From assembly GCF_016595415.1 (NCBI RefSeq), contig NZ_JAENIO010000002.1:62001-126000 (forward strand): a stretch of DNA of 64,000 nt. Reading direction: 5' to 3'. Below are positions 1-64,000 of the stretch, piece by piece; position 1 is the first letter of the stretch; each line of letters begins with the position of its first letter. A model generated the notes under the pieces. It did no database searches, was not told the origin of the DNA, and saw only the letters and a program-made list of their open reading frames with translations. Both the position numbers and the translations under genes were made by a program. Origin of the DNA: Roseibacillus ishigakijimensis. Lineage in GTDB: Bacteria; Verrucomicrobiota; Verrucomicrobiia; Verrucomicrobiales; Akkermansiaceae.

Positions 1-2
1 GG

Positions 3-425
3 ATGACCTACGACTACGATTTGGAGACCTCACCAGTGAGCTTCGCCTGGACTGGGGGTGGCTTCGCCCTGCCCAATACCGATGCCTTCCTCACCATGCA
101 ACTGGGGCGCACGAATGCGAGCAATCACACGACCGAGTGTGTCGATGCGGTCACAGTGAAGCGAGCCATCGAGCCGGATGTGGTGGTGGATCCGCCAAGC
201 GGAGGACTGGCCATCACCGACAGCGGATTTGTCGATGAGAACACCTTTTTCATCGAGTTCAGCCCCGGTGGTCTCGGCTATAAGGTCACCACCGCCGCCG
301 GACTGGATTTCGTCAACAGCGCCAGTGAGGTCACGACTTCTCTCGAGCCCACTGCGGAGGGAGAGAACCGATTCGAGTTCGCGGTCAGTGGGCCCACGGG
401 CTTCTTCCGGGTCGAGGAAGAGTGA
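3..425 (+). CDS. C-terminal end of a secreted protein (5' truncated)
   Basis: The frame is open from the window edge to a TGA at 423-425, so this is the last ~140 residues of a longer gene; the first ATG is not necessarily its start. The visible part is rich in Thr, Gly and acidic residues with alternating beta-strand-like stretches (for example TFFIEFSPGGLGYKV) and ends GPTGFFRVEEE. A closing FFRV-type strand is common at the end of large secreted verrucomicrobial repeat proteins. No catalytic motif is visible and the function is unknown. A hairpin terminator follows about 65 bases downstream, which supports this as the real gene end. Confidence 0.55.
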   Translation: MTYDYDLETSPVSFAWTGGGFALPNTDAFLTMQLGRTNASNHTTECVDAVTVKRAIEPDVVVDPPSGGLAITDSGFVDENTFFIEFSPGGLGYKVTTAAGLDFVNSASEVTTSLEPTAEGENRFEFAVSGPTGFFRVEEE

Positions 426-485
426 TCGCAGCCGGAGCCTCTGCCTCTCATCGGGCTGGACTGCTTCCATTTGTTTATTTTGCTA

Positions 486-526
486 AGAAAAAAACCGCCC
501 GGGGGAAACTCTGGCCGGTTTTTTGC
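486..526 (+). terminator. Rho-independent terminator after the first gene
   Basis: The arms AAAAAACCG (489-497) and CGGTTTTTT (516-524) pair around a GC-rich loop, and the right arm itself supplies a T run. It lies between the stop at 425 and the next start at 563. Confidence 0.7.
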
Positions 527-562
527 GTTTAGCTCGCGTTCTCTTTCCGCTTGGGTAGGGCT

Positions 563-1474
563 ATGGAAATTCGTTCCGTTGCCATCGTGGGGGCTGGGGC
601 CGTCGGGAGCTATTACGGCTGTCGCATTGCGCAAACTGGCCGGGAAGTCCGTTTTCTACTGCGATCGGACTATGAGACCGTGTGCCAGGAAGGATTTCGG
701 ATCAGCAGCTGTGAGGGCGACTTTGATTTCCCTCAGCCGCAAGTTTTTCGTTCTCCGCAAGAATTGGGGCCCGTTGACCTCGTGATTGTGGCCTGGAAGG
801 CTACGGCCAATGGCGCAGCCCGCGAGGTGATCTCCCCGCTTCTGCATGAGGAGACCCGTATTCTCACCTTGCAAAACGGGCTCGGAAACATCGAGTTCCT
901 GGAAGATTGCTTCGGCGTCGGGCGGGTGCTGGGCGGAATCTGTTTCGTGTGCATCAATCGCCTGGCGGCGGGAGTCATCTCCCATACGGCCGGGGGGCAA
1001 ATCACCCTGGGAGAACGGGAGGCCTCGGGAGTCCTGGCTCAAGTAGCCACTCTATTCGGGCCTCACGTCAAGACCCAGGTGGTCGCGGACCTCCCCCTGG
1101 CCCAGTGGAAGAAGCTGGTGTGGAATATTCCCTTCAACGGCTTGTGCGTGCGGGAGGGCGGCATCGATACTGCCGAGCTGCTGGCGCGTCCGGGCAAGGA
1201 AGAGGAGGTGCGAGCCCTCATGGCCGAGGTGCAAGCAGCGGCGGCAGCCTTGGGGCATCACATTCGGGATGATTTTGCGGATGAACAAATCAGCAAGACC
1301 CGTGCGATGGGTGCCTACAAGCCCTCCAGCATGCTGGACTACGTAAATGGCTATCCCCTCGAGGTGGAGGCAATCTGGGGCGAGCCCCTCCGGCGGGCGC
1401 AGGCGGCGGGAGTGACCGTGCCCCGGCTGGCCAGGCTCTACCGCGACCTCTGCCAGCTTGATGGCGCATCCTGA
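563..1474 (+). CDS. panE: 2-dehydropantoate 2-reductase (ketopantoate reductase family)
   Basis: This is an NADPH-dependent cytosolic reductase of the PanE/ApbA family, which makes pantoate for coenzyme A. The N-terminus has the Rossmann glycine motif VGAGAVGSYYG (about residues 8-18). NGLGN and GGICF sit at the usual cofactor/substrate positions, and WKKLVWNIPFNGLC carries the conserved Lys and Asn of the C-terminal helical domain. Length (303 aa) is normal for the family. I chose the ATG at 563 rather than the in-frame TTG at 551 because the Rossmann strand begins right after it. Several verrucomicrobial paralogues are annotated only as ketopantoate reductase family, so substrate identity is inferred. 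Confidence 0.85.
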   Translation: MEIRSVAIVGAGAVGSYYGCRIAQTGREVRFLLRSDYETVCQEGFRISSCEGDFDFPQPQVFRSPQELGPVDLVIVAWKATANGAAREVISPLLHEETRILTLQNGLGNIEFLEDCFGVGRVLGGICFVCINRLAAGVISHTAGGQITLGEREASGVLAQVATLFGPHVKTQVVADLPLAQWKKLVWNIPFNGLCVREGGIDTAELLARPGKEEEVRALMAEVQAAAAALGHHIRDDFADEQISKTRAMGAYKPSSMLDYVNGYPLEVEAIWGEPLRRAQAAGVTVPRLARLYRDLCQLDGAS

Positions 1475-1536
1475 GTCCCTCTTCTTTTGCCACCGTTTAC
1501 CATTGCGACCGCGCGAAAGACTGAAAGAATCCCGCC

Positions 1537-2517
1537 GTGGAAATTCTCAGCAACAGTGTGTGGGTCGTTTTCGGCTTGGTTCTGCTCTATTACGGCGCGG
1601 AGTGGTTGGTTAAAGGAAGCAGTGAATTGGCCCTGCGGGTGGGAATCTCGCCCCTCGTGGTCGGATTGACGGTGGTGGCCTTTGGCACGAGCGCTCCGGA
1701 ATTGCTCGTCAGCGTCAGTGCCAATATGAAGACCCCTCCGGAAGGGGATATCGCCTTGGGCAACGTCGTTGGCTCCAATATTTGTAATCTTGCCCTTGTT
1801 CTCGGCATCGCCGCGCTTATCCGGCCGTTTTCGATTCACCGGCAAGTTCTCAAGCGCGAGATGCCGATTTTGCTAGTTGCGACCGGGCTCTTCGTGGTCA
1901 TGCTGATGGATGGCCGCATCAGTCGCCTCGAAGGGGGAGCCCTGGCCCTGGGGGTGGTGCTCTACACCGTGAGCAGCATCCGACGGGGAAAAAAAGGCGA
2001 GGAAATCGATATCGAATTGGACCTTAGTGAAGAGGAAATCCGCAAGCTGCGCAAAGCAGGCCCGGCGCAGATGATTAAGGACGTGGCCCTCATCATTCTT
2101 GGCCTGGTCGCTCTCGTGGCCGGGGCGGATCGACTCGTCTTCGGAGGGAGCAATATCGCGACCGTGCTCGGGGTGCCGACCGCAGTCATTGCTCTCACCC
2201 TGGTGGCCTTTGGCACCTCTTTACCCGAGATCGCCACCGTGGTGGTGGCGTCCCTCAAGGGCGAGGGAGACCTGATCACCGGGAATGCGGTCGGCTCTTG
2301 CATCTTCAATCTTCTCGCGGTCATCGGCATCACCGCTGCGGTGGCCCCTCTTTCCGCTCAATCCCTGCAATTCGCCGATCTGATCGTGATGAGCACGGTC
2401 ACGGTCTTGTTGCTGCCCTTCATGTGGACCCGGGGGGCCTTGTCGCGCTTGGAAGGGACCGTTCTCGTTGGTGGTTACCTCGTTTACGTCGTTTGGCTTT
2501 TCTTGCGGCAGGGTTGA
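1537..2517 (+). CDS. Calcium/sodium antiporter (CaCA family, YrbG-like)
   Basis: This is an inner-membrane cation exchanger of about ten transmembrane helices. The family's two inverted alpha-repeats are clear: VAFGTSAPELLVS with GNVVGSNICNLALV in the first half (residues ~48-90), and VAFGTSLPEIATV with GNAVGSCIFNLLAV in the second (~225-265). The GTS.PE acidic residues form the ion-binding site in this family. A charged cytoplasmic loop (GKKGEEIDIELDLSEEE) joins the halves. Translation appears to start with GTG at 1537, because no ATG precedes the first helix. At 326 aa the length is typical. Whether Ca2+ or another cation is moved cannot be read from the sequence. Confidence 0.9.
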   Translation: MEILSNSVWVVFGLVLLYYGAEWLVKGSSELALRVGISPLVVGLTVVAFGTSAPELLVSVSANMKTPPEGDIALGNVVGSNICNLALVLGIAALIRPFSIHRQVLKREMPILLVATGLFVVMLMDGRISRLEGGALALGVVLYTVSSIRRGKKGEEIDIELDLSEEEIRKLRKAGPAQMIKDVALIILGLVALVAGADRLVFGGSNIATVLGVPTAVIALTLVAFGTSLPEIATVVVASLKGEGDLITGNAVGSCIFNLLAVIGITAAVAPLSAQSLQFADLIVMSTVTVLLLPFMWTRGALSRLEGTVLVGGYLVYVVWLFLRQG

Positions 2518-2553
2518 CAGATGGCCTGGATCGCGCTTCGTATAGGCTCTTCG

Positions 2554-2970
2554 ATGATGAAAAAATTCTTCTTCACAGCGCTTGTCACCTCTCTTCTATT
2601 CAGCGGGTCTTCTCTAGCGGACGATGAAACGCCATTGGCCAAAAAAATGGACGAGGCCAGCACTTCGCTGAAGCTTCTCCGCCGGGCCGGGGACGATTAC
2701 GCCAAAGCCATTGCCTTGGTGCAAGAGGCCCAGGGGCACCTCCTCGAGTGCTTCCAATACGTTCCGGTCAAAGTGGAAAAAATGGCCGATGGGAAAGAGA
2801 AGCAGGAGGCCATTGCCAACTACAAGAAAATGCTCGCCCAGTCCTATCAGGCTCTCTGCGACCTCGAGATTGCCTATCTCTCCGAGGACCTCGACAAAAT
2901 TGACGACGCCATGGATGTGGTCAAAGAATCCCGCGGCGATGGGCACGATGTCTTTGTTGAAGAGAACTAA
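2554..2970 (+). CDS. Cytochrome b562-like periplasmic four-helix protein
   Basis: A Lys-rich start and hydrophobic stretch (MMKKFFFTALVTSLL) ending near SLAD give a signal peptide, so the product is periplasmic. The mature ~115 residues are entirely helical. As in cytochrome b562, a Met lies in the first helix (LAKKMDEAS, Met32) and a His lies near the end of the last helix (RGDGHDVF, His131); these are the two haem ligand positions in that family. The match is from pattern and length only. A haem-free b562-like protein is the main alternative. Starts at 2554 or 2557 are both possible; the upstream in-frame ATG at 2521 would bury the signal peptide. A terminator follows. Confidence 0.6.
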   Translation: MMKKFFFTALVTSLLFSGSSLADDETPLAKKMDEASTSLKLLRRAGDDYAKAIALVQEAQGHLLECFQYVPVKVEKMADGKEKQEAIANYKKMLAQSYQALCDLEIAYLSEDLDKIDDAMDVVKESRGDGHDVFVEEN

Positions 2971-2996
2971 AAGCATTGGTCGGTAGAAATTTTTCC

Positions 2997-3030
2997 AGCC
3001 CGTCGGGAAGCCTCCCGCCGGGCTTTTTCG
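2997..3030 (+). terminator. Rho-independent terminator
   Basis: A long GC-rich stem, AGCCCGTCGGGA pairing with CTCCCGCCGGGCT, has one internal mismatch and is followed directly by a T run. It closes the b562-like gene and isolates the sigma factor gene downstream. Confidence 0.8.
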
Positions 3031-3158
3031 TGCAAGGATGGACGAGACTGCCTGATTTTGGCGCGTATTTGGCCAAATCGGGCCAGCGAAGTGACATTTT
3101 TCGTCTTTTTGGTGGGCAATTCTTGTCGGAACGGCAGTGAAGAGGTGAAAAGCAAGCT

Positions 3159-3704
3159 ATGGACGACGACCACGACAGGAATGCCTCGCCAAACAAGCCC
3201 GACCGGGATTTGTTTATTCCACTTTTCATGGCCAGCGAACGTCGCTTGCGGGCCTTTGTGCACGGATTGGTGCCCAGTCAGCAGGACGTCGACGAAGTGA
3301 TGCAGGAGGTTTCCATTGTCCTCTGGAAAAAATTCGACCAATTCGAGCCTGGCACCGAGTTTATTCGCTGGGCCTATGCGGTGGCGCGCTTCGAGGTGCT
3401 CTCCTACCGGCGCAAGAAAGCCCGCGACCGGCTGTGCTTCAGCGAGAACCTTCTCGAGATTCTCGCCAATGAATACGAAGAAGAGCACGAGGTGCTGGAA
3501 GATGAGCGCGAAGCACTGGCCTATTGCCTGGAGCGCGTTCCCAAGCGGGAACGGGAAATGCTCCTCACGGCCTACAGCAAAGACCTGAGAATCAACGAAA
3601 TTGCGGATGAAGCAGGAATCACCGCGACTAGCCTTTACAAACGATTGAATCGCCTACGCAAGCGCCTGTTGGATTGCGTGACCATGAGAGTAAAAACGGC
3701 ATGA
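3159..3704 (+). CDS. ECF-type RNA polymerase sigma factor (Planctomycetes/Verrucomicrobia type)
   Basis: This 181-aa protein has sigma region 2 (FMASERRLRAFVHGLV through DEVMQEVSIVLWKKFDQF and WAYAVARFEVLSYRR, residues ~23-90) and sigma region 4 (CLERVPKREREMLL, then the helix-turn-helix INEIADEAGITATSLYKRL, ~125-170). It should direct core RNA polymerase to a dedicated promoter set. Its stop overlaps the ATG of the next gene in an ATGA, so the two are translationally coupled. The neighbour carries a FecR-type domain and one membrane helix, as expected for a cognate regulator. The signal sensed is unknown. Confidence 0.9.
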   Translation: MDDDHDRNASPNKPDRDLFIPLFMASERRLRAFVHGLVPSQQDVDEVMQEVSIVLWKKFDQFEPGTEFIRWAYAVARFEVLSYRRKKARDRLCFSENLLEILANEYEEEHEVLEDEREALAYCLERVPKREREMLLTAYSKDLRINEIADEAGITATSLYKRLNRLRKRLLDCVTMRVKTA

Positions 3705-5365
3705 AAGATAAGACAACTAGTGTGAGCGGCTGGCAGCCTTCCCCCGAATTGGAAGAGCTCGTCAATGCCTGGTGCAACGGAACGATCCAAGCCGGGGAAG
3801 TTGCCGAGCTGGAGGAAATCCTCGTCGGCAGCCTGCGGGCCCGGCGTTATTATCGCCGGGTTCTCAATCTCCATGCCGGCCTGCATGCTCATTGCGAAGC
3901 CCAGGGGGAAGAAGGTTCACTCATCGATTTTCCCCTCCCCAAGAAGAAGGGTTCTTGGTTCGGGTGGGCCGGTTGGGCTGCGGCAGCGGCTTTCGCTCTC
4001 ACCGCTCTCAGCTTGCAATTGAGAAGACCGGAGGTGATCACTGTTCCGGGTGATTCCGTGGCCGCCCTCCCAGCCGCCAATCAAGTGGTGGGACTGATGG
4101 TCAACCAGTCGGGGGCCAAGTTTATCGGGGGGCAGAGTGAAATGCCCATTCGCTTCTCAGCGGGGGATTACGAGCTCGAGTCTGGCATCGTTCATTTGCG
4201 CATGACCAATGGTGTCGATGTCGTGATGCGCGGGCCTGCCCGCTTTGCGTTGCACGATGCCAAGTTGATGACTCTCGATCATGGCGCATTGCGAGCTATT
4301 GTCCCTAATAGTGGCAAGGGCTTCATGGTGCGCTCGCCCGAAATCGTCTATGAGGACTTGGGAACCGAATTCGGGGTCTTTGTGGAAGACGGCAATAGTG
4401 AGATGCACGTCTTTAACGGCCAGGTCGACGTGCATCAAATCAGCTCTAATCAGAAAGTCGCCTCCGTCTACAATGGGGAATCGCTGGTGCAGAAAGGGGA
4501 TGAAATCTCAGTCGGTTATGCCGCGCCCAGCGTCGACTTTCCTCTCCCCGAGGATGTTGGCTTCGGGGGATGGCAAGCCCGCCAGCCTTCCGTCATTGCC
4601 AGTGAAGGTCTTATCGGGTATTTTCCCTTTGAATATCAAACCGACTATCCGGACCGCCTGGAGAATGTGGCAACCGGGGTTCCCTCCGAGCGGCGCATCG
4701 AAGATGGCCGGGTGGTGGGAGCGCGCTGGGTCTCCGGCCGCTGGTCGGAGAAAGACGGCCTACTTTTCAATCGACAAGGGGAGCGGGTGGAGTTGGAACT
4801 GCCCGGCGAGTATGACGAGTTGACCTTTTCCGTCTGGGCAAAAGTTGATCACCTGGAGAACTCCCTGAACGCCATTTTGACCAGCACCGGTTGGAACGAG
4901 GGCGATGTTCACTGGCAGATTCTTCGTTCGCATGACCCCATTCTGGCGGTCCATCGTATCAAGGAATCCGGCTGTCGATTGGTGAAGCCTATTGAACCGG
5001 GACGTTGGCAGCACCTTGTGGCGGTCGTGAGCAAGACGGACCGGCGCACTCGCTTCTATGTCGATGGCTATCTCGCGCAAGAGAACGAGTTGCCAGCCGA
5101 AACTCTCGTTGCACCCGGCACCATGTGGCTGGGGGATTGGCGCCAGGAAGCCGCCGACCGCTTTATCCAACGGAATTTCCGCGGCATTATCGATGAGCTG
5201 GCCATTTGGGATCGCGCGCTCAGCGAAGAGGAAATTCGCGAGATCACCCGCACGGGCTCACCTTCCATTCTGCTCCTCGGCAAAGCCCCCACCGTGATTT
5301 CCTCTCCCCGCGATGCCGCTGGCTTCCCGCCACCGGACGTCAATATCAGTGTCGACGACTATTAA
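3701..5365 (+). CDS. FecR/LamG membrane protein, putative regulator of the adjacent sigma factor
   Basis: The ATG at 3701 overlaps the sigma factor stop; the longer frame from a TTG at 3674 is unlikely. Domains in order: a cytoplasmic N-terminal segment (~1-80) resembling anti-sigma N-termini (LEELVNAWCNGTI), a single membrane helix (~85-107, WFGWAGWAAAAAFALTAL), a FecR-like beta domain (~160-247, with GIVHLRMTNGVDVVMRGPA and VYEDLGTEFGVFV), and a C-terminal LamG/concanavalin-like domain (~300-517, with LTFSVWAKVD, WQHLVAVV, TRFYVDGYL and GIIDELAIWDRALS). This fits transmission of an outer signal to the sigma factor. The LamG part may bind a glycan, which is inference. Confidence 0.85.
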   Translation: MKDKTTSVSGWQPSPELEELVNAWCNGTIQAGEVAELEEILVGSLRARRYYRRVLNLHAGLHAHCEAQGEEGSLIDFPLPKKKGSWFGWAGWAAAAAFALTALSLQLRRPEVITVPGDSVAALPAANQVVGLMVNQSGAKFIGGQSEMPIRFSAGDYELESGIVHLRMTNGVDVVMRGPARFALHDAKLMTLDHGALRAIVPNSGKGFMVRSPEIVYEDLGTEFGVFVEDGNSEMHVFNGQVDVHQISSNQKVASVYNGESLVQKGDEISVGYAAPSVDFPLPEDVGFGGWQARQPSVIASEGLIGYFPFEYQTDYPDRLENVATGVPSERRIEDGRVVGARWVSGRWSEKDGLLFNRQGERVELELPGEYDELTFSVWAKVDHLENSLNAILTSTGWNEGDVHWQILRSHDPILAVHRIKESGCRLVKPIEPGRWQHLVAVVSKTDRRTRFYVDGYLAQENELPAETLVAPGTMWLGDWRQEAADRFIQRNFRGIIDELAIWDRALSEEEIREITRTGSPSILLLGKAPTVISSPRDAAGFPPPDVNISVDDY

Positions 5366-5398
5366 GCGAAAGCCGCAAGGGAGGAGGGAGTCCCGCCA

Positions 5399-6439
5399 AT
5401 GGGACAGGCTTTCCCCTTGCTGGTCGAGGCGAGTGTGTCACACTCAGGCAGCTTCGCCCTTGTCTTCGTTCTCCCCGAACGGGATTCGGGCGGGCAACGC
5501 TGCAAATTCATCCGCATGGGCGCTCCTACAATGATCGAACAACAACTGCCATTTGTCGAAGTGGGCGGTTCTCCTGATTGGCGGGAAACCGAGAACCGGA
5601 TTCGGGAAGCCGAAAGCAACAAGGACCTTCAGTTTGCCCGCAAAATTGCGAACTCCGCAGTGGAGGATGCTCGCTCGGCACAGAATGGGACGACTTCTGA
5701 TGCCGAGCAACTGCTGTTCTGTCTAGAGGCGCGCGCGGACCTTTTCAACCGTCTGGGGGAGCAGGATGCCGCCAAGGATGACTACTTCGAGGCCATCTCT
5801 CTCGTGGCGGGCAAAGCGGGCCAGGAACAAACGGTGGGTCGCCTCTACGGCAGCCTGGGCTACCTCTTCGAGTCGATTGGTAAAAGCGATGAAGCCATCG
5901 ACGCCTATGAGCGCGGGCTGGAGCAGCTGGGCCGCCTGCGCAAGCCGGTGATTCTCGACGAAATCCGCCTCTCCAATAATCTGGCCTTCCTCTACTCCCA
6001 GCGCGACGAATTCGACCAAGCGGAGACCCTTTTCCTGAAAGCGCTCAAGCTGGCCCACGAGGAACTGGGCAAAACCAATCCCGACACCACGGGGGTGGCC
6101 AACAATGTGGGCGCTCTGTATCAGAAGGCCGGCCACTACGAGCAAGCGATGGAGATGCACCAAATCGCCTTGGAAGGACGCAAATCCGATGGCTCCAGTC
6201 GTGCGGACATCGCGCAATCCTACGGTAATCTGGCGGTAGTTTTTGCCGAGCAAGGCAATCAGGGTGAGGCTCTTTCCCACTTCGAATCCGCTCTTTCCGC
6301 TTACAAAAAGGCGGGCCCGGAGTGGAGCGATGACTTTGAGGCGGTGTGCGAAAATTACCTCCAGTTTCTCAAGCAAACCGGCGATGAGGACCGCCAACGC
6401 CGGGTGCAGACCCTGCTTGAGGAAGGCTTGTCGGAGTAA
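5399..6439 (+). CDS. Tetratricopeptide repeat protein
   Basis: At least five TPR helix pairs cover residues ~95-330 (for example YGSLGYLFESIGKSDEAID, ANNVGALYQKAGHYEQAME, YGNLAVVFAEQGNQGEALS), giving a protein-binding scaffold. No signal peptide or enzyme motif is visible. The start is uncertain. ATG 5399 has a purine-rich GGAGGG about 10 bases upstream, but its first 40 residues are unlike a TPR protein; ATG 5516 or 5531 (MIEQQLPFVE) would begin nearer the folded region. The gene follows the FecR/LamG gene by 33 bases and is probably in the same transcript. Confidence 0.75.
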   Translation: MGQAFPLLVEASVSHSGSFALVFVLPERDSGGQRCKFIRMGAPTMIEQQLPFVEVGGSPDWRETENRIREAESNKDLQFARKIANSAVEDARSAQNGTTSDAEQLLFCLEARADLFNRLGEQDAAKDDYFEAISLVAGKAGQEQTVGRLYGSLGYLFESIGKSDEAIDAYERGLEQLGRLRKPVILDEIRLSNNLAFLYSQRDEFDQAETLFLKALKLAHEELGKTNPDTTGVANNVGALYQKAGHYEQAMEMHQIALEGRKSDGSSRADIAQSYGNLAVVFAEQGNQGEALSHFESALSAYKKAGPEWSDDFEAVCENYLQFLKQTGDEDRQRRVQTLLEEGLSE

Positions 6440-6460
6440 AAAAGGCCGGGGCTACTCCCC
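6440..6460 (-). terminator. Possible terminator overlapping the stop of the M28 peptidase gene
   Basis: Read on the minus strand, GGGG, a five-base loop containing the stop codon, and CCCC are followed by GGCC and six T residues. The stem is short, so the call is weak. Confidence 0.35.
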
Positions 6461-7411
6461 GCCTGGGGGGAGAGGGGGAAGCAGCTCCGCCAGCATCTCC
6501 CAGACCACTGCCTGTGTGATGGCGAGGGATTCTGCCGAGATGAGATCGAGATTGTCCCGGCGGGTGTGCCACCAGTCGCTGCGGGCAAAGTCACCAATCA
6601 GATCGAGGGTGGGGATGCCAGCTTGATTGAGGGGCACGTGGTCGTCCAGGATGGATCCCGCTGCGATGCCGAAGCGCTCGCGCTGCCCGGCTTTCTCGGC
6701 AGCGCGGTTCATGACCGCGACCAGTTCCCGGGGGGAATCGGCAGGCACGCGGATGCGGAGATCGCGATGTCCCACCATGTCGAGCAGCAAGCCGAAGCGT
6801 GGCTTGTCGCTCGCCGCCCGCCAGCGTTGGGCGTAGGCCCGGGAGCCGTAGATGCCATCAAAGATGCCTCCGCGGGTGGGACCCATGTCTTTGCCGAAGG
6901 CCTCTTCTCCGTCGAAAAAGATCAGCTCCAGTCGGGAGGCCCTCTCGGGTTCGGCCGCCAGCTCGCGCGCCAGGGTCAGAATCAGACCGCAGGCGGAAGC
7001 CGCGTCGTCGGCTCCCAGAAACTTGTTGTCGGGGTCGAATTTCGAGTCCAGATGAGCGCACAGCAGTCCCTCCATGCGGGCCTTCCAAACGTCCGCCCCC
7101 GCTTTAGCGGGAAAGCGCGCGAGCAGGTTGGTGAAGCTTTTGCGGCCGAGAGGGGTTTCAGCTTCAAAGGTCTGGGTGCCCACCACCCAGCCGGCCTCCT
7201 GCAAGGTTTTGGTCACGTAGGCGCGGACTTCGCGCGCGGCCGCCGAGCCCGGGGGGCGCGGCCCAAAGCTGAGGATGCGGGCGGTGTGGGCCCGGGGGCT
7301 TCCGACCGGATCGGTGGAGGGGGCGCCAGCCGGAGTTTGGGCCGCGGGATCCTCGGGTTGGCAGGCGGAGAGAAATCCGATGAGCAGGAAGATGGGGCAG
7401 AAACGAATCAC
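6452..7411 (-). CDS. M28-family glutaminyl-peptide cyclotransferase-like lipoprotein
   Basis: The N-terminus MIRFCPIFLLIGFLSACQP has a lipobox (LSAC), so the product is probably membrane-anchored in the cell envelope. The body is an M28/glutaminyl-cyclase fold: CAHLDSKFDPDNKFLGADD supplies the zinc ligands and the catalytic aspartates, IFFDGEEAF the conserved glutamates, and LLDMVGHRDLRIR with DHVPLNQAGIPTLDLIG the C-terminal metal/substrate loop. In this family these residues either cyclise N-terminal glutamine or act as an aminopeptidase. The DGEEAF and DMVGHRD motifs favour the cyclase branch. It lies 28 bases downstream of parB on the same strand. Confidence 0.8.
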   Translation of the reverse strand: MIRFCPIFLLIGFLSACQPEDPAAQTPAGAPSTDPVGSPRAHTARILSFGPRPPGSAAAREVRAYVTKTLQEAGWVVGTQTFEAETPLGRKSFTNLLARFPAKAGADVWKARMEGLLCAHLDSKFDPDNKFLGADDAASACGLILTLARELAAEPERASRLELIFFDGEEAFGKDMGPTRGGIFDGIYGSRAYAQRWRAASDKPRFGLLLDMVGHRDLRIRVPADSPRELVAVMNRAAEKAGQRERFGIAAGSILDDHVPLNQAGIPTLDLIGDFARSDWWHTRRDNLDLISAESLAITQAVVWEMLAELLPPLPPGGE

Positions 7412-7439
7412 TGCGGCAGCCTAGAGCGAAAACGGGGCT

Positions 7440-8360
7440 CTAGTCGATAGAGATGCCGAGAATTTCCAGGATGCGGCTGAGATCATCATCGCCGTAATAT
7501 TCGATCTCAATGCGACCTTTTTTCGCTCCAGGGGAAATGCCCACTTGAGTGGACAGCTTGGACCGTAAACGGCTTTGAATCTGGCGATAGAGGGCTGCCG
7601 TCTCGGGGCTGATTTCGTTCTTGGCGCGGGATTTGCGCTGCTCGCCCTTGGTGTCGCGGTGAAAATCCTGGATGAGTTTTTCCGTTGCTCGCACGGTCAA
7701 CTTGCGGCGCATGATTTCTTGCGCGGCCACCTTCTGCGCCTTGCCATCTTTGATGGACAAGATGGCTTTGGCGTGGCCGACTGAAATTGCGCCTTGGGCG
7801 ACGAGAGGTTGCACGTCTTTGTGCAGATCAAGCAGGCGCATGGAATTGGCCACCGAGGCCCGCGACTTGCCCACCGTTTTGGCGATTTCTTCCTGTTTGA
7901 GTCCGAATTCGCGTGCCAGCCGCACGTAGCCAGTGGCTTCTTCGATGGGATTGAGGTCGGCGCGCTGCAGGTTCTCGATGAGGGCCATCTCCAGCACCTC
8001 GCGGTCGCTGGCTTCGCGCTCGATGATGGGAACAACTTTGAGACCGACTTTTTTGGAAGCCCGCCAACGCCGTTCCCCGGCAATGAGCTCCAGCTCGCCA
8101 TCGACCGGGCGGACGATAAGGGGCTGGATCACGCCGTGGTGACGGATGGACTCCATGAGCTCATCGAGTTCACCTTCAACGAAGTGGGTCCGGGGCTGCA
8201 GGGGAGAAGGACGCACCTTCTCAATGGGGACTTCACGCACCGAGGCTTTGGTCTCTCCAGACAGGGCAGACGCATTTCCCGAAGAATCCGGGTCCGTCAA
8301 TTTTCTGCCAGAATTGTTAATGAGGGCTCCCAGTCCCTTGCCCAAAGCTTGTTTCGCCAT
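7440..8360 (-). CDS. parB: ParB/Spo0J chromosome-partition protein
   Basis: The N-terminus MAKQALGKGLGALI is typical of chromosomal ParB. The ParB/Srx nucleotide-binding domain follows, with PLQPRTHF, HHGVIQPLIVR and the CTP-binding box GERRWRA (~residues 100-115). The helix-turn-helix (EEIAKTVGKSRASVANSMRLL, ~165-185) recognises parS. The C-terminal ~40 residues (IEIEYYGDDDLSRILEILG) are the dimerisation domain. Length, 306 aa, is normal. No parA is adjacent: upstream is an esterase gene and downstream a peptidase. I saw no obvious parS palindrome nearby. Confidence 0.93.
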   Translation of the reverse strand: MAKQALGKGLGALINNSGRKLTDPDSSGNASALSGETKASVREVPIEKVRPSPLQPRTHFVEGELDELMESIRHHGVIQPLIVRPVDGELELIAGERRWRASKKVGLKVVPIIEREASDREVLEMALIENLQRADLNPIEEATGYVRLAREFGLKQEEIAKTVGKSRASVANSMRLLDLHKDVQPLVAQGAISVGHAKAILSIKDGKAQKVAAQEIMRRKLTVRATEKLIQDFHRDTKGEQRKSRAKNEISPETAALYRQIQSRLRSKLSTQVGISPGAKKGRIEIEYYGDDDLSRILEILGISID

Positions 8361-8472
8361 CCGGCAATCTTAGTGACAAAAGGAGGGCAATTGGCAAAGC
8401 GGAAAGTTACGAAAAAAGCGCCTGACGCGAAAAATCCCCATTTTCCTGACGGTAAACACGGATGCGCTTTCG

Positions 8473-9333
8473 TCAAATGACCAGGGGTTCATCCGGAGAG
8501 AGTAGCCCGCACTCGACCATAAAGTGGTCGAGGGCATTGAGGGAAAGCTCGTAGAACTGTTCGTGGGTGTTGTAGTTGAAGAAGGTGTGCCCGGTGCCTT
8601 CGTAGTCGATGAGCTGGCAGCGGTTGCCCTTTTTGCGGTAGTTTTTGGCGAACTTTTCCACTTGGGCAAAAGGAGAGACCCGATCCTGGCGCGCATGCAT
8701 CAGGAGGCTGGGTGGTAGTCCTTTGAGGGGGAGGCGGTGAAGGGGACTCATCAGCTTTGCTTCCGCCGGGCTGGGGAACAGGTGACTGCCGAGGCCGGTC
8801 TTGGGCGAGGTGTCCACAATGGCGGAAAAGGCCGCTACTGCCGCCGGACGATATTCAGGGGCGGGGGTGTTCTTCGAGACGGCGCTATCCAGCGCGCAGG
8901 AAAGGGCGAGATGCCCTCCCGACCCAGCGCCCACCACGATGATTTGCGTGGGGTCGATGCCGAGTTCGGCCGCATTTTGTTTGAGAAAAGCCACCGCTAC
9001 CCGCACGTCCTCCATGGCTTCCAAGGGATTGGTGCGGTGCTTGTTGAAGACCCGGTATTCCACGGTCACGGCCACCGCTCCCCGGGTGGTGAAGTGGTGG
9101 CAATGGGGCACAAATTGGGTCGGCATGGAGCTATCCCATTGGCCGCCATGGAGAAAAAGAACACAGGTCCGGTGCGCCCCAGCCGGGTCGTGCCCCGGGG
9201 GGAGGTAAAAGTGGGCGGCCAATGGGCCCTCGGCGGGCTCGTAATAGGCAAAGGAATGAGCTCCCTTCAGCAACTCGCGGTCGCGGGCTTCGCCGATGGC
9301 CGGGGCCACATTAAGCTGGGGGAAAGACGACAT
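8473..9333 (-). CDS. Alpha/beta hydrolase (esterase/lipase, BD-FAE/Kynurenine-formamidase type)
   Basis: The oxyanion motif LFLHGGQWDSSM, the nucleophile elbow VVGAGSGGHLAL (Ser in GxSxG), an acidic residue in HARQDRVSPF and the catalytic His in EGTGHTFFNY form a complete alpha/beta-hydrolase triad across 286 aa. HGGxW is typical of small carboxylesterases that act on short acyl esters. There is no signal peptide, so it is likely cytoplasmic. The gene lies about 110 bases upstream of parB on the same strand. Substrate unknown. Confidence 0.82.
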   Translation of the reverse strand: MSSFPQLNVAPAIGEARDRELLKGAHSFAYYEPAEGPLAAHFYLPPGHDPAGAHRTCVLFLHGGQWDSSMPTQFVPHCHHFTTRGAVAVTVEYRVFNKHRTNPLEAMEDVRVAVAFLKQNAAELGIDPTQIIVVGAGSGGHLALSCALDSAVSKNTPAPEYRPAAVAAFSAIVDTSPKTGLGSHLFPSPAEAKLMSPLHRLPLKGLPPSLLMHARQDRVSPFAQVEKFAKNYRKKGNRCQLIDYEGTGHTFFNYNTHEQFYELSLNALDHFMVECGLLSPDEPLVI

Positions 9334-9386
9334 GAGAATAAAAAGATGGCCGGAGGGTGGGGTGTTTGTCCATAGTTTCCCTCATC

Positions 9387-10277
9387 ATGAACGCGCTTTT
9401 TCGACACCCCCCGCTCGCTTTGCTCCTTTTCGTTGCGCTGGCCTCCCCCCTGGCGGCCCAGAATCCGATGCAGCAGACCTTGGAACAAGTTTATGCCCAA
9501 TGGCGGCAAGCCATGGTGAAGAAAGATGCGAGGCGGTGGAGCCAAACGACCTCAACCCGGCGGCAGGTCGAGATCCGCAACCGCATTTTTTCGGAAAGAA
9601 AGCCTTTTCCCGCTGCAGTGTTCGCCTTGCCTGCTGCTCCGCCGGATCTGCGTGGCCTCACCCCGGCGCGCTTCAAGGTGCGGGGACCCACGGCGAAAGC
9701 GGTTTACTTTGGACGAATCGACTTCGGGGTGGGTGGTGCGCCTACCGACAACCTTCTCGTACTCTCCTTTGTGCAGGAGGATGGCTGGAAATATGATGGA
9801 GCCGACTTCATCAACCTGATGGTCCTCCCCGAGGTGAGGGCTGCTTTGGCCAAGGGCGATTACTCGGTGGTGGATAAAGCGGAATTCGACCCCTCGGGGG
9901 CCCCTCCCACCCGCCCGGCCATCCAGCTTACCGGCCCGGTGCCCTATATCGCCAAAGTTTACTGCTATTGCCCGGGGCGCGAGGTCACCGTGCAAGTCAA
10001 TCGTCGCAGCCGCCACACCGTGGCCAACACCAAAACGGCGGAAGTGGTCATCGGCGGGGCCAATCCCGGAGAAAATCAGGTGGAGTTCACGGTGAAGGAT
10101 CTTCCGGGAGGAACCGGGCAAGAGCCTCTCGCCATCCGGGTCTACCTGATGTCGGAAAAGCCCGGGGTGCGGCTTCCGGCCGTGTTCGAGTATCTGGTGC
10201 CCGAGGGGGGCACGGTGCGACGGGCGGGGCAGGACACTTTCACCCTCGATGCCGCAGTGGCCAGTCAGCTTCGTTGA
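9387..10277 (+). CDS. Secreted protein of unknown function
   Basis: The ATG at 9387 opens a clean signal peptide (MNALFRHPPLALLLFVALASPLAAQ), so I prefer it to the in-frame start at 9357. The mature part has a helical N-terminal segment (QTLEQVYAQWRQAMVKKD, like SnoaL/DUF3828-type leading helices), a central domain with FVQEDGWKYDGADF, and a C-terminal beta-sandwich containing YCYCPGREVTVQVN. I recognise no family. It starts close to, and divergent from, the esterase gene, so the two share a short promoter interval. Confidence 0.65.
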   Translation: MNALFRHPPLALLLFVALASPLAAQNPMQQTLEQVYAQWRQAMVKKDARRWSQTTSTRRQVEIRNRIFSERKPFPAAVFALPAAPPDLRGLTPARFKVRGPTAKAVYFGRIDFGVGGAPTDNLLVLSFVQEDGWKYDGADFINLMVLPEVRAALAKGDYSVVDKAEFDPSGAPPTRPAIQLTGPVPYIAKVYCYCPGREVTVQVNRRSRHTVANTKTAEVVIGGANPGENQVEFTVKDLPGGTGQEPLAIRVYLMSEKPGVRLPAVFEYLVPEGGTVRRAGQDTFTLDAAVASQLR

Positions 10278-10345
10278 GGGCTCGGGAGAGTGGATTTTTT
10301 ATTCCGCGTGGTTGACCCCGGGGGAGATGCAACGAAAATGAGAGG

Positions 10346-12238
10346 ATGAGAATTCTCGGCGCTTTCCTTTTCTTACTCGCGGGGCTGCAGGCTGCCGCCG
10401 GGCTGAACCTGCGCGAATTGCAGGCGTCCCTCTGGCCCGTGGTCGAGCAAGCCCGCAAAGCGACGGTCGCGGTGGGTGCGCTGGGCTCCACCGGCAGTGG
10501 GGTGGTTGTTTCTCCAGAAGGATTGGTGCTCACGGCCGGCCATGTCATCACCAATCTGGATACCGGGGAAGTGGCGACCGAGGTTTCGGTCCTGTTTGAT
10601 GACGGTCTTGAGGCTCGCGCCAAGGTCCTCGGCATGAACCGCCGCCACGATGCCGCGATGTTGCAATTGCTGGGGGCGGGGCCCTGGGACTTCGCGCCCT
10701 TGGGTGATTCGGATTCTCTGCGCCCCGGGGAGTGGGTGGTGGCCACCGGGCATCCCTCCGGCTACGACGCCCTGCGCGCGGCCCCCATTCGGTTTGGCCG
10801 CCTTGTTTCCAAGAGTGTCGATTATTTCATCGGCAGTGATTGCGTGCTTTTCGGCGGGGATTCGGGAGGTCCCCTCTTTGATCTTGCCGGGAAAGTGGTC
10901 GGCATTCACTCTTGGATTGGGGAAGACGTGCAAACCAATACCCACGCGGGGATCAGTGGCTTTCGGCGCGACTGGGAACGGTTGCAGGCAGGGGAGCGTT
11001 GGGGAACCTTGCTTGCGCCTCCCACCATTGCGGAGGGGGCGCCCGTGCTGGGGGTGATGTTCGATGCCGAAACCCGCGGGCAACAGGTGGTGCTCGATGC
11101 CGTGCTGGCCGAATCGGCGGCCGAGCGCGCGGGATTGCGGGCAGGTGATATTTTGACGCGAATCGATGGCCAGCTGGTCTCTGGAGCCAGCTTGAAGCGC
11201 TATCTGCAAAGACTGGAGGTGGGCGATGAGATCACGGTGGAATTTCAGCGCGGGCCGGAGGAGCGCCTGGCACGGGTCACTCTGGGGCAGGTCAGTTCTT
11301 TGCCTTTCGTGACCGAAGAGGGGCGCAAACTTCTGGAAGCCCAAGCGGCTGAACTCTTTACCGCTTTCGGCCAGGTAACCAGCGAGCTGGGTAGCGGGGT
11401 GGTCCGCCTTTTCGCTGATGGCCTGCAGGTGGGATTTGGCACCGTTTGGACCGAGAAACGGATCCTGGCGAAATGGAGTGAACTGCGCCGCGCGGATTCC
11501 CTGGTGGGAGTGGACTCGGAAGGGCGCGAATTCCTCCTCACCGTGCAGGAAATCTTTGCCGCCCATGATTTGGTGGTGCTGCAGATGCCTTCTGCGATCG
11601 AGCTGCGGCCCATCGCTCATGCCGGAGGGCCTGCCAGAGCGGGCTCCCTGCTGGCAGCGGTGCGACCGGATGGCGTGCCCGAGGGCGTGGGCGTTCTTTC
11701 TGTGGCCGAGCGCAGCCTGTTGGAAAGTGCTCGGGGCTATCTGGGCGTCTCTCTCGATGAGGGCTATGACCGCGGGGGAGCCTTCGTGGAAGAAGTCTTC
11801 AGCGACAGTGCGGCGGAAGAGGCCGGGCTGGAAATCGAAGACGTCATCGTGGCGGTGGATGACCGGCCTATCAATGGCTTGCAGGAACTGCAGACCGTTC
11901 TAAGCCGCGCTGGTCCGGGCCAAGTGGTAAAACTGGAAGTGCGTCGACGCACCGGCCCCGTCATCGTGGAAGCAAAACTCAAATCGCGTCCTTCTCTTCG
12001 CGGGCGTCAAAGCCGCCGCGAGCGCATGATGGACTCCATGGACGAGAGGGGGTTGAGCCGGGTGCGGGATAGTTTCCCCAGTGTCCTGCAAACCGACATG
12101 ACCTTGGCTCCGGAGGAGAGTGGCTTGCCTGTGGTCGATTGGCAGGGGCGGCTGGTGGGAATGGCCATTGCCCGTGCGGGCCGGGTGAAGACCTACCTCT
12201 TGCCCGTGCAGACCCTGGCCGATTTGCTGGATTCCTGA
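10346..12238 (+). CDS. HtrA-like serine protease with two PDZ domains and a degenerate second protease domain
   Basis: A signal peptide (~1-19) leads into a trypsin-like domain with an intact triad: His66 (VLTAGHV), Asp102 (RRHDAAML) and Ser173 (GGDSGGPLF). PDZ1 follows (~230-320, ERAGLRAGDILTRIDGQLV). A second trypsin-like half begins near residue 340: its His position reads LAKWSELR, while AHDLVVLQMP keeps the Asp. PDZ2 (~462-550, EEAGLEIEDVIVAVDDRPI) is inserted in it. The remainder resumes at LQTDMTLAPEESGLPVV, where the usual GNSGGP is EESGLP. The second unit has lost the general base and is probably a non-catalytic regulatory or substrate-binding domain. The protein should act in the periplasm. 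Confidence 0.85.
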   Translation: MRILGAFLFLLAGLQAAAGLNLRELQASLWPVVEQARKATVAVGALGSTGSGVVVSPEGLVLTAGHVITNLDTGEVATEVSVLFDDGLEARAKVLGMNRRHDAAMLQLLGAGPWDFAPLGDSDSLRPGEWVVATGHPSGYDALRAAPIRFGRLVSKSVDYFIGSDCVLFGGDSGGPLFDLAGKVVGIHSWIGEDVQTNTHAGISGFRRDWERLQAGERWGTLLAPPTIAEGAPVLGVMFDAETRGQQVVLDAVLAESAAERAGLRAGDILTRIDGQLVSGASLKRYLQRLEVGDEITVEFQRGPEERLARVTLGQVSSLPFVTEEGRKLLEAQAAELFTAFGQVTSELGSGVVRLFADGLQVGFGTVWTEKRILAKWSELRRADSLVGVDSEGREFLLTVQEIFAAHDLVVLQMPSAIELRPIAHAGGPARAGSLLAAVRPDGVPEGVGVLSVAERSLLESARGYLGVSLDEGYDRGGAFVEEVFSDSAAEEAGLEIEDVIVAVDDRPINGLQELQTVLSRAGPGQVVKLEVRRRTGPVIVEAKLKSRPSLRGRQSRRERMMDSMDERGLSRVRDSFPSVLQTDMTLAPEESGLPVVDWQGRLVGMAIARAGRVKTYLLPVQTLADLLDS

Positions 12239-12246
12239 CTGCAGGG

Positions 12247-13434
12247 TCAGGACTTGGTGCGCCAGACGGACCAAGGAGTCTCGGGGGCGAGGGCGGGCAA
12301 AGTATTCCCTCGCTCGGGATCCGCGCTCGATTCCGTCTTGAAGAGGGGAAGAATAGGGGCCCCTCCCGCATCCTTCTGGTAGTCCTCTCCCTGTTTTTCT
12401 ATCAAGAGGTAGCCACTGTAGTGTCCGCCTGGACGCTCTCCGGTCATGATTTTGAGGTCTAGCTCCTCTCCCTTGCGCACGTTCATCCACTTGCCGACGT
12501 AGCTGTGCCAGCCGCCGAGGGTGTGCTCTTGGTCGATGAATTCCCGGTCGCCGGCATCTTCAAAGGTGGGAGCGAGGCTGCCATCCATGACGACGCGGTT
12601 GTTTTCCATCACGATCAAAATGTCATCGGAAAAGCCGACAAAGCGAAATCGTCCGCGTTCCGGGGCCACGATGGTGCCTTCGTAGGAAATGACCCAGCGA
12701 CGGCCTTGCACCTCTTCGCCCAATTCGAAAGCTTCCGGCGCTTCCTCGGCTCCCACCCGGGGGATGTAGAGTTGGGTCAAGACCAACTGCTTGGGGGCCT
12801 TGAAATAGTCCGAAAAAGCTTGGTCCGTCAGGTTCCGCCGCACGATGGTGCGCAGATGGTCATCATAGGTCCGGTTGACCGGATCATTGATGATGAGGGT
12901 GCCGTCTTTTTCGAAATCCTGGATGCGCATCTCGGTTGGCTTGCCGCTCCGGTCCTGCTTGAGGTCGTAGAAGGAGCCCTTCAGCCCGGGACCGCTGAGC
13001 TTGCCGAACATCGTTCCGCTGCCTCCACCGGCCGCGCCGCTGCCCGAGCCGTTCCACCCGGCACCGAAGTCATCGCCCGCCCCGAATTCCAGCGACTCGA
13101 CCGGAATATCCACTTCCGGCACGGGAATCGCGGTCAGTGAGGGGGCGTTGGCGGTAATGACCCGGGTGGCTGCCGAAGAGGGTGCCGAAGGGCGGCGCTG
13201 CTGGCTGGTGGGCACCTCCTTGGGGTCGGGCTTTTCCTCCGCCATCGGTTGCCCCTGGTAGGTGACGATTGGGTCGGAACTGGTAAAAAAGGGCTGAATG
13301 AAAATAAATGCCAAGGCGAGCCCGACGAGCACGATGGCGAGAATCGCGATGAGCAAAGAGGCGATGGTGGACTTCCGCTTCTCGGCCTGCAGGCGGGCAA
13401 GAACATCAATATTGGGTTGGGCGTGGAAACTCAT
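12247..13434 (-). CDS. Membrane-anchored protein with a PA14-like beta domain
   Basis: From ATG 13434 (MSFHAQPNIDVLARL) the product is 395 aa with one N-terminal membrane helix (~23-48, ASLLIAILAIVLVGLALAF). A Pro/Ser-rich linker and a Gly-rich stretch (WNGSGSGAAGGGSG) follow. The C-terminal ~230 residues resemble PA14/GLEYA domains: GLKGSFYDLKQD opens it, and RGRFRFVGFSDDILIVMENN matches the hallmark G.Y.F...SDD.....DG pattern (DGSLAP). PA14 domains usually bind carbohydrates. The frame extending to 13506 is probably not translated. It converges with the HtrA-like gene, 8 bases apart. Role unknown. Confidence 0.7.
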   Translation of the reverse strand: MSFHAQPNIDVLARLQAEKRKSTIASLLIAILAIVLVGLALAFIFIQPFFTSSDPIVTYQGQPMAEEKPDPKEVPTSQQRRPSAPSSAATRVITANAPSLTAIPVPEVDIPVESLEFGAGDDFGAGWNGSGSGAAGGGSGTMFGKLSGPGLKGSFYDLKQDRSGKPTEMRIQDFEKDGTLIINDPVNRTYDDHLRTIVRRNLTDQAFSDYFKAPKQLVLTQLYIPRVGAEEAPEAFELGEEVQGRRWVISYEGTIVAPERGRFRFVGFSDDILIVMENNRVVMDGSLAPTFEDAGDREFIDQEHTLGGWHSYVGKWMNVRKGEELDLKIMTGERPGGHYSGYLLIEKQGEDYQKDAGGAPILPLFKTESSADPERGNTLPALAPETPWSVWRTKS

Positions 13435-13541
13435 GGGTCGGTTTTGCTGATCGAGAAAAGATGCCGCTCTTTTCCAAGGAAGCAAGCGGCCCCTGACTCC
13501 TGTCACCTTACCAACGACTGGCCGAGAGTTTTGTTAGCCCG

Positions 13542-13564
13542 AAAAAAGGGGAGGGTTTCTCCCC
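13542..13564 (-). terminator. Rho-independent terminator of the gpgS gene
   Basis: On the minus strand GGGGAG pairs with CTCCCC around a short loop, followed at once by six T residues and 8 bases after the gpgS stop. Confidence 0.75.
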
Positions 13565-13572
13565 GATGAGTT

Positions 13573-14532
13573 CTAGGCGAGGAATTTTTTTCGATAGTCC
13601 TCGATGGTATTCATGGGCGGGCGTTCCTCTTCGAGAATCTCTTTCTCAATCTGCTCATACTCCGTTCCGGTCGCCTGCAGGGAGCGGTAGACGGAAGACA
13701 GCTCGGCGAGGTCGCTCACCTTGCCGTGGTCTTGCAAGCGACCGAGGAAGCTCTGCAAGATGCCAAAGGACATTTTCCCCAAGGCATTGGTATCCTGATT
13801 GCGGTGAACGCGCTGGTCAAGATCGACCTGGGCAAAGGCGGCCATTCCGTGGTCCTTGTAGACATCGAGGATGTGGGAAGTCTCCACCCCGTAGCCAATG
13901 GGGAAGGGGATGCTCTCCAGGGTCTCGCGGCGCACCGCGTATTCTCCCGAAAGAGGTTGGAAAAGTTGCGTCAATTCGGGGTAGAAGAGACTAAAGAGAG
14001 GGCGCACCAGAATCTCGGTCACCCGCCCTCCGCCAGTGGGGCGAATTCCCTGTGAAAAGGCGAGGGGGCGCTCATAGAATGCTTTGACATAACTGACCTC
14101 CGGCTTTTCTAACAAAGGACCGATCAGGCCGTAGACAAAGCGCGGATGAATATTGGCAATGTCGGCATCCACATAGGCGATGATGTCTCCTTTCAACTGG
14201 TGAATCGCTTTCCAGAGATTCTCCCCTTTGCCGCGCTTGAATCCCTCGCTGGGCAGGATGTCGCCCGAATAGTAAAATTCCGCCCCGAAGGAAGTGGCCA
14301 CTTCGCCCGTTTTGTCGGTGGAGCCAGAGTCGATGACCGCGATTTCATCGACCAGCGGGTAGCGGTCCATGAGTTCGCTTTTGAGAATGACGACCACTTT
14401 GCCGATGGTGGCCTCTTCGTTGAGAGTGGGAATGCAGAGGGAGATTTTCTGGCCGCTCTTTTCTTTTTTTTCGCAAAGAGCTTCGAGGTCAGCAAAGTCG
14501 GAGTGATGATAAGTGTTGGTTTTGAGCCACAT
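13573..14532 (-). CDS. gpgS: Glucosyl-3-phosphoglycerate synthase (GT81-type glycosyltransferase)
   Basis: This 319-aa GT-A enzyme transfers glucose from an NDP-glucose donor to 3-phosphoglycerate, the first step to the compatible solute glucosylglycerate. Family signatures seen are ISLCIPTLNEEATIGKVV (~30-47), VIDSGSTDKTGEVA (~67-80), the metal-binding DAD in YVDADIANIHP (122-124), a PTGGGRVTE acceptor loop and LSGEYAVRRE. GYGVETSHILDVY and the His-containing QRVHRNQD stretch are also typical. It is followed by a terminator. About 1.3 kb away, beyond a peptidase gene, is a divergent GT4 enzyme that may add a further sugar. No GpgP-type phosphatase is visible in the window. Confidence 0.85.
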   Translation of the reverse strand: MWLKTNTYHHSDFADLEALCEKKEKSGQKISLCIPTLNEEATIGKVVVILKSELMDRYPLVDEIAVIDSGSTDKTGEVATSFGAEFYYSGDILPSEGFKRGKGENLWKAIHQLKGDIIAYVDADIANIHPRFVYGLIGPLLEKPEVSYVKAFYERPLAFSQGIRPTGGGRVTEILVRPLFSLFYPELTQLFQPLSGEYAVRRETLESIPFPIGYGVETSHILDVYKDHGMAAFAQVDLDQRVHRNQDTNALGKMSFGILQSFLGRLQDHGKVSDLAELSSVYRSLQATGTEYEQIEKEILEEERPPMNTIEDYRKKFLA

Positions 14533-14570
14533 GTCGAGAAAGGGTTTCGGTAGAGGTTGAGAGCGAGGGG

Positions 14571-15719
14571 TTAGGCGTGGAGTTCGGGTTCGAGCTGGTC
14601 GATGCGCTCCAGGATGCCGAGGACTTGAGCCAATCCGGTGAAGAGCGGTTCGAGAGCAACGGTCTCGTCGGATTCGTTCAGTTTACTGGCCCGGGTCAAG
14701 CCCAGAGTGAGAGCGGGGATGCCATGTTCGATGAGAATGGAGAGATCGGAGTAGCTGGGACCAGTGATGGTTTTGATCCCCAGTTCGTCCTGCACCTCGC
14801 GGGCGGCGGCCACGAGAGGATGGTTGAAAGGGATGCCACCCGGTTTGCGCAGGGCGGGGAAGGTGATGGAGCAGTCGGAGGCGGTCTGGGCGGAAATTTC
14901 CTCCAGAATGTCGCTGATCTGGTAACGAATTTCGCGGGCCTTGCCGGGCTCCTCAGAACGGATTTCCAATTTCAAACGGGCCACCTCGGGAGGGCGGTTG
15001 AAGGTTTTCCCCGCGCGCAGGGAGCCGAGGATGACGGAGGTGCGGGGTTCCTGGGGGATGGGAATTTCCAGAATGCGCCGGATGATGCGGTGCATGATGA
15101 TCATGGCATTTTCGGCCGCTTCCCAGCTGGTGCCCGGTTCCTGCCGCACCCGGCAGAGGAGATCCGCCTGCACCATTCCCAGACAACTGTGATTGAGTCG
15201 CCCCAAAGTGATGCCCTCCAGCACGAGCCCGGCATGGATGGGGCGTTGGAAATTTTCCAAAAAGAAGCGCAATCCCGCCAGGTCGTTGGCGTTTTGCGAC
15301 TTGGTGTGGGCGAGGAGGATGAGGTTGGCTTCGGGTTGGATCTTGAGGCGTTCCAGCAGGTCGGGGAGAGTGGCCAGCGCGGCCAGGCCGATGGTGTTGT
15401 CGGCCATTCCCGGGCCCGTCAGGCCCTCCGGTCCGCAATTGATGGTCAGCCGCTCGTTGGCCTTCAGGGTGAGCGGGGTATCGGCATGGGCGGCAATGAG
15501 AACGTTGTAGTTGGGATTCTTGCCCGGGATGATGGCTTGCAGATTTCCTTGTTCGTCGATGGAGACGTCTTGCAGGGAGGCAAAGCGTTCAGCGAGAAAG
15601 TTGATGCGGTTTTCTTCGTCGCCGGAAGGGGCGGGGAATTCGCCCAGCATGAGCGCATTGGCGAGGAGAAGTTCTTGATGGGATTGCAGCAGTTGTCGGA
15701 GTTCGATTGGGGTCGGCAT
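14571..15719 (-). CDS. M20/M42-like metallopeptidase
   Basis: From ATG 15719 (MPTPIELRQL) the product is 382 aa; the longer frame to 15869 would run through the shared promoter region. It looks like an M20/M42 zinc exopeptidase: EFPAPSGDEENRI, IAAHADTPLT (His-x-Asp metal site), GPGMADNTIGLAAL (bridging Asp), LILLAHTKSQNAN and a C-terminal ALTLGL segment. At the position where M20 enzymes have a catalytic Glu-Glu pair the sequence is AHTKSQN, so the catalytic set may be altered. It sits between gpgS and the divergent GT4 gene; a role in solute turnover is possible but unproven. Confidence 0.7.
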   Translation of the reverse strand: MPTPIELRQLLQSHQELLLANALMLGEFPAPSGDEENRINFLAERFASLQDVSIDEQGNLQAIIPGKNPNYNVLIAAHADTPLTLKANERLTINCGPEGLTGPGMADNTIGLAALATLPDLLERLKIQPEANLILLAHTKSQNANDLAGLRFFLENFQRPIHAGLVLEGITLGRLNHSCLGMVQADLLCRVRQEPGTSWEAAENAMIIMHRIIRRILEIPIPQEPRTSVILGSLRAGKTFNRPPEVARLKLEIRSEEPGKAREIRYQISDILEEISAQTASDCSITFPALRKPGGIPFNHPLVAAAREVQDELGIKTITGPSYSDLSILIEHGIPALTLGLTRASKLNESDETVALEPLFTGLAQVLGILERIDQLEPELHA

Positions 15720-15814
15720 GGGTCTCGGGTTAGCTTGATAGAGTAGGGGAAACTCAATTCCCGCCTTGGTGGGGCAGGGGGGAACAAGTATGAATAGGTT
15801 TCTTGAAAATTGGA

Positions 15815-15827
15815 ACGCATGATGCGT
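15815..15827. promoter_or_regulatory. Perfect short palindrome in the M20 peptidase/GT4 divergent promoter region
   Basis: ACGCAT-G-ATGCGT is a perfect 13-base palindrome 18 bases before the GT4 start, in a 125-bp divergent intergenic region. Position and symmetry suit an operator; no regulator is identified. Confidence 0.35.
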
Positions 15828-15844
15828 GCCGTTTTTACCAGAAG

Positions 15845-17083
15845 ATGAAATTGGGATTTGTTTCAACACGATTTGCCGGCACCGACGGGGTGTCTTTGGA
15901 GGCTCTCAAATGGGCGGAAGTCCTCGAGAAGATGGGCCACGAGGTGTTCTGGTTTAGTGGACTCAGCGACCGGCCGGCAGAAGCTTCACTCTGCGTGCCC
16001 GAGGCTTTTTTTGGTCATCCCGAGAACCAATGGCTCGCTCGGCGCATCTGGGGTTCCACCCAGCGGGACCCGGTGGTGACCGAGCGCATCCAGGCTCTGG
16101 CTGGCTACCTCAAGGAGATGTTGCGCCGCTTCGTGGACCGCTTTCAGATCGATGTTCTCGTGCCCGAAAACGCCCTCACCATTCCCGTCCACTTGCCTTT
16201 GGGGGTCGCGATCACCGAATTCCTGGCCGAGACCAACATGAAGGCAGTGGCCCACCATCACGATTTCTACTGGGAGCGGGACCGCTTTGCGGTCAATGCC
16301 GTGCCCGATTTCCTGGACATGTCTTTTCCCCCCCGCCTGCCGAATCTCCGCCACGGAGTCATCAATCGCCAGGCCGGGGAGCAGCTGGCCCGCCGCAAGG
16401 GAGTCAGCTCTTGGTTGGTGCCCAATGTCTTTGATTTTGCGAAGGAGCCTCCTGGAGTCGATGACTACTCGGCAGATATTCGCAGCGAACTTGGAGTGAG
16501 CGAGGAGGATTTGCTCATCCTCCAGCCCACCCGCATCGTGCCGCGCAAAGGGATTGAGATGGCCATTCAACTGGTGGCCCGGCTGGAAGACCCCCGCTGC
16601 AAGCTGGTCATCTCCCACCAGGCCGGAGATGAGGGCTTTGAGTATGCCCACATGCTGGAGCGCATGGCGCAGGATGAAGGGGTGCCCCTGCTCATGGTGG
16701 GCGATCGCATTGGGGAACAACGGCAGCGCGACAAACAGGGGCGGAAAATCTATACCCTCTGGGACCTCTATCCCCATGCCGACCTCGTCACCTATCCCAG
16801 CATTTACGAGGGCTTCGGCAATGCGCTCATCGAGACCTTTTACTTCCGCAAACCGATGGTGGTCAATCGCTACTCCATCTTTGTGCAAGACATTGAACCC
16901 AAAGGATTCGAGACCGTTTCCATGAATGGCTACGTCACCCAGAGCGTGGTGGAAAAGACCCGCAAGCTCCTCCGGGATCAGGATTTGCGGGACGAAATGG
17001 TGAACACCAATTACGATTTGGCGCAGAAGCACTACAGCTATCCCGTCCTCCAGCAATCTCTCGCCGCTCTTTTCGATTTCTAG
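15845..17083 (+). CDS. GT4-family glycosyltransferase, putative mannosylglucosylglycerate-type synthase
   Basis: This is a 412-aa GT-B retaining glycosyltransferase. The N-domain begins MKLGFVSTRFAGTDGVSLE with the acceptor-side loop. AHHHDFYWERDRF is mid-N-domain, PTRIVPRKGIEMAIQLV opens the donor domain, and TYPSIYEGFGNALIETF is the E-x7-E motif that contacts the nucleotide sugar. It resembles, as far as I can recall, enzymes that add mannose to glucosylglycerate or its phosphate in organisms that make mannosylglucosylglycerate. Closeness to gpgS supports that, but acceptor and donor are inference. ATG 15845 is preferred to 15803 because the first beta-strand starts there. Confidence 0.75.
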   Translation: MKLGFVSTRFAGTDGVSLEALKWAEVLEKMGHEVFWFSGLSDRPAEASLCVPEAFFGHPENQWLARRIWGSTQRDPVVTERIQALAGYLKEMLRRFVDRFQIDVLVPENALTIPVHLPLGVAITEFLAETNMKAVAHHHDFYWERDRFAVNAVPDFLDMSFPPRLPNLRHGVINRQAGEQLARRKGVSSWLVPNVFDFAKEPPGVDDYSADIRSELGVSEEDLLILQPTRIVPRKGIEMAIQLVARLEDPRCKLVISHQAGDEGFEYAHMLERMAQDEGVPLLMVGDRIGEQRQRDKQGRKIYTLWDLYPHADLVTYPSIYEGFGNALIETFYFRKPMVVNRYSIFVQDIEPKGFETVSMNGYVTQSVVEKTRKLLRDQDLRDEMVNTNYDLAQKHYSYPVLQQSLAALFDF

Positions 17084-18036
17084 CCGTCATCTTCCAGCGC
17101 CTCTACTGCCGTGGCGAAGGTGGGGTGGCGAAAGACAAATCCTCCGGCCAACAGACGGGCGGGCTCCACCCGGCGGCTTTTGACGATCAGTTCCGTCTCC
17201 GTGCGGAGGAGAAAGGCTCCCACTTCCAGCAGTAGCTTCGGCGCCGGGAGTCCCATGGGCGCACCCAGTGCTCGGCGGAGCTGGCGCATCATCTCGCCAT
17301 TGGGAAGGGGCTGGGGCGCGGCTAAGTTGTAAATGCCTTCGGCTTCGGGGTTTTCCATCAACCAACTCAGCGCACGACCGAAGTCTTCGGCGTGGAGCCA
17401 GGAAACGAACTGGCGCCCATGGCCCATCCGTCCACCCAAGCCCAGGCGCACCAGTTTTCGCAGCGTTTCGTAAACTCCTCCGGGTTCGTTGCCGAAAACC
17501 ATGGCCGTGCGCAGGCAGATTCCGCGAACCGGATGCTGCTGACGGACTTGGGCAAGCGACGAGAAAAAGGCTTCTTCCCAAGCCTGGGCCACCTCCAGCG
17601 AAAAGGTATCCTTCGCTTCCACGCTGGCTCCGTAGAGAGCGGATTCCTCCGTGTTGGCGGCGTCGTAGCGATGACGGTAAATGGTTGCGGTGCTGGAGTT
17701 CAGCCAGATCAGGGGAGGGCTTTCACATTGCCCCAGCGCCTTGCCCAGAATGCGGGTCGAATCGACTCGCGAGTTCATCATGGCGGCGCGATTGCGGGGA
17801 TGGTATCGGCAGTTCACCGAGCGTCCTGCCAGATTGACAAGAGCCTTTGCGCCCTCGAGTTCAGCAACCCAAGGACCGCTTGTTTTTCCATCCCAAAGGA
17901 CCGTGCGAGTGGGGGCACCCGGATTGTTCCGACGGGTTAGGACGACAACCTCCCAGCCTTGCGCCGCAAAGTAGGATTGGAGCGTGCGGCCCAGAAATCC
18001 ACTGCCACCGGCTAGAACCACTTTTGGGGTCGTCAT
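17080..18036 (-). CDS. TIGR01777-family NAD(P)-dependent epimerase/SDR (YfcH-like)
   Basis: This is an extended short-chain dehydrogenase of 318 aa. The dinucleotide motif is GGSGFLGRTLQSYFAAQGWEV (~9-29). ALVNLAGRSVNCRY is the family signature after the second strand, SSTATIYRH covers the catalytic Ser region and GRQFVSWLHAEDFGRALSWL is diagnostic of the YfcH/TIGR01777 group. The C-terminal substrate-binding part has PAPKLLLEVGAFLLRTETELIVKSRRVEP. Its stop overlaps the convergent GT4 stop by four bases. Enzymes of this group are widespread, and their substrate is generally not known. Confidence 0.88.
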   Translation of the reverse strand: MTTPKVVLAGGSGFLGRTLQSYFAAQGWEVVVLTRRNNPGAPTRTVLWDGKTSGPWVAELEGAKALVNLAGRSVNCRYHPRNRAAMMNSRVDSTRILGKALGQCESPPLIWLNSSTATIYRHRYDAANTEESALYGASVEAKDTFSLEVAQAWEEAFFSSLAQVRQQHPVRGICLRTAMVFGNEPGGVYETLRKLVRLGLGGRMGHGRQFVSWLHAEDFGRALSWLMENPEAEGIYNLAAPQPLPNGEMMRQLRRALGAPMGLPAPKLLLEVGAFLLRTETELIVKSRRVEPARLLAGGFVFRHPTFATAVEALEDDG

Positions 18037-18163
18037 GATGGGACCTTGTTCGGGTTCTTTTATTCTGTAAAGTTGAATCTTTCAGTAAAATCTGAAAAAT
18101 AGGAGAGCCCTGATTGGGAGATTGGAGGTTTTGGGGCAGCAAGAAGGGATTCCTGGTCCGGGC

Positions 18164-18844
18164 TTAGTTCGCTGCCAGGGCTGCCGTGACGCGGCGATCA
18201 AAGTCGGCCAAAATGCCGGGGGCTTCTTTCTCAATGGCCTCTCCCACCGATTCTTCAGGAACATTGTCCTGGTCTGCTTTTTTGCTCTGGCGCATGAATT
18301 CCCAGAGATGTCTGACGCTTTCCTTGGCTAAGCGGCGGTCGAGATTGCTGACGACCTGGTGGAAGATCTTCGCCAAGCGCTTGGCTTCGTCTTTGTCCAG
18401 TTTGCTGCCGCTTGCCAAGACCTCTTCTTTCATCAAAAAGCGGGCCAAAAAGTAGGTGGCAGCAAAAGTGAGCACCGCCCGCCGCACGGTGAGCCAGAAG
18501 AGGAAGGAGCGGAATAATTTTTTGAGAGGTTTCATCACCAATCCTTTGGCCATACCGCCGATTTTTTTGAAGAAACCAACTGAATTGCCCTCGGCTAGAA
18601 TCTCGGCAGCATCCTCCTCGTGGCTGATTTGGCGATTGTTCAGAATCTTGCGAACCAGACTTTTGCGTTCCCGGGTGATGAGCCAGTCGTCGACGAAGGG
18701 CAGGGGGATAAAGGCGAAGGCGCCCGTCTGGGCACTCTGACGATGGACCGTCAAGGAGCCGACCGGGCGCGAGGAAGAGAGGGCATTTTCTTCAGACACG
18801 AGCCCAATGTTACCCCATCTCCCTGTTTTGCAATCTCCCGTCAC
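18164..18844 (-). CDS. Conserved-looking protein of unknown function
   Basis: The 226-aa product begins with a variable segment and then PLPFVDDWLITRERKSLVRKIL, an acidic/basic amphipathic region, two hydrophobic stretches (FRSFLFWLTVRRAVLTFAATYFL, ~112-134) that could form one membrane hairpin, and a Lys/Glu-rich helical C-terminus. I recognise no domain. It follows the RDD gene by 15 bases on the same strand and probably shares its transcript with smc. The start is uncertain: ATG 18844 or a GTG at 18799. Confidence 0.55.
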   Translation of the reverse strand: MTGDCKTGRWGNIGLVSEENALSSSRPVGSLTVHRQSAQTGAFAFIPLPFVDDWLITRERKSLVRKILNNRQISHEEDAAEILAEGNSVGFFKKIGGMAKGLVMKPLKKLFRSFLFWLTVRRAVLTFAATYFLARFLMKEEVLASGSKLDKDEAKRLAKIFHQVVSNLDRRLAKESVRHLWEFMRQSKKADQDNVPEESVGEAIEKEAPGILADFDRRVTAALAAN

Positions 18845-18859
18845 CGGAAAAATGCGTCC

Positions 18860-19864
18860 TTAATCGGGCAACCATTTTGCCTGCCGGGTCGGGGTCGGGC
18901 GATGGCGCACCACCCGGGTGTGGGCCCATTGGTCGCCCAGCCGCAGGCCCCGGGTGTCCGCTTCTTCTTCCCTGACGTAGAGAAGGGCAAACTCGACCGG
19001 AGCCAGCAGGAGGGCGAGGTTGCGCAGGGCTCCGGCCAGCCAGCGGGAGGCGAGGGGACCGGGCCCGCGAGCCTCCATGCGCAAGCCGAGGAGGCGTTTG
19101 CCCGGACTGGCCTCGCGCCGCAGTCCCAGCGAGTCGCGGAAAAGAAGAAAGAGAACCGTCACCCCACCAGCGGGCCCCATTCCCCACCAGTGTTCAGTCA
19201 GCAAGAAGAGCCCTGCCGCCAACAGGAGGTCGACGAGGCCGGCCAGGGAACGCCGGGTCAAAAGGGACGCGGGAAGCAGGGAAGGCTCGGGAAAAGGGGT
19301 GGCCGGTTCTTGGAAAATCTTTTGGGAAATATCTTCCAGTCGTTCGGAGGGACGGGAGTGCTCCTTGGGAACCTCTGCAGTAGCGCCGGGAGAGGGGGCT
19401 GCGGTTTCGCTGGCAGGCAGGCTGGGTTTTTCGGTGGCTTTTCTGGGGCGACTCTCAGGTGAAGCTGCCGGAATGACAGGCTCTGGGGAGGCTTCCTCGC
19501 TCGGTTCCACCTCGCAGATCATCCATTCTTGGGCAAAGGACTTGATGATGGCTTCCGCTTTCTCCAGGGACAAGGCCTCGGGGATGAGAATTTCCACCGG
19601 ACTGGGCTCCGCGCAAACTTCCGCATCAGCAAGCGCGGTCGGCACTGGACTTCGCGCCGGACGGGGAAAGGGAAGAGGCTCTCCTCGGGGGGAAGGGTCC
19701 CGGCGGGGAGCCGGAATGAGGGGAAATTTGACCTGCAAGCGGGCCGCTATCTCTGCGGTGACGCTGACCTCGATTTGCCCCAGAGGTTGCCCGGCGGGCA
19801 TCGGGTCGGCATGGGCCACGATGCATTCGTATTTTTCCTCGCGGGCCAACCTTCTCTTCGCCAT
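18860..19864 (-). CDS. RDD-domain membrane protein with long N-terminal cytoplasmic region
   Basis: The C-terminal ~130 residues form an RDD domain: TRRSLAGLVDLLLAAGLFLL, LFLLFRDSLGLRREASPGKRLLGLRM and WLAGALRNLALLLAPVEFALLY, with conserved R/D/D positions and three hydrophobic segments. The first ~190 residues are unusual: a short ordered part (EEKYECIVAHADPMPAG, QPLGQIEVSVTAEIAARL), a Pro/Arg-rich linker, and a motif VEILIPEALSLEKAEAIIKSFAQEW. It lies 114 bases downstream of smc. I chose ATG 19864; a GTG at 19879 would add five residues. Function unknown. Confidence 0.65.
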   Translation of the reverse strand: MAKRRLAREEKYECIVAHADPMPAGQPLGQIEVSVTAEIAARLQVKFPLIPAPRRDPSPRGEPLPFPRPARSPVPTALADAEVCAEPSPVEILIPEALSLEKAEAIIKSFAQEWMICEVEPSEEASPEPVIPAASPESRPRKATEKPSLPASETAAPSPGATAEVPKEHSRPSERLEDISQKIFQEPATPFPEPSLLPASLLTRRSLAGLVDLLLAAGLFLLTEHWWGMGPAGGVTVLFLLFRDSLGLRREASPGKRLLGLRMEARGPGPLASRWLAGALRNLALLLAPVEFALLYVREEEADTRGLRLGDQWAHTRVVRHRPTPTRQAKWLPD

Positions 19865-19978
19865 CCCCAGCGTGGGCACGGAGATGGTCGCGATGCCGGC
19901 AAAGCGGTCGCGGGAAGAAGGAGTGGCAGCCTGCGCCGAACCTGACCCAGGGCTCGTGTCGAGCGAAGAACCGTCCGG

Positions 19979-22900
19979 TCAAGCGTCCAGCCGCTCGGCC
20001 GCACGCTGGCCGGCGGTGCGAGCTTCGCTCTTGTTCTCCTCGGTGGTCAGGCGCATCCCCACCGGCTTGGAGACCCCGAACTCCTCCATGGTGACCCCAT
20101 ACATGATGTCGGCACGGTTCATGGTGCGCTTGCTGTGGGTCACGATGATGAACTGGCTCTGGTCGATGAAGGCATCGAGGACCTTGAGGAAGCGCCCGAT
20201 GTTGGATTCGTCCAAAGGGGCATCGAGCTCGTCGAGCACACAGAAGGGGCTGGGCTTGACCTTGTAGATGGAAAAAAGAAGGGCCACCGCAGTCATGGAA
20301 CGCTCGCCCCCGGAGAGCAGGCTGATGCTTTGCAGCTTTTTGCCCGGAGGCTTGGCGATCACTTCGATGCCGGATTCCAGCGGATCCTCTTCGTCGAGGA
20401 GAACCAGGTCCGCTTTGCCTTTTTCGCCAAAGAGGAGCTTGAACATGTCGCGGAAGTTTTTCCGCACGGTGGCAAAGGTCTGGGCGAAGCGTTTGGTGGT
20501 CTCGTCGTTGATCTTGGCGATCACCTCCAGCAGCTCGGTCTTGGAATTGACGAGGTCCTCATGCTGGGAAAGGACGAAGTTGTGCCGTTCTTCCAGTTCC
20601 TCGAACTCTTCAATGGCATCGACATTGACCGGGCCCATGGAGTCCACCTTGCGGCGCAGATCGAGGACGAGGCGTTCGATGAGATTCCAGTCCGGACCGC
20701 TCCCGGGCAATTCGATCGCCTCTTCGTCTTCACTATTTTCGTCCTCGGCAGAGCTGTCTCCGGCGGTGGGGAGGGCCACCGTCTCGCCAGCCATCCCTTG
20801 CTTCTCCAGTTGCTCGTTGAGACAGGTCAAGAGCGCATGGGCATCGGGGCGGAAGTGTTCCAGCTCCAGCTGGTGGCGCTCCATCACCGTTTCTTCCAAT
20901 TTCTCGAGCTTGAGGGTGACTTTGGTTAAAGTCACTTCTTCCCGTCCGCGCTGTTCACTGCGTTTGCGCACCTGTTCGCGGATTTTGCTCAGGAGTTCTT
21001 CTTTTTCTCCGATGGCATTGCGCAGCTGCTGGCGGCGCTCGTCGAACTCGGGCAAGTCTTTCTCCAGTTCGGCAGCGGCATCCTCATTCTCCAGCATCTC
21101 CATTTCGAGGGTGTGGTCGTCCTCGTCATCGTTCCCAATGCGGTTCTGGAAGTCCACGATCTCAGCCTCCCGCTTGACGATGAGGTTGTTGAGTTCCTCG
21201 ATGCGGCTCTGCATCGGGCGCTGCTGGTCCTGTTCGGACTGATGGGCCCGGCGCTCCACGGCGAGCTCGGTCTGGAGCTCGTTGAGGCGCTCGCTCTGCT
21301 CGGCGAGCTGGCCTTCCAGTCCTTCGGATTCATTTTGAAATTCCGCCAACTGCTGCTCGAGGACGGCCACCTGTTCCCGGGCCTCGGCGAGTTCGTATTC
21401 GCGGTTGCTATGGGACTCGCTAGCGCTCTGCACCCGTTGGGACAAGTTCTCTCGCTCGCTCTGCAAGCGCTCCAGCTTGCCTTCCAGATTTTTGCTTTCC
21501 CGCTCGGCGACCGAGTTTTCGCTCTGGGCTTTGGAGAGCTCGAGCTTGACCTCGCCCAAGCGGCTCTTGCACTGCTCCACTTCTTCCCGGGCGGCGAAGG
21601 ATTGGCCGTCGAGTTCCTCCGCCAGGGACCGCTGTTCGGCCAACTCTTTCTCGAGCTTCTTGACCTCTTTGGCGAGGGCGTTGACCTCATTCTGGCGCTT
21701 GAGAACCGAGTCGCTTCCGCCTTTGGAGGCTCCCCCCCGGATGAGTCCATTGGGGAAAAAGAGCTCGCCCGCCCGGGTCACGAAGGTGACATCGCCATAG
21801 GACGAGCGCAATTCGGTCGCGCTCTCGCGGTCGGGCACGATGAGGGTTTTTTCCAACAAAGTGGAGACCAGATCAGTGACCGCATCCTCGGCCTTCACGA
21901 CATCGTTGGCCCAGGCCAAGGCCCCCTTGGGCAAGGCCTCGGTTTGGTAAGAGCCGGCCCGGTTGGCTGAATCCTTGGGCAAGAGGGCCACTTGCCCGAG
22001 CTTTTTGGTCACCAGTCGGTCGAGAATCTCTTCCGCGAACTCGCTGTCGCGCACCAATACCGCCTGCAGGGTATCACCCAGGACGGACTCAATGGCTAGA
22101 GCGTAGTCGTCCTCAACCTTCAGGCGACTGGCGAGCACGCCATCCACGCCTGCGCGAAAGAGGTCGGGATCGTCCAATCCCTTCAGGACGGCCTGGGTGC
22201 CCTTGAGCATCCCTTCGCCACTTTCCAAGACTTGCTTGAGCACCTCCAGTTTGGAGGTCTTGCCTGCCACCGTGCGGTGGAGCTCGTCGGCGGCCTTCTT
22301 GGCGGCATCGAGGTCGCCGCGGGTGTGTTGAAAGGCCCGTTCGGCGGTGTCCACCGCCTCGGTGAGCTCGCTGAGGCGCGCCTGCTGCTCCTCCAGAGCC
22401 GCCGTGGCTTCGCGCTGGCGTTCCTGGGATTGCTCGAGCTCGAATTGGAGTTGGCTCTCTTCTTCTTCCAGCTCGCGGGCCCGTTCGTCATTGGCAGCAG
22501 CCTGCGCCAGATCGGACTCGATCTGCGCTTGCACCGTCGCCACTTGGGTGCGGGTGGTCTCCGCCCGGCGGCGGGTGTCGCGCAACTGCGCGTTGAGCTG
22601 GTCGCGGGCCGCCCGGGCTTGGGCTACCACTTCCTGTTGGGCGGCGACCGCTTCTTCGCCCGTCGCGATGCGTTCCTGCCGCTCCTCGGCTTGGGTGATC
22701 GATTCCTCAAAATTGCTTTGCTCCTGGTCGAGACGAGCCTTGGCTTCCTCAATCTCGCTGCGGTGTTGGGTAATGCGCTTTTCCAGTTCGGCCCGGCGTT
22801 CTTGATTAAAGCCCCGGCGCGAGCGCGCGGCCTCGGCGGCAGCCTTGTGGCTGGAGATGCGCTGACGCAAATCGGAGAGCTCGCTTTCCAAGGCCTGGGA

Positions 22901-23725
22901 GGCGTCCCGGGCCTCGGTCACAGCCGCTTCGTGAGCCGGGAGGTCCAGCTCCATCATGTCGACCTCGTTCTCGAGGGATTTGACGTTGGTGGTGAGCTCT
23001 GACTCATTGGCTTTCAGCTCGGTCCACTGCTTGTGACAGAGGTGGGTATCGAGGATGTGCACCGCGCTGGTCAGCTCCTGGTAACGGCGGGCCTTGCTCA
23101 CCTGGCGCTTGAGAGAGTTCATGCGCCGCTCCTGCTCCGCGATGACGTCGCCGGTGCGGAGGAGGTTGGCTTCGGTGTATTCCAGTTTGCGCAGGGCCTC
23201 CTTCTTGTCCTTCTTGAACTTGGTGATGCCAGCGGCCTCCTCGAAGACCGCCCGGCGTTCTTCGGGCTTGGAGGAGAGAATCTGGTCAATCTGTCCCTGA
23301 GCCATGATGGAATAGGCCGAGCGGCCGATACCGGTGTCCATGAAGAGCTCGTGAATGTCCCGTAGACGGCAGGTTTTATCGTTGATGCGGTATTCCGATT
23401 TGCCATCGCGAAAAACCCGGCGGGTGATGGCCACCTCATTGAACTCCAGCTTGAGGGCGTTCTCGCAATCGGCCATCGTCATGGTCACCTCCGCCATGCC
23501 GTGGGGCTTGCGCCGATCGGTGCCATTGAAGATGACATCCGCCATCTCACCTCCCCGCAGGGCCTTGGCCGAGGTTTCCCCCAGCACCCAGCGGATGGCA
23601 TCGACCACGTTGGACTTGCCGCAGCCATTGGGGCCGACGATGCCGGTCACGCCTTTGTCGAACTCAAAATGGGTTTTGTCTGCAAAGGACTTGAAGCCTT
23701 GGATGTCGAGGGATTTGAGATACAT
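19979..23725 (-). CDS. smc: Chromosome segregation SMC ATPase
   Basis: The 1248-aa product is the SMC subunit of condensin, which organises DNA for segregation. The N-terminal head starts MYLKSLDIQGFKSFADKT, with the Walker A motif GPNGCGKSN (~32-40). Two very long coiled coils flank a hinge at about residues 510-670 (VDGVLASRLKVEDDYALAIE onward). The C-terminal head has the signature SLLSGGERSMTAVALLFSIY and Walker B PFCVLDELDAPLDESN. I prefer ATG 23725 over 23743 because the canonical N-terminus starts there. scpA and scpB are not in the window. The following RDD and unknown genes are on the same strand. Confidence 0.97.
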   Translation of the reverse strand: MYLKSLDIQGFKSFADKTHFEFDKGVTGIVGPNGCGKSNVVDAIRWVLGETSAKALRGGEMADVIFNGTDRRKPHGMAEVTMTMADCENALKLEFNEVAITRRVFRDGKSEYRINDKTCRLRDIHELFMDTGIGRSAYSIMAQGQIDQILSSKPEERRAVFEEAAGITKFKKDKKEALRKLEYTEANLLRTGDVIAEQERRMNSLKRQVSKARRYQELTSAVHILDTHLCHKQWTELKANESELTTNVKSLENEVDMMELDLPAHEAAVTEARDASQALESELSDLRQRISSHKAAAEAARSRRGFNQERRAELEKRITQHRSEIEEAKARLDQEQSNFEESITQAEERQERIATGEEAVAAQQEVVAQARAARDQLNAQLRDTRRRAETTRTQVATVQAQIESDLAQAAANDERARELEEEESQLQFELEQSQERQREATAALEEQQARLSELTEAVDTAERAFQHTRGDLDAAKKAADELHRTVAGKTSKLEVLKQVLESGEGMLKGTQAVLKGLDDPDLFRAGVDGVLASRLKVEDDYALAIESVLGDTLQAVLVRDSEFAEEILDRLVTKKLGQVALLPKDSANRAGSYQTEALPKGALAWANDVVKAEDAVTDLVSTLLEKTLIVPDRESATELRSSYGDVTFVTRAGELFFPNGLIRGGASKGGSDSVLKRQNEVNALAKEVKKLEKELAEQRSLAEELDGQSFAAREEVEQCKSRLGEVKLELSKAQSENSVAERESKNLEGKLERLQSERENLSQRVQSASESHSNREYELAEAREQVAVLEQQLAEFQNESEGLEGQLAEQSERLNELQTELAVERRAHQSEQDQQRPMQSRIEELNNLIVKREAEIVDFQNRIGNDDEDDHTLEMEMLENEDAAAELEKDLPEFDERRQQLRNAIGEKEELLSKIREQVRKRSEQRGREEVTLTKVTLKLEKLEETVMERHQLELEHFRPDAHALLTCLNEQLEKQGMAGETVALPTAGDSSAEDENSEDEEAIELPGSGPDWNLIERLVLDLRRKVDSMGPVNVDAIEEFEELEERHNFVLSQHEDLVNSKTELLEVIAKINDETTKRFAQTFATVRKNFRDMFKLLFGEKGKADLVLLDEEDPLESGIEVIAKPPGKKLQSISLLSGGERSMTAVALLFSIYKVKPSPFCVLDELDAPLDESNIGRFLKVLDAFIDQSQFIIVTHSKRTMNRADIMYGVTMEEFGVSKPVGMRLTTEENKSEARTAGQRAAERLDA

Positions 23726-23941
23726 GGGAAAACTTGCTGACAAGAATGACGGAGAAGGGGCCTGTCAGGCAAGCGCGAGGGGTCTAACGCCGCTATTTTG
23801 TGGTCTTTTTTAAAAAAACTACCAGATATTGATAAAGCGCCCTTAAGGAATCCTGCTTGGCAGCTCCGAGCCATCGGAGTTTGCCTGCGACTTCAGTGGA
23901 ATCTCGCTGGTGACAAGGAGGGGGAGAACGGCTGGTTTTTA

Positions 23942-25237
23942 TCAGGAATTCACTTCTGCCCAGGCCGGCAGGGTTTCGGAGAGAATGCTGAGGATGTGTT
24001 TGCGCTCGGATTTCGAGAGATAGCCGAAGTCGGGGTGCTTGTCGGGTTCGGTCAAGATGTGGTGGATTTGCCGGAGGACTTCACTTTTCAGGAGGGGATG
24101 GAGGTGGGTGAAGGGTTCGCTGTAGATGAGGTAGCTGCAGCGGTATTTGAAGAGGCGTTCGTAGAGCCGGAGATCGCGGAGGGAGCGGCCCCTTTTGTTT
24201 TTCCGGGCGGGGAGGGCGAAGGCTTTTTGAAAGGCCTCGCCTCCTTCGACTCCCTCGTCCACCAGTTCGAATTCGCCTTCGAAAAGAAGGGCACGCACGA
24301 TTTTATCTCCGTAGTGCTGAAGGGCGTTTTGGTAGGTTTCCGACAAGGGGGCATCGCTTTTTTCTCCGGTGGCTTTGCGGATGGCCTCGTTTTGATAGAG
24401 AAAGCGTTGGGTAGCGAGGTGTCCGCTCACGATGGCGTTGTGAACGGCGACCTGATGCTCGAGAATCATGAGGGCCACGACATCGCTATGACCTCCCCCC
24501 AGATAGGGCTCGATATTGAGATGGTCGGCCAGATTGCTCACCGGGCCTTGTCCGCCGACCAGGGATTGGCGGCCTTGGTCGCTGAAGGTCATGTTGCCAA
24601 GATGGCCGGCAGGCCCGGCCCGACCGGTGACATACCAGCCGCCCCAACGCTCCACGATAGGGCTGCGGTGGGTGGTGTGAAAAGACCCCCAGTCGAATAA
24701 AGGGCGGCCGGACTCATCGGGATAAACGGAACGGACGAGAATGCCCGGCGCGCCATTGGTCTGCGAGCTGGCATGGCAGCTCAGGCAGCTGGCCTCGCGC
24801 CGGATGGCTGGGGCGGCACCTTCCTCCCGACGATCGAGGTCGATGAGGTGGAAGACGGCGCCCAATTTGGGATCGAAGGTGATGGTTTCAATGCTGCCCC
24901 GCTGCACCCAGCCGACGTAAGCATTGTCGGAGAAATAAATGGCGCGGGGCGTCCAGGGATTGATACGCGCGTTCTGGGCGCTGGTCTTGGAATAGACCAA
25001 GGTCTGCGATTCCACCGGGACCTCAAGGAGAGCGAGCACTTCGGCAAGAATGGCCCGATCGTCCTCCCCTTGCAGAAGTTTTTCCCCCGCTTCGATGCGG
25101 TCCGCAATGCGGGTGAGCGGGGTGTCGACTTCTGCCTCGGAGTAGTAGAGAGGAGATTCCTCGTAAAACTCCTGCCCGATCGCGGTTAGCGCGCTGACAA
25201 AGAAAGAAATGAGAGAAAATTTACGGAAAATAATCAT
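23942..25237 (-). CDS. Secreted monohaem c-type cytochrome-like protein of unknown function
   Basis: ATG 25237 starts a signal peptide (MIIFRKFSLISFFVSALTAIGQ), so I reject the longer frame to 25324. The protein (431 aa) carries one CLSCH haem c motif at residues 151-155. Around it are conserved-looking motifs INPWTPRAIYFSDNAYVGW, FDPKLGAVFHLIDL and RSPIVERWGGWYVTGRAG, and later HLGNMTF and EHQVAVHNA. These recur in planctomycete/verrucomicrobial cytochrome-like proteins whose role I cannot name. It is not a typical DUF1549/DUF1553 oxidative enzyme. It lies 70 bases downstream of the sulfatase stop on the same strand. Confidence 0.7.
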   Translation of the reverse strand: MIIFRKFSLISFFVSALTAIGQEFYEESPLYYSEAEVDTPLTRIADRIEAGEKLLQGEDDRAILAEVLALLEVPVESQTLVYSKTSAQNARINPWTPRAIYFSDNAYVGWVQRGSIETITFDPKLGAVFHLIDLDRREEGAAPAIRREASCLSCHASSQTNGAPGILVRSVYPDESGRPLFDWGSFHTTHRSPIVERWGGWYVTGRAGPAGHLGNMTFSDQGRQSLVGGQGPVSNLADHLNIEPYLGGGHSDVVALMILEHQVAVHNAIVSGHLATQRFLYQNEAIRKATGEKSDAPLSETYQNALQHYGDKIVRALLFEGEFELVDEGVEGGEAFQKAFALPARKNKRGRSLRDLRLYERLFKYRCSYLIYSEPFTHLHPLLKSEVLRQIHHILTEPDKHPDFGYLSKSERKHILSILSETLPAWAEVNS

Positions 25238-25307
25238 CAGCAAGACCCCTGCTTCTACCGCTCTTCCCAGCTGGCGGGGAGGGAAAAGCACTCTTTGACC
25301 GGGAACG

Positions 25308-26828
25308 TTAGGATTTTGACTCAAGCAAGCGGGGAGCGGTGAATCCTCGCTCCCGCTCTTCCTTAAGAGCGGCTTTCATTTCGGCCACCTTCTCCGGGTA
25401 ACGGTCTGCCAGGTTGTTCTTTTGCGGAAGGTCTTCACGCAGGTTGAAGAGCTCCACCTCGAGTTCGTCCTGGGGATAGTGGCGGCTCTTCTCCCAAGCC
25501 TGGGCCCGGCGGGGCTGCTGATGCCCGGAGGGAACATCCAGATAGACCCAGTCGCCGATCCGGATGGCATAGCGGTCGGGATAGGTGTTGTGGATGTGGC
25601 TGGCGCGCCCCTTGTCCTCCTCGCCCGCGAGGACTGGGAGCAGGTTGTGCGAGTCTTCCGCGCTGCGAGGAGGGAGTTCGACATTGAGGTGCGCGGCAAA
25701 GGTCGCCATCAAGTCGATTTGGGAAATGAGGGCTTCGCTGACCGAGTGAGGGGCGGTGCGGCCGGGCCATTTGATGAGGAAGGGCACGCGGTGACCACCT
25801 TCGTAGATGTCGCGCTTGAGGCCGCGCAAGGGTTCCGCCGACCAGTGCTGGTGGTTCTTGTCCCGGGCGTAGGCATAGTGTTCGGGGCCATTGTCGGCTG
25901 TGAAAATGATGACGGTGTTGTCGTAGTGCCCGCTTTCTTTCAGCGCGGCCAAGAGGCGACCCACGACCTCATCGGTTTGCACCACGAAGTCACCATAAGC
26001 CCCCGCCTGGGATCGGCCGTCGAATTCGTCGGTCGGGATGATGGGGGCGTGCGGGCTGGGAAAGGAGAAGTAGAGGAAAAAGGGCGTTTTCTGCTTCTTC
26101 TTTTCCGCCAAATAGCGCTCTCCCTCGCGGGTGAGAGCCGGCAGGACGTCGTAAAAATCCCAATCCGAGCGGGCGGCTCCGGGGCGGGTCTCCCAATTGC
26201 CTTCCTTGGTTTTCTGGGCTACGCCGTTTTTCGACAGTGTCGTATCCGGAGCCTCTACGAGGCGGTCGTCGCGAATCCAAGCATAGGGGGGAAAGTTGAT
26301 CACGGTATCGCCGAAATAAGAGTCAAAACCGTGGGCCAGGGGCCCATCGGGAACGGGTTGGCTCCAATCGTAGATCTCGTGGGCCTGTCCTTCCACCCCT
26401 TCTTTCCGGATCGCTTCCCAGTCCCATCCCAAGTGCCATTTGCCAATGCAGGCCGTCTCGTAGCCGGCTTCCTGCATCATCTCCGGCCAAGTCAAGCGCT
26501 CGGGAGCGAAAACCGAAGACCCCATCGCATTGACGATGCTATGGAAATCGCGCCAATGGTAGCGCCCGGTCAAGAGGGCATAGCGGGAAGGCGTGCAAAT
26601 TCCGGAGGAGGAATGCCCGTCGGTGAAGCGCATCCCTTCGCGGGCCAGTTGATCGAGGTGGGGGGTGGGAATCTTGCTGCCCTCGTGGTAGCAACCCAGA
26701 TCGCCGTAGCCCAGGTCGTCGGCATAGAGCACGAGGACGTTGGGTTTTTCCACGGGCGATTGTGCGACCGTCTCCCCGGCAAACAGGAGGGCCGATAGGA
26801 CTGGGATGAGCAAATGGGATGAACGCAT
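25308..26828 (-). CDS. Secreted type I sulfatase (arylsulfatase family)
   Basis: The 506-aa protein has a signal peptide (~1-22). The formylglycine site CTPSR (78-82) is followed by YALLTGRY, the standard sulfatase signature with Cys as the modified residue. Metal ligands are in YADDLGYGDLG (35-45) and in FTADNGPEHYAYA, and KRDIYEGGHRVPFLIKWPG is the second conserved block. It removes sulfate esters from an external substrate, probably a polysaccharide or glycoside; which one cannot be read here. Activity requires a formylglycine-generating enzyme, not encoded in the window. It starts head-to-head with the mechanosensitive channel gene. Confidence 0.92.
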   Translation of the reverse strand: MRSSHLLIPVLSALLFAGETVAQSPVEKPNVLVLYADDLGYGDLGCYHEGSKIPTPHLDQLAREGMRFTDGHSSSGICTPSRYALLTGRYHWRDFHSIVNAMGSSVFAPERLTWPEMMQEAGYETACIGKWHLGWDWEAIRKEGVEGQAHEIYDWSQPVPDGPLAHGFDSYFGDTVINFPPYAWIRDDRLVEAPDTTLSKNGVAQKTKEGNWETRPGAARSDWDFYDVLPALTREGERYLAEKKKQKTPFFLYFSFPSPHAPIIPTDEFDGRSQAGAYGDFVVQTDEVVGRLLAALKESGHYDNTVIIFTADNGPEHYAYARDKNHQHWSAEPLRGLKRDIYEGGHRVPFLIKWPGRTAPHSVSEALISQIDLMATFAAHLNVELPPRSAEDSHNLLPVLAGEEDKGRASHIHNTYPDRYAIRIGDWVYLDVPSGHQQPRRAQAWEKSRHYPQDELEVELFNLREDLPQKNNLADRYPEKVAEMKAALKEERERGFTAPRLLESKS

Positions 26829-26941
26829 GGCAAATTCTACTGGCAGGAAATGACGGGCATTTCACAAAAATGACTTTCCCCCCCTGCTCTGATCATCCGG
26901 GATTTGCTATCCGGCGGCGGGGAACCTATCGTCGGCGGCCC

Positions 26942-29900
26942 GTGAAGATTTTCTCTCTCGTTTTCATTGCCTTGCTCTGTCTGCCCCTCCTCCGGGCGGA
27001 AGTCGCGAGTTCTGCTGATTTGACGCAAGCCATTGCCAAGTTGGAGGAAGGGAACGAGGGCCGTTCGGCGGCGGAGCTGGCTCTCCGCAAAGAAGCTCTG
27101 GCCCTCGCGCAGCAACGGGAAAAATTGAGTGAGGAGACGAAATCGTTTCATCAGCAAGCACAGGCTCTGACCACGCTGCCCGAGTGGTCCTTGCCGGAGC
27201 CCCTCCCGGTGGGAGCCAGCCTGGAAAGTCGCAACACGCGCCTGGCAGAGGTTACCGCGCTCATCGATGCCCAGAAGCAGCGCCTGGAGCAGCTGACCCA
27301 TGAGCTGGATCGGGCGGGACCGCGACTGGGAGAACTCTCCGGGCTCCTCGCCACCACGAGAGACGAGCTGGGCGAGGTGAGCGTCACCCCCGGAGGCACC
27401 AGCCCCGAGGAGCAGGCGGAAGAGGGCAAGGCCAGGCAACTGGAGGCTCTGCTGGCCGCCCGAATCGAAAATTTGCAAGCGGAGCAAAATCTGCGGCGCA
27501 CCGAACAGGAGCTTCTCCCGGAGCATATCCGCTCGCGCCGGGACTACTTGGAAGAGCTGCAAACCCGGAGTGGAGCCTTGCAGACGGAAATCACCCGTCT
27601 GCGCCAGGTCGAAATCGAAAGCACGCGCGAAGCCTTGGAACAATCCAGCGAAAAATTTGCAGCCATTCCCTCGCTCTCTGCCCTCGTGGATGAGATCCGG
27701 GGCCTCAATGCCCTGCGCACCGGGGAGGAGGGGCTTCTCCGTCAGAAGCAAAGAGCCAGTAGCTACAGCAGCTCTATCAACGCCACCCGCGACCGCATTC
27801 GCGCGCAATGGGAAAGCGCCGACCAGAAAATTTCCCTGATGGAAAAAGTGGGAATGGGGATCGATACCGATACGGGAATCTTGCTGCGGGAACAGCGGGC
27901 CAAATTGCCCAGTCCGGTTGTTCTCCGGCGCACCATGCAGGAAAAAATCGCAGAGGCAGCCCGCGCCCAGATTGCGCTGCTCGATGTGCAGGATCTTCTT
28001 TCCGAGCACCCTCCGCTGTCCTCGCGACAGATTGGCAATCTCGTAGCTAAGTATCCCGAGCTTTACGAAGAGGACATCACCTCGCTCCTCGATCAGCGCA
28101 AGGACGCCCTGGAAGCGCTGAGCCGGGAATACCGCGAGCTGAGCGAAACCCTCGAGCGAGCCAATGCCACCGCTGACCTCACCATTCAGGATATCGAGGC
28201 CTATTCCACCTTTCTCGATAAACGCCTCCTTTGGATAAAAAGCACGGAGGCCATCCGCTTGCAGGAACCGGCGGCCGAATGGAACCGCATCGTCGCGCTC
28301 TTCGCCCCGGCCAGTTGGCAGTTGGCCTGGCAGTCCATCCGCGCCAATTGGGTCGACCGCTTTCTCCCCGTGCTGGTGCTCTTGACCCTCTTTCTCTTCG
28401 CTTCTCTCCGGCGGAGACGATTGCGCAAGCTCTTGCGGGATTCCTCGGCCATCGCCGCCCGACGCAATTGCACCAGTATCCAGCCGACCTTGCAGACCAT
28501 TGTGGCCTCTCTTCTGTTGGCCGCGACCGCTCCTTCCCTCCTCTTTTTGCTCGCGCTTCTGATCTCGGAACCGGCCGAATTTCATTCCGGTTTGCTCAAC
28601 AGTGGCATTCTTCTTTTTGTCGCGGGGTCATTGCTCAAATTCACCAAATCGGAAGCGCTTTTTGAGGCCCACTTCCGCTTTTCCGCCGAGAAGATTTCCC
28701 GTTTGCGGCGCAATCTGCAGATTTTCACTCCCCTTCTTCTTCCCTTTTCCTTCGGAGTGGGGGCGCTCTGTTCGCATGAGAGCGAGGGCTCTGGAGGCCG
28801 GGTGGTCTTCATCCTCGCCATGATTGTGGTCGCGGTGCTGGCCCACCGTCTCTTTCATCCCAAGCATTCCCTCCTCCGTCAAAAAGGGGGGCTCACCCTG
28901 TTGTGCAAGCTGAGCTACGCCCTCGCCCTCGGTTTGCCTCTCTCCTTTGCCATTGGGGCCGCCTTTGGCTTCTTTGCCTCGGTGCTCACCTTGCGAGCGC
29001 AGGTGGTGGCCACCGCCGGAGTTCTGCTTGCGGCCTTCCTCGTCATCCGGTTCTTCATGCGGTGGATTCTGGTTTCCCGACGTCGGCTCGCCATTTCGCA
29101 AGCATTGCAACGTCGCGAGGCCATTCTCGCCGAGCGGAGCAAGGGGAAAGAGGGAGAAGGAAGCAAAGAGACGGAAGTTCCGAGTTTGGAGGAAGTGAAA
29201 GCCCAGGCTGTCAATGTGGTGGAGGTGGAAGAGCAAACCAACAAGCTGGTCCGGTTCTGTGTCTACTTTTCGGTCATCTTCGCTATCTGGTCGATCTGGG
29301 CCAGTTCCCTCAAGGCCCTTTCCATTCTGGACCAGGTGCCAGTGGTGCCGGGGCAGGAACAGATCGGGCACAACGAAAAGGAGGGGAGCCCTTCATCGCC
29401 GACGGACTGGGTGCCGGGGGTCTCCGCGCCCGTCGCGGAGGAGAGTGCCAAGGGCGAGCCTCCTCTGGGTGACCTGGTGGGAGTCCCGGATGATTTCGTC
29501 AGTTGGCAGGATGTTCTGCTTTCCGCCTTCTTCTTCTTCCTCACCTTCATCGCCGCGCGCAATATTCCCGGCTTGCTCAGTCTCTCCGTTTTCAATCGCC
29601 TCAATCTGGGGCCGGGAGGCAACTTTGCCTTCACCACGGTGGTGCGCTACTTCATCGTCTTCGTGGGCGTCTTCGTTGGCTTGGCAAAAATCGGCATCAC
29701 TTGGGACAAGGTGCAGTGGCTGGCCGCGGCCATCACCCTGGGGATTGGTTTTGGCCTACAAGAGATTTTCGCTAACTTCGTGGCGGGATTGATTCTTCTC
29801 TTCGAGCGGCCCATCCGGCTGGGGGACATCGTTACCGTGGGCGAGGTTTCTGGAAAAGTGACCGAGATCCGCATGCGCGCCACCACCATCCAGCAGTTCA

Positions 29901-30337
29901 ATAATCGTGAGCTGGTGGTTCCCAACAAGGATTTCATCACCAACCAGCTTAATAACTGGACCCTGCGGGACACGGTCCTGCGTTTCGAGATTCCAGTGGG
30001 CATCGCCTACGGCTCGGACACTCGCCTGGCCAAGCAGCTTCTGGAGGAAATTCTTGAAAATCATCCTTATGTGCTCGCCGATCCCGCTCCTGCGGTTGTT
30101 TTCAACGCCTTTGGCGAAAGCACTCTGGATTTTCTCATCCGGGCCTATGTGGGCGAAGTGGGGCACCTCGTTGATACCCAGAGCGAGCTACATTTCCAGA
30201 TCGACGACGCTTTCCGGGCAGCGGGAGTCGAGATTGCCTTCCCGCAACAGGACCTCAATCTCCGCACTTTGCCGGAAGGGCTGGTGCTGCAGGCGGGCCC
30301 TCCCCGTTCTTCTGCCAAAGACGAGCCTACTGGCTAG
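26942..30337 (+). CDS. Large MscS/MscK-type mechanosensitive channel
   Basis: I take the GTG at 26942 as start because it opens a signal peptide (VKIFSLVFIALLCLPLLRAE), giving 1131 aa; in-frame ATGs at 26819 and 26870 lie over the divergent sulfatase promoter. A periplasmic coiled-coil region (~20-450) precedes about nine membrane helices. The MscS pore is at ~893-1000 with AAITLGIGFGLQEIFANFVAGLILLFERPIR split over its usual helix TM3, then VGEVSGKVTEIRMRATTIQ and VVPNKDFITNQLNNW of the beta domain. Architecture matches MscK/YjeP, which release solutes on osmotic downshock. Its 3' end overlaps the convergent folC by 11 bases. Confidence 0.9.
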   Translation: MKIFSLVFIALLCLPLLRAEVASSADLTQAIAKLEEGNEGRSAAELALRKEALALAQQREKLSEETKSFHQQAQALTTLPEWSLPEPLPVGASLESRNTRLAEVTALIDAQKQRLEQLTHELDRAGPRLGELSGLLATTRDELGEVSVTPGGTSPEEQAEEGKARQLEALLAARIENLQAEQNLRRTEQELLPEHIRSRRDYLEELQTRSGALQTEITRLRQVEIESTREALEQSSEKFAAIPSLSALVDEIRGLNALRTGEEGLLRQKQRASSYSSSINATRDRIRAQWESADQKISLMEKVGMGIDTDTGILLREQRAKLPSPVVLRRTMQEKIAEAARAQIALLDVQDLLSEHPPLSSRQIGNLVAKYPELYEEDITSLLDQRKDALEALSREYRELSETLERANATADLTIQDIEAYSTFLDKRLLWIKSTEAIRLQEPAAEWNRIVALFAPASWQLAWQSIRANWVDRFLPVLVLLTLFLFASLRRRRLRKLLRDSSAIAARRNCTSIQPTLQTIVASLLLAATAPSLLFLLALLISEPAEFHSGLLNSGILLFVAGSLLKFTKSEALFEAHFRFSAEKISRLRRNLQIFTPLLLPFSFGVGALCSHESEGSGGRVVFILAMIVVAVLAHRLFHPKHSLLRQKGGLTLLCKLSYALALGLPLSFAIGAAFGFFASVLTLRAQVVATAGVLLAAFLVIRFFMRWILVSRRRLAISQALQRREAILAERSKGKEGEGSKETEVPSLEEVKAQAVNVVEVEEQTNKLVRFCVYFSVIFAIWSIWASSLKALSILDQVPVVPGQEQIGHNEKEGSPSSPTDWVPGVSAPVAEESAKGEPPLGDLVGVPDDFVSWQDVLLSAFFFFLTFIAARNIPGLLSLSVFNRLNLGPGGNFAFTTVVRYFIVFVGVFVGLAKIGITWDKVQWLAAAITLGIGFGLQEIFANFVAGLILLFERPIRLGDIVTVGEVSGKVTEIRMRATTIQQFNNRELVVPNKDFITNQLNNWTLRDTVLRFEIPVGIAYGSDTRLAKQLLEEILENHPYVLADPAPAVVFNAFGESTLDFLIRAYVGEVGHLVDTQSELHFQIDDAFRAAGVEIAFPQQDLNLRTLPEGLVLQAGPPRSSAKDEPTG

Positions 30338-31547
30338 TGCTCTGGTGGGGCTGCGCGCTGAGGAGGGCCTTGGCTTCTCCCACCAGAAAAGCGGAGCCGG
30401 TCAGCAGGACATGGCTTTTCTCGGCACAGGCTTTCAGGGCATCGGCAACATTCTGGTGAAGGTGAACCCGGGAGGCCGCCTCGCCGGGGAGGGCGGCTTG
30501 CAGGTCCGCCACCGGAGTGCTGCGGGGAGAATTGATGGGAGTGAAGTGAATCTGGTCCACCCAATCGGCATAGAGGGCCAGCATGGTCGCGATGTCCTTG
30601 GAGCCTGCCGCACCGAAAATGAGAGCCGGACGAATGGCCGGGAATCGTTCCTGCCAAGTGGCGACGAGACTTTTGGTAGCATGTGGATTGTGCGCGATAT
30701 CGAAGACGGTCACCTGGTGGTCTTTTTCGGTGATTTCAAAGCGGCCTGGGTGGCGGGCTTTTTGCAAGCCTTCGAGCACGGTGTCGTAGCTGAGCCGGAA
30801 GCCTACGGAATGAATGGCTTCCAGGGCGAGAGCGGCATTGTGGGACTGGTGCGGCCCCGCCAAGCCGAGTGGGTAGCCGAGCAAGGGCTCCGGCACCCAG
30901 GTCAGGGGAGAGCGGGTTTGGTTGGCGGTTTGCTCAATAACGGGGATGGCCTCCGCTTCCTGTTTGGCGACGAGAGCCGGTTTCCCTTCCCGAAAAATGG
31001 CTGCCTTCTCGCCTGCGATCTCGGCCAGGGTCTCGCCCAACCACTGCTGGTGATCGAGGTCCACGGGGGTGAGCACGGTGGCATCGGCCGGAACGGCGGT
31101 GGTGGCATCGTAGCGCCCTCCCATGCCCACCTCAAGGATGATGAGCTCACAGTCGCGTTCATAGAAATGCCGCATGGCCAAGGCGAGGGTGAGCTCGAAG
31201 AAGGTGGGGTGATTTTCCCAATCAGCCACGATCTCGCGCAGGCGGGTGAGACCCCGGGCCACGTCTTCTTCCGGGATTTGCTGGCCACTGACCTGGATGC
31301 GCTCACGATAGCTGACCAGGTGGGGCGAAGTGAAAAGCCCGGTGCGGGCTCCTGTGGCGCGCGCCAGCGAGTCTATAAAGGCGCAGGTCGAACCTTTGCC
31401 ATTGGTGCCGGCGACTTGAATGACGCGGGTGCCATGACGGGGAAAGGCCAGATATTCCCGCAAGAGCCGGGTGGGATTCTCCAGCCCCAGCTTGATGCCG
31501 AAATTCTGCGTCGCGTAGAGCCAGTCGAGGGCTTCGGAGTAAGTCAT
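30327..31547 (-). CDS. folC: Bifunctional folylpolyglutamate/dihydrofolate synthase
   Basis: This 406-aa Mur-ligase-like enzyme adds glutamate to folates. The P-loop is GTNGKGSTCAF (~47-57), followed by GLFTSPHLVSYRERI. VGMGGRYDATT is the family signature; PVDLDHQQWLG and GEKAAIF carry the metal-binding and carbamylated-lysine region, and FDIAHNPHATKSL the C-terminal domain motif. Length is typical. It supplies polyglutamylated folate, which fits with the methionine synthase genes nearby, though they are on a separate transcript. Confidence 0.93.
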   Translation of the reverse strand: MTYSEALDWLYATQNFGIKLGLENPTRLLREYLAFPRHGTRVIQVAGTNGKGSTCAFIDSLARATGARTGLFTSPHLVSYRERIQVSGQQIPEEDVARGLTRLREIVADWENHPTFFELTLALAMRHFYERDCELIILEVGMGGRYDATTAVPADATVLTPVDLDHQQWLGETLAEIAGEKAAIFREGKPALVAKQEAEAIPVIEQTANQTRSPLTWVPEPLLGYPLGLAGPHQSHNAALALEAIHSVGFRLSYDTVLEGLQKARHPGRFEITEKDHQVTVFDIAHNPHATKSLVATWQERFPAIRPALIFGAAGSKDIATMLALYADWVDQIHFTPINSPRSTPVADLQAALPGEAASRVHLHQNVADALKACAEKSHVLLTGSAFLVGEAKALLSAQPHQSTSQ

Positions 31548-31614
31548 GCGTGGCGCAAAGGAAACGCAATTTGCGCTGCTGGGGAACGGAAAAAAGCGCT
31601 CATCTCCGCTTCTT

Positions 31615-34600
31615 TCACTCCTGCCCAGCCTGGGGAGCGGGGTAGGCTACCCGTAGAGCCACACTTCCGACCGTGCCCGCCCCACCATCGGCGAAGGCCA
31701 GCTTCACTTCGTTCTGGTCCTTGAGCCAAGCCGGGTCGAGGGAGACCATACGGGTGGTGGCGTAGCCGTGGTCCTGGGGCTGCTCCAGCCGGGGGGCGGC
31801 ATCTTCGACCGGGAGGGCGAGGGGGCGACCGTTGAAGTGGAGGACCAGCTCCTTGCCGGCCTCCACCGGACGCGAGAACCCTATCCGCAAGGTGGCCCGG
31901 AGCGCGCGCTCCGGCTGGTCCACGGAGAGGGCGACCGGTTGCAGGGCGGGAGCGGGCAGGAGAACTTTATCACCATAGTAGGTGCGCTCATTCCACCGGC
32001 TCTTTTCCGCAAGAGGGGCGGGATAGTGGCAAATGGCGACCACGGTCTCCTGAGGTGCCAGGGTGAGGTCACGCAGAGTGGCCGCTTCCTCGCGATAATG
32101 CGGGGTCAGGTTCGGGCGGCGGCTGAGTCGACGCAGCACCACCGCCTCCGGAACGGGCAAGGTCAGCTCCACCGGAGCAGGCAGATCGGCCTGATTGTGC
32201 ATCATGATGAAGAGTTTTGTCCCATCCCTCACCACCCGGGTGATGACGTCGGGATCGGGGTTGTCGGCCCAGACGCGCTCACCACGGACACCGCGGAAGA
32301 GCTGATGGAAGTGTTGCACCGCAGTGGGAACGAGCTCCGGACTGTCTTTGGCGAAGCCCTTCTTCGTGTAGAGGACGGCATAGTATTCCGGGTCCCAGGA
32401 TGACGTTTCGAGGAGCATGAATGGGACTGCCTTGAGCACTAGCTGGGGATGGTCCATGAAGGTGAGGGTGTTTCTGGCCGCTGAGGTGACGAGGCAGAAT
32501 TCCTGAATGGAGCGCACCTGCCGGTCCCTGGCGGGGTTCTCGCTGGTGATGCCGTGGGCCCGGGCCACTTTGTCCAGAGTGACCCATGAGTCGCCTCCCA
32601 GATACCCCCCGTGCTCGCTGATGGCCAGGGGGATGGTTTTGCCAAACTGCTGCCGGGTGTAGGCCCCATAGAGGTCGAGAACTCCCTCGAAGGGGAGTCC
32701 GGTAACCATTGTGCCCGCGAGCTTGTCCCCGTCCCAACGGTAGTAGTCGTAGACGTGGAAGGAGTAGAAATCCAGCTCGCCCCGGGTGGCGTCAATAAAG
32801 CCCTTCATCCCCTTAAAGCCCTGATATTGCCGACTCCAAAGATAACCGGTGGCGTGGCAGGGTCCGCCCACGAGAGTCTCCAGCCCTGCGGCCCGGAATG
32901 CGGCCCGGGTCTCTAGGTGCCAGCGGGCCATTCTCTCCGGTTCCGCCAGGAATTGCCAACTGGGCTCATTGATAGGCTCGAAGTAGCGTGGGCGGGTGAA
33001 GTCGTCATAGCCATATTTGAAGACTGTGGCGGCGAACTCGGCGGCGGCCTGTGAGTTGGCCGGGATGCCAAAGGCTCCCTTCTTCTGAGGCTGGTCTTGC
33101 AGGCTTTCCGGGCGCCAGTTTCCCATGAAGTCGGGGTAGCCTCCCGGTGAACCGTGGGCGATCACGTCGAGCCCCTGGGGGAAATCTTTCTGCAGCTGTC
33201 GCTCCTCCTGTGGGGGATGGGCCTGTAGAAATCGGGTCACCTTCGCCAAGTCGGCTCGGCCCGGATTCCCGGTATCCTCGATCTCTTTCGGCAAACGCCG
33301 CACCTGCCATTTCACCGGACCCAGACTGCGCCCGAAGTTGATGTCGAGTTCGTCCACCAGGTAACGATAGCGCTCCCGATTGCCCACCCGTTGCGGGAAA
33401 CGGGCACCAGGATCACAGATCCCGAAGTAGCGCTCCCGCTGCAGAGTGCTCTCGCCTTCGATGGCGCGCGTGATCTGGGGATGAATCGTGATGTGGGCCA
33501 CTTCGGTGGGCTTCAGTTCGCCGAAAGTGCCGGGGAGTTCGCGTAGTTTCCGCTGCAAGGCCTGCTGCAGGTCCTGAAGGCGCTCGCGATGCTCCTCCTC
33601 ATTGGCCAGATTCGTGGTTTCGCTCGGATCGCTCGCGAGGTGATAGAGTTGGTCTGGGGCGTAGTAGTTGGTGAGATAGGGCGGTTTCGCCTTCATCGTG
33701 AGGCGAATGAGGAAGTTGCCCCCGGGAGGTCCACCGACATGGGAAACCTTGGCCGAGGGGTCGGGCTCCCAAGTGACCCAGGGATGGCGCTCTTTGATCG
33801 CGGCTAGCTCGGCGACCTGCTGTCGCCAGCCCTCGTCCTCCTCCGGTTGCTGGCTGGGCGGGAGGCGGAAGGCCAGATACTTCCAGTCCTTGGTCACCAG
33901 CGCCCTCGTAAAGCCGATCTCGGCGTAGACTTCTTTCCGCCATTTCACCTTCTCGCCTCGCAAGAGAGGCAGGTAGCTCGCGCCATCGAGGGTCATGCCC
34001 GGCAGCGGCTTGGCTCCGCAGGCCTCCAGAATAGTCGGGGCGATATCTACATTGGAGACCAGCTCCTCGGGCTTTTGGGGACTGATGGTGCCCGGCCAAT
34101 AGGCGGAGGAGGGCGTGCGCAGCGCACCCTGATAGAGTGAACTCTTGCTGGCTAGCTCCATGCCGTGGTCATTGAAGTAAATGATCAGAGTGTCTTCGCT
34201 GAGGCCGAGATTTTCGATTTTTTGCAAGATAGCCCCAATTCCGGCATCGAGCCAGGTATCGGGAGCCCGCTCCCGGGGGAGGCCGGCTTCTTGGGTGACG
34301 CGACGAAAAATTTCCTCCCGAGAAGGCATTCCCTCCGGGGCCGGAGCGTTCTCCAGGAGACCCACCGGAGTACTGCGGGGATCGCTCTCCATTCCCTCCA
34401 GGGGAGAGGGCGAGTGAGGCAGAGTGGTGGAAAAATAGAGGAAAAAGGGATTGTCGCGATTGGCTTCGATGAAGGCCAGGGCCCCTTCCGTGATCCACTC
34501 CATATTGTGATGGGCGAGTCCGGTATTACGGAGAGACTTGGAATCGAGTGGGTTGCCGGCATAAACGCGCGACACGTGGTCGAAGCCGTGTTCCGCGAGA

Positions 34601-35103
34601 TCCGCGCAGAGCTTGTTCTGGTTGTCCTGAAGGACTTTCCTCACTGCCGAGTCCCGGGGATCTGAATTGGGAGGGATGGCGTGCTCCAATTTCGCCTGAT
34701 GGCCAACGTGCCATTTTCCAACCAACCCCGTCGTGTAGCCAGCTGCTTGCAAGGCTTTGGGGAGGTTGGGGCGGTCCTTCTCCAGATGGGTATTGAAGTA
34801 GACCTGGGTGGTGCCTTCCGGCGTGATGTCCTGCAAAAACTGGGGGGCCGTGGAGCGGCTGGGATAGCGCCCGGTGAGACAGGTATAGCGACTCGGCGTG
34901 CAAACCGTGCTGCTGGTGTAACTATTCTGGAAATCCGCTCCTTCCCGCGCCAAACGATCCAGATGTGGAGTGAAGGACTTCCCTTCCAGATAGCCAAGTT
35001 GCTCGCGCCGTTGATCATCAGTGATGATGAAAATGACATTGGGACGGCGATCGCGTGCGGCGAGTGACCCAACGAGCAGAAGAAAGAAAACAAGAACTCT
35101 CAT
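31615..35103 (-). CDS. Sulfatase fused to a GH86-like (agarase/porphyranase-type) glycoside hydrolase
   Basis: From ATG 35103, which opens a signal peptide (~1-16), the product is 1162 aa. Residues ~20-520 form a type I sulfatase: IITDDQRREQ, the formylglycine site CTPSR at 68-72 followed by YTCLTGRY, and YFNDHGMELASKSS. Residues ~545-930 form a clan GH-A (beta/alpha)8 domain: RERYFGICDPG, the acid/base in FEPINEPSWQF (~713) and the probable nucleophile in LAISEHGGYL (~830). The rest (~930-1162) is beta-sandwich. The pattern recalls GH86 beta-agarases/porphyranases. A single chain that desulfates and cleaves a sulfated galactan would fit, but the substrate is inference. Confidence 0.8.
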   Translation of the reverse strand: MRVLVFFLLLVGSLAARDRRPNVIFIITDDQRREQLGYLEGKSFTPHLDRLAREGADFQNSYTSSTVCTPSRYTCLTGRYPSRSTAPQFLQDITPEGTTQVYFNTHLEKDRPNLPKALQAAGYTTGLVGKWHVGHQAKLEHAIPPNSDPRDSAVRKVLQDNQNKLCADLAEHGFDHVSRVYAGNPLDSKSLRNTGLAHHNMEWITEGALAFIEANRDNPFFLYFSTTLPHSPSPLEGMESDPRSTPVGLLENAPAPEGMPSREEIFRRVTQEAGLPRERAPDTWLDAGIGAILQKIENLGLSEDTLIIYFNDHGMELASKSSLYQGALRTPSSAYWPGTISPQKPEELVSNVDIAPTILEACGAKPLPGMTLDGASYLPLLRGEKVKWRKEVYAEIGFTRALVTKDWKYLAFRLPPSQQPEEDEGWRQQVAELAAIKERHPWVTWEPDPSAKVSHVGGPPGGNFLIRLTMKAKPPYLTNYYAPDQLYHLASDPSETTNLANEEEHRERLQDLQQALQRKLRELPGTFGELKPTEVAHITIHPQITRAIEGESTLQRERYFGICDPGARFPQRVGNRERYRYLVDELDINFGRSLGPVKWQVRRLPKEIEDTGNPGRADLAKVTRFLQAHPPQEERQLQKDFPQGLDVIAHGSPGGYPDFMGNWRPESLQDQPQKKGAFGIPANSQAAAEFAATVFKYGYDDFTRPRYFEPINEPSWQFLAEPERMARWHLETRAAFRAAGLETLVGGPCHATGYLWSRQYQGFKGMKGFIDATRGELDFYSFHVYDYYRWDGDKLAGTMVTGLPFEGVLDLYGAYTRQQFGKTIPLAISEHGGYLGGDSWVTLDKVARAHGITSENPARDRQVRSIQEFCLVTSAARNTLTFMDHPQLVLKAVPFMLLETSSWDPEYYAVLYTKKGFAKDSPELVPTAVQHFHQLFRGVRGERVWADNPDPDVITRVVRDGTKLFIMMHNQADLPAPVELTLPVPEAVVLRRLSRRPNLTPHYREEAATLRDLTLAPQETVVAICHYPAPLAEKSRWNERTYYGDKVLLPAPALQPVALSVDQPERALRATLRIGFSRPVEAGKELVLHFNGRPLALPVEDAAPRLEQPQDHGYATTRMVSLDPAWLKDQNEVKLAFADGGAGTVGSVALRVAYPAPQAGQE

Positions 35104-35266
35104 GCGATTGAAAAAGGGGAATGTTCTCATTGAAGACCGCTTTGCAAACAATCTGCCTCGCGATGCCGTCCATTTTCAAGCGATGGGAGACTCCCGTTAG
35201 CCTCGGGAGAGTCAGGGGTATGGGATGAAATGTCCTTAGAATCATCCGACTTCCCGCAATGTGCGG

Positions 35267-36382
35267 TCAGTGATGTTCGCGGAATTCGATGTGCAGAGTG
35301 CTGGCCAATTTCTTGAGCCGCGGGCGCTGCTTGGGCTCCAGCAGGACGAGGGAGAGTCCGCTCTTGCCCGCCCGAGCGGTGCGACCGCTACGGTGAGTGT
35401 AGTATTCAATCTGGTCCGGCAGCTGGTGATGAATGACAAAGGCGAGGTTCGCCACGTCGATGCCGCGCGCGGCCACATCGGTGGCCACCAAGTAGGGGAC
35501 CCGTTCTTTTTTGAAGGCCCGCATCACTTTATCGCGCTCCTTCTGGGTCATGTCTCCCTGCAGCACCTCGACTCCGAACCCCCGTTTGCGCAGTTGATTG
35601 GTCAGGGCCGTGGCCCCGGCCTTGGTGCGGCAGAAGATGAGGCCGCGATCGCCTTCCCGCTCTTCCAAGAAGTCCATGATGTAATCGTCCTTTTCCGCCT
35701 GCTCCATCACGGCATAGCGATGGTCGATGTTTTTATTAACCACCTGGTCTTCCTGCACTTGCAAGAAGGGTGCCTTGGGTGAGAGATGACGCTCGACGAG
35801 GGACTCGACCTTGGGGGGAAAAGTGGCCGAAAAGAGCCAGGTGCCTTTGCGCTGGGGAGTGAGCCGGAAGATCTGGTCCAGTTGTTTTTGAAAACCCATG
35901 CTGAGCATCTCGTCCGCTTCGTCCAGGACGAGGTGGCGGACTTGGGAGAGATCGAGGGCCTTGCGCTCGATGAGGTCGAGAATGCGACCGGGTGTCCCCA
36001 CCACAATCTGGGTCGGGCGGCGCAGGGCGGCCACCTGGCGATCGATGGGGTCGCCACCGGAGACCACTTCGACAAAGACTTTGGCACTGAACTTGGTGTA
36101 GCGGAAGAGCTGCTTGCCGATCTGCTTGGCGAGCTCGCGGGTAGGGGCGACGACGAGGGCTTGAATCGCCGGGGACCCGGGCTCGGCGCGGGCGAGGAGG
36201 GGAAGGCCAAAGGCGGCGGTCTTCCCCGTTCCCGTCTGCGCTTGGGCAATGTAGTCGCGCCCGTCCTTGAGGAGATGGGGAATGACTTTGCGCTGAATGG
36301 GAGTCGGTTTTTCGATTCCCAGCTCAGCGAGACCTTTGACGAAGTCTGCCGAAACACCGAGAGCGAGGAAGGGATGAGCCAT
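35267..36382 (-). CDS. DEAD-box RNA helicase
   Basis: The 371-aa protein contains the full DEAD-box set: the Q motif region ELGIEKPTPIQ, Walker A AQTGTGKTAAFG, PTRELAKQ, TPGRILDLIE, VLDEADEML, FSATFP, GLIFCRTKAGA and HRSGRTARAG. There is no C-terminal RNA-binding extension beyond the two RecA domains apart from a short basic tail. It probably remodels RNA in ribosome assembly or RNA decay, as for RhlE-like enzymes. I use ATG 36382, six codons inside the longest frame. It follows the nucleosidase gene by 38 bases on the same strand. Confidence 0.92.
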   Translation of the reverse strand: MAHPFLALGVSADFVKGLAELGIEKPTPIQRKVIPHLLKDGRDYIAQAQTGTGKTAAFGLPLLARAEPGSPAIQALVVAPTRELAKQIGKQLFRYTKFSAKVFVEVVSGGDPIDRQVAALRRPTQIVVGTPGRILDLIERKALDLSQVRHLVLDEADEMLSMGFQKQLDQIFRLTPQRKGTWLFSATFPPKVESLVERHLSPKAPFLQVQEDQVVNKNIDHRYAVMEQAEKDDYIMDFLEEREGDRGLIFCRTKAGATALTNQLRKRGFGVEVLQGDMTQKERDKVMRAFKKERVPYLVATDVAARGIDVANLAFVIHHQLPDQIEYYTHRSGRTARAGKSGLSLVLLEPKQRPRLKKLASTLHIEFREHH

Positions 36383-36420
36383 GCCTTCGCTATCGGGCAT
36401 TTCCGCCAGCTTGGCGAGTC

Positions 36421-37119
36421 TTAACCGTGCCAGAGGGGGAGGAGGCGCTGGAGTTCCTCGGTCACCTGGGCCGAGGCCCGGGCAAGGTTCTCATTGAACT
36501 GTTCGGCAGCCGGGTGGGGGAGGTCAAAGATGTCGGTCACGACCTTGAGGGCCGTGAAGGGAATGCCGTGCTGACGACAGACCCAAGCGAGCGCCGAGCC
36601 CTCCATGTCCTTGAGCCGGGCTCCATTTTCCAAAAAAATCTCCAGATCGCGCTCGGTGTGATCGAGGGAATTGCCGGAGGAGAGAATGGCGGTGCGCAGG
36701 CCCAAAGAATGGGCCCATCCCGGCACGGCGGTCTCGACGGGATGGTGGCCTCGTCCGAATTCCTCAAAGCGCGGGAGGGGAACGCGGTGATCGTGGCTGC
36801 AGACTGTGGGAGCGACGAGAAAGGCCTCCGCGATTTTGGCCTGCAGGGAAGAGTGCGCGCCACAGGTCCCGGCATTGAGCAAGTGGGTCACACCCAGGCG
36901 CGAGATGAGGTCGTGGGCGATGAGGGCGGCGGGTTCGGTGCCGATGCAGTCCACTCCCGTGGCCCGGTCTTTACCCGAGACCGCAATGAGCAGCTCGTGC
37001 TCCCCGCTACGAGCCTGATAGTAGCTTCCGATGACGGGCTGGCTAGCGAGGGGCTCCGCCTGCAGCGCGGCGAGAATTCCTTCTGCCTCCGCTTCCATGG
37101 CCATGTAGAGGGCGTGCAT
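36421..37119 (-). CDS. Purine nucleosidase (MTA/SAH nucleosidase-like)
   Basis: This phosphorylase-superfamily protein of 232 aa has HALYMAMEAEAEGIL at the N-terminus, LLNAGTCGAHS as the glycine-rich nucleoside site, and MEGSALAWVCRQHGIPF with LKVVTDIFD, where Glu and Asp are the substrate-binding and catalytic residues of MTA/SAH nucleosidases. It begins five bases after the stop of the methionine synthase gene, so the two are almost certainly one operon. That suits hydrolysis of S-adenosylhomocysteine or methylthioadenosine in the methyl cycle. Specificity between the two is not decidable here. Confidence 0.85.
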   Translation of the reverse strand: MHALYMAMEAEAEGILAALQAEPLASQPVIGSYYQARSGEHELLIAVSGKDRATGVDCIGTEPAALIAHDLISRLGVTHLLNAGTCGAHSSLQAKIAEAFLVAPTVCSHDHRVPLPRFEEFGRGHHPVETAVPGWAHSLGLRTAILSSGNSLDHTERDLEIFLENGARLKDMEGSALAWVCRQHGIPFTALKVVTDIFDLPHPAAEQFNENLARASAQVTEELQRLLPLWHG

Positions 37120-37123
37120 CTTC

Positions 37124-39883
37124 CTAGTAGCCGAGCCAGGGGCCGAGCCATTTTTCGGTTTCTTCCACGCTCATCCCCTTGCGATGAGCATAACTCTCGA
37201 TCTGGTCCTTCTGCAGTTCGGAAATCACGAAATAATGCGATTCGGGGTGGCTGAAGAGGAGACCGCAGACCGCCGCCCCGGGGTGCATGGCATTGGACTC
37301 GGTCAGCTCCACTCCGGTCTTCGCTTCCGCATCCAGCAGGCGGAAGAGCGCCGGCTTTTCGGTGTGATCGGGCTGGGCGGGGTATCCAGGGGCGGGGCGG
37401 ATGCCCTGATAGACCTCCTTGATGAGTTCGGTGTTGTTGAATTGTCCCGGGCGCTCAATGCCCCAGGCGATGCGGGCGCGGTGGTGGAGCAGCTCGGCAA
37501 AGGCCTCCGCGAGTCGATCGGCCAGAGCCTTGACCATGATGGAGCGGTAGGGGTCGTTGTTTTTCTCGTAGTCGTCAGCGAGCTCGTGGGCTCCGTGAAT
37601 GCCCACCACGAAACCACCCAGAAAATCGGCCGACGAGGCGTCGGTGCTACGGGGTTTGACGTAGTCGGCGAGGGCGTAGTTGGGCTTGCCCTCGGCCTTT
37701 TTGGTCTGTTGCCGCAGGGTGTGGAAGGTGGTGTCGTGGTCGGGGAGAACGATGTCGTCTCCCTCGGTATAGGCTGGGAAAAACCCGTAGGCGCCCCGGG
37801 CCACGAAGCTCTTGTTGGCGATGATTTCTTCCAGCAACTCGTTGGCTTCGGCATACATTTTGGCCGCTTCCTCGGGGGCTCCCTCCTTGCGGGTTTTGAG
37901 CATTTTGGCCTCCGGATCCCACACCCCGCGCAGTTCCCAGGCATGGAAGAAGGGGCTCCAGTCGATGTAGTTGATCAACTCGCGAAGGGACTGGTTTTCC
38001 ACCACCCGCACTCCGGTGAATTCCGGCTTGGGCGGGTGGTAGTCCTCCCAGGCGACGGCCGGGACAAAGCGGTTGGCCTGGGCCTCGGCCAGGGGGACGG
38101 TTTCTTTCTTGGGTCCATCGTGAAAGGCCGCGCGCGCCTTCTCGTGCTTGGCGTTGTTTTCCGCAATGAATTTGTCCCGTTGGCCCTTGGAGAGGAGGGC
38201 GGTGGTCACCGGGACCGAGCGCGAGGCATCGAGCACGTGCACCAGGGGACCGCTGTAGTGGGGGGCGATTTTGATCGCGGTGTGCGCGGCCGAGGTGGTG
38301 GCCCCCCCGATGAGAATGGGCACCCCTTTCTCGCCAAAGCCCCGCTTCTCGGCCTCTTTGGCAACCGTGATCATCTCGTCCAGCGAGGGGGTGATGAGCC
38401 CGGAGAGGCCGATAATGTCGGCCTGTTCCGATTCGAAGGTGTCGAGAATTTTTTCGCAGGGCACCATCACGCCCATGTCCACGACCTCGAAGCCGTTGCA
38501 GGCCAGCACCACTCCCACGATGTTTTTGCCGATATCATGCACGTCACCCTTCACGGTGGCCATGATGACCTTGCCTGCCGAGTTGCGCTTCTCTGCCAAC
38601 TTGACCGCGTCGTCGTGGGAGAGACCGGGTTGTTCTTGTTTGATGAGATCAATTTGCTCCACCAGTCCGGCTTCTTTCTCCGCCTCCATGACGGGTTCCA
38701 GCACCGCGACCGATTTCTTCATCACCCGGGCCGACTTGACCACTTGGGGGAGGAACATTTTGCCGGCCCCGAAGAGGTCGCCGACAATGCTCATGCCGTC
38801 CATGAGGGGGCCTTCGATGACCGAAAGGGGCACCTGATACTTTGCCAGGGCCTCTTCGGTGTCCTCCACGACGAACTTGTCGATGCCCTTGAGAAGGGCG
38901 TGCTCGAGGCGTTTTTCCACCGTGGTGTCGCGCCAAGCGAGGTCTTCTTCTTTCTTTTTACCGCCCTTGTTTTTGTATTCCTCCGCGAGGTCGAGCAAGC
39001 GCTCGGTAGCCTCGGGGTCGCGATTGAGCAGGACATCCTCCACGGCGGTCAGCAGCTTGGGAGGGATTTCGTCATAAACCTCCAACATGCCGGCATTGAC
39101 GATGCCCATGTCCATCCCGGCCTTGGTGGCGTGAAAGAGGAAGGCGGAGTGCATCGCTTCCCGCACAGGATTATTGCCCCGGAAAGAGAAAGAGATATTG
39201 GAAACTCCGCCGGAGACCTTGGCGTAGGGAAGGTTTTCCTTAATCCATTTGGTGGCATTGATGAAGTCGAGCGCATAGTTGTTGTGCTCCTCGATGCCGG
39301 TGGCCACGGTGAGGATGTTCGGATCGAAAATGATATCTTCCGGCGGGAAGCCCACTTCGTCGACAAGAATGTCGTAGGCGCGTTTGCAGATGCGGATTTT
39401 CTCCTCGTAGGTGGCCGCCTGACCATTTTCATCAAAGGCCATCACCACCGCCGCCGCTCCGTAGCGCATGATGTGACGGGCGTGTTTTTTGAATACGTCT
39501 TCTCCTTCCTTGAGGGAAATGGAATTGACGATTCCCTTCCCTTGCAGGTGCTTGAGACCTTCTTCGATAATCTCCCATTTGGAGGAATCGACCATGATGG
39601 GAACCTTGGTGATATCGGGCTCGGTCTGCACCAGGTCGAGGAAGCGGGCCATCATGGCCACGCCATCGATGAGGCCGTCGTCGAAGCAGATATCGATAAC
39701 ATTGGCTCCGTTCTCGACCTGTTGGCGGGCCACTTCGAGGGCGTCCTCGAGCTTGTTTTCCTGCACCAGTTTGCGAAAGCGGGGCGATCCAGCGACATTG
39801 GTGCGCTCCCCGATCATGAGGAAATTCTTGTCAGGGGTGTGGTTGTAGGGCTCGGTGCCGGAGAGTCGGAGAAGTTTTTCCAT
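37124..39883 (-). CDS. metH: Cobalamin-dependent methionine synthase, folate/B12/activation part
   Basis: The 919-aa product is MetH without its first domain. It starts [14 protein letters not shown] at the inter-domain linker. The pterin-binding barrel (~15-290) has [26 protein letters not shown] and [12 protein letters not shown]; the cap and B12-binding domains (~300-620) include the cobalt-ligand motif [11 protein letters not shown] (His near 448) and [13 protein letters not shown]. The SAM-binding activation domain occupies ~635-919 ([28 protein letters not shown]). It transfers methyl from methyltetrahydrofolate to cob(I)alamin and then to homocysteine with the partner encoded upstream. 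The two parts are separated by a GxxExxY gene. Confidence 0.95.
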
Positions 39884-39898
39884 AGGTGTTATAAGTAG

Positions 39899-40352
39899 AA
39901 CCGCAAAGACACAAAGACGCTAAGGAGTTTAAGCTTGTGAAGAGTGGTTGAGGACCACGCGTTTGATGCCATCCTTGATCAGAGGTGAGTTGAAGTTGAT
40001 GAGAAATCCCAGAGTGTTCTTGTTCAGCTTAAGGTAGGTTAAGAGCTGGGCTTTGTGAATCGGCAAGAGTTTTTCGACGGCTTTAAGTTCGAGAATGATT
40101 TGATTTTCAACAAGGATGTCCAGTCGGTAGCCTGCGTCAATAGAGAGGGAGCGGTACCTCACTGGCCTCGAAACCTGGGTGTCGATTTTGATTCCGCGGG
40201 TCTTCAGCTCGTGCCCCAAGCAGGCTTCGTAAGCACTTTCCAAAAGTCCAGGGCCCAATTCCCTGTGCACGCAGAATGCCGAATCGACGACTTCGCGAGC
40301 CAGAGTTTCAATCGCATTCATGGTCCCTTTGCGGCTTAGCGTCTTTGCGGTT
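39899..40352. repeat. Inverted flanking repeats around the GxxExxY gene (possible mobile cassette)
   Basis: The left end (39899-39925) reads AACCGCAAAGACACAAAGACG... and the reverse complement of the right end (40327-40352) reads AACCGCAAAGACGCTAAG.... The arms share their first 12 bases and a CAAAGACGCTAAG core. They bracket only the GxxExxY gene, making a 454-bp unit that sits exactly between the two methionine synthase genes. From memory, CGCAAAGACGCTAAG-like sequence is common beside GxxExxY genes. Confidence 0.6.
39929..40321 (-). CDS. GxxExxY protein
   Basis: From ATG 40321 (MNAIETLAREVVDSAF) the 130-aa protein matches the GxxExxY family. The naming motif is GLLESAYEACLGHEL, followed by YRLDILVENQIILELKAVEKL, which has a D...ExK arrangement like PD-(D/E)XK nucleases, and KAQLLTYLKL and GFLINFN near the end. 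The function of the family is not established as far as I know. It lies between the two methionine synthase genes on the same strand, enclosed by inverted repeats, and has no visible connection to methionine. Confidence 0.88.
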   Translation of the reverse strand: MNAIETLAREVVDSAFCVHRELGPGLLESAYEACLGHELKTRGIKIDTQVSRPVRYRSLSIDAGYRLDILVENQIILELKAVEKLLPIHKAQLLTYLKLNKNTLGFLINFNSPLIKDGIKRVVLNHSSQA

Positions 40353-40368
40353 GGCAATCAATTTGGAA

Positions 40369-41460
40369 TCAATGGGCAATGGGCCGAGGGGGGAGGTTTT
40401 TGACGGCGGCGGCGATGGCGGCGATGTGCTCGGGGGTGTTGCCACAACACCCGCCCGCAAAGTTCAACAAACCACTCTCGGCAAAATCCTTCATGAATTC
40501 GTTCATGTGCTTGGGCTCGAGGTCGAAGCCGGTGGGGGCGAGGGGATTGGGCAGGCCCGCGTTGGGGTAGCAGCTCAGCGCGGCGGTCACACAGCGGTCG
40601 AGATCCTGCAGGAAAGGCTTCATCAGATCGGGGCCCAGCGAGCAGTTCAGCCCTACCGCGAGGGGGTTGACGTGGGCCACCGCATTCCAGAGGGCCTCGC
40701 CCTTTTGCGCGGAAATCATCGTTTCGCCCCCGCGACCCACCGCCGCTGAGACGATGATGGGCAGGCGGTTGGGCATCTCGTCGAGCACTTCCTGGCAAGC
40801 CACGAGGGCGGCCTTGGCATTGAGCGAATCAAAGATGGTTTCCACCATCAGGATGTCCACGCCGCCTTCGATGAGGGCCCGGATTTGGTGGGCGTAGTCA
40901 TCCTTGACCTGGTCAAAGGTGACCGTGCGGAAAGAGGGGTCTTCGGCATCCGGACTATTGGAGAGCGAAACCGTGAGCGGGCCGATGGCCCCCGCCACGT
41001 AGCGCTGGATTCCGGTCTCGTTGGCGATGCGGTCCGCTTCGCGGCGAGCGAGCTGGGCTCCTTCCACATTCAGATCGGTGGCCAACTGGCGTAGGAAGGG
41101 ATTGTCGAGGACCTTTTCGGCAAAGAACTCGGGGTCTTTTCGGCCCGCACCCGATTCGCGGGGGTCTTCCACGAAGAACTCGGACTGCGAAATCGTGGTC
41201 GCGGAAAAGGTGTTGGTCTCCACGATGTCACTGCCGGCTTCGTAGAAGCGTTTGTGGATGTCGGCGATGACTTCGGGCTGGGTCAGGGTCAGGATGTCCC
41301 CGTTGTTGAGCAGGTCTTTCTCACTGTCGGCGAAGCGCTTGCCCCGGGCCTGGGCTTCGCTCAGTTCGTAGCCGCGAATGGTCGTGCCCATGGCTCCGTC
41401 GAGAACGAGGATGCGATCGGCGAGGGCTTTTTGAAGGTCGTTGGTCGGGTCGGGCTGCAT
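40369..41460 (-). CDS. Homocysteine S-methyltransferase subunit of split methionine synthase
   Basis: This 363-aa product is the first domain of MetH on its own: ILVLDGAMGTTIRGYEL at the start, NGDILTLTQPEVI, NTFSATTISQ, and the three zinc-binding cysteines in GLNCSLG (~273) and AGGCCGNTPEHI (~336-337). The zinc activates homocysteine thiolate. It ends NLPPRPIAH at the position where a full-length MetH passes into the folate domain. I chose ATG 41460 (MQPDPTNDLQ) because conserved sequence begins shortly after. The remaining domains are encoded downstream beyond the GxxExxY gene. Confidence 0.92.
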   Translation of the reverse strand: MQPDPTNDLQKALADRILVLDGAMGTTIRGYELSEAQARGKRFADSEKDLLNNGDILTLTQPEVIADIHKRFYEAGSDIVETNTFSATTISQSEFFVEDPRESGAGRKDPEFFAEKVLDNPFLRQLATDLNVEGAQLARREADRIANETGIQRYVAGAIGPLTVSLSNSPDAEDPSFRTVTFDQVKDDYAHQIRALIEGGVDILMVETIFDSLNAKAALVACQEVLDEMPNRLPIIVSAAVGRGGETMISAQKGEALWNAVAHVNPLAVGLNCSLGPDLMKPFLQDLDRCVTAALSCYPNAGLPNPLAPTGFDLEPKHMNEFMKDFAESGLLNFAGGCCGNTPEHIAAIAAAVKNLPPRPIAH

Positions 41461-41511
41461 GAGGCGGGGCCGCATCCTACTGTCGTCGTCAGGAAGGTCA
41501 AGTGAGCAACG

Positions 41512-41534
41512 CATCAACGTATCATGATGTGTTG
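41512..41534 (-). promoter_or_regulatory. Imperfect palindrome upstream of the methionine synthase genes
   Basis: Between the LarA-like gene and the methyltransferase start, the minus strand reads CATCATGATACGTTGATG, with CATCA/TGATG arms and an overlapping ATCATGAT. It could be an operator of a methionine-pathway regulator. No promoter elements are clear. Confidence 0.3.
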
Positions 41535-41548
41535 GGAGGACCTTTTTT

Positions 41549-42820
41549 TCAGGCTAGTCGCGATTTGGCGGCCCAGAGTCCAAGGGCGGGATTGGGGATG
41601 TAGTAGAAGCGGCGGCCGTCCCGATCGATATTCCATCCCTCGCGCAGGGTTTCGGGTTCGTAGTAGGCGAGCGCTTCCGCCAGGTCCTGATATTGGTAGC
41701 CGACCCCTTCCACTTCCTCGCGACTGAGGTGGCCCGGGCAGTAAGTGACTTGAAAGCGGCCCTCCGGGGAGCCGTGGATGAGGTGGGCGGCAGCGGAGAG
41801 GTTGGCCGCCAGGTCTTCGTTCTCTTCCACAAACTTCATCACTTCCGGCGAGGTGCGGTAGCCGTATTTGCGAATGAGGCGGTCGATTTCGCCGTCTTCC
41901 CCGAATTCTTTCACCGCTGGAGCCAGGACCGTGAGCTCCCCTCCGGTGGCGATGGCCATGCGGGTGCGGTAAATGGCCTTGTTGCCCAGCCAGGTGGAGT
42001 GGAATTCGGTGGGGTCGAGATAGCAGACGATGCGCGCGGGTTCCTCATCGAGTTGGGTGAAATTGACCTGCACCGCCAGTTCGGCCGCCGCCTCGAAGGG
42101 GGCGGTGCCTTGTCCGATGTAGATGCCCCGGGTGGCCAGGCTGCCATCCGGACGGGGTCCGACGACGGTCTGGATGTAGACAATGGGGAGGTGCTGACAA
42201 AAGAGCTCTTCCGCCTTGTTGAGGATGCGGCGCAGGGGAGTGTCGGCCTTGCCCATCATCCGTTCCATGCCGTAGGCCGCTCCGATGAAGTGGGACTCAT
42301 TGATGCCGGTCACGCCGCCGGTGCCGACAAAGAGGTTCTTGTTGCCATTGGCCATCCCAATGACTTCATGGGGAACCACTTGACCTGCCGAGAGGATGAG
42401 GTCGTGGCCGCCCTCCCAGACGAGATTGTTGAGCTGGGCGGGCCACTCTTTGGTCCAGATCCCCTCGGTGACCTCGCTCACGTAATCGGCGGGGACCTCA
42501 CCAATGGTCACCACATCATCGCGCCAGCGATGGGGGCGCACGAGGTCATGGGGGAGACCGGGAAACATCTCGTCGAGCTGGTGGGCGGGCATGGGCACGT
42601 GGGTGCCGAGGGCGGGCAGCACGTCGGCGAGATTTTCCCCGTAGTAGCGGTGAATCTCGGTGGTGAGCAGGCCCGCGCGACTGTGAAAGCGGGTGAAATC
42701 GGGCGGAATGGCGAGGACCTTCTGCCGAGGGCCGAGCTTGTCAAGAGCCTGGCGCAGGGCGGAGCGAAGGTCGTCCTCGCTCAAGTCAGTGGTGGCGGAG
42801 CCTTCGGAGTAGAGAAGCAT
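41549..42820 (-). CDS. LarA-like nickel-pincer racemase/epimerase family protein (DUF2088)
   Basis: The 423-aa protein has the LarA layout: AIPPDFTRFHSRAG and ALGTHVPMPAHQLDEM in the N-terminal DUF2088 domain, HRWRDDVVTIGEV, then GGHDLILSAGQVVPHEVIGM and KNLFVGTGGVTGINESH in the second domain. LarA enzymes use a nickel-pincer cofactor to racemise lactate or epimerise related 2-hydroxy acids. The sequence shows the family, not the substrate. No LarB, LarC or LarE maturation gene is nearby. It ends 89 bases upstream of the methionine synthase start and may be transcribed with it. Confidence 0.8.
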   Translation of the reverse strand: MLLYSEGSATTDLSEDDLRSALRQALDKLGPRQKVLAIPPDFTRFHSRAGLLTTEIHRYYGENLADVLPALGTHVPMPAHQLDEMFPGLPHDLVRPHRWRDDVVTIGEVPADYVSEVTEGIWTKEWPAQLNNLVWEGGHDLILSAGQVVPHEVIGMANGNKNLFVGTGGVTGINESHFIGAAYGMERMMGKADTPLRRILNKAEELFCQHLPIVYIQTVVGPRPDGSLATRGIYIGQGTAPFEAAAELAVQVNFTQLDEEPARIVCYLDPTEFHSTWLGNKAIYRTRMAIATGGELTVLAPAVKEFGEDGEIDRLIRKYGYRTSPEVMKFVEENEDLAANLSAAAHLIHGSPEGRFQVTYCPGHLSREEVEGVGYQYQDLAEALAYYEPETLREGWNIDRDGRRFYYIPNPALGLWAAKSRLA

Positions 42821-42896
42821 GTCCCATTTTCAGCCGCCCCATCTTTTTTCCCAAGCAAAAAGCACGGCAACCCGGGCTTCGCGGGAAGGAAAAGGT

Positions 42897-43418
42897 TCAG
42901 CTTTCCTGCCTGGGCATCTGAATCACCTGGGTGCGGGCGATCTCATCGTGAAGACAACGGCGGTTCTTCCGGAAAATGGGGAGGGCGTCGATGAGCGCAA
43001 AAAAGGGGCCAATGACCGGGAAAATGGCCAGAAACCAGTAGACGAAGTAACGAATCCCCAATTGGTTGGCGAGACTGGGCAAGCGACCATCAAGGCGGCG
43101 CACTTGAATTTTGAAAATCGCTTTGCCAAGGGTCTGAGCCCGGGTGCTCAGAAGGTGAAAATTGATGAGAATAAAGGCGAGATAGGTGGTGGCTGTGACG
43201 AGCAGATTGGGGAGGAACCGGTCTTCCCAAACAAATTGATCGAGAGGCGCGTAGTCGATCAACAGGGCCAGCAACAGGACAGGGAGATAGATGATCAGGG
43301 AGTCGATGAGCGAAGCGAGAAAGCGTTGTCCCAAGGTAGCCAAAGGGGCTTCCCCGGAGGGAAGGGGAGCTTCCGGCATGCTCTCCTGGCCGGGGGGCGC
43401 GTAGGGGTTGGTTTCCAT
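42897..43418 (-). CDS. RDD-family membrane protein
   Basis: The 173-aa protein has a Pro-rich N-terminus (NPYAPPGQESMPEAPLPSGE) and then a complete RDD domain: LGQRFLASLIDSLIIYLPVLLLALL with the conserved R and D, a central helix (NLLVTATTYLAFILINFHLL), TLGKAIFKIQVRRLDG, and a last helix pair (YFVYWFLAIFPVIGPFFALID) followed by CLHDEIARTQVI. Short N-terminal prolines plus RDD are common in this phylum. Transport or scaffold role unknown. It is divergent from the permease at 43520. Confidence 0.85.
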   Translation of the reverse strand: METNPYAPPGQESMPEAPLPSGEAPLATLGQRFLASLIDSLIIYLPVLLLALLIDYAPLDQFVWEDRFLPNLLVTATTYLAFILINFHLLSTRAQTLGKAIFKIQVRRLDGRLPSLANQLGIRYFVYWFLAIFPVIGPFFALIDALPIFRKNRRCLHDEIARTQVIQMPRQES

Positions 43419-43519
43419 GGCGGGACATCTAACCGGGGAGTTTCCCTGACTTCGAGCTTTAAAAATGGCCTCCTTTCTCGTCGCCTTAGCGGTCTTTTCT
43501 GTGCGAGGCTGGCTGGAAG

Positions 43520-44869
43520 ATGTTCGCAGACTCTCCCTTCGTTGCCGTTCTCATCTCCGTCGCCTTTCTCCTGGGCTTGATTCTCTGGCTCCGTTTGCAG
43601 GCCTTCGTCGCGCTGCTGGTGGGCAGTCTCTTTTTCGCGGTCATCATCGGCATGCCCTTGGATGATATCATCGACACGGTTGTCACCGGGATGGGTTCGA
43701 GTCTGGGTTTGGTCTCCATTCTCATCGGATTGGGAGCTATTTTCGGCATTTTTCTCGAGCATTCGGGAGGGGCCCAGGTGCTCGCGAAGCGCATGCTGGG
43801 GGCTTTTGGCGAAAAGAATGCCGCCTGGGCACTGGTGGTGGCGGGCTTTCTCATTTCCATCCCGGTCTTCCTTGATGTCGCGCTGGTCATTCTAGCGCCT
43901 CTCCTGCTGGCATTGGCCCGCGCCCAGAGTAAGCCGATGCTTGCATTTGGTCTCCCTTTGCTGGCTGGTATGGCGGTCACCCATGCCTTCGTGCCACCCA
44001 CCCCGGGCCCCATCATCGTAGCGGAGAACATCGGGGCGGAATTGGGTTGGGTTATTTTCTTCGGAGCCATCGTGGGCTTCCCGGCCGCCATTTTATCCGG
44101 TCCTCTCTGGGCAGGGTGGATCGTGCCCCGTCTCAATCTAGCCGTGCCCGAACCCTTGGCGGAGGAAGAGAAAGATGAGGACTCCCAGCCGGTGCCTTTC
44201 CGGCTCGTGCTCGCCCTGATTGCGCTGCCCATTGTGCTCATTGTGGCGGCGGCAGTAGCCAAAGCCGCATTTCCCCCTCAAGACGGAGCCTGGTGGTTCT
44301 CTTGGTTGCTATTCTTGGGACATCCCATTGTCGCTTTGCTCCTGGCCACGCTTTTGGCCATGTTTCTATTGGGGACCCGGCGGGGCGTGGGCAAGGAAGA
44401 GCAGATGGAGCTGGCGGGGAGGGCGCTGGGTCCGGCCGGAGTTATCATTCTGGTCACCGGAGCGGGGGGAGTCTTCAAGCAAGTCCTCGTCGATAGCGGG
44501 GCGGGGGAGGCTCTCGCTGCCCAGATGGCGGGCCTTGCCATGGGGCCCATCACCCTGGCCTGGCTGTTGGCCACAGTGGTGCGGGTGACCCAGGGGTCGG
44601 CCACGGTCTCCATGATTGCGGCCTCCGCCCTCATGGCACCGCTCCTGGAGCCGATGGCCTTGAGCCAGGCCCATCTCGCACTCGTCGTCGTCGCCATTGC
44701 GGCCGGAGCCACGACCTTGAGCCACGTCAACGACAGTGGCTTTTGGCTCATCAGCCGTTATTTGCAGATTACTGAGAAGGAGACCTTGCGCTCATGGAGT
44801 GTGGCTACCGTGATCATCTCCCTGGTGGGATGGCTCGGCGCGCTCGCGCTCAGTCTTCTTGTTTCGTGA
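43520..44869 (+). CDS. GntP-family permease (gluconate or related organic acid:H+ symporter)
   Basis: The 449-aa protein is hydrophobic throughout, with 12-14 membrane segments. GntP hallmarks are present: GMGSSLGLVSILIGLGAIFGIFLEHSGGA, SIPVFLDVALVILAPL, THAFVPPTPGPIIVAENIGAELGWV (the PPTPGP block), and STVSMIAASAL and NDSGFWLISRYL at the end. These permeases import gluconate or related acids with protons. No catabolic genes sit next to it, so the substrate is open. It is convergent with the exporter operon, which ends at the terminator near 44890. Confidence 0.92.
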   Translation: MFADSPFVAVLISVAFLLGLILWLRLQAFVALLVGSLFFAVIIGMPLDDIIDTVVTGMGSSLGLVSILIGLGAIFGIFLEHSGGAQVLAKRMLGAFGEKNAAWALVVAGFLISIPVFLDVALVILAPLLLALARAQSKPMLAFGLPLLAGMAVTHAFVPPTPGPIIVAENIGAELGWVIFFGAIVGFPAAILSGPLWAGWIVPRLNLAVPEPLAEEEKDEDSQPVPFRLVLALIALPIVLIVAAAVAKAAFPPQDGAWWFSWLLFLGHPIVALLLATLLAMFLLGTRRGVGKEEQMELAGRALGPAGVIILVTGAGGVFKQVLVDSGAGEALAAQMAGLAMGPITLAWLLATVVRVTQGSATVSMIAASALMAPLLEPMALSQAHLALVVVAIAAGATTLSHVNDSGFWLISRYLQITEKETLRSWSVATVIISLVGWLGALALSLLVS

Positions 44870-44882
44870 CGCCGGTCCGGGC

Positions 44883-44918
44883 AAAAAAAAGCCGTCGCGG
44901 GTGACTTTCCGCGACGGC
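44883..44918 (-). terminator. Strong rho-independent terminator of the exporter operon
   Basis: A perfect 10-bp stem GCCGTCGCGG/CCGCGACGGC (44891-44918) has a short loop and, on the minus strand, is followed by eight T residues. It ends the operon that runs from about 51.3 kb to 44.9 kb. Confidence 0.9.
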
Positions 44919-44942
44919 CGGGAGTTTGCTTGAACTTGCAGG

Positions 44943-45641
44943 CTACTTTTTCAAGGGAGTGAGGATCAGGCCCTTGAACTCCACTTCCACTCCTTCTGCC
45001 TGGAGGGCGATTTGTCCTTTTTGGGCCGTGCAATTGTGACCGTGATTGACGAGGTCGTCATTGACCCAGACTTTGAGTTCCGCATCCTGGCACTCGATGA
45101 CCATCTTGTTCCATTCTCCCACCGGATTCTCGGAATCGTCGGTGAGGTTGAGGATGCGGCGGGCATCGCCGGCACTACCTCCGAAGTTCTGCCCTTCCTT
45201 ATGGGGACGGCGCTCCTTCATGTCGGGAACTTCGATATTCTCGGCAATACACCAGAAATCGCCCGCGTGGCCACTATTCATCTGCACCTCGATGGAGGCA
45301 GGGAACATTTTGTAAAGAGCCCGGGGGGTGGAGGCATGCACCAGCACCCCGCAATTGCCGGGCTTGTTGGCAAAGCGGTATTCAAGTTCGAGGCGGTAAT
45401 CCTGATAAACTTCGTCGGTGATGAGATGGCCGCCGGGCTTGCCCAAGCTGACGAGGAGGCCATCGCGCACGATGAAGCTCGGGTCGATGTCAGGGTTTTC
45501 ATCGGCCGCAGGGACATCGGCATGCCAACCTGAGAGGTCGCTGCCATTGAAAAGGGCGACCGCTTTCGACTCGGCATGATGGTCGGCCCAGAGGGCGGGA
45601 GCCAAGGAACTGGCCAGCAAAAGAAGGTGAGTAACTTTCAT
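44943..45641 (-). CDS. Secreted DUF1080 (3-keto-disaccharide hydrolase-like) protein
   Basis: A signal peptide (MKVTHLLLLASSLAPALWADH) leads into one DUF1080 domain: KAVALFNGSDLSGWHA, DGLLVSLGKPGGHLITDEVYQDYRLELEYR split over the first sheet, GNCGVLVHAS, and VGEWNKMVIECQDAELKVWVNDDLVNHG later. DUF1080 is a laminin-G-like fold; some members hydrolyse 3-keto-glycosides. It is the last gene of the exporter operon, 14 bases after the lipoprotein, which is an unexpected partner for an efflux pump. Confidence 0.85.
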   Translation of the reverse strand: MKVTHLLLLASSLAPALWADHHAESKAVALFNGSDLSGWHADVPAADENPDIDPSFIVRDGLLVSLGKPGGHLITDEVYQDYRLELEYRFANKPGNCGVLVHASTPRALYKMFPASIEVQMNSGHAGDFWCIAENIEVPDMKERRPHKEGQNFGGSAGDARRILNLTDDSENPVGEWNKMVIECQDAELKVWVNDDLVNHGHNCTAQKGQIALQAEGVEVEFKGLILTPLKK

Positions 45642-45655
45642 CGCTTTAGAAAACG

Positions 45656-46228
45656 TCAGGGTTTGTCCACTTTAGTCATGAATTCGTCGGTTTTTCCCAC
45701 ATGGATGCCCCGGGCGTTGATGACGAGGTTCTCGGCATGGGAACCTTCGGCGACGGTGCCGGTGACCGTGAGGTGGGTCAGCTCCTGAATGCCGCCCACA
45801 CCGCGGAAGCCTTCTTTGATGGGCGCGCCGTTCTCGTCCACCGCTTGGATGGTGGCAATGGAGGTTTTGATGACATCCGGGTCGTCGCAACAGACGTCCC
45901 AAGGGGTTGAGCAATGGTCATCAGGCATCAGGTTGCAACTGGTGATTTTCTCCGCATCGCCCAAGACGAGAAGGGCACGGTTGGGCGTGAGGACCAGGTC
46001 GCCTCCCATGATCTTGCCGGTGACGGTGACTTCATCGCCGGGTTCGCTTCCGAAAATTGCGGAGACGGGTTGCGCATTAGGCGGCTCTTCGGCGAGGAGA
46101 AAGCGTTCCAATTGATTTTCTTTCGTCGCGGGCTTGGCGGCCTGAGCGGCTTCTTCTTTGTCCTGACAAGAGGAGAGAGCCACGAGGGTTCCCAGTCCGG
46201 CGAGGAGGAGAGCAGTGTTCTTTTTCAT
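45656..46228 (-). CDS. Lipoprotein with OB-like domain and Cys-rich motif
   Basis: The N-terminus ends in the lipobox LSSC, so the mature protein is lipid-anchored. The remaining ~165 residues begin with a variable segment and then EVTVTGKIMGGDLVLTPNRALLVLGDAEKI, which looks like OB-fold strands. A dense Cys/Asp segment follows, CNLMPDDHCSTPWDVCCDD, with four Cys in 16 residues and an adjacent His: a plausible metal site or disulfide cluster. The end has LTHLTVTGTVAEGS and ARGIHVGKTDEF. No family name is offered. Its place in the exporter operon suggests a periplasmic accessory, for example a metal-binding one. Confidence 0.65.
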   Translation of the reverse strand: MKKNTALLLAGLGTLVALSSCQDKEEAAQAAKPATKENQLERFLLAEEPPNAQPVSAIFGSEPGDEVTVTGKIMGGDLVLTPNRALLVLGDAEKITSCNLMPDDHCSTPWDVCCDDPDVIKTSIATIQAVDENGAPIKEGFRGVGGIQELTHLTVTGTVAEGSHAENLVINARGIHVGKTDEFMTKVDKP

Positions 46229-46257
46229 AGCTGTTGATTGAGGTGTTTATGGATTGA

Positions 46258-47403
46258 TTATTGCGAGCGGAGAGCTTTTGGCAAGGAGGGGGCGAGGGTG
46301 CGGAAGGCCGGGGGCAGCGTCCCCAGGGTGCCGAGGAGAACACCGGCGAGGAGGCCGATGAAGATTACCGGAGGATCGAGTTGCAGCCGGAAGGTGCCCA
46401 CCGAGAGAGAAACAGTGCGATCCTCAAGAAGAAAAACGGCGACCAGAAAGGCCAGCAAAGTGCCGCTCAGAGTCGCAAGCAGGGATTCCTGCAAGAGGGA
46501 GACGAGGAGGGCTTTGCGGTTGAATCCAATCGCTTGCAAGGTGGCCATCTCGCGAATGCGGGAGGCGAAGGCCGCATAAAGGGTATTGAGTCCGCCGAAA
46601 ACCGCCCCTGCCGCCACCAGACCAGCGGTCAGCCAAGTCATGATTTTGATGGGACCGTAGAACTGGGCCAGCTTCTCGTAGTAGCGGTCCTCCCGCACGG
46701 CGGCGAGCTCGAGGTCGTTCCTTTGCAGGGCAAAGACCTCCAAATCTTCCACCGTCGCCTCCCCGGTGCGCACCAGAACGGCAGAGAGGGTGTCGCGTTG
46801 GGTGGCGGTGGCGAGGTCGTTGCGATCCATCCAGATTTCGGACTCCATCACTGTGCCCGGAGCGGCGAAGATGCCCGCGATGCGGTAATCGGCTTCTTCA
46901 AAGCGCAGGGTCTTGCCCACCTGCAGGCGCTGATCGCTGGTCTGGAGGGCCCGGGCGGCGAGGCGGCCGACGATGACTTCGCCTGGCCCGGGAAAGTGAC
47001 CTTCCAGCAGGCGCACTTCGGGCCGCACCAGGAGGGTGGCCGGGAGAACGCCCCGGAAGGAAGCCTGCACGGGCTCTTGTTCGAGAGTCACCGGGGCCAT
47101 GTAGACGATCTCGCCCGCCACTGCCGCTTGCCCGAGCTGTTGGGAAAGGCCGCGCACGGAAGTGGCGAGGGCGGACTCGGCGGCCAGGGGGACCTCGGAG
47201 CGCTCCACCGATTCCTCGGAGCCCTTCCCCATCAGGATGACATTGCGCGGTGAGCCCGAGGCGGCCAGCACCCGGTCCATCCCGCTATTGAAGGCCACGG
47301 CGGCAATGAGAAGGAGGACGACCAGGGCCGAGCCGCCCACGGTCTGGAGCAAGCGGCCCGGGTCGCGGAGGAGATTGCGCACGGCGTAAGTGAAGGGAAG
47401 CAT
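46258..47403 (-). CDS. ABC transporter permease (FtsX/MacB type), first of two
   Basis: The 381-aa protein has the FtsX/MacB arrangement: MLPFTYAVRNLLRDPGRLLQTVGGSALVVLLLIAAVAF as helix 1, a large periplasmic domain (~40-255), and three C-terminal helices (AGLVAAGAVFGGLNTLYAAFASRIREMATLQAIG, SLLQESLLATLSGTLLAFLVAV, VIFIGLLAGVLLGTLGTLPP). It lies 21 bases after the second permease gene and with it should form the membrane heterodimer driven by the ATPase. Cargo unknown. Confidence 0.9.
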   Translation of the reverse strand: MLPFTYAVRNLLRDPGRLLQTVGGSALVVLLLIAAVAFNSGMDRVLAASGSPRNVILMGKGSEESVERSEVPLAAESALATSVRGLSQQLGQAAVAGEIVYMAPVTLEQEPVQASFRGVLPATLLVRPEVRLLEGHFPGPGEVIVGRLAARALQTSDQRLQVGKTLRFEEADYRIAGIFAAPGTVMESEIWMDRNDLATATQRDTLSAVLVRTGEATVEDLEVFALQRNDLELAAVREDRYYEKLAQFYGPIKIMTWLTAGLVAAGAVFGGLNTLYAAFASRIREMATLQAIGFNRKALLVSLLQESLLATLSGTLLAFLVAVFLLEDRTVSLSVGTFRLQLDPPVIFIGLLAGVLLGTLGTLPPAFRTLAPSLPKALRSQ

Positions 47404-47424
47404 GGGAATACGAAGAATTGGGAA

Positions 47425-48561
47425 TCAGGAATTCAGGGAGTTGACGAGAGGGCGGGAGGTGGCCTTCCAGCCAGGGAAGAGCGAGGCCAATAATCCCATC
47501 AAAAAGGCCACCAAGAGCCCCTTGAGGTGCACGGCGGGGGACGCTTGCAGGGCGAGCGTGAGGCCCTCATTGCCGAGGGTAAAACTCTTGAAATGGAAGA
47601 AAAGGGCCGAAGATAAGACACCCGCCAGCCCTCCGGTAAGTCCGAGGATAATCCCTTCGATCGATACCAGCGCTCCGATGGCGGGGCGGCTGAAGCCGAG
47701 GGTCTGCAGGATGGCGGTTTCCTTCACCCGGCCGCGCACCACGAGGAGCACGGCATTGGCGAGAAGGCCCAGCACCGCAGCCACCGCCCCAATGCCCAGC
47801 CAGCGGGTGAATGAGATGAGCTCGATCATTTGCTTGGCGGTCTCCGCGAAAAAGGCCTGCTCCGGGCGGGTATGGGTTGGCTGCTGGTCGGAGCGGAATG
47901 TTTCGTCAATTTCCTCGGCCACTGCCTCCAGCTGGTCGGCGGATTCCACCTTGACGTTGAATTGGGTCACGACTCCCAAGCCCACGCGGGAGGCTTGTTG
48001 CAGGAAGGGCAAATGAACGTAGGCCACGTTGTTATCTTGCGGCGAGCCGGAGCGGATAATGCCGTTGACCACCACTTTCACCCCCACGGCCTCGAAGCTG
48101 TCCCCGACCTTGAGCCCGCGCCGCTGCGCGAAGTGCTGGCCCACGAGGGCGCCATCGCTGCGTTTTTCAAAATCCGCGAAGGAGCCGCTCACCACTTCCA
48201 GGTCGGCGGTGTAGCTTTTCAGCCGCTCCGGAGGCACTCCGCGAAAGGTGATCACATCCAGGGAAGCTCCGCAGTTGTTGACCGCGATCTGGATGGGAAT
48301 CACTTCCTTGACGCCCGGGATGCGCTCGATGGCGGGCCCATAGTGCTCCGGCAGACGGGAGGTGGAGGGGCAGAAGCGGTTTTCGCGATAGACGACCAGA
48401 GTGGTCTCGTTCGCACTGGCCTGGGTGGAGGTTTCCAGGGAATGCTGCATGGTTTCCACCGCCGCATAGAGAAACATTCCGGCGGCCACCCCCAGGATGG
48501 TCAGGAGGGAACGCAGCCGGTGGCGGGTGATGTTCTTGAGAGCGAGAGAGAGAAGCTTCAT
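47425..48561 (-). CDS. ABC transporter permease (FtsX/MacB type), second of two
   Basis: The true start is ATG 48561 ([20 protein letters not shown]), giving 378 aa; the longer frame to 48999 is only antisense-type noise over the ATPase gene. One N-terminal helix, a periplasmic MacB-like domain (~45-250) with VVYRENRFCPSTSRLP, and a C-terminal helix bundle (WLGIGAVAAVLGLLANAVLL, VKETAILQTLGFSRPAIGALV) are present. Its ATG overlaps the ATPase stop (ATGA), so the two genes are coupled. The paired permease is directly downstream. Confidence 0.92.
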   Translation of the reverse strand: MKLLSLALKNITRHRLRSLLTILGVAAGMFLYAAVETMQHSLETSTQASANETTLVVYRENRFCPSTSRLPEHYGPAIERIPGVKEVIPIQIAVNNCGASLDVITFRGVPPERLKSYTADLEVVSGSFADFEKRSDGALVGQHFAQRRGLKVGDSFEAVGVKVVVNGIIRSGSPQDNNVAYVHLPFLQQASRVGLGVVTQFNVKVESADQLEAVAEEIDETFRSDQQPTHTRPEQAFFAETAKQMIELISFTRWLGIGAVAAVLGLLANAVLLVVRGRVKETAILQTLGFSRPAIGALVSIEGIILGLTGGLAGVLSSALFFHFKSFTLGNEGLTLALQASPAVHLKGLLVAFLMGLLASLFPGWKATSRPLVNSLNS

Positions 48562-49244
48562 GACAATTGGTTGGTAACGAGTTGACCTTTTTCCAGATGA
48601 AGGGTGCGCTTGGCGGCGGCGGCGGCCTTGGGGTCGTGGGTGACCATCACAATGGTTTTGCCATGGTCTTCTGCAAGGCTGGTGAGGAGAGCGAGGATGG
48701 AGTCGGCGGACTCCCGGTCGAGGTCGCCGGTGGGCTCGTCGGCGACGAGGAGTTCGGGATTGTGGACAATGGCCCGGGCAATGGCCACCCGCTGCTCCTG
48801 GCCGCCGGAGAGTTCGGTGGGCCGGTGGTTGGCACGCTCGGCGAGGCCCACCAGCTCGAGTGCGGAGTTCACTTTCTCCCGCCGTTCGGCTTTGCTGAGT
48901 TTGCTCAAGAGCAGCGGTAGTTCCACATTCTCGAAGGCAGAGAGAATGGGCACGAGATGGTAGAGCTGGAAAATGTAGCCCACATGCCGGGAACGCCACT
49001 TGGCCAGCTGGGCTCGCGAAAGATTGGCGATATCCCGGCCATCAATCTCAAGAGAGCCTCCGGTGGGCGAATCGATACCTGCCACGAGATTGAGCAGGGT
49101 CGTTTTGCCCGAACCCGAGGGCCCCATGAGAGCAAGGAACTCACCTTTGGAGACTTCCAGATTGAGAGCTTCCAAGGGCGTGATGCTCACTTTGCCCTTG
49201 CGGTAGGACTTCGAAAGATTGCGGATATGGATGAAAGGGGTCAT
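48558..49244 (-). CDS. ABC transporter ATP-binding protein (LolD/MacB type)
   Basis: The 228-aa ATPase has Walker [13 protein letters not shown] (~40-51), Q-loop region [22 protein letters not shown], signature [15 protein letters not shown] and Walker [13 protein letters not shown], with the switch His in [13 protein letters not shown]. These are the features of the MacB/LolD group that drives mechanotransmission rather than substrate passage. The gene follows the adaptor gene by four bases and overlaps the permease start by four. Confidence 0.95.
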
Positions 49245-49248
49245 TGTC

Positions 49249-50721
49249 TTAAAAATTGCTGGGGGTGGCCGCGACCCGGGCTCCGGGGGCGAGTTCGCTA
49301 AAAGGGGGCAAAATCAACTGTTCGCCGGAGCGAAGGCCCTCGCGCACTTCGCGATAATTCTCCCGGCGCTCGGGCCCCAAGGTGAGGGTGCGGCGCTGGG
49401 CGGTGGAGTCCGGCGAGACAACCCAGGCTTGTGCTTGCTCCTTGCGAATATCGAAGAGGGCCTCTTCCGCAGCGAGGAGGATGAGCCGTCCGCTGCCCGT
49501 CGGGGGCGCAGAAGGCGCGTCCTCCCCAGTCGGGGCGGCTGCTTGCGGGGGGTGCGCCGGGGGGTAGAATTTGGCCCGCACCAGCATCTCGGGGCGGAGG
49601 CGGTCGTCGGGATTGGAGATCGATACCTTGGCCTGGAGAGTATTGCGTGCGATGTCGGCCTCGCCGGTGATGCGGGTGACGGTGCCGAGCAAAGTGACTT
49701 CGGGCAACAGATCGGTGACCAGCTCGACTTCCTGCCCCACCGCCAGGGCGGCAGCTTCGTTGAGGGGAACGTCGATGCGGGCTTGCATTTTTTCCGGTTG
49801 ATAAAGTTCCACCACGACCGCGGATTTGGGATCTTCCCCGTCGAGCATCCGCTTTTTGCCCGGTTTGACATGGAGGTGGAGAATCCGCCCGGAAAGGGGG
49901 GAGGTGATGCGGTGGCGTTCCAGGGCCAGCCGGGCCAAGTCGCGCTCTGTTTCCAGCTCGCCGAACTGGTGACCCATCATGACTCTCTGGTAGTCGATGG
50001 TCTCGAGTTCAGCCTGCAGACGGGGAATTTCGCTTTGTGCCTCGGCCAGAACCGCCCGCTGGCGTTCGACCTGCAGTCGCGCGGCCGTGACCTCCGATAC
50101 CGAGGCCGCCCCCGGGGGCAGATTGGCCAGACGCTCCGCGACATCCTGCAGCTCCGCGAGGCGGGCCTCGGCGGCCGTGACTTTGGCCCCCGCAGTGGCA
50201 ATGCGCGCCTTCACCTCCGGCACCATGGAGCAGTGGGCCGCAATCTGCGAACGCATGGTCGCGAGTCGGCGCTCCGCTTTCTCCAAGGCCAGAGTGGCTT
50301 CTTCATCGTCGAGGGTGGCGAGGAGCTGGCCTTCCTCCACCAGCTGTCCATCCAGCACCGGCACCTCGTCGACGACCCCGCTCACAAGAACGGGCACTTC
50401 GATGATGTAGGGGTCGGGCTCCAGCCATCCGGAGGCTTGGAAAAGGAGGGAGCGGTCGCTTGCAGCAGTAGCTGCAGAGTCTGGCGAACGCGCGGGATCC
50501 GTTGCCGGGAGGGCTGCTGGGGCGGAGGCCGCACTGCGCAAGGTGACGACTTGCACCGTGCGCACTGGGACGGCGGGCAAAAGACGTTCCCCGAAAAGAA
50601 GGGCAAAAACGAAGAGAAAACCTGCCAAGAGGGCACAGGGAAGCAGCCAAGCGGGAAGCCCGCGCCTGCCTTTAGGGCTGGAGACGGGAGAAGAGGAAGA
50701 GGTGAGAGAGCTGAGTGACAT
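49249..50721 (-). CDS. Periplasmic adaptor (HlyD/MacA-type membrane fusion protein)
   Basis: The 490-aa protein has one N-terminal helix (LPAWLLPCALLAGFLFVFALL). A lipoyl-like half (YIIEVPVLVSGVVDEVPVLDGQ) is followed by a long alpha-hairpin coiled coil (~145-260, EATLALEKAERRLATMRSQ onward), the second lipoyl half and beta-barrel (GRILHLHVKPGKK, ALAVGQEVELVTDLL), and the membrane-proximal domain. It bridges the permease pair to an outer-membrane channel. No TolC-like gene is in the window. The alpha-hairpin length suits a docking role. Confidence 0.9.
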   Translation of the reverse strand: MSLSSLTSSSSPVSSPKGRRGLPAWLLPCALLAGFLFVFALLFGERLLPAVPVRTVQVVTLRSAASAPAALPATDPARSPDSAATAASDRSLLFQASGWLEPDPYIIEVPVLVSGVVDEVPVLDGQLVEEGQLLATLDDEEATLALEKAERRLATMRSQIAAHCSMVPEVKARIATAGAKVTAAEARLAELQDVAERLANLPPGAASVSEVTAARLQVERQRAVLAEAQSEIPRLQAELETIDYQRVMMGHQFGELETERDLARLALERHRITSPLSGRILHLHVKPGKKRMLDGEDPKSAVVVELYQPEKMQARIDVPLNEAAALAVGQEVELVTDLLPEVTLLGTVTRITGEADIARNTLQAKVSISNPDDRLRPEMLVRAKFYPPAHPPQAAAPTGEDAPSAPPTGSGRLILLAAEEALFDIRKEQAQAWVVSPDSTAQRRTLTLGPERRENYREVREGLRSGEQLILPPFSELAPGARVAATPSNF

Positions 50722-50843
50722 GGAGAAGCCAAAGATTCATTCGAAAAAAAAGAGACGGAAAGAGTCGGCTTTTCCCCTTGGGAGCACCGACCAGAAAAGA
50801 CGGGGTCAGCTCCCGCGAGGAGAGCAAACCTTTCCGGAATGAA

Positions 50844-51284
50844 TCAAAGGCGGAGGCGACAGTGCCTGAGAAGAACGCTCTTTCCCGCTAGCGGCGGGGG
50901 CTCGAGGGGCGCGGCGTAGATTTGGCCCAGTGCCGGAGCCAAGGGCACAGCCAGTCCGCCAAAAGCAGCCTCGGTAGTGGCCACTGCGGTCGGCGGGAGG
51001 CAATCGACGGAATCACTGCTCCACCAATAATCGGCGACTTCCAGCTCAACCGGGACCAGACAATCATCGCAGGGCTCCTTGGCCGGAGAATCTTTTGCGC
51101 AGCAGGGAGAGAGAGAATCCGGGGCGGGCGAAACCTTCTCACAGGAACTGCCACCCACCACCAGCGCCCCTTGGCAGAGACAGTAGCTCAAGGCCAACTC
51201 CTTCGCCCCCACCAGCACGGTGAGGAGCGAGAGCAAGATGAGCGATGACAGTCGTTTGGCCACTTGGCAAAGAGCATTCCACAA
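50844..51284 (-). CDS. Small Cys-rich secreted protein of unknown function
   Basis: The 146-aa product has an N-terminal hydrophobic segment (LSSLILLSLLTVLVGAKE) and then ten cysteines clustered in about 60 residues (LSYCLCQG, SSCEK, SPCCAKDS, EPCDDCLVP). The rest is Ala/Pro-rich and ends RHCRLRL. CCxxD and CxxC spacing suggests metal binding or disulfides. It lies 122 bases upstream of the adaptor gene and 19 bases after the large protease gene, all on one strand, so it may open the exporter operon. I know no family for it. Confidence 0.55.
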   Translation of the reverse strand: MWNALCQVAKRLSSLILLSLLTVLVGAKELALSYCLCQGALVVGGSSCEKVSPAPDSLSPCCAKDSPAKEPCDDCLVPVELEVADYWWSSDSVDCLPPTAVATTEAAFGGLAVPLAPALGQIYAAPLEPPPLAGKSVLLRHCRLRL

Positions 51285-51303
51285 TTTTGGGCAATGTCAA
51301 TTT

Positions 51304-54300
51304 TCAGGGTGCAGCGGCCCGCAGCCGGAAAAAGGCCTGCGGCTCCCCCGAGTCCGCTGTCACCTCGAAGGGCCCGCTCGCCGGGAGCGCCACTTCGCCC
51401 ACCGTCTCCCAGGAGCCAGCCTCCAGGTTGGTCGTTTTTTCCCAGAAGAGGGTGAGTCCGCTCGCTTCCATGCTCGGGGAGGCCGAGAGCAGCCACCCGT
51501 CGGCCGCGGGGGAGAAGCTCAGGGGCGCGGGGAGGTCCCTTTCTGCAGGAGAAAGGCCGAGCGCATATTCGAGCAAGGCCCCCAGACCATCGCCATCGCT
51601 ATCGTCCCCGGGCGGGGTGGTGAAGGGGCTCCTTGCTTGCGCAAAGACCCAGGCCGCGTAGCCCTCCAAGCGCAGATCATCGATGTAAATGGCGTCGGCA
51701 TTGTCGTCATTGGTCTCATCCTTGAGGTAATACCAGGTGATTTCATTGAGCCCCGGCTCCAGGGTCAGAGAAACCGTCTCCCAGGGCTGCACTCCGGATT
51801 TGGCGGCGATTTGGCGACCATTTTGCCAAACGTAGCCCACATCGAAGGTGTCTTCCGTGGCGACCCGCCACTGGAAGCTCAGGCTGCCCGGCCCGACCAC
51901 GGTGGCAGTCATCGCCGTGCCCTCGTCCGCATCCACCCCACCACTGCGGGCGGCCGAAGTCCCCTCCACGGTAGTGCTCGTCTGGGGATAAAAACTGGGG
52001 ACTTCCGACCGAATGGAGAGCTCGGGCAAATCGAGGGCCCGGGAGAGGGTGCCCTTGGGATAATAGGGCTCCCAGGTGAAGACACGCGTCCTTTCCGCCC
52101 CCTCGCGGGTGGCGGTGAGGGAGACCGCGACGGGCTCCCCCCCCATCTGGCCCTGCAGGAGCCCCTGGGGAGAGAGTGTCCACCCGGGAGGCAAGTCTTT
52201 GGCGGAAAATCGGCTCCCCGCCCGCAGCGTCTCGAGGGCAAAGGCAAACTCCCCGCCATTGGGGAGATAGTGCCGGTGGGGCTGGCGAAAGACCGGCTCC
52301 CGCTGCGAGTGCAGACTGAAGGAATCGAGCCACACCGTATCCGCGCCGCCATCGTATTGACTATTCCGCTGGTAGGAAATGAGGACGGTGTTGCTTGCCT
52401 CCGGGAGTTCGACGGTGATCGGGTGCCATCCCGTCTCGCCGCTGATGGCGCCCGCCTCCTCGCCATTGCAGGTGAGCACCAGCCGATCGAGCAAATACTC
52501 GCTGGAGGCCTTCCACCAGTAGGTCAGGGTGTCGGGCCCGGGGATGGCCAGGCTCAGGGTGACCGTTTCGCCATCGGCCACCCCATTGAGGCGCAGCGCG
52601 TCTTCGCCATCGAAGGTGTCGTCCTCCTGCCATTGCCAGCGCGAGACCTCGCCCCCCATCACGATCTCGCGGGGGACCTCGAAGGCCTCCTTCTCCAGAA
52701 TATCTCCAATCGCGAAGGTCAGAGCTTCGCTGGCTTCTCCAGCCTCATTGCCCGCAGTCAGGGTCACCACATAGTCGCCAAAGAGCGGCTCCTCCCAAGT
52801 GATCACTCCCGTGAACTCATCGATAGTCATCCCAACCGGCTGCCCGCTCAGGGAAAAGGAATTTGGAGTATGGCTGACCTCGGGCTCGTAGCGCAAGGCC
52901 GTGCCCTCATGACCCGTCGCCACTTGCCCACTCGCTATCGCGGGGGGGATGAAGTCGTCATTGAGGATGATTACCGTGAGCGGTCCGTCCGGCTCATTGA
53001 CCTCCACAAGGTCCTCGAAGGCGAACAGAATGGTCTCGTGCTCTTCGGGCTCGCTGTCTCCCAGCAGCGGCAGGGAAAAAGTAAAACTGGTTTGCCCGGG
53101 CGCGAAGGTCACCTCCTGCCGTCCCGGGTCGCTGTAGTCACTCCCCGCCTCGGCCGTCCCGCCTGCCACCACAAGGGAAAAGCTCACCGGAAAGCTCACC
53201 GCCTGTGCCAGCGTCACCGTCACCGCCGCGCTCGTCGTGCCGCTGTCTCCCTCCGTGAGGGCCCGATCAGAGACTTCCAATTGCGCCCTCAGCTCCCGGC
53301 CCGCCAGGGTGAGGGGAGCCGACCCCCCGGGACTGAGCCAATCCGACAAGCGCCGCGAAGCTGTCCCTCCACCCGACCAGGAGCGGGAGAGAAAGCCATA
53401 CCAATCCGAGGCATTGTTGCCACAGGACGCATTGCCCCCAAAGAGTTGCCCGACAATCAAGCCGGACTCATTGAAAAGCGGGGAGCCCGAGGATCCTCCC
53501 TCGGTCGTGCCTTCGTCCCAATCCGCCACCCGCAAAAAGTAGCCAAAGGACGAAGGGGCAGCGCTGCCATAGTCCGTGAGGGTAAGGGGATCGAACTCGA
53601 AGGAAATCCTCTTCTCGGCCACCGCCGGATGGTGGATGGCCACTCCCTCGGTAGGAGGGGAGGACTCGCGCGACCAGCCGGCCAGGTAGGCTCCAGAGGC
53701 AGGGTTCACCGGATCATCGAGCTCAATGAGGCAAAAATCCGAGCCCGCGAACTCGGCCCGCAAGATGGAACCGGAATTGAAAACACTGAGATCGCCATCG
53801 CCCACCCCGCCACTGGCGGCGGAGCCCGGGGTCCGGCAGCTCGAGTTTTCGAAATTCCAGTAAACCACCACCGAGGCATCGTTACTGGCCGTAATGTCGC
53901 AGTGCTCGGCAGTGAGGAAGTAGGGCTTGCCATCCTGCGCCGTATTATTGATGAGCGCGCCCGAGCAGGTATCGATGCCGCTGACCGTATAGGCCCCCAC
54001 CGCCCGGATCTGTCGGCGATAGGCCTCGATGAGCGAACCAAAAGGAAGGTCCTCGACCCCGCAAGCCACATCGATATTGCAAGCTCCCGAGAGATCACCC
54101 CCCATCTTGCCCGGGGCCATTTTCCGGAATCCATAGTTCACCGCCGCGAGGTGCAATTGCAACTGGGGCAAGAGAGCGGCTGGCAGACTCGCCGTGAGCC
54201 GCACCTCTTCTCCCGGAAAGAGCGGCGTCCACAGCTCGCCATGGTCATCATTGTCCCGGGAGGTGAAGGTCACCGCGCCCGCTTGGCCGGGAGATTGCAA

Positions 54301-54816
54301 AACGAGGGTGGCCCCGGGAGGAAGGTGGAAACGGTCAAAGGCGAGATTGAGGGACTGGGCCCCCGCCGCCACGATGGCAAGCTCCCAACGGGCGAGACCA
54401 TCGGCAATCGTCCAAGGGGCCAATTCGCGCGCCGGTTTTGCCACCGGCAGGGGGGTGGCGAAGCGGAAGGGCAGCTTGCGCGCATCCCGTTCCCGGGCTT
54501 CAGCCAAAAGGGGGGCAAGGTCGGGAGCAGGCAAAACCAGGCGCCCGGCCCCCGCCAGAGACGGAGAAGCGTGCCGGGCGGGAGCCATCCGGACCCTTTC
54601 TTCCTCCCCAAGCGCGGCGGGGAGGGAAGGGGAGGACTTCGCGGGAGCCGCCACCTTCCCCGGGCGCAGGACTGAGGGAGAAAAAAGAAACCAACCCAGC
54701 CCACCAAAAAGGAGCAAAGCAAGGGGATGAACAAAAAAACGCCGGGGCATCGGGAAGAACCTGCGCAAGGGGAGAAGAAAGAGCAACTTTTTCAGTTGGC
54801 GAAAGGTGTTTTCCAT
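51304..54816 (-). CDS. Large secreted trypsin-like (lysyl endopeptidase-like) protease with Calx-beta and Ig-like domains
   Basis: From ATG 54816 (preceded by GGAGG) the product is 1170 aa; ATG 54750, starting nearer the membrane-targeting helix (PLALLLFGGLGWFLF), is also possible. The protease domain (~240-490) has CSGALINN, the His in FLTAEHCD (~304), an Asp in SDFCLIELDD (~362) and the Ser in GGSSGSPLF (~444), as in Achromobacter-type lysyl endopeptidases. Calx-beta (~512-620), a putative-Ig domain (GMTIDEFTGVITWEEP), and two or three MAM/jelly-roll-like carbohydrate-binding sandwiches (DTLTYWWKASSEYLLDRL, PGSLSFQWRVATEDTFDVGY) follow. The end, GEPQAFFRLRAA, resembles surface-sorting tails of this phylum. 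Confidence 0.85.
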   Translation of the reverse strand: MENTFRQLKKLLFLLPLRRFFPMPRRFFVHPLALLLFGGLGWFLFSPSVLRPGKVAAPAKSSPSLPAALGEEERVRMAPARHASPSLAGAGRLVLPAPDLAPLLAEARERDARKLPFRFATPLPVAKPARELAPWTIADGLARWELAIVAAGAQSLNLAFDRFHLPPGATLVLQSPGQAGAVTFTSRDNDDHGELWTPLFPGEEVRLTASLPAALLPQLQLHLAAVNYGFRKMAPGKMGGDLSGACNIDVACGVEDLPFGSLIEAYRRQIRAVGAYTVSGIDTCSGALINNTAQDGKPYFLTAEHCDITASNDASVVVYWNFENSSCRTPGSAASGGVGDGDLSVFNSGSILRAEFAGSDFCLIELDDPVNPASGAYLAGWSRESSPPTEGVAIHHPAVAEKRISFEFDPLTLTDYGSAAPSSFGYFLRVADWDEGTTEGGSSGSPLFNESGLIVGQLFGGNASCGNNASDWYGFLSRSWSGGGTASRRLSDWLSPGGSAPLTLAGRELRAQLEVSDRALTEGDSGTTSAAVTVTLAQAVSFPVSFSLVVAGGTAEAGSDYSDPGRQEVTFAPGQTSFTFSLPLLGDSEPEEHETILFAFEDLVEVNEPDGPLTVIILNDDFIPPAIASGQVATGHEGTALRYEPEVSHTPNSFSLSGQPVGMTIDEFTGVITWEEPLFGDYVVTLTAGNEAGEASEALTFAIGDILEKEAFEVPREIVMGGEVSRWQWQEDDTFDGEDALRLNGVADGETVTLSLAIPGPDTLTYWWKASSEYLLDRLVLTCNGEEAGAISGETGWHPITVELPEASNTVLISYQRNSQYDGGADTVWLDSFSLHSQREPVFRQPHRHYLPNGGEFAFALETLRAGSRFSAKDLPPGWTLSPQGLLQGQMGGEPVAVSLTATREGAERTRVFTWEPYYPKGTLSRALDLPELSIRSEVPSFYPQTSTTVEGTSAARSGGVDADEGTAMTATVVGPGSLSFQWRVATEDTFDVGYVWQNGRQIAAKSGVQPWETVSLTLEPGLNEITWYYLKDETNDDNADAIYIDDLRLEGYAAWVFAQARSPFTTPPGDDSDGDGLGALLEYALGLSPAERDLPAPLSFSPAADGWLLSASPSMEASGLTLFWEKTTNLEAGSWETVGEVALPASGPFEVTADSGEPQAFFRLRAAAP

Positions 54817-54829
54817 CAGCCTCCCCCGG

Positions 54830-54893
54830 CACCCCAAAGCAGTGGAGCACCCTTCCAGCGTCCACCCCAAAGCAGTGGAGCGCGCTTCCAGCG
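54830..54893. repeat. Two direct repeats of 31 bp
   Basis: CACCCCAAAGCAGTGGAGC begins both copies (54830-54860 and 54863-54893), and CTTCCAGCG ends both; 29 of 31 bases match at a 33-bp period. The unit lies in the non-coding interval upstream of the protease gene. Similar CAGTGGAGC.CGCTTCCAGCG strings are, as far as I recall, dispersed in verrucomicrobial genomes. Confidence 0.8.
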
Positions 54894-55017
54894 GGCATCA
54901 GGAGGCCTCCGCGCCTCCGCCCCTCAACCAAAACAACCCCTCAAAAGCCTCCACCCTGCCACAGGAGGCCCGCCCCCCTCATCCGAGGCCGGAGAGGGGA
55001 GGAGCCGGCACAGATCT

Positions 55018-55674
55018 TTACCCCGCAATCGTCCCCTCCGTCAGCTCTGACCAGGGACCGGGCTCATTGCGCGAGTTCACCCAGCGCGCATAGTAGTAGG
55101 CCGTCTTCCCCGCATCCGCCGGGTCGAAGTGCGTGATGTGCGGTGTGCGGGTATCCGTGCCCACGTAGCGGCAATCCCCCGGTCCCTGGGGATGGGCCCC
55201 CACCGCCACCCAGATCTCGCAGCCCCGCACCCCCTTGGGCTTGGCCTTGCTCTTCGCACCCTTGTCGCGGAAGTGGATCGTCTGCTGAAAGGAAGTCCCC
55301 GTATCCAGCTCCAGAGTGGGCGCCGTCGTCGGGACGGGCACACTGCTACGGGAAGACTTCCGCACCGGCAGCCCCGCCCGATCGCGCGCCTCATCACTGA
55401 CCTCGCCATTGGCCTAGATCAGCTGGGACAAGGTCCGGATCTGCTTCTCATAGTTTTCCCGCTTTTCGTATTTCACCGTAGTCGCGGCCCGGGCGGCATC
55501 TTGGGCCGGGCCCCACGCCGTGTAAGCCTCTTCCCATGGTGCTTGCAGATCGCTCAAGGTCGCCAACTGCTCCGCCGTCAACCCATAGCTCGCCGGATCT
55601 GCCGTGAAGGCAGCGAGAAGGGTCTTTTGCCAAGCTTGAAACTCAGGGTCGGATTGGGGGATATAATCAGCCAT
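55018..55674 (-). pseudogene. Hypothetical protein gene interrupted by an in-frame amber codon
   Basis: Reading from ATG 55674 (MADYIPQSDPEFQAWQ), the frame runs 86 codons to a TAG at 55414-55416 and then stays open in the same frame for 132 more codons to 55018. Joined, it is one coherent ~219-codon protein: an N-terminal helical half (LTAEQLATLSDLQAPWEEAYT, KREENYEKQIRTLSQLI-like region), the amber, then ANGEVSDEARDRAGL and a C-terminal beta domain (TIHFRDKGAKSKAKP, GVRGCEIWVAVG, YYYARWVNSRNEPGPWSE). I recall full-length relatives with Gln at the amber position, consistent with CAG to TAG. Function unknown. Confidence 0.8.
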
Positions 55675-56052
55675 AATCATTTTCGTTGGGTTCGCCTACC
55701 AATTAGCAGACCAATGACCTCTAGCAGGAAAAATTGTTCAAAGGAATAAAAATATTCCTAAAAGGCTCATTTTCTGAGCTTATCGCCCCTCTCCAGACGT
55801 TTTTTTTGCTCCTCTGCAGATTCCCGGAGCCATTTATTAAGCTCCGGGAACCATTTATTAAGCTCCCGGAGTCATTTATTGAGCTCCCGGAGTCATTTAT
55901 TGAGCTCCCGGAGTCATTTATTGAGCTCCCGGAACCATTTATTAAGCTCCCGGAACCATTTATTAAGCTCCCGGAACCATTTATTGAACTCCCGGAGCCA
56001 TTTATTGAACTCCCGGAGCCATTTATTGAGCTCCCGGAGCCATTTCAGGAGC
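55675..56052. other. Non-coding interval with a hairpin and the 21-bp array
   Basis: No supported gene lies here. A hairpin AGGAATA-AAAA-TATTCCT is at 55742-55759, and a T-rich tract is near 55800. The right half holds the tandem array listed separately. Open frames crossing it exist only because 21 is divisible by three. Confidence 0.7.
55824..56046. repeat. 21-bp tandem repeat array, 10 full copies plus one partial
   Basis: The unit is close to CCCGGAGCCATTTATTGAGCT. The core CATTTATT starts at 55831, 55852, 55873, 55894, 55915, 55936, 55957, 55978, 55999 and 56020, exactly 21 bases apart, with a degenerate last copy at 56041. Each unit contains GGAGC...GCTCC arms about ten bases apart, so each could form a small hairpin. 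There are no spacers. It ends six bases from the stop codon of the XRE gene. Confidence 0.95.
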
Positions 56053-56334
56053 CTACTCGGCGCTTCCGGGAGGGTCGGCCTGCTCGCTTGTCGCTTCGCG
56101 CGCACTTTCGATCTCCGGCACCAGTGTCACGATATCGACCGCGAAGGTGCGCGCCAGGCGGTAGAGAGTCTCCAAGGTGGGCCTATTGCGACACAGACCG
56201 AGATCGGAGATTCGGGTTTGCGAGAGACCGAAGCGCTCGGCGAGCTTATCTTGGCTCAATTGCAAATGCTGGCGATGCCGCCCGACCACGGTCGCGACGG
56301 CTTGTTGCCGATTTTGCCGATCCTCCTTTTCCAA
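56053..56334 (-). CDS. XRE-family helix-turn-helix regulator
   Basis: The 93-aa protein is one HTH_3 domain: VVGRHRQHLQLSQDKLAERF, then GLSQTRISDLGLCRNRPTLE and TLYRLARTFAVDIVTLVP, the five-helix XRE fold. The last ~15 residues are a short acidic tail. It is transcribed away from the large gene that starts 110 bases further right, and the space between them contains an inverted repeat over a promoter-like element. Autoregulation and control of the toxin-like gene are the obvious reading, not proven. Confidence 0.88.
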   Translation of the reverse strand: MEKEDRQNRQQAVATVVGRHRQHLQLSQDKLAERFGLSQTRISDLGLCRNRPTLETLYRLARTFAVDIVTLVPEIESAREATSEQADPPGSAE

Positions 56335-56395
56335 GTCCTCCCTTTACCATCCAGCCCCGGCGACGACCTCCACCTTCAACTCGTTGAGCAAAAGG

Positions 56396-56427
56396 TTGAC
56401 AGTGAGCGATCACTATCGATGCTCACT
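56396..56427 (+). promoter_or_regulatory. TTGACA -35 element overlapping an inverted-repeat operator
   Basis: A consensus TTGACA lies at 56396-56401. Its last base begins AGTGAGC (56401-56407), which pairs with GCTCACT (56421-56427) as a perfect 7-bp inverted repeat with 13 bases between. A nested AGTGAGCGATCACT is palindromic at 12 of 14 positions. The -10 is not obvious. The site fits an XRE operator in front of the gene at 56444. Confidence 0.5.
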
Positions 56428-56443
56428 CTTGTATTTTGTGAAA

Positions 56444-59400
56444 ATGGTCACCTTCATTTCTGCTTTTTTCCTTTTCTTCACGACCTTCCTCGCGGGGCAG
56501 GGGCTGAGGGTGACGCACGTCATCGAGGAGGAGGGGGACCAGATGGTGCATGCTCTCGATTTCCACTCTCTCGAAGGGGGGCTGACCATCCTGCAGCAAA
56601 GCCCCACTCTGCAGCCCGACCAGTGGAGGGATGCAGGCTTCTGGTGGGGGCTGGAGCCCGATGAAGATCTGGTGCGCTGGCCCCTCTTCTCGGTGGCCAA
56701 GCCCAGCTATGTGCCCCCGGCAGCCCCCGAGCCCGCGCCCACCCACGTGACCTTCATGCTAGAGCTTTCCCCGCAGGGCCTCGTGGCCAGCTGGGTCTCG
56801 CTGCAGGAGCCCCCGGCCACCGATCCTCCCCAGGCTCCGGAGGATCGCTATGCCGCGCGGGCCGAGATTCGCCACCACTTCGCCGACTTGCCCGTGGAGG
56901 AGGCCGATTGGCTGCAGGTGCCCATTTTTGCCAAACGTTTCGGCGATTATTACTACACCTTCCTCCTGCACCGCACCGGGCCGGGGGTGGAGGTGCCCTT
57001 CAATGGCCCGCTGCCGACGGCGGATGCCGCCATGGTGCAGCACTTTCGCTCCGTCTTCCCCCAGATTGCGCAGGAGGTGGCCACCCTTTCCGACAGCTCG
57101 CGGGAGGCTCCCCCCCGGCCTGCTCCCAGCCCACACGCGCGCGGCTTCTGGCGCCTGCGCCAGCTCCAGCCAGGCGATCTGGATAGCGATAATGACGGCT
57201 GGAGCAATGCCCGCGAAATCGCGGAAGGCACCAACTGGCTGAATGCTGATAGCGATGGCGATGGCTTGTCGGATGGCGACCCGCAGGAGGACAATCCCTT
57301 GCTCAATGAAGCCCGCGCGGACCCCGATGGGGCCAACCATGGCTCTCTCAATAGTGGCCTGGTGGGGCGTTGGGACTTTGAGAGCCATACCGGTGCCCAG
57401 ACCCCCGCCGCGGAGGTGACGACAGGCGCTCCCGTGGCCGTGGCCACTGGACCCCACGCCTTCGATGGTGCCCAAGTCTTTGAGGGCATGCCTTCGCGGG
57501 CCCTCCATCTGGAGGGGGGACCTTGGCAGACGGGCTCGGCCCTCTCTATCCCGTCGGATTTCCTGGGCGCTCACCAGGCTTATACTTTCTCCTTCTGGCT
57601 CCGCTTCCCAAGCAATCCCTTCCGCCATTCTTCCCAGACTGCCTCACAGGGGCAGTGGGTTACCGGGGCAGGCTCGGCTCCTCCCCGCGTCTATAGTCTC
57701 ATGACGGTGACGGACCGCAGCAGTGGGACCGTGGGCACGCCACGCTTTGCCTGGGTATTCAAGCTCCAGTTGGCAGTCATCGCCAATGGCTCCTACTTGC
57801 AGAGGTCGGGCGCGGCCCAGTCCTACTACCTGGCACTGGAGAATTGGGAGCCGGGCCCTGTCGCCACAAACCTGGCGGGCTGGGAAATCGATCAGGAGAC
57901 CTTGACCGATGGGAACTGGCATTTGCTGACCCTGCAGCTGGAGGACGAGGGCGCGGCAGCCTTTCTGGATGGGGTGGCATTGCCACCCCACTACGCGGTC
58001 GCACCAGCCAATATTCCGCCCTTCACCTTCTCCGACGACCCAGGGCAATCCGCCTTCCATCTCGGGAGCTTTGGCCCCTACAATTCCACCCTCCGCTCTC
58101 ATATTGATAATCCCGCCTTCGCTGGCGGGGAGCACGGACCGAGGCAGAATCTGGCCGCCTCCGTGGATCGACTCCGCGTCTATCGCCGTCTGCTGAGCAC
58201 TAGCGAGATCGCCGCCCTCTACCACACCGATATCGACCGCGATGGCCTCCTCGATCGCACCGAACACCATTCCCTCCGCCACCGCGACGAGGATGGCGAT
58301 GCCATTTTGGAAAGCGGGGAATACCACTGGCTCCTCAACCCCTTCGTGCACGATGCCCCCCACCTGGACCACGATGGCGATGGGCTGGACTCGCTGAGCG
58401 AGCAAGACGGCAACCAGCCCGCCCACGGCCCCACCGACCCGGCCCAGGCCGATAGCGATGGCGACGGCCTCCCCGATGGCTGGGAGAGCGGCTACGGCTT
58501 CAACCCCCTCTCCCCAGGGGATGTGGGTGGGAATCCCGATGGCGACCGCCTCTGCAATAGCGAAGAATACCTGGCGGGAACGGATCCGCATGATTCCGAT
58601 AGCGATGAGGACGGCATTGAGGACGGGCTTAATCTAGCCCCCCTGTGGCTGAGCATCTCGCGTCATCTCCAGTATGATTACGATGACTACGGGCCCGAGC
58701 AGCCCAATGCCCCCAAGCGGGTGGAGACCCGCAGCGGCTGGCGGGCAGAGACGGCGGAAACTCTCACGGCCCCCATTCCCTATCCCGCTTTGGCAGGGCG
58801 GCTGGGCCAGCGACAACCGTTCCCTTCCCAGGTCACCGATCAGGGCTTGGCCAAGACCTTGACCGCCGGGGGGCTGGCCCGCACCATCCCCGGACCACTC
58901 TGCTACCATGCCCAGCTGACTCACCGCCGCATCGTGGTGCGGGTGGAGGAAGCGGCAACCGAAGAGACGCCCTTCCCCGCCTTGCTGGTGCGGGAGCGGG
59001 CCAGCGGGGGACAGGCCCCGGTGGTGACCACCGAGGAGGTCACCCTGACCATCCCCCAGGGACAAACGCAATCCGCCCCCTACGACCTCGCGCCCTCCTT
59101 CGCCAATGCGGGCCCTAATGATGACTCCTATCTGGAGCGGGTGCGCGAGACCCTCGTGCCCTATGAGCTCATCTCCGCCGACCGCATGGTAGGCGGCAGT
59201 GTGACGCTGCCGCGCTCCGCCGAGGCCGGGGCCCCTTCCTGGCAGACGGTGGGCCTGCGCTTCAAGGCCCCCGGCGGGGAGGTGCTCGGCGAGTATGGCC
59301 AATTCTTCACCCCGGAGGGTCCCACCATGTTTTCCAGCGATGGGGCCCTCTTTGAGGAGTTCTTGCAGGCCCACGCGGCGGCCGCGGCCGGGGGGGGCAC

Positions 59401-61321
59401 GGCCCAGCTGCCGGAGCTGCCGCTGGTCTTTTGCGCCCGGCCCGGCCAGCCCGATACGGTGGAGTTCTACTTCCTCGCCAATAGTTACGGCGCCGTGGAA
59501 GTGGAGCTCATCCACGAGGACCTCGGCCTGCTGGGAACGCTGACCCGCACCCTCACGGCTGAGGCCGGGCTGGGGGAGTATCTGGAGGCGGTGGACGCCT
59601 TGTTGGCGGACTATGCGGCCCTCCCCGGGGGCGGCCCCAAGGCCTTGGGCGACTTCGAGTTCCAGCCCGCCACGGTGCTCGCCGGCATCCCGGCCCTCAA
59701 TTATCTGCGCGTCATTGGGGCTCCTTTCCAGGGCCTCTATTCCCAGTTGCACGGGCTCTACGCGGGCTTCGTCGATGGCCTGCAGGATGATTGGGAGCTA
59801 GTCCTCCTGGTGAAGGATGGGGCCCTGGCCCTGGGCGATGCCCTCCTGCAGGTGGATGAGCTCTACCGCAACCTCACCTCGCTGCGCTCTCAGGCCATGC
59901 TGGCCGTCTTGCTGGGGAAAATCTCGGAAAACTTTAGCGATGCGGTCATCGCGGGCATGCCGGACATCAAGAACGGGCTCCGGCGGCTGAAGCACCTCAA
60001 CTGGAAAAAGCTCTTCCTGCGCCCCGCGCAAGCAATCGGCGAGCTGACGGCCCAGATGGCCAGCCAAGCCGCCGCAGCGGTGCGGACTTGGTATAATAAT
60101 CTCTTGGAGCGCCTCTATGAGGAGAGTCAGGCCACGGTCTATACCGAGGTGCCCTGGGGTCCGGCTAATACCTTTATTCAAGCCAATAGTGCGCTGAACT
60201 ACTCCCTGGGCTATGGCTGCGGCTACATCATCGAGCAAGCCATTCTGGGCAAGGGCCTGGCGGCAGCCGGAAAGTTCTTCTCGAAAGGGGCCGCCCGGGT
60301 GGGGGCCGCCACCCTGACGGCGGCCAAGCGCTATCTGGCGCGGGTCGGGCCACTGCTGACGAAGTATCTCTCCAATGGCCGGGCCACGGCTGACGAGGCG
60401 GTGGAGATGCTGGGGAGCCTGCGCGACAATCTGCGCCATCCCCTGGGCAGTCCCGTGCCTGCCGGAGTGCCCCTCCCGCCGGGGGCCAACCCCGTGCTCT
60501 CGCCCCCCGTGGCCCGCAAGCCGGTGCTGGAAGCACTGGAGGAAGGAGCGGAACAAGCGGGCCAAGGGGCGGGGTCAAACGCGAGTCGGATTGCGAAGAA
60601 ATGGCTCGACGAGTCCCTGGATAGCCCCAATATCAGCCGCAATGCCGCCACCCGCGCCCTCTTCCACCAACGCCTCGGACAGATGATTCAGATTCTCGGA
60701 ACGCGATTCGACGATGAGGTGGGGGAGAATTTCATGAAATGGTATGACCAGTTCGTTCTCGATGCCGATACGGCAACGGATTACTTTGATTTAGTCATGA
60801 AGGCCTTTCATTCGAACATTGGGACAATGCGCTATGATAACATGAGCGCAGGACGGGCCGATTTGCTGGAACACTTTCTCCGAGGAAGCGACCGCTCGAG
60901 TTGGAGGCTGGGCTTCAATGGTTCACCAGACGTAAATCTTGGGAAGAAGATTCGGGGCAGTTTGATGCAAATTTACGAGGCCAAGCATGGGCGCTACAAA
61001 GGGAAACCGATGCTCGATGAAGTCGACGAGAAATTAGTGGAAGGCGTCGACTTCAATTTAGGAAATGGTTCCTACGCTCAAATGAAGACGACGCAATTGG
61101 GATCCAATAGCACGTTGAACTTGACGGAAGAATTAAACAAAGCGGTTGCTGCTGTAGTAGAAAGGCAAGGAGAGCGTTTGGAGTTTTCCATCTATTGGTT
61201 TGAAGACAACGGGATGCCCGACTTGTCATCATTATTAACAAGAGCAGACACTCTTACCGACGAGACAGGAATCATCATTGATATCGCAACCATTAAATCA
61301 ACCTACATAGACTGGAAGTGA
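56444..61321 (+). CDS. Large secreted LamG/calcium-repeat protein with nuclease-like C-terminus (putative polymorphic toxin)
   Basis: ATG 56444 starts a signal peptide (MVTFISAFFLFFTTFLAGQ) and gives 1625 aa. Domains: an N-terminal part (~20-240), a calcium-repeat block (~245-290, DSDNDGWSNA, DSDGDGLSDGD), a LamG domain (~305-590), more thrombospondin-type-3/EF-like repeats (~590-735), a long central region (~735-1250), a hydrophobic pretoxin-like helix block (~1254-1310, IIEQAILGKGLAAAGKFF), and a C-terminal ~220 residues with lower GC. That tail has MQIYEAKHGRYKGKP and EGVDFNLGNGSYAQMKTTQ, which resembles the D...QxK core of PD-(D/E)XK toxins. The stop overlaps the next gene. Confidence 0.75.
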   Translation: MVTFISAFFLFFTTFLAGQGLRVTHVIEEEGDQMVHALDFHSLEGGLTILQQSPTLQPDQWRDAGFWWGLEPDEDLVRWPLFSVAKPSYVPPAAPEPAPTHVTFMLELSPQGLVASWVSLQEPPATDPPQAPEDRYAARAEIRHHFADLPVEEADWLQVPIFAKRFGDYYYTFLLHRTGPGVEVPFNGPLPTADAAMVQHFRSVFPQIAQEVATLSDSSREAPPRPAPSPHARGFWRLRQLQPGDLDSDNDGWSNAREIAEGTNWLNADSDGDGLSDGDPQEDNPLLNEARADPDGANHGSLNSGLVGRWDFESHTGAQTPAAEVTTGAPVAVATGPHAFDGAQVFEGMPSRALHLEGGPWQTGSALSIPSDFLGAHQAYTFSFWLRFPSNPFRHSSQTASQGQWVTGAGSAPPRVYSLMTVTDRSSGTVGTPRFAWVFKLQLAVIANGSYLQRSGAAQSYYLALENWEPGPVATNLAGWEIDQETLTDGNWHLLTLQLEDEGAAAFLDGVALPPHYAVAPANIPPFTFSDDPGQSAFHLGSFGPYNSTLRSHIDNPAFAGGEHGPRQNLAASVDRLRVYRRLLSTSEIAALYHTDIDRDGLLDRTEHHSLRHRDEDGDAILESGEYHWLLNPFVHDAPHLDHDGDGLDSLSEQDGNQPAHGPTDPAQADSDGDGLPDGWESGYGFNPLSPGDVGGNPDGDRLCNSEEYLAGTDPHDSDSDEDGIEDGLNLAPLWLSISRHLQYDYDDYGPEQPNAPKRVETRSGWRAETAETLTAPIPYPALAGRLGQRQPFPSQVTDQGLAKTLTAGGLARTIPGPLCYHAQLTHRRIVVRVEEAATEETPFPALLVRERASGGQAPVVTTEEVTLTIPQGQTQSAPYDLAPSFANAGPNDDSYLERVRETLVPYELISADRMVGGSVTLPRSAEAGAPSWQTVGLRFKAPGGEVLGEYGQFFTPEGPTMFSSDGALFEEFLQAHAAAAAGGGTAQLPELPLVFCARPGQPDTVEFYFLANSYGAVEVELIHEDLGLLGTLTRTLTAEAGLGEYLEAVDALLADYAALPGGGPKALGDFEFQPATVLAGIPALNYLRVIGAPFQGLYSQLHGLYAGFVDGLQDDWELVLLVKDGALALGDALLQVDELYRNLTSLRSQAMLAVLLGKISENFSDAVIAGMPDIKNGLRRLKHLNWKKLFLRPAQAIGELTAQMASQAAAAVRTWYNNLLERLYEESQATVYTEVPWGPANTFIQANSALNYSLGYGCGYIIEQAILGKGLAAAGKFFSKGAARVGAATLTAAKRYLARVGPLLTKYLSNGRATADEAVEMLGSLRDNLRHPLGSPVPAGVPLPPGANPVLSPPVARKPVLEALEEGAEQAGQGAGSNASRIAKKWLDESLDSPNISRNAATRALFHQRLGQMIQILGTRFDDEVGENFMKWYDQFVLDADTATDYFDLVMKAFHSNIGTMRYDNMSAGRADLLEHFLRGSDRSSWRLGFNGSPDVNLGKKIRGSLMQIYEAKHGRYKGKPMLDEVDEKLVEGVDFNLGNGSYAQMKTTQLGSNSTLNLTEELNKAVAAVVERQGERLEFSIYWFEDNGMPDLSSLLTRADTLTDETGIIIDIATIKSTYIDWK
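59564..59775 (+). repeat. Parent copy of a ~200-bp duplicated segment
   Basis: This coding segment, around LEAVDALLADYAALPGGG of the large protein, recurs at 62063-62263 with three substitutions and one 12-bp deletion. It is inside the conserved central region, upstream of the toxin-like tail. Confidence 0.95.
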
Positions 61322-62025
61322 CTGCAATAAAATTAACAATCAATGGCGTAATCCCCAAAGGGGTTGAAATACAGTCTGTCTGGCTTGGGATTTATAACGG
61401 CCTAGCTAAAATCGAATCACTCAGGAGAGAGTATGTTATGACATTAGGTTACGGACATGAATTAAGACATCCTCTAATTTCCTCTTCTGAGATAGAGAGG
61501 ACTTTGACAATAGACCGCAAGATTGACCAGTTAACACTTAGCGATTCAGAAAAAGAGAAAAACACATTGATTCAGTGCACTTCGGAACGTGAATTCGGAC
61601 GCAGACTTATCTTAACGAGTAGAAATTTTTCCTCTGATACAGAGGTTTCACACTTAGAAAAGCTAATGACTACAGCCTTGGAGCACCTTTGTTTGTCTAA
61701 CCTTCTACTCTTCAACTCCTCCTACAGGGGAGCATGTCGTAGTGAATATGCCGGTTCAGGTACTGACTTAACCCGCGTTCCCGCCTGGGGTATTTGGCGC
61801 GAAGGATACATCGAAGGCATCGCCGCCGACATGTGGCTGGGGGAGGCCTTTTGGCAACATGCCAAGTGCAGCAAGGAAGAGGTTCTGGCCGCAGACTGGC
61901 TGCAGGTGGAGGAACGACCCAATCATCTCTACGTGAAAGCCTGGCCCCATCCCTTTGACAAAAACGAAGGAGAACAGCGCGAAAGGCAACTGCGTCTGCT
62001 GGACTTTTTCTTCGGCATCAAGTGA
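61318..62025 (+). CDS. Putative immunity protein for the preceding toxin-like gene
   Basis: The GTG at 61318 overlaps the TGA of the large gene, so the two are coupled. The 235-aa product has no signal peptide or membrane helix, as expected of a cytoplasmic antidote. The first ~150 codons are AT-rich (TAIKLTINGVIPKGVEI, LTLSDSEKEKNTLIQ) while the last ~85 (RVPAWGIWREGYIEGIAADM, ADWLQVEERPNHLYVKAW) return to the GC-rich style of the neighbourhood. I recognise no immunity family. The call rests on position, coupling, size and composition. Confidence 0.6.
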   Translation: MTAIKLTINGVIPKGVEIQSVWLGIYNGLAKIESLRREYVMTLGYGHELRHPLISSSEIERTLTIDRKIDQLTLSDSEKEKNTLIQCTSEREFGRRLILTSRNFSSDTEVSHLEKLMTTALEHLCLSNLLLFNSSYRGACRSEYAGSGTDLTRVPAWGIWREGYIEGIAADMWLGEAFWQHAKCSKEEVLAADWLQVEERPNHLYVKAWPHPFDKNEGEQRERQLRLLDFFFGIK

Positions 62026-62062
62026 GAAAGGCCAGCTCCCGGCTTTGACGCGGTAGGTTCGA

Positions 62063-62263
62063 GCCGGGCTGGGGGAGTATCTGGAGGCGGTGGACGCCTT
62101 CTTGGCGGACTATGCGGCCCTCCCCGGGGGCGGCCCCAAGGCCTTGGGCGGCTTCGAGTTCCAGCCCGCCACGGTGCTCGCCGGCATCCCGGCCCTCAAT
62201 TATCTGCGCGTCATCGGGGCTCCTTTCCAGGGCCTCTATTCCCAGTTGCACGGGCTTCGTCGA
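62063..62263 (+). repeat. Orphan copy of the duplicated toxin-gene segment
   Basis: This matches 59564-59775 at about 98% identity, with three substitutions and a 12-bp deletion between two GGGCT copies. It remains an open frame (FLADYAALPGGGPKALGGF) but lacks an upstream start and continues into unrelated sequence that ends at queC. It is a gene remnant, not a gene. Confidence 0.95.
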
Positions 62264-62301
62264 GGGCCCGACGGGTGGGCAGCCACTCAAGCCCGTTGTC
62301 T

Positions 62302-62961
62302 TCACCCCTCGTAAGCTGTCGGATCAGCGAGCCCGGCCAAGGCAAAAGCCTCCTTGCGCTCCACACAGGTGCCGCATTTGCCGCAGTGAATCTGGCCCCC
62401 CTTGTAGCAAGACCAAGTCTGGGAGAAATCCACTCCCAGTTCGTGACCCCGGGCGGCAATCTCCTCCTTGCGCATGGCGACGAAGGGGCGCAGGACCGTG
62501 ACATCCTCGTAAGTGCCTGCAGCAATGGCCCGCGCCATGGGGGCGAGAAAGTCTTCCCGGCAGTCCGGGTAGATGGCGTGGTCGCCCGAGTGGGCGGCGA
62601 TGACCAAGCCTTGCGCTCCCACGCTCTCCGCGTAACCAGCGGCCACTGCCAGGAGGATGCCGTTGCGGAAGGGGACTACCGTGCTTTTCATATTTTCCTC
62701 TTCGTAATGTCCCTCGGGTATCTCTTCTCCCGATTTCAGCAAACTACTCGTGAAGAGCTTGTTCATGAAGGTCAGGTCTGCACTTTGAAAAGGCACCCCG
62801 GCTTGCCCGGCTTGCCAACGGGCCAGCGGAAGCTCGCGTCCATTGTGCTTGGAGCCGTAATCCACTCCCAAGCAGGCCGCCACCTCGTGCCCCGCTGCCA
62901 AGGTGTGCCAGAGCGCGACGGTGGAATCCATCCCGCCCGAGAGGAGAACAATTGTTTTCAC
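62302..62961 (-). CDS. queC: 7-cyano-7-deazaguanine synthase
   Basis: The 219-aa enzyme makes preQ0 from 7-carboxy-7-deazaguanine with ATP and ammonia, on the way to queuosine. The PP-loop ATP site is LLSGGMDSTVALW at the N-terminus, and the C-terminal zinc site is CYKGGQIHCGKCGTC with four cysteines. VPFRNGILLAVAAGYAES and AAHSGDHAIYPDCRE are the family's central motifs. The best start is the GTG at 62961 (VKTIVLLSGG); the frame continues upstream to 63117 but without conserved sequence. No other queuosine gene and no preQ1 riboswitch are visible. Confidence 0.92.
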   Translation of the reverse strand: MKTIVLLSGGMDSTVALWHTLAAGHEVAACLGVDYGSKHNGRELPLARWQAGQAGVPFQSADLTFMNKLFTSSLLKSGEEIPEGHYEEENMKSTVVPFRNGILLAVAAGYAESVGAQGLVIAAHSGDHAIYPDCREDFLAPMARAIAAGTYEDVTVLRPFVAMRKEEIAARGHELGVDFSQTWSCYKGGQIHCGKCGTCVERKEAFALAGLADPTAYEG

Positions 62962-63199
62962 GGCGGAGACTCTTGGCTGTGGCTCGTCTTTTGACAAGAT
63001 TTGGAACCGCAAAAAAATGACCACCGGCGTCTTGAGGAGCTGGGTGGCAAGACGGGGAATTCCATTGGCTGCGTCTGCAAATGGAGAAAAAGCATGGAAG
63101 CAAAAATGACAAAACACGTCATTATGTGTCTTTTTTATTGATATTTAACAATAGTACTCTTTGGTAGTTGCGGCTGCGAGAATTGGCGCAAGAGAGAAA

Positions 63200-64000
63200 A
63201 TGAAAGCGAGAAACGGATTTAAGAAAAAAGTGGTTTTGTCCCTGGCGACCGGGCTATCGATCTTTTCAGTACCAGCATGGGCGCAAACCGTGATCATTGG
63301 GGCAGGGGTGCGCAATGGAGACTTCGAGGAGGATACGTCAACCACGGATAGCCGCACCTACGCGGAAACGCCAATCTGGGAAAACTTTGGCACCAGCGGC
63401 TTGGGCCAGGAAGACACCGCCACCCGCTTGAATCTGGCTTTCAACGGCACACGAAATTTGCTCGTCAGCACGGGGGACCATCGAATCGGAGGTCAAAATA
63501 CCAAGCACATCGTCTCGGCCGGGGAAACGTTGGCCTTCAGTCTGCAATGGCGTGATGCCTACATTTGGGGAGCGGATGATCAAATTGAGGTGCAGCTTTT
63601 CACCACCAGCGACAATACGGTCACCGGAGAACGGGCGGTCATCGGGACCTTTCGGGCCAGCGAGACGGTCGACCTTACCTATGAGCTGTTTGAGGGGAGC
63701 GCGCTCGCTAGCGCGGTTCATGCCGGGCGCGAGCTGTTTTTCCAAATCGGCGGCATTGGGGAATCGGGGTTCAGCCGGGTGGACAATGTCGAGTTGACTG
63801 GCACGCTGGCCCCGGACCCCAGCCTTTTTGTCATGGAGGGGGATTATGTTTTTGGCGAGCTGGTCCATCTGGAGGCCACCGATAGCACGTCCAAAACGAT
63901 GCGTTTCATCAATTATGGTGCCGAGAATGGTCTCCTGTTGGATGGAATATCCCTGAGTGATGATGCCGACGGGCATTACTCCATCGTCTCCGCCCCGGCG
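63200..64000 (+). CDS. Start of a secreted protein (3' truncated)
   Basis: An ATG at 63200 opens a frame with no stop to the window end (267 codons). It begins MKARNGFKKKVVLSLATGLS and a signal peptide that should be cut after AWA (…SVPAWA|QTVIIGAG). The mature part is beta-rich and Gly/Asn/Thr-rich: NGDFEEDTSTTDSRTYAETP is like a PEP-CTERM/CBM-type 'gifted' N-terminal sandwich, with VDNVELTGTLAPDPSLF closing it and MRFINYGAENGLLLDGI beginning another. It may be an extracellular adhesion or binding protein; the family is not recognised. It is divergent from queC. Confidence 0.75.
   Translation, partial: MKARNGFKKKVVLSLATGLSIFSVPAWAQTVIIGAGVRNGDFEEDTSTTDSRTYAETPIWENFGTSGLGQEDTATRLNLAFNGTRNLLVSTGDHRIGGQNTKHIVSAGETLAFSLQWRDAYIWGADDQIEVQLFTTSDNTVTGERAVIGTFRASETVDLTYELFEGSALASAVHAGRELFFQIGGIGESGFSRVDNVELTGTLAPDPSLFVMEGDYVFGELVHLEATDSTSKTMRFINYGAENGLLLDGISLSDDADGHYSIVSAPA

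Follow-up and report, generated by a model that had tools for sequence, protein, structure and literature searches.

The fusion gene and its product

The window, i.e. the whole 64,000-nucleotide stretch of Roseibacillus ishigakijimensis DNA analysed here, carries on its minus strand a single open reading frame of 1162 codons without internal stop, which starts with an ATG at 35103 and closes with a TGA ending at 31615 (complete CDS 31615..35103; 1162 aa). The features of its product, all encoded on that strand, begin with a hydrophobic stretch (MRVLVFFLLLVGSLAA, residues 1-16; 35056..35103) that is taken as a putative Sec signal peptide from reading the sequence and from its alignment with that of the unfused R. 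persicicus sulfatase. An S1 formylglycine sulfatase domain follows (residues 18-527; 33523..35052), delimited by PF00884 and by comparison of a structure model with 9fvt, and contains the CTPSR sulfatase signature (residues 68-72; 34888..34902), in which C68 is the predicted formylglycine. The fusion junction (residues 530-537, LKPTEVAH; 33493..33516) leads into a GH86 module made of a TIM barrel and two beta-sandwich domains (residues 535-1158; 31630..33501), as delimited by Pfam, PDB sequence search, profile alignment and structure comparison. The module holds the predicted acid/base E713 (32965..32967; in FEPINEP, residues 708-714) and the predicted nucleophile E830 (32614..32616; in ISEHGG, residues 828-833), and its two beta-sandwiches are assigned by Pfam as Porphyrn_cat_1 (PF18206; 31960..32250) and, at the C-terminus, BPA_C (PF18040; 31648..31902).

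The earlier note had described one secreted chain with no stop between its domains, and both the uninterrupted frame and the N-terminal signal peptide agree with that description. Third-position GC content (GC3) climbs gently along the frame, from 0.62 to 0.80, without a jump at the junction, and for most of the frame it stays within the range of the neighbouring genes. An AlphaFold model of the whole chain has a mean pLDDT of 74.9, the GH86 half being good and the sulfatase half, modelled from a small number of aligned sequences, poorer. The fusion is judged real and intact, and its product probably functional.

The sulfatase module

The Pfam Sulfatase family (PF00884) matches residues 21-363 with an E-value of 1.3e-45, the best PDB sequence match of this half is 9fvt (E 1.4e-71), and an NCBIfam scan of the fusion protein returned sulfatase models only, all of them sub-threshold. 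Modelled alone with AlphaFold (pLDDT 86.3), the sulfatase half superposes on 9FVT, the enzyme OpSulf1, with Z 45.2 and rmsd 2.5 over 484 residues at 34% identity, the next structure reaching Z 35.4. Residues D29, D30, C68, R72, K130, H132, H230, D312 and K320 are invariant across 19 aligned relatives; the C/S-x-P-x-R motif, here CTPSR, and the metal and catalytic residues that define family S1 are therefore all present, and the claim of an intact formylglycine-type sulfatase holds. Genes of the formylglycine-generating enzyme (FGE) family were found in the R. ishigakijimensis genome, and formylglycine is predicted at C68.

The nearest solved structure, at 34% identity, is clearly OpSulf1 of subfamily S1_51, to which the module may belong. 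Since related sulfatases in Bacteroidota act on mannan or adjoin other carbohydrate genes, the substrate of the module is uncertain. A sulfatase of the same broad group also lies on a Persicobacter plasmid (L111, a 1.5-Mb replicon), beside SusC/D-like and other carbohydrate genes.

The GH86 module

The second domain is a GH86 according to Pfam, to sequence search of the PDB and to comparison of the AlphaFold model with PDB structures alike, and the non-galactanase family considered in the earlier note as a possible alternative has been checked and set aside. Porphyrn_cat_1 matches residues 952-1048 above cut-off (E 1.1e-8), and BPA_C falls below cut-off in hmmscan (E 8e-5) and just above it in the genome search. 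The second half matches the PDB sequences of BpGH86A (4aw7, 7.5e-20), BuGH86 (5ta1, 5.9e-18) and 8h97 (3.5e-17), and profile comparison to GH86 gives E-values of 1e-40 to 1e-48, with similarity spanning the barrel and both beta-sandwich domains. In the predicted model, the GH86 half (residues 533-1158) has VIA-align Z scores of 37.0 to 8h97, 35.8-36.2 to BuGH86 and 34.7 to BpGH86A, with 530-572 residues structurally aligned over the barrel and two Ig-like domains.

Both catalytic glutamates that had been read from the sequence align with proven ones: by profile alignment, E713 occupies the position of the NEP glutamate of known GH86 enzymes (4aw7, 5ta1, 8h97), and E830 that of E322 of BuGH86, the residue changed to Q in 5TA0 (E322Q). 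The module deviates at 17 of the 115 positions that are invariant in seven members of its clade, as against 16 of 114 for the R. persicicus GH86 in the mirrored test; there is no sign of a dead domain, and cleavage of beta-1,4 linkages of agarose or porphyran is its predicted activity. Elsewhere, a GH86 homologue of another Verrucomicrobiota genome (L099:1026-2876 / L011, G453) has YAPMSIPFV in place of the NEP acid/base motif and is possibly non-catalytic.

At the -2 subsite, the porphyranase has F77 and S326, which shape the pocket for L6S, and the agarase T82 and a Met (PMC5849685). L594 and L897 of the fusion align with F77 and S326 of BpGH86A, in a low-identity alignment in which the residue numbers of the paper and of the chain match imperfectly; this is a hint, if only that, of an enzyme which may not hold a 6-sulfate in the -2 pocket.

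Separate genes in relatives and the origin of the junction

In R. persicicus (G001; NZ_BMXI01000010; L045/L055) the same two gene families occur in the same order and on the same strand, but as two adjacent genes, and each of the two proteins has a signal peptide to itself. Two Verrucomicrobiota more distant than this congener also carry the pair unfused, both proteins again having signal peptides: in G298 (L054) the two genes are adjacent, and in G453 (L094) one further sulfatase gene lies between them. The loci of G298 and G453 also contain a second GH86, a GH43/GH117-type propeller (in G298 a GH117; 3R4Y, E 6.6e-162), a GH2 and a sugar transporter, and a GH16 of the G453 locus is PorB-like (3JUU, E 1.5e-63). 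Members of the GH86 clade without an adjacent sulfatase of this clade were found in G209 and twice in G961, where one copy lies near other sulfatases.

No further fused copy was found when 260 genomes of the family, 387 of the order, 384 of the class and 388 of the phylum were surveyed; these sets share members and fall short of a complete census. Other Verrucomicrobiota GH86 frames of 994-1720 aa, considered as possible sulfatase fusions, gave no match to the sulfatase query, and the GH86 of G698, which belongs to the same clade, was rejected as a fused copy, for it starts at a contig end with the apparent tail of its own signal peptide. Among genome contig records R. persicicus alone matched, and among plasmids no record covered 80% of the query. 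The statement that such enzymes are normally separate proteins is correct for the sulfatase/GH86 pair, which is separate in relatives; sulfatase-glycosidase fusions at large are an established design (see below).

The R. persicicus sulfatase gene ends with GTFGEWSSAQ and a stop codon, followed by 16 bp and then by the GH86 gene with its own signal peptide, MKSQTHLLGFILLSSTVTTWSQ. From GTFGE to the first conserved GH86 strand, counted by hand, there are 24 nt in the window and 148 nt in R. persicicus; the stop codon, the 16-bp spacer and the whole GH86 signal peptide are gone and replaced by the junction residues, a net shortening of about 124 nt that keeps the frame. Protein landmarks served to read the junction, since nucleotide alignment is uninformative at this divergence. 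A frameshift, a missed stop or a one- or two-base sequencing error, which the earlier note had named as a possible cause of the join, is ruled out, because a slip could open a stop but could not delete a spacer and a signal peptide.

The two halves have diverged unequally. Between the window and R. persicicus, identity is 67% for the sulfatase halves and 43% for the GH86 halves (L045:7186-9177 versus window 31618-33513), as compared with 80% and 71%, respectively, between G298 and G453. In the GH86 tree the two Roseibacillus sequences group together with weak support (70/57) and on long branches. Either faster evolution of the GH86 or its replacement would account for the asymmetry; given the difference between 43% and 67% and the weakly supported sister grouping, the specificity of the GH86 may have shifted.

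Genomic setting

The fusion gene lies outside any polysaccharide locus, with a Mur-ligase-type (folC-like) gene on one side and a DEAD-box helicase gene on the other. Sulfatase matches number 49 in the genome, which also has one GH86 (the fusion itself) and two GH16, one of which was tested and is laminarinase-like. No agar or porphyran locus was seen around the gene, the genome having been searched for GH86 and GH16. Because the locus is isolated, the GH86 is the only one found and one GH16 is laminarinase-like, a galactan pathway is not evident in this genome.

Other proteins are worth recording. A stand-alone S1 sulfatase of 506 aa (25308-26828, minus strand) follows some 5 kb downstream of the fusion gene, and at 51304-54870 (minus strand) there is a protein of 1188 aa that combines trypsin-like, Calx-beta and putative Ig domains. 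Elsewhere in the genome, a second sulfatase-glycosidase fusion (L049:6428-9421; G000:C133) of 998 aa combines an S1 sulfatase with a GH43 and a 3-keto-disaccharide hydrolase-type domain, and two sulfatases with several hundred Pfam-less residues (L051:3431-6832, 1134 aa; L052:2809-5652, 948 aa) are possible fusions.

Proposed function and alternative explanations

I infer the catalytic activity, the substrate, the order of steps and the benefit of tethering as follows. With moderate confidence, the fusion protein is proposed to be a secreted bifunctional endo-enzyme for a sulfated galactan of the agar/porphyran type, in which the sulfatase acts first and the GH86 next, and which was born by fusion of adjacent genes. 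Adjacent, co-oriented S1 sulfatase and GH86 genes would have been joined by the loss of the stop, the spacer and the downstream signal peptide. By analogy with the endo C6-sulfatase OpSulf1, the N-terminal module would take sulfate off within the galactan chain, and the C-terminal GH86 would then cut the beta-1,4 linkage beside the desulfated unit by means of its two catalytic glutamates; tethering would couple the two steps, and a single signal peptide would export both activities. Desulfation is placed before cleavage because the OpSulf1/PbSulf1-GH195 system needs sulfatase action first.

Red-algal galactan (agar/porphyran) is the best guess at the substrate, since separate pairs lie in loci with GH117, porphyranase-type GH16, additional GH86 and GH2. 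To this extent the galactan substrate suggested by the earlier note has indirect support. Specificity for porphyran in particular is less certain: the GH86 clade differs by alignment from BpGH86A at both -2 positions and no agar/porphyran locus surrounds the gene. A narrower version, possible though doubtful, is that the sulfatase module may act as an endo-enzyme on the L-galactose-6-sulfate of porphyran/agaran and that the GH86 needs the desulfated unit, so that porphyran would be turned directly into neutral oligosaccharides.

It is also conceivable, though unlikely, that the domains work independently on different parts of one mixed galactan, the fusion being a neutral by-product of a deletion, without coupling. 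One deletion between adjacent genes suffices to create it, the fused form is found in one genome only, and the clade members of G209 and G961 do without an adjacent sulfatase of this clade; yet R. persicicus, G298 and G453 all show the pairing as well, and the analogues PbSulf1-GH195 and P36 work in consecutive steps. Less probable still is a GH86 that has drifted to a new specificity, with a sulfated galactan other than agar, or some different sulfated glycan, as the substrate. The unusual residues aligned with the -2 subsite (L594, L897), the long GH86 branch (0.92) and the lack of an evident agar/porphyran locus in the genome would fit such a drift, whereas every GH86 structure found is that of an agarase or a porphyranase and the pairs of relatives sit in agar/porphyran-type loci. 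That an assembly or sequencing error fused two genes artificially is scarcely credible: the genome is a draft in 192 contigs and no close fused copy was found to confirm the join, but the missing stretch of about 124 nt, complete signal peptide included, is absent in frame, GC3 is continuous at the junction and the frame lies well inside a 197-kb contig.

For red-algal galactans, the fusion offers a natural test, within one protein, of whether desulfation is coupled to backbone cleavage, with the unfused R. persicicus pair as its control. Were the sulfatase to prove endo-acting on porphyran, it would also fill a gap, since the porphyran sulfatases of a 2022 review are S1_11 exo-enzymes (PMC9096561).

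Comparison with known fusions and enzymes

The pairing of an S1 sulfatase with a GH86 is new, no such fusion having been found in the open-licence papers searched; the principle of the sulfatase-glycosidase fusion is already known from PbSulf1-GH195 and from the S1_25-GH78 protein P36. The latter, from Formosa agariphila (PDB 6HR5), performs consecutive steps with a GH78 and an S1_25 sulfatase in one chain (PMC8511951); it shares with the present protein the single-chain arrangement, and differs in being exo-acting, in its ulvan substrate and in its sulfatase subfamily and GH family. Planctomycetes from Porphyra have multi-domain sulfatases fused with glycoside hydrolase domains, attributed to gene fusion, and no GH86 partner was noted among them (PMC4807772). 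The GH86 enzymes BpGH86A (4AW7), BuGH86 (5TA0/1/5) and Aga86A_Wa (8H97) have the same fold, the two catalytic glutamates and the two beta-sandwich domains; unlike the fusion, to which they are about 20-24% identical, they have no sulfatase attached and, by alignment, differ from it in the residues of the -2 subsite.

PbSulf1-GH195 of Polaribacter sp. Hel1_33_78 unites an S1_51 sulfatase with a GH195 endo-mannanase, the two being separate (OpSulf1 and OpGH195) in Ochrovirga pacifica, where the sulfatase must act before cleavage; OpSulf1 (9FVT, S1_51), the structure that the sulfatase module resembles most, is endo-acting and removes the C6-sulfate inside an alpha-1,3-mannan chain (PMC13063451). 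As in the present case, an S1 sulfatase and an endo-glycosidase form one secreted chain and a relative has the split form, but the partner is a mannanase and not a GH86, the substrate is sulfated alpha-1,3-mannan, and the Polaribacter protein has a type 9 secretion domain, none having been noticed in the fusion. The fusion adds GH86 to GH195 as a second partner of OpSulf1-like sulfatases, which suggests that this group tends toward ties with endo-glycosidases.
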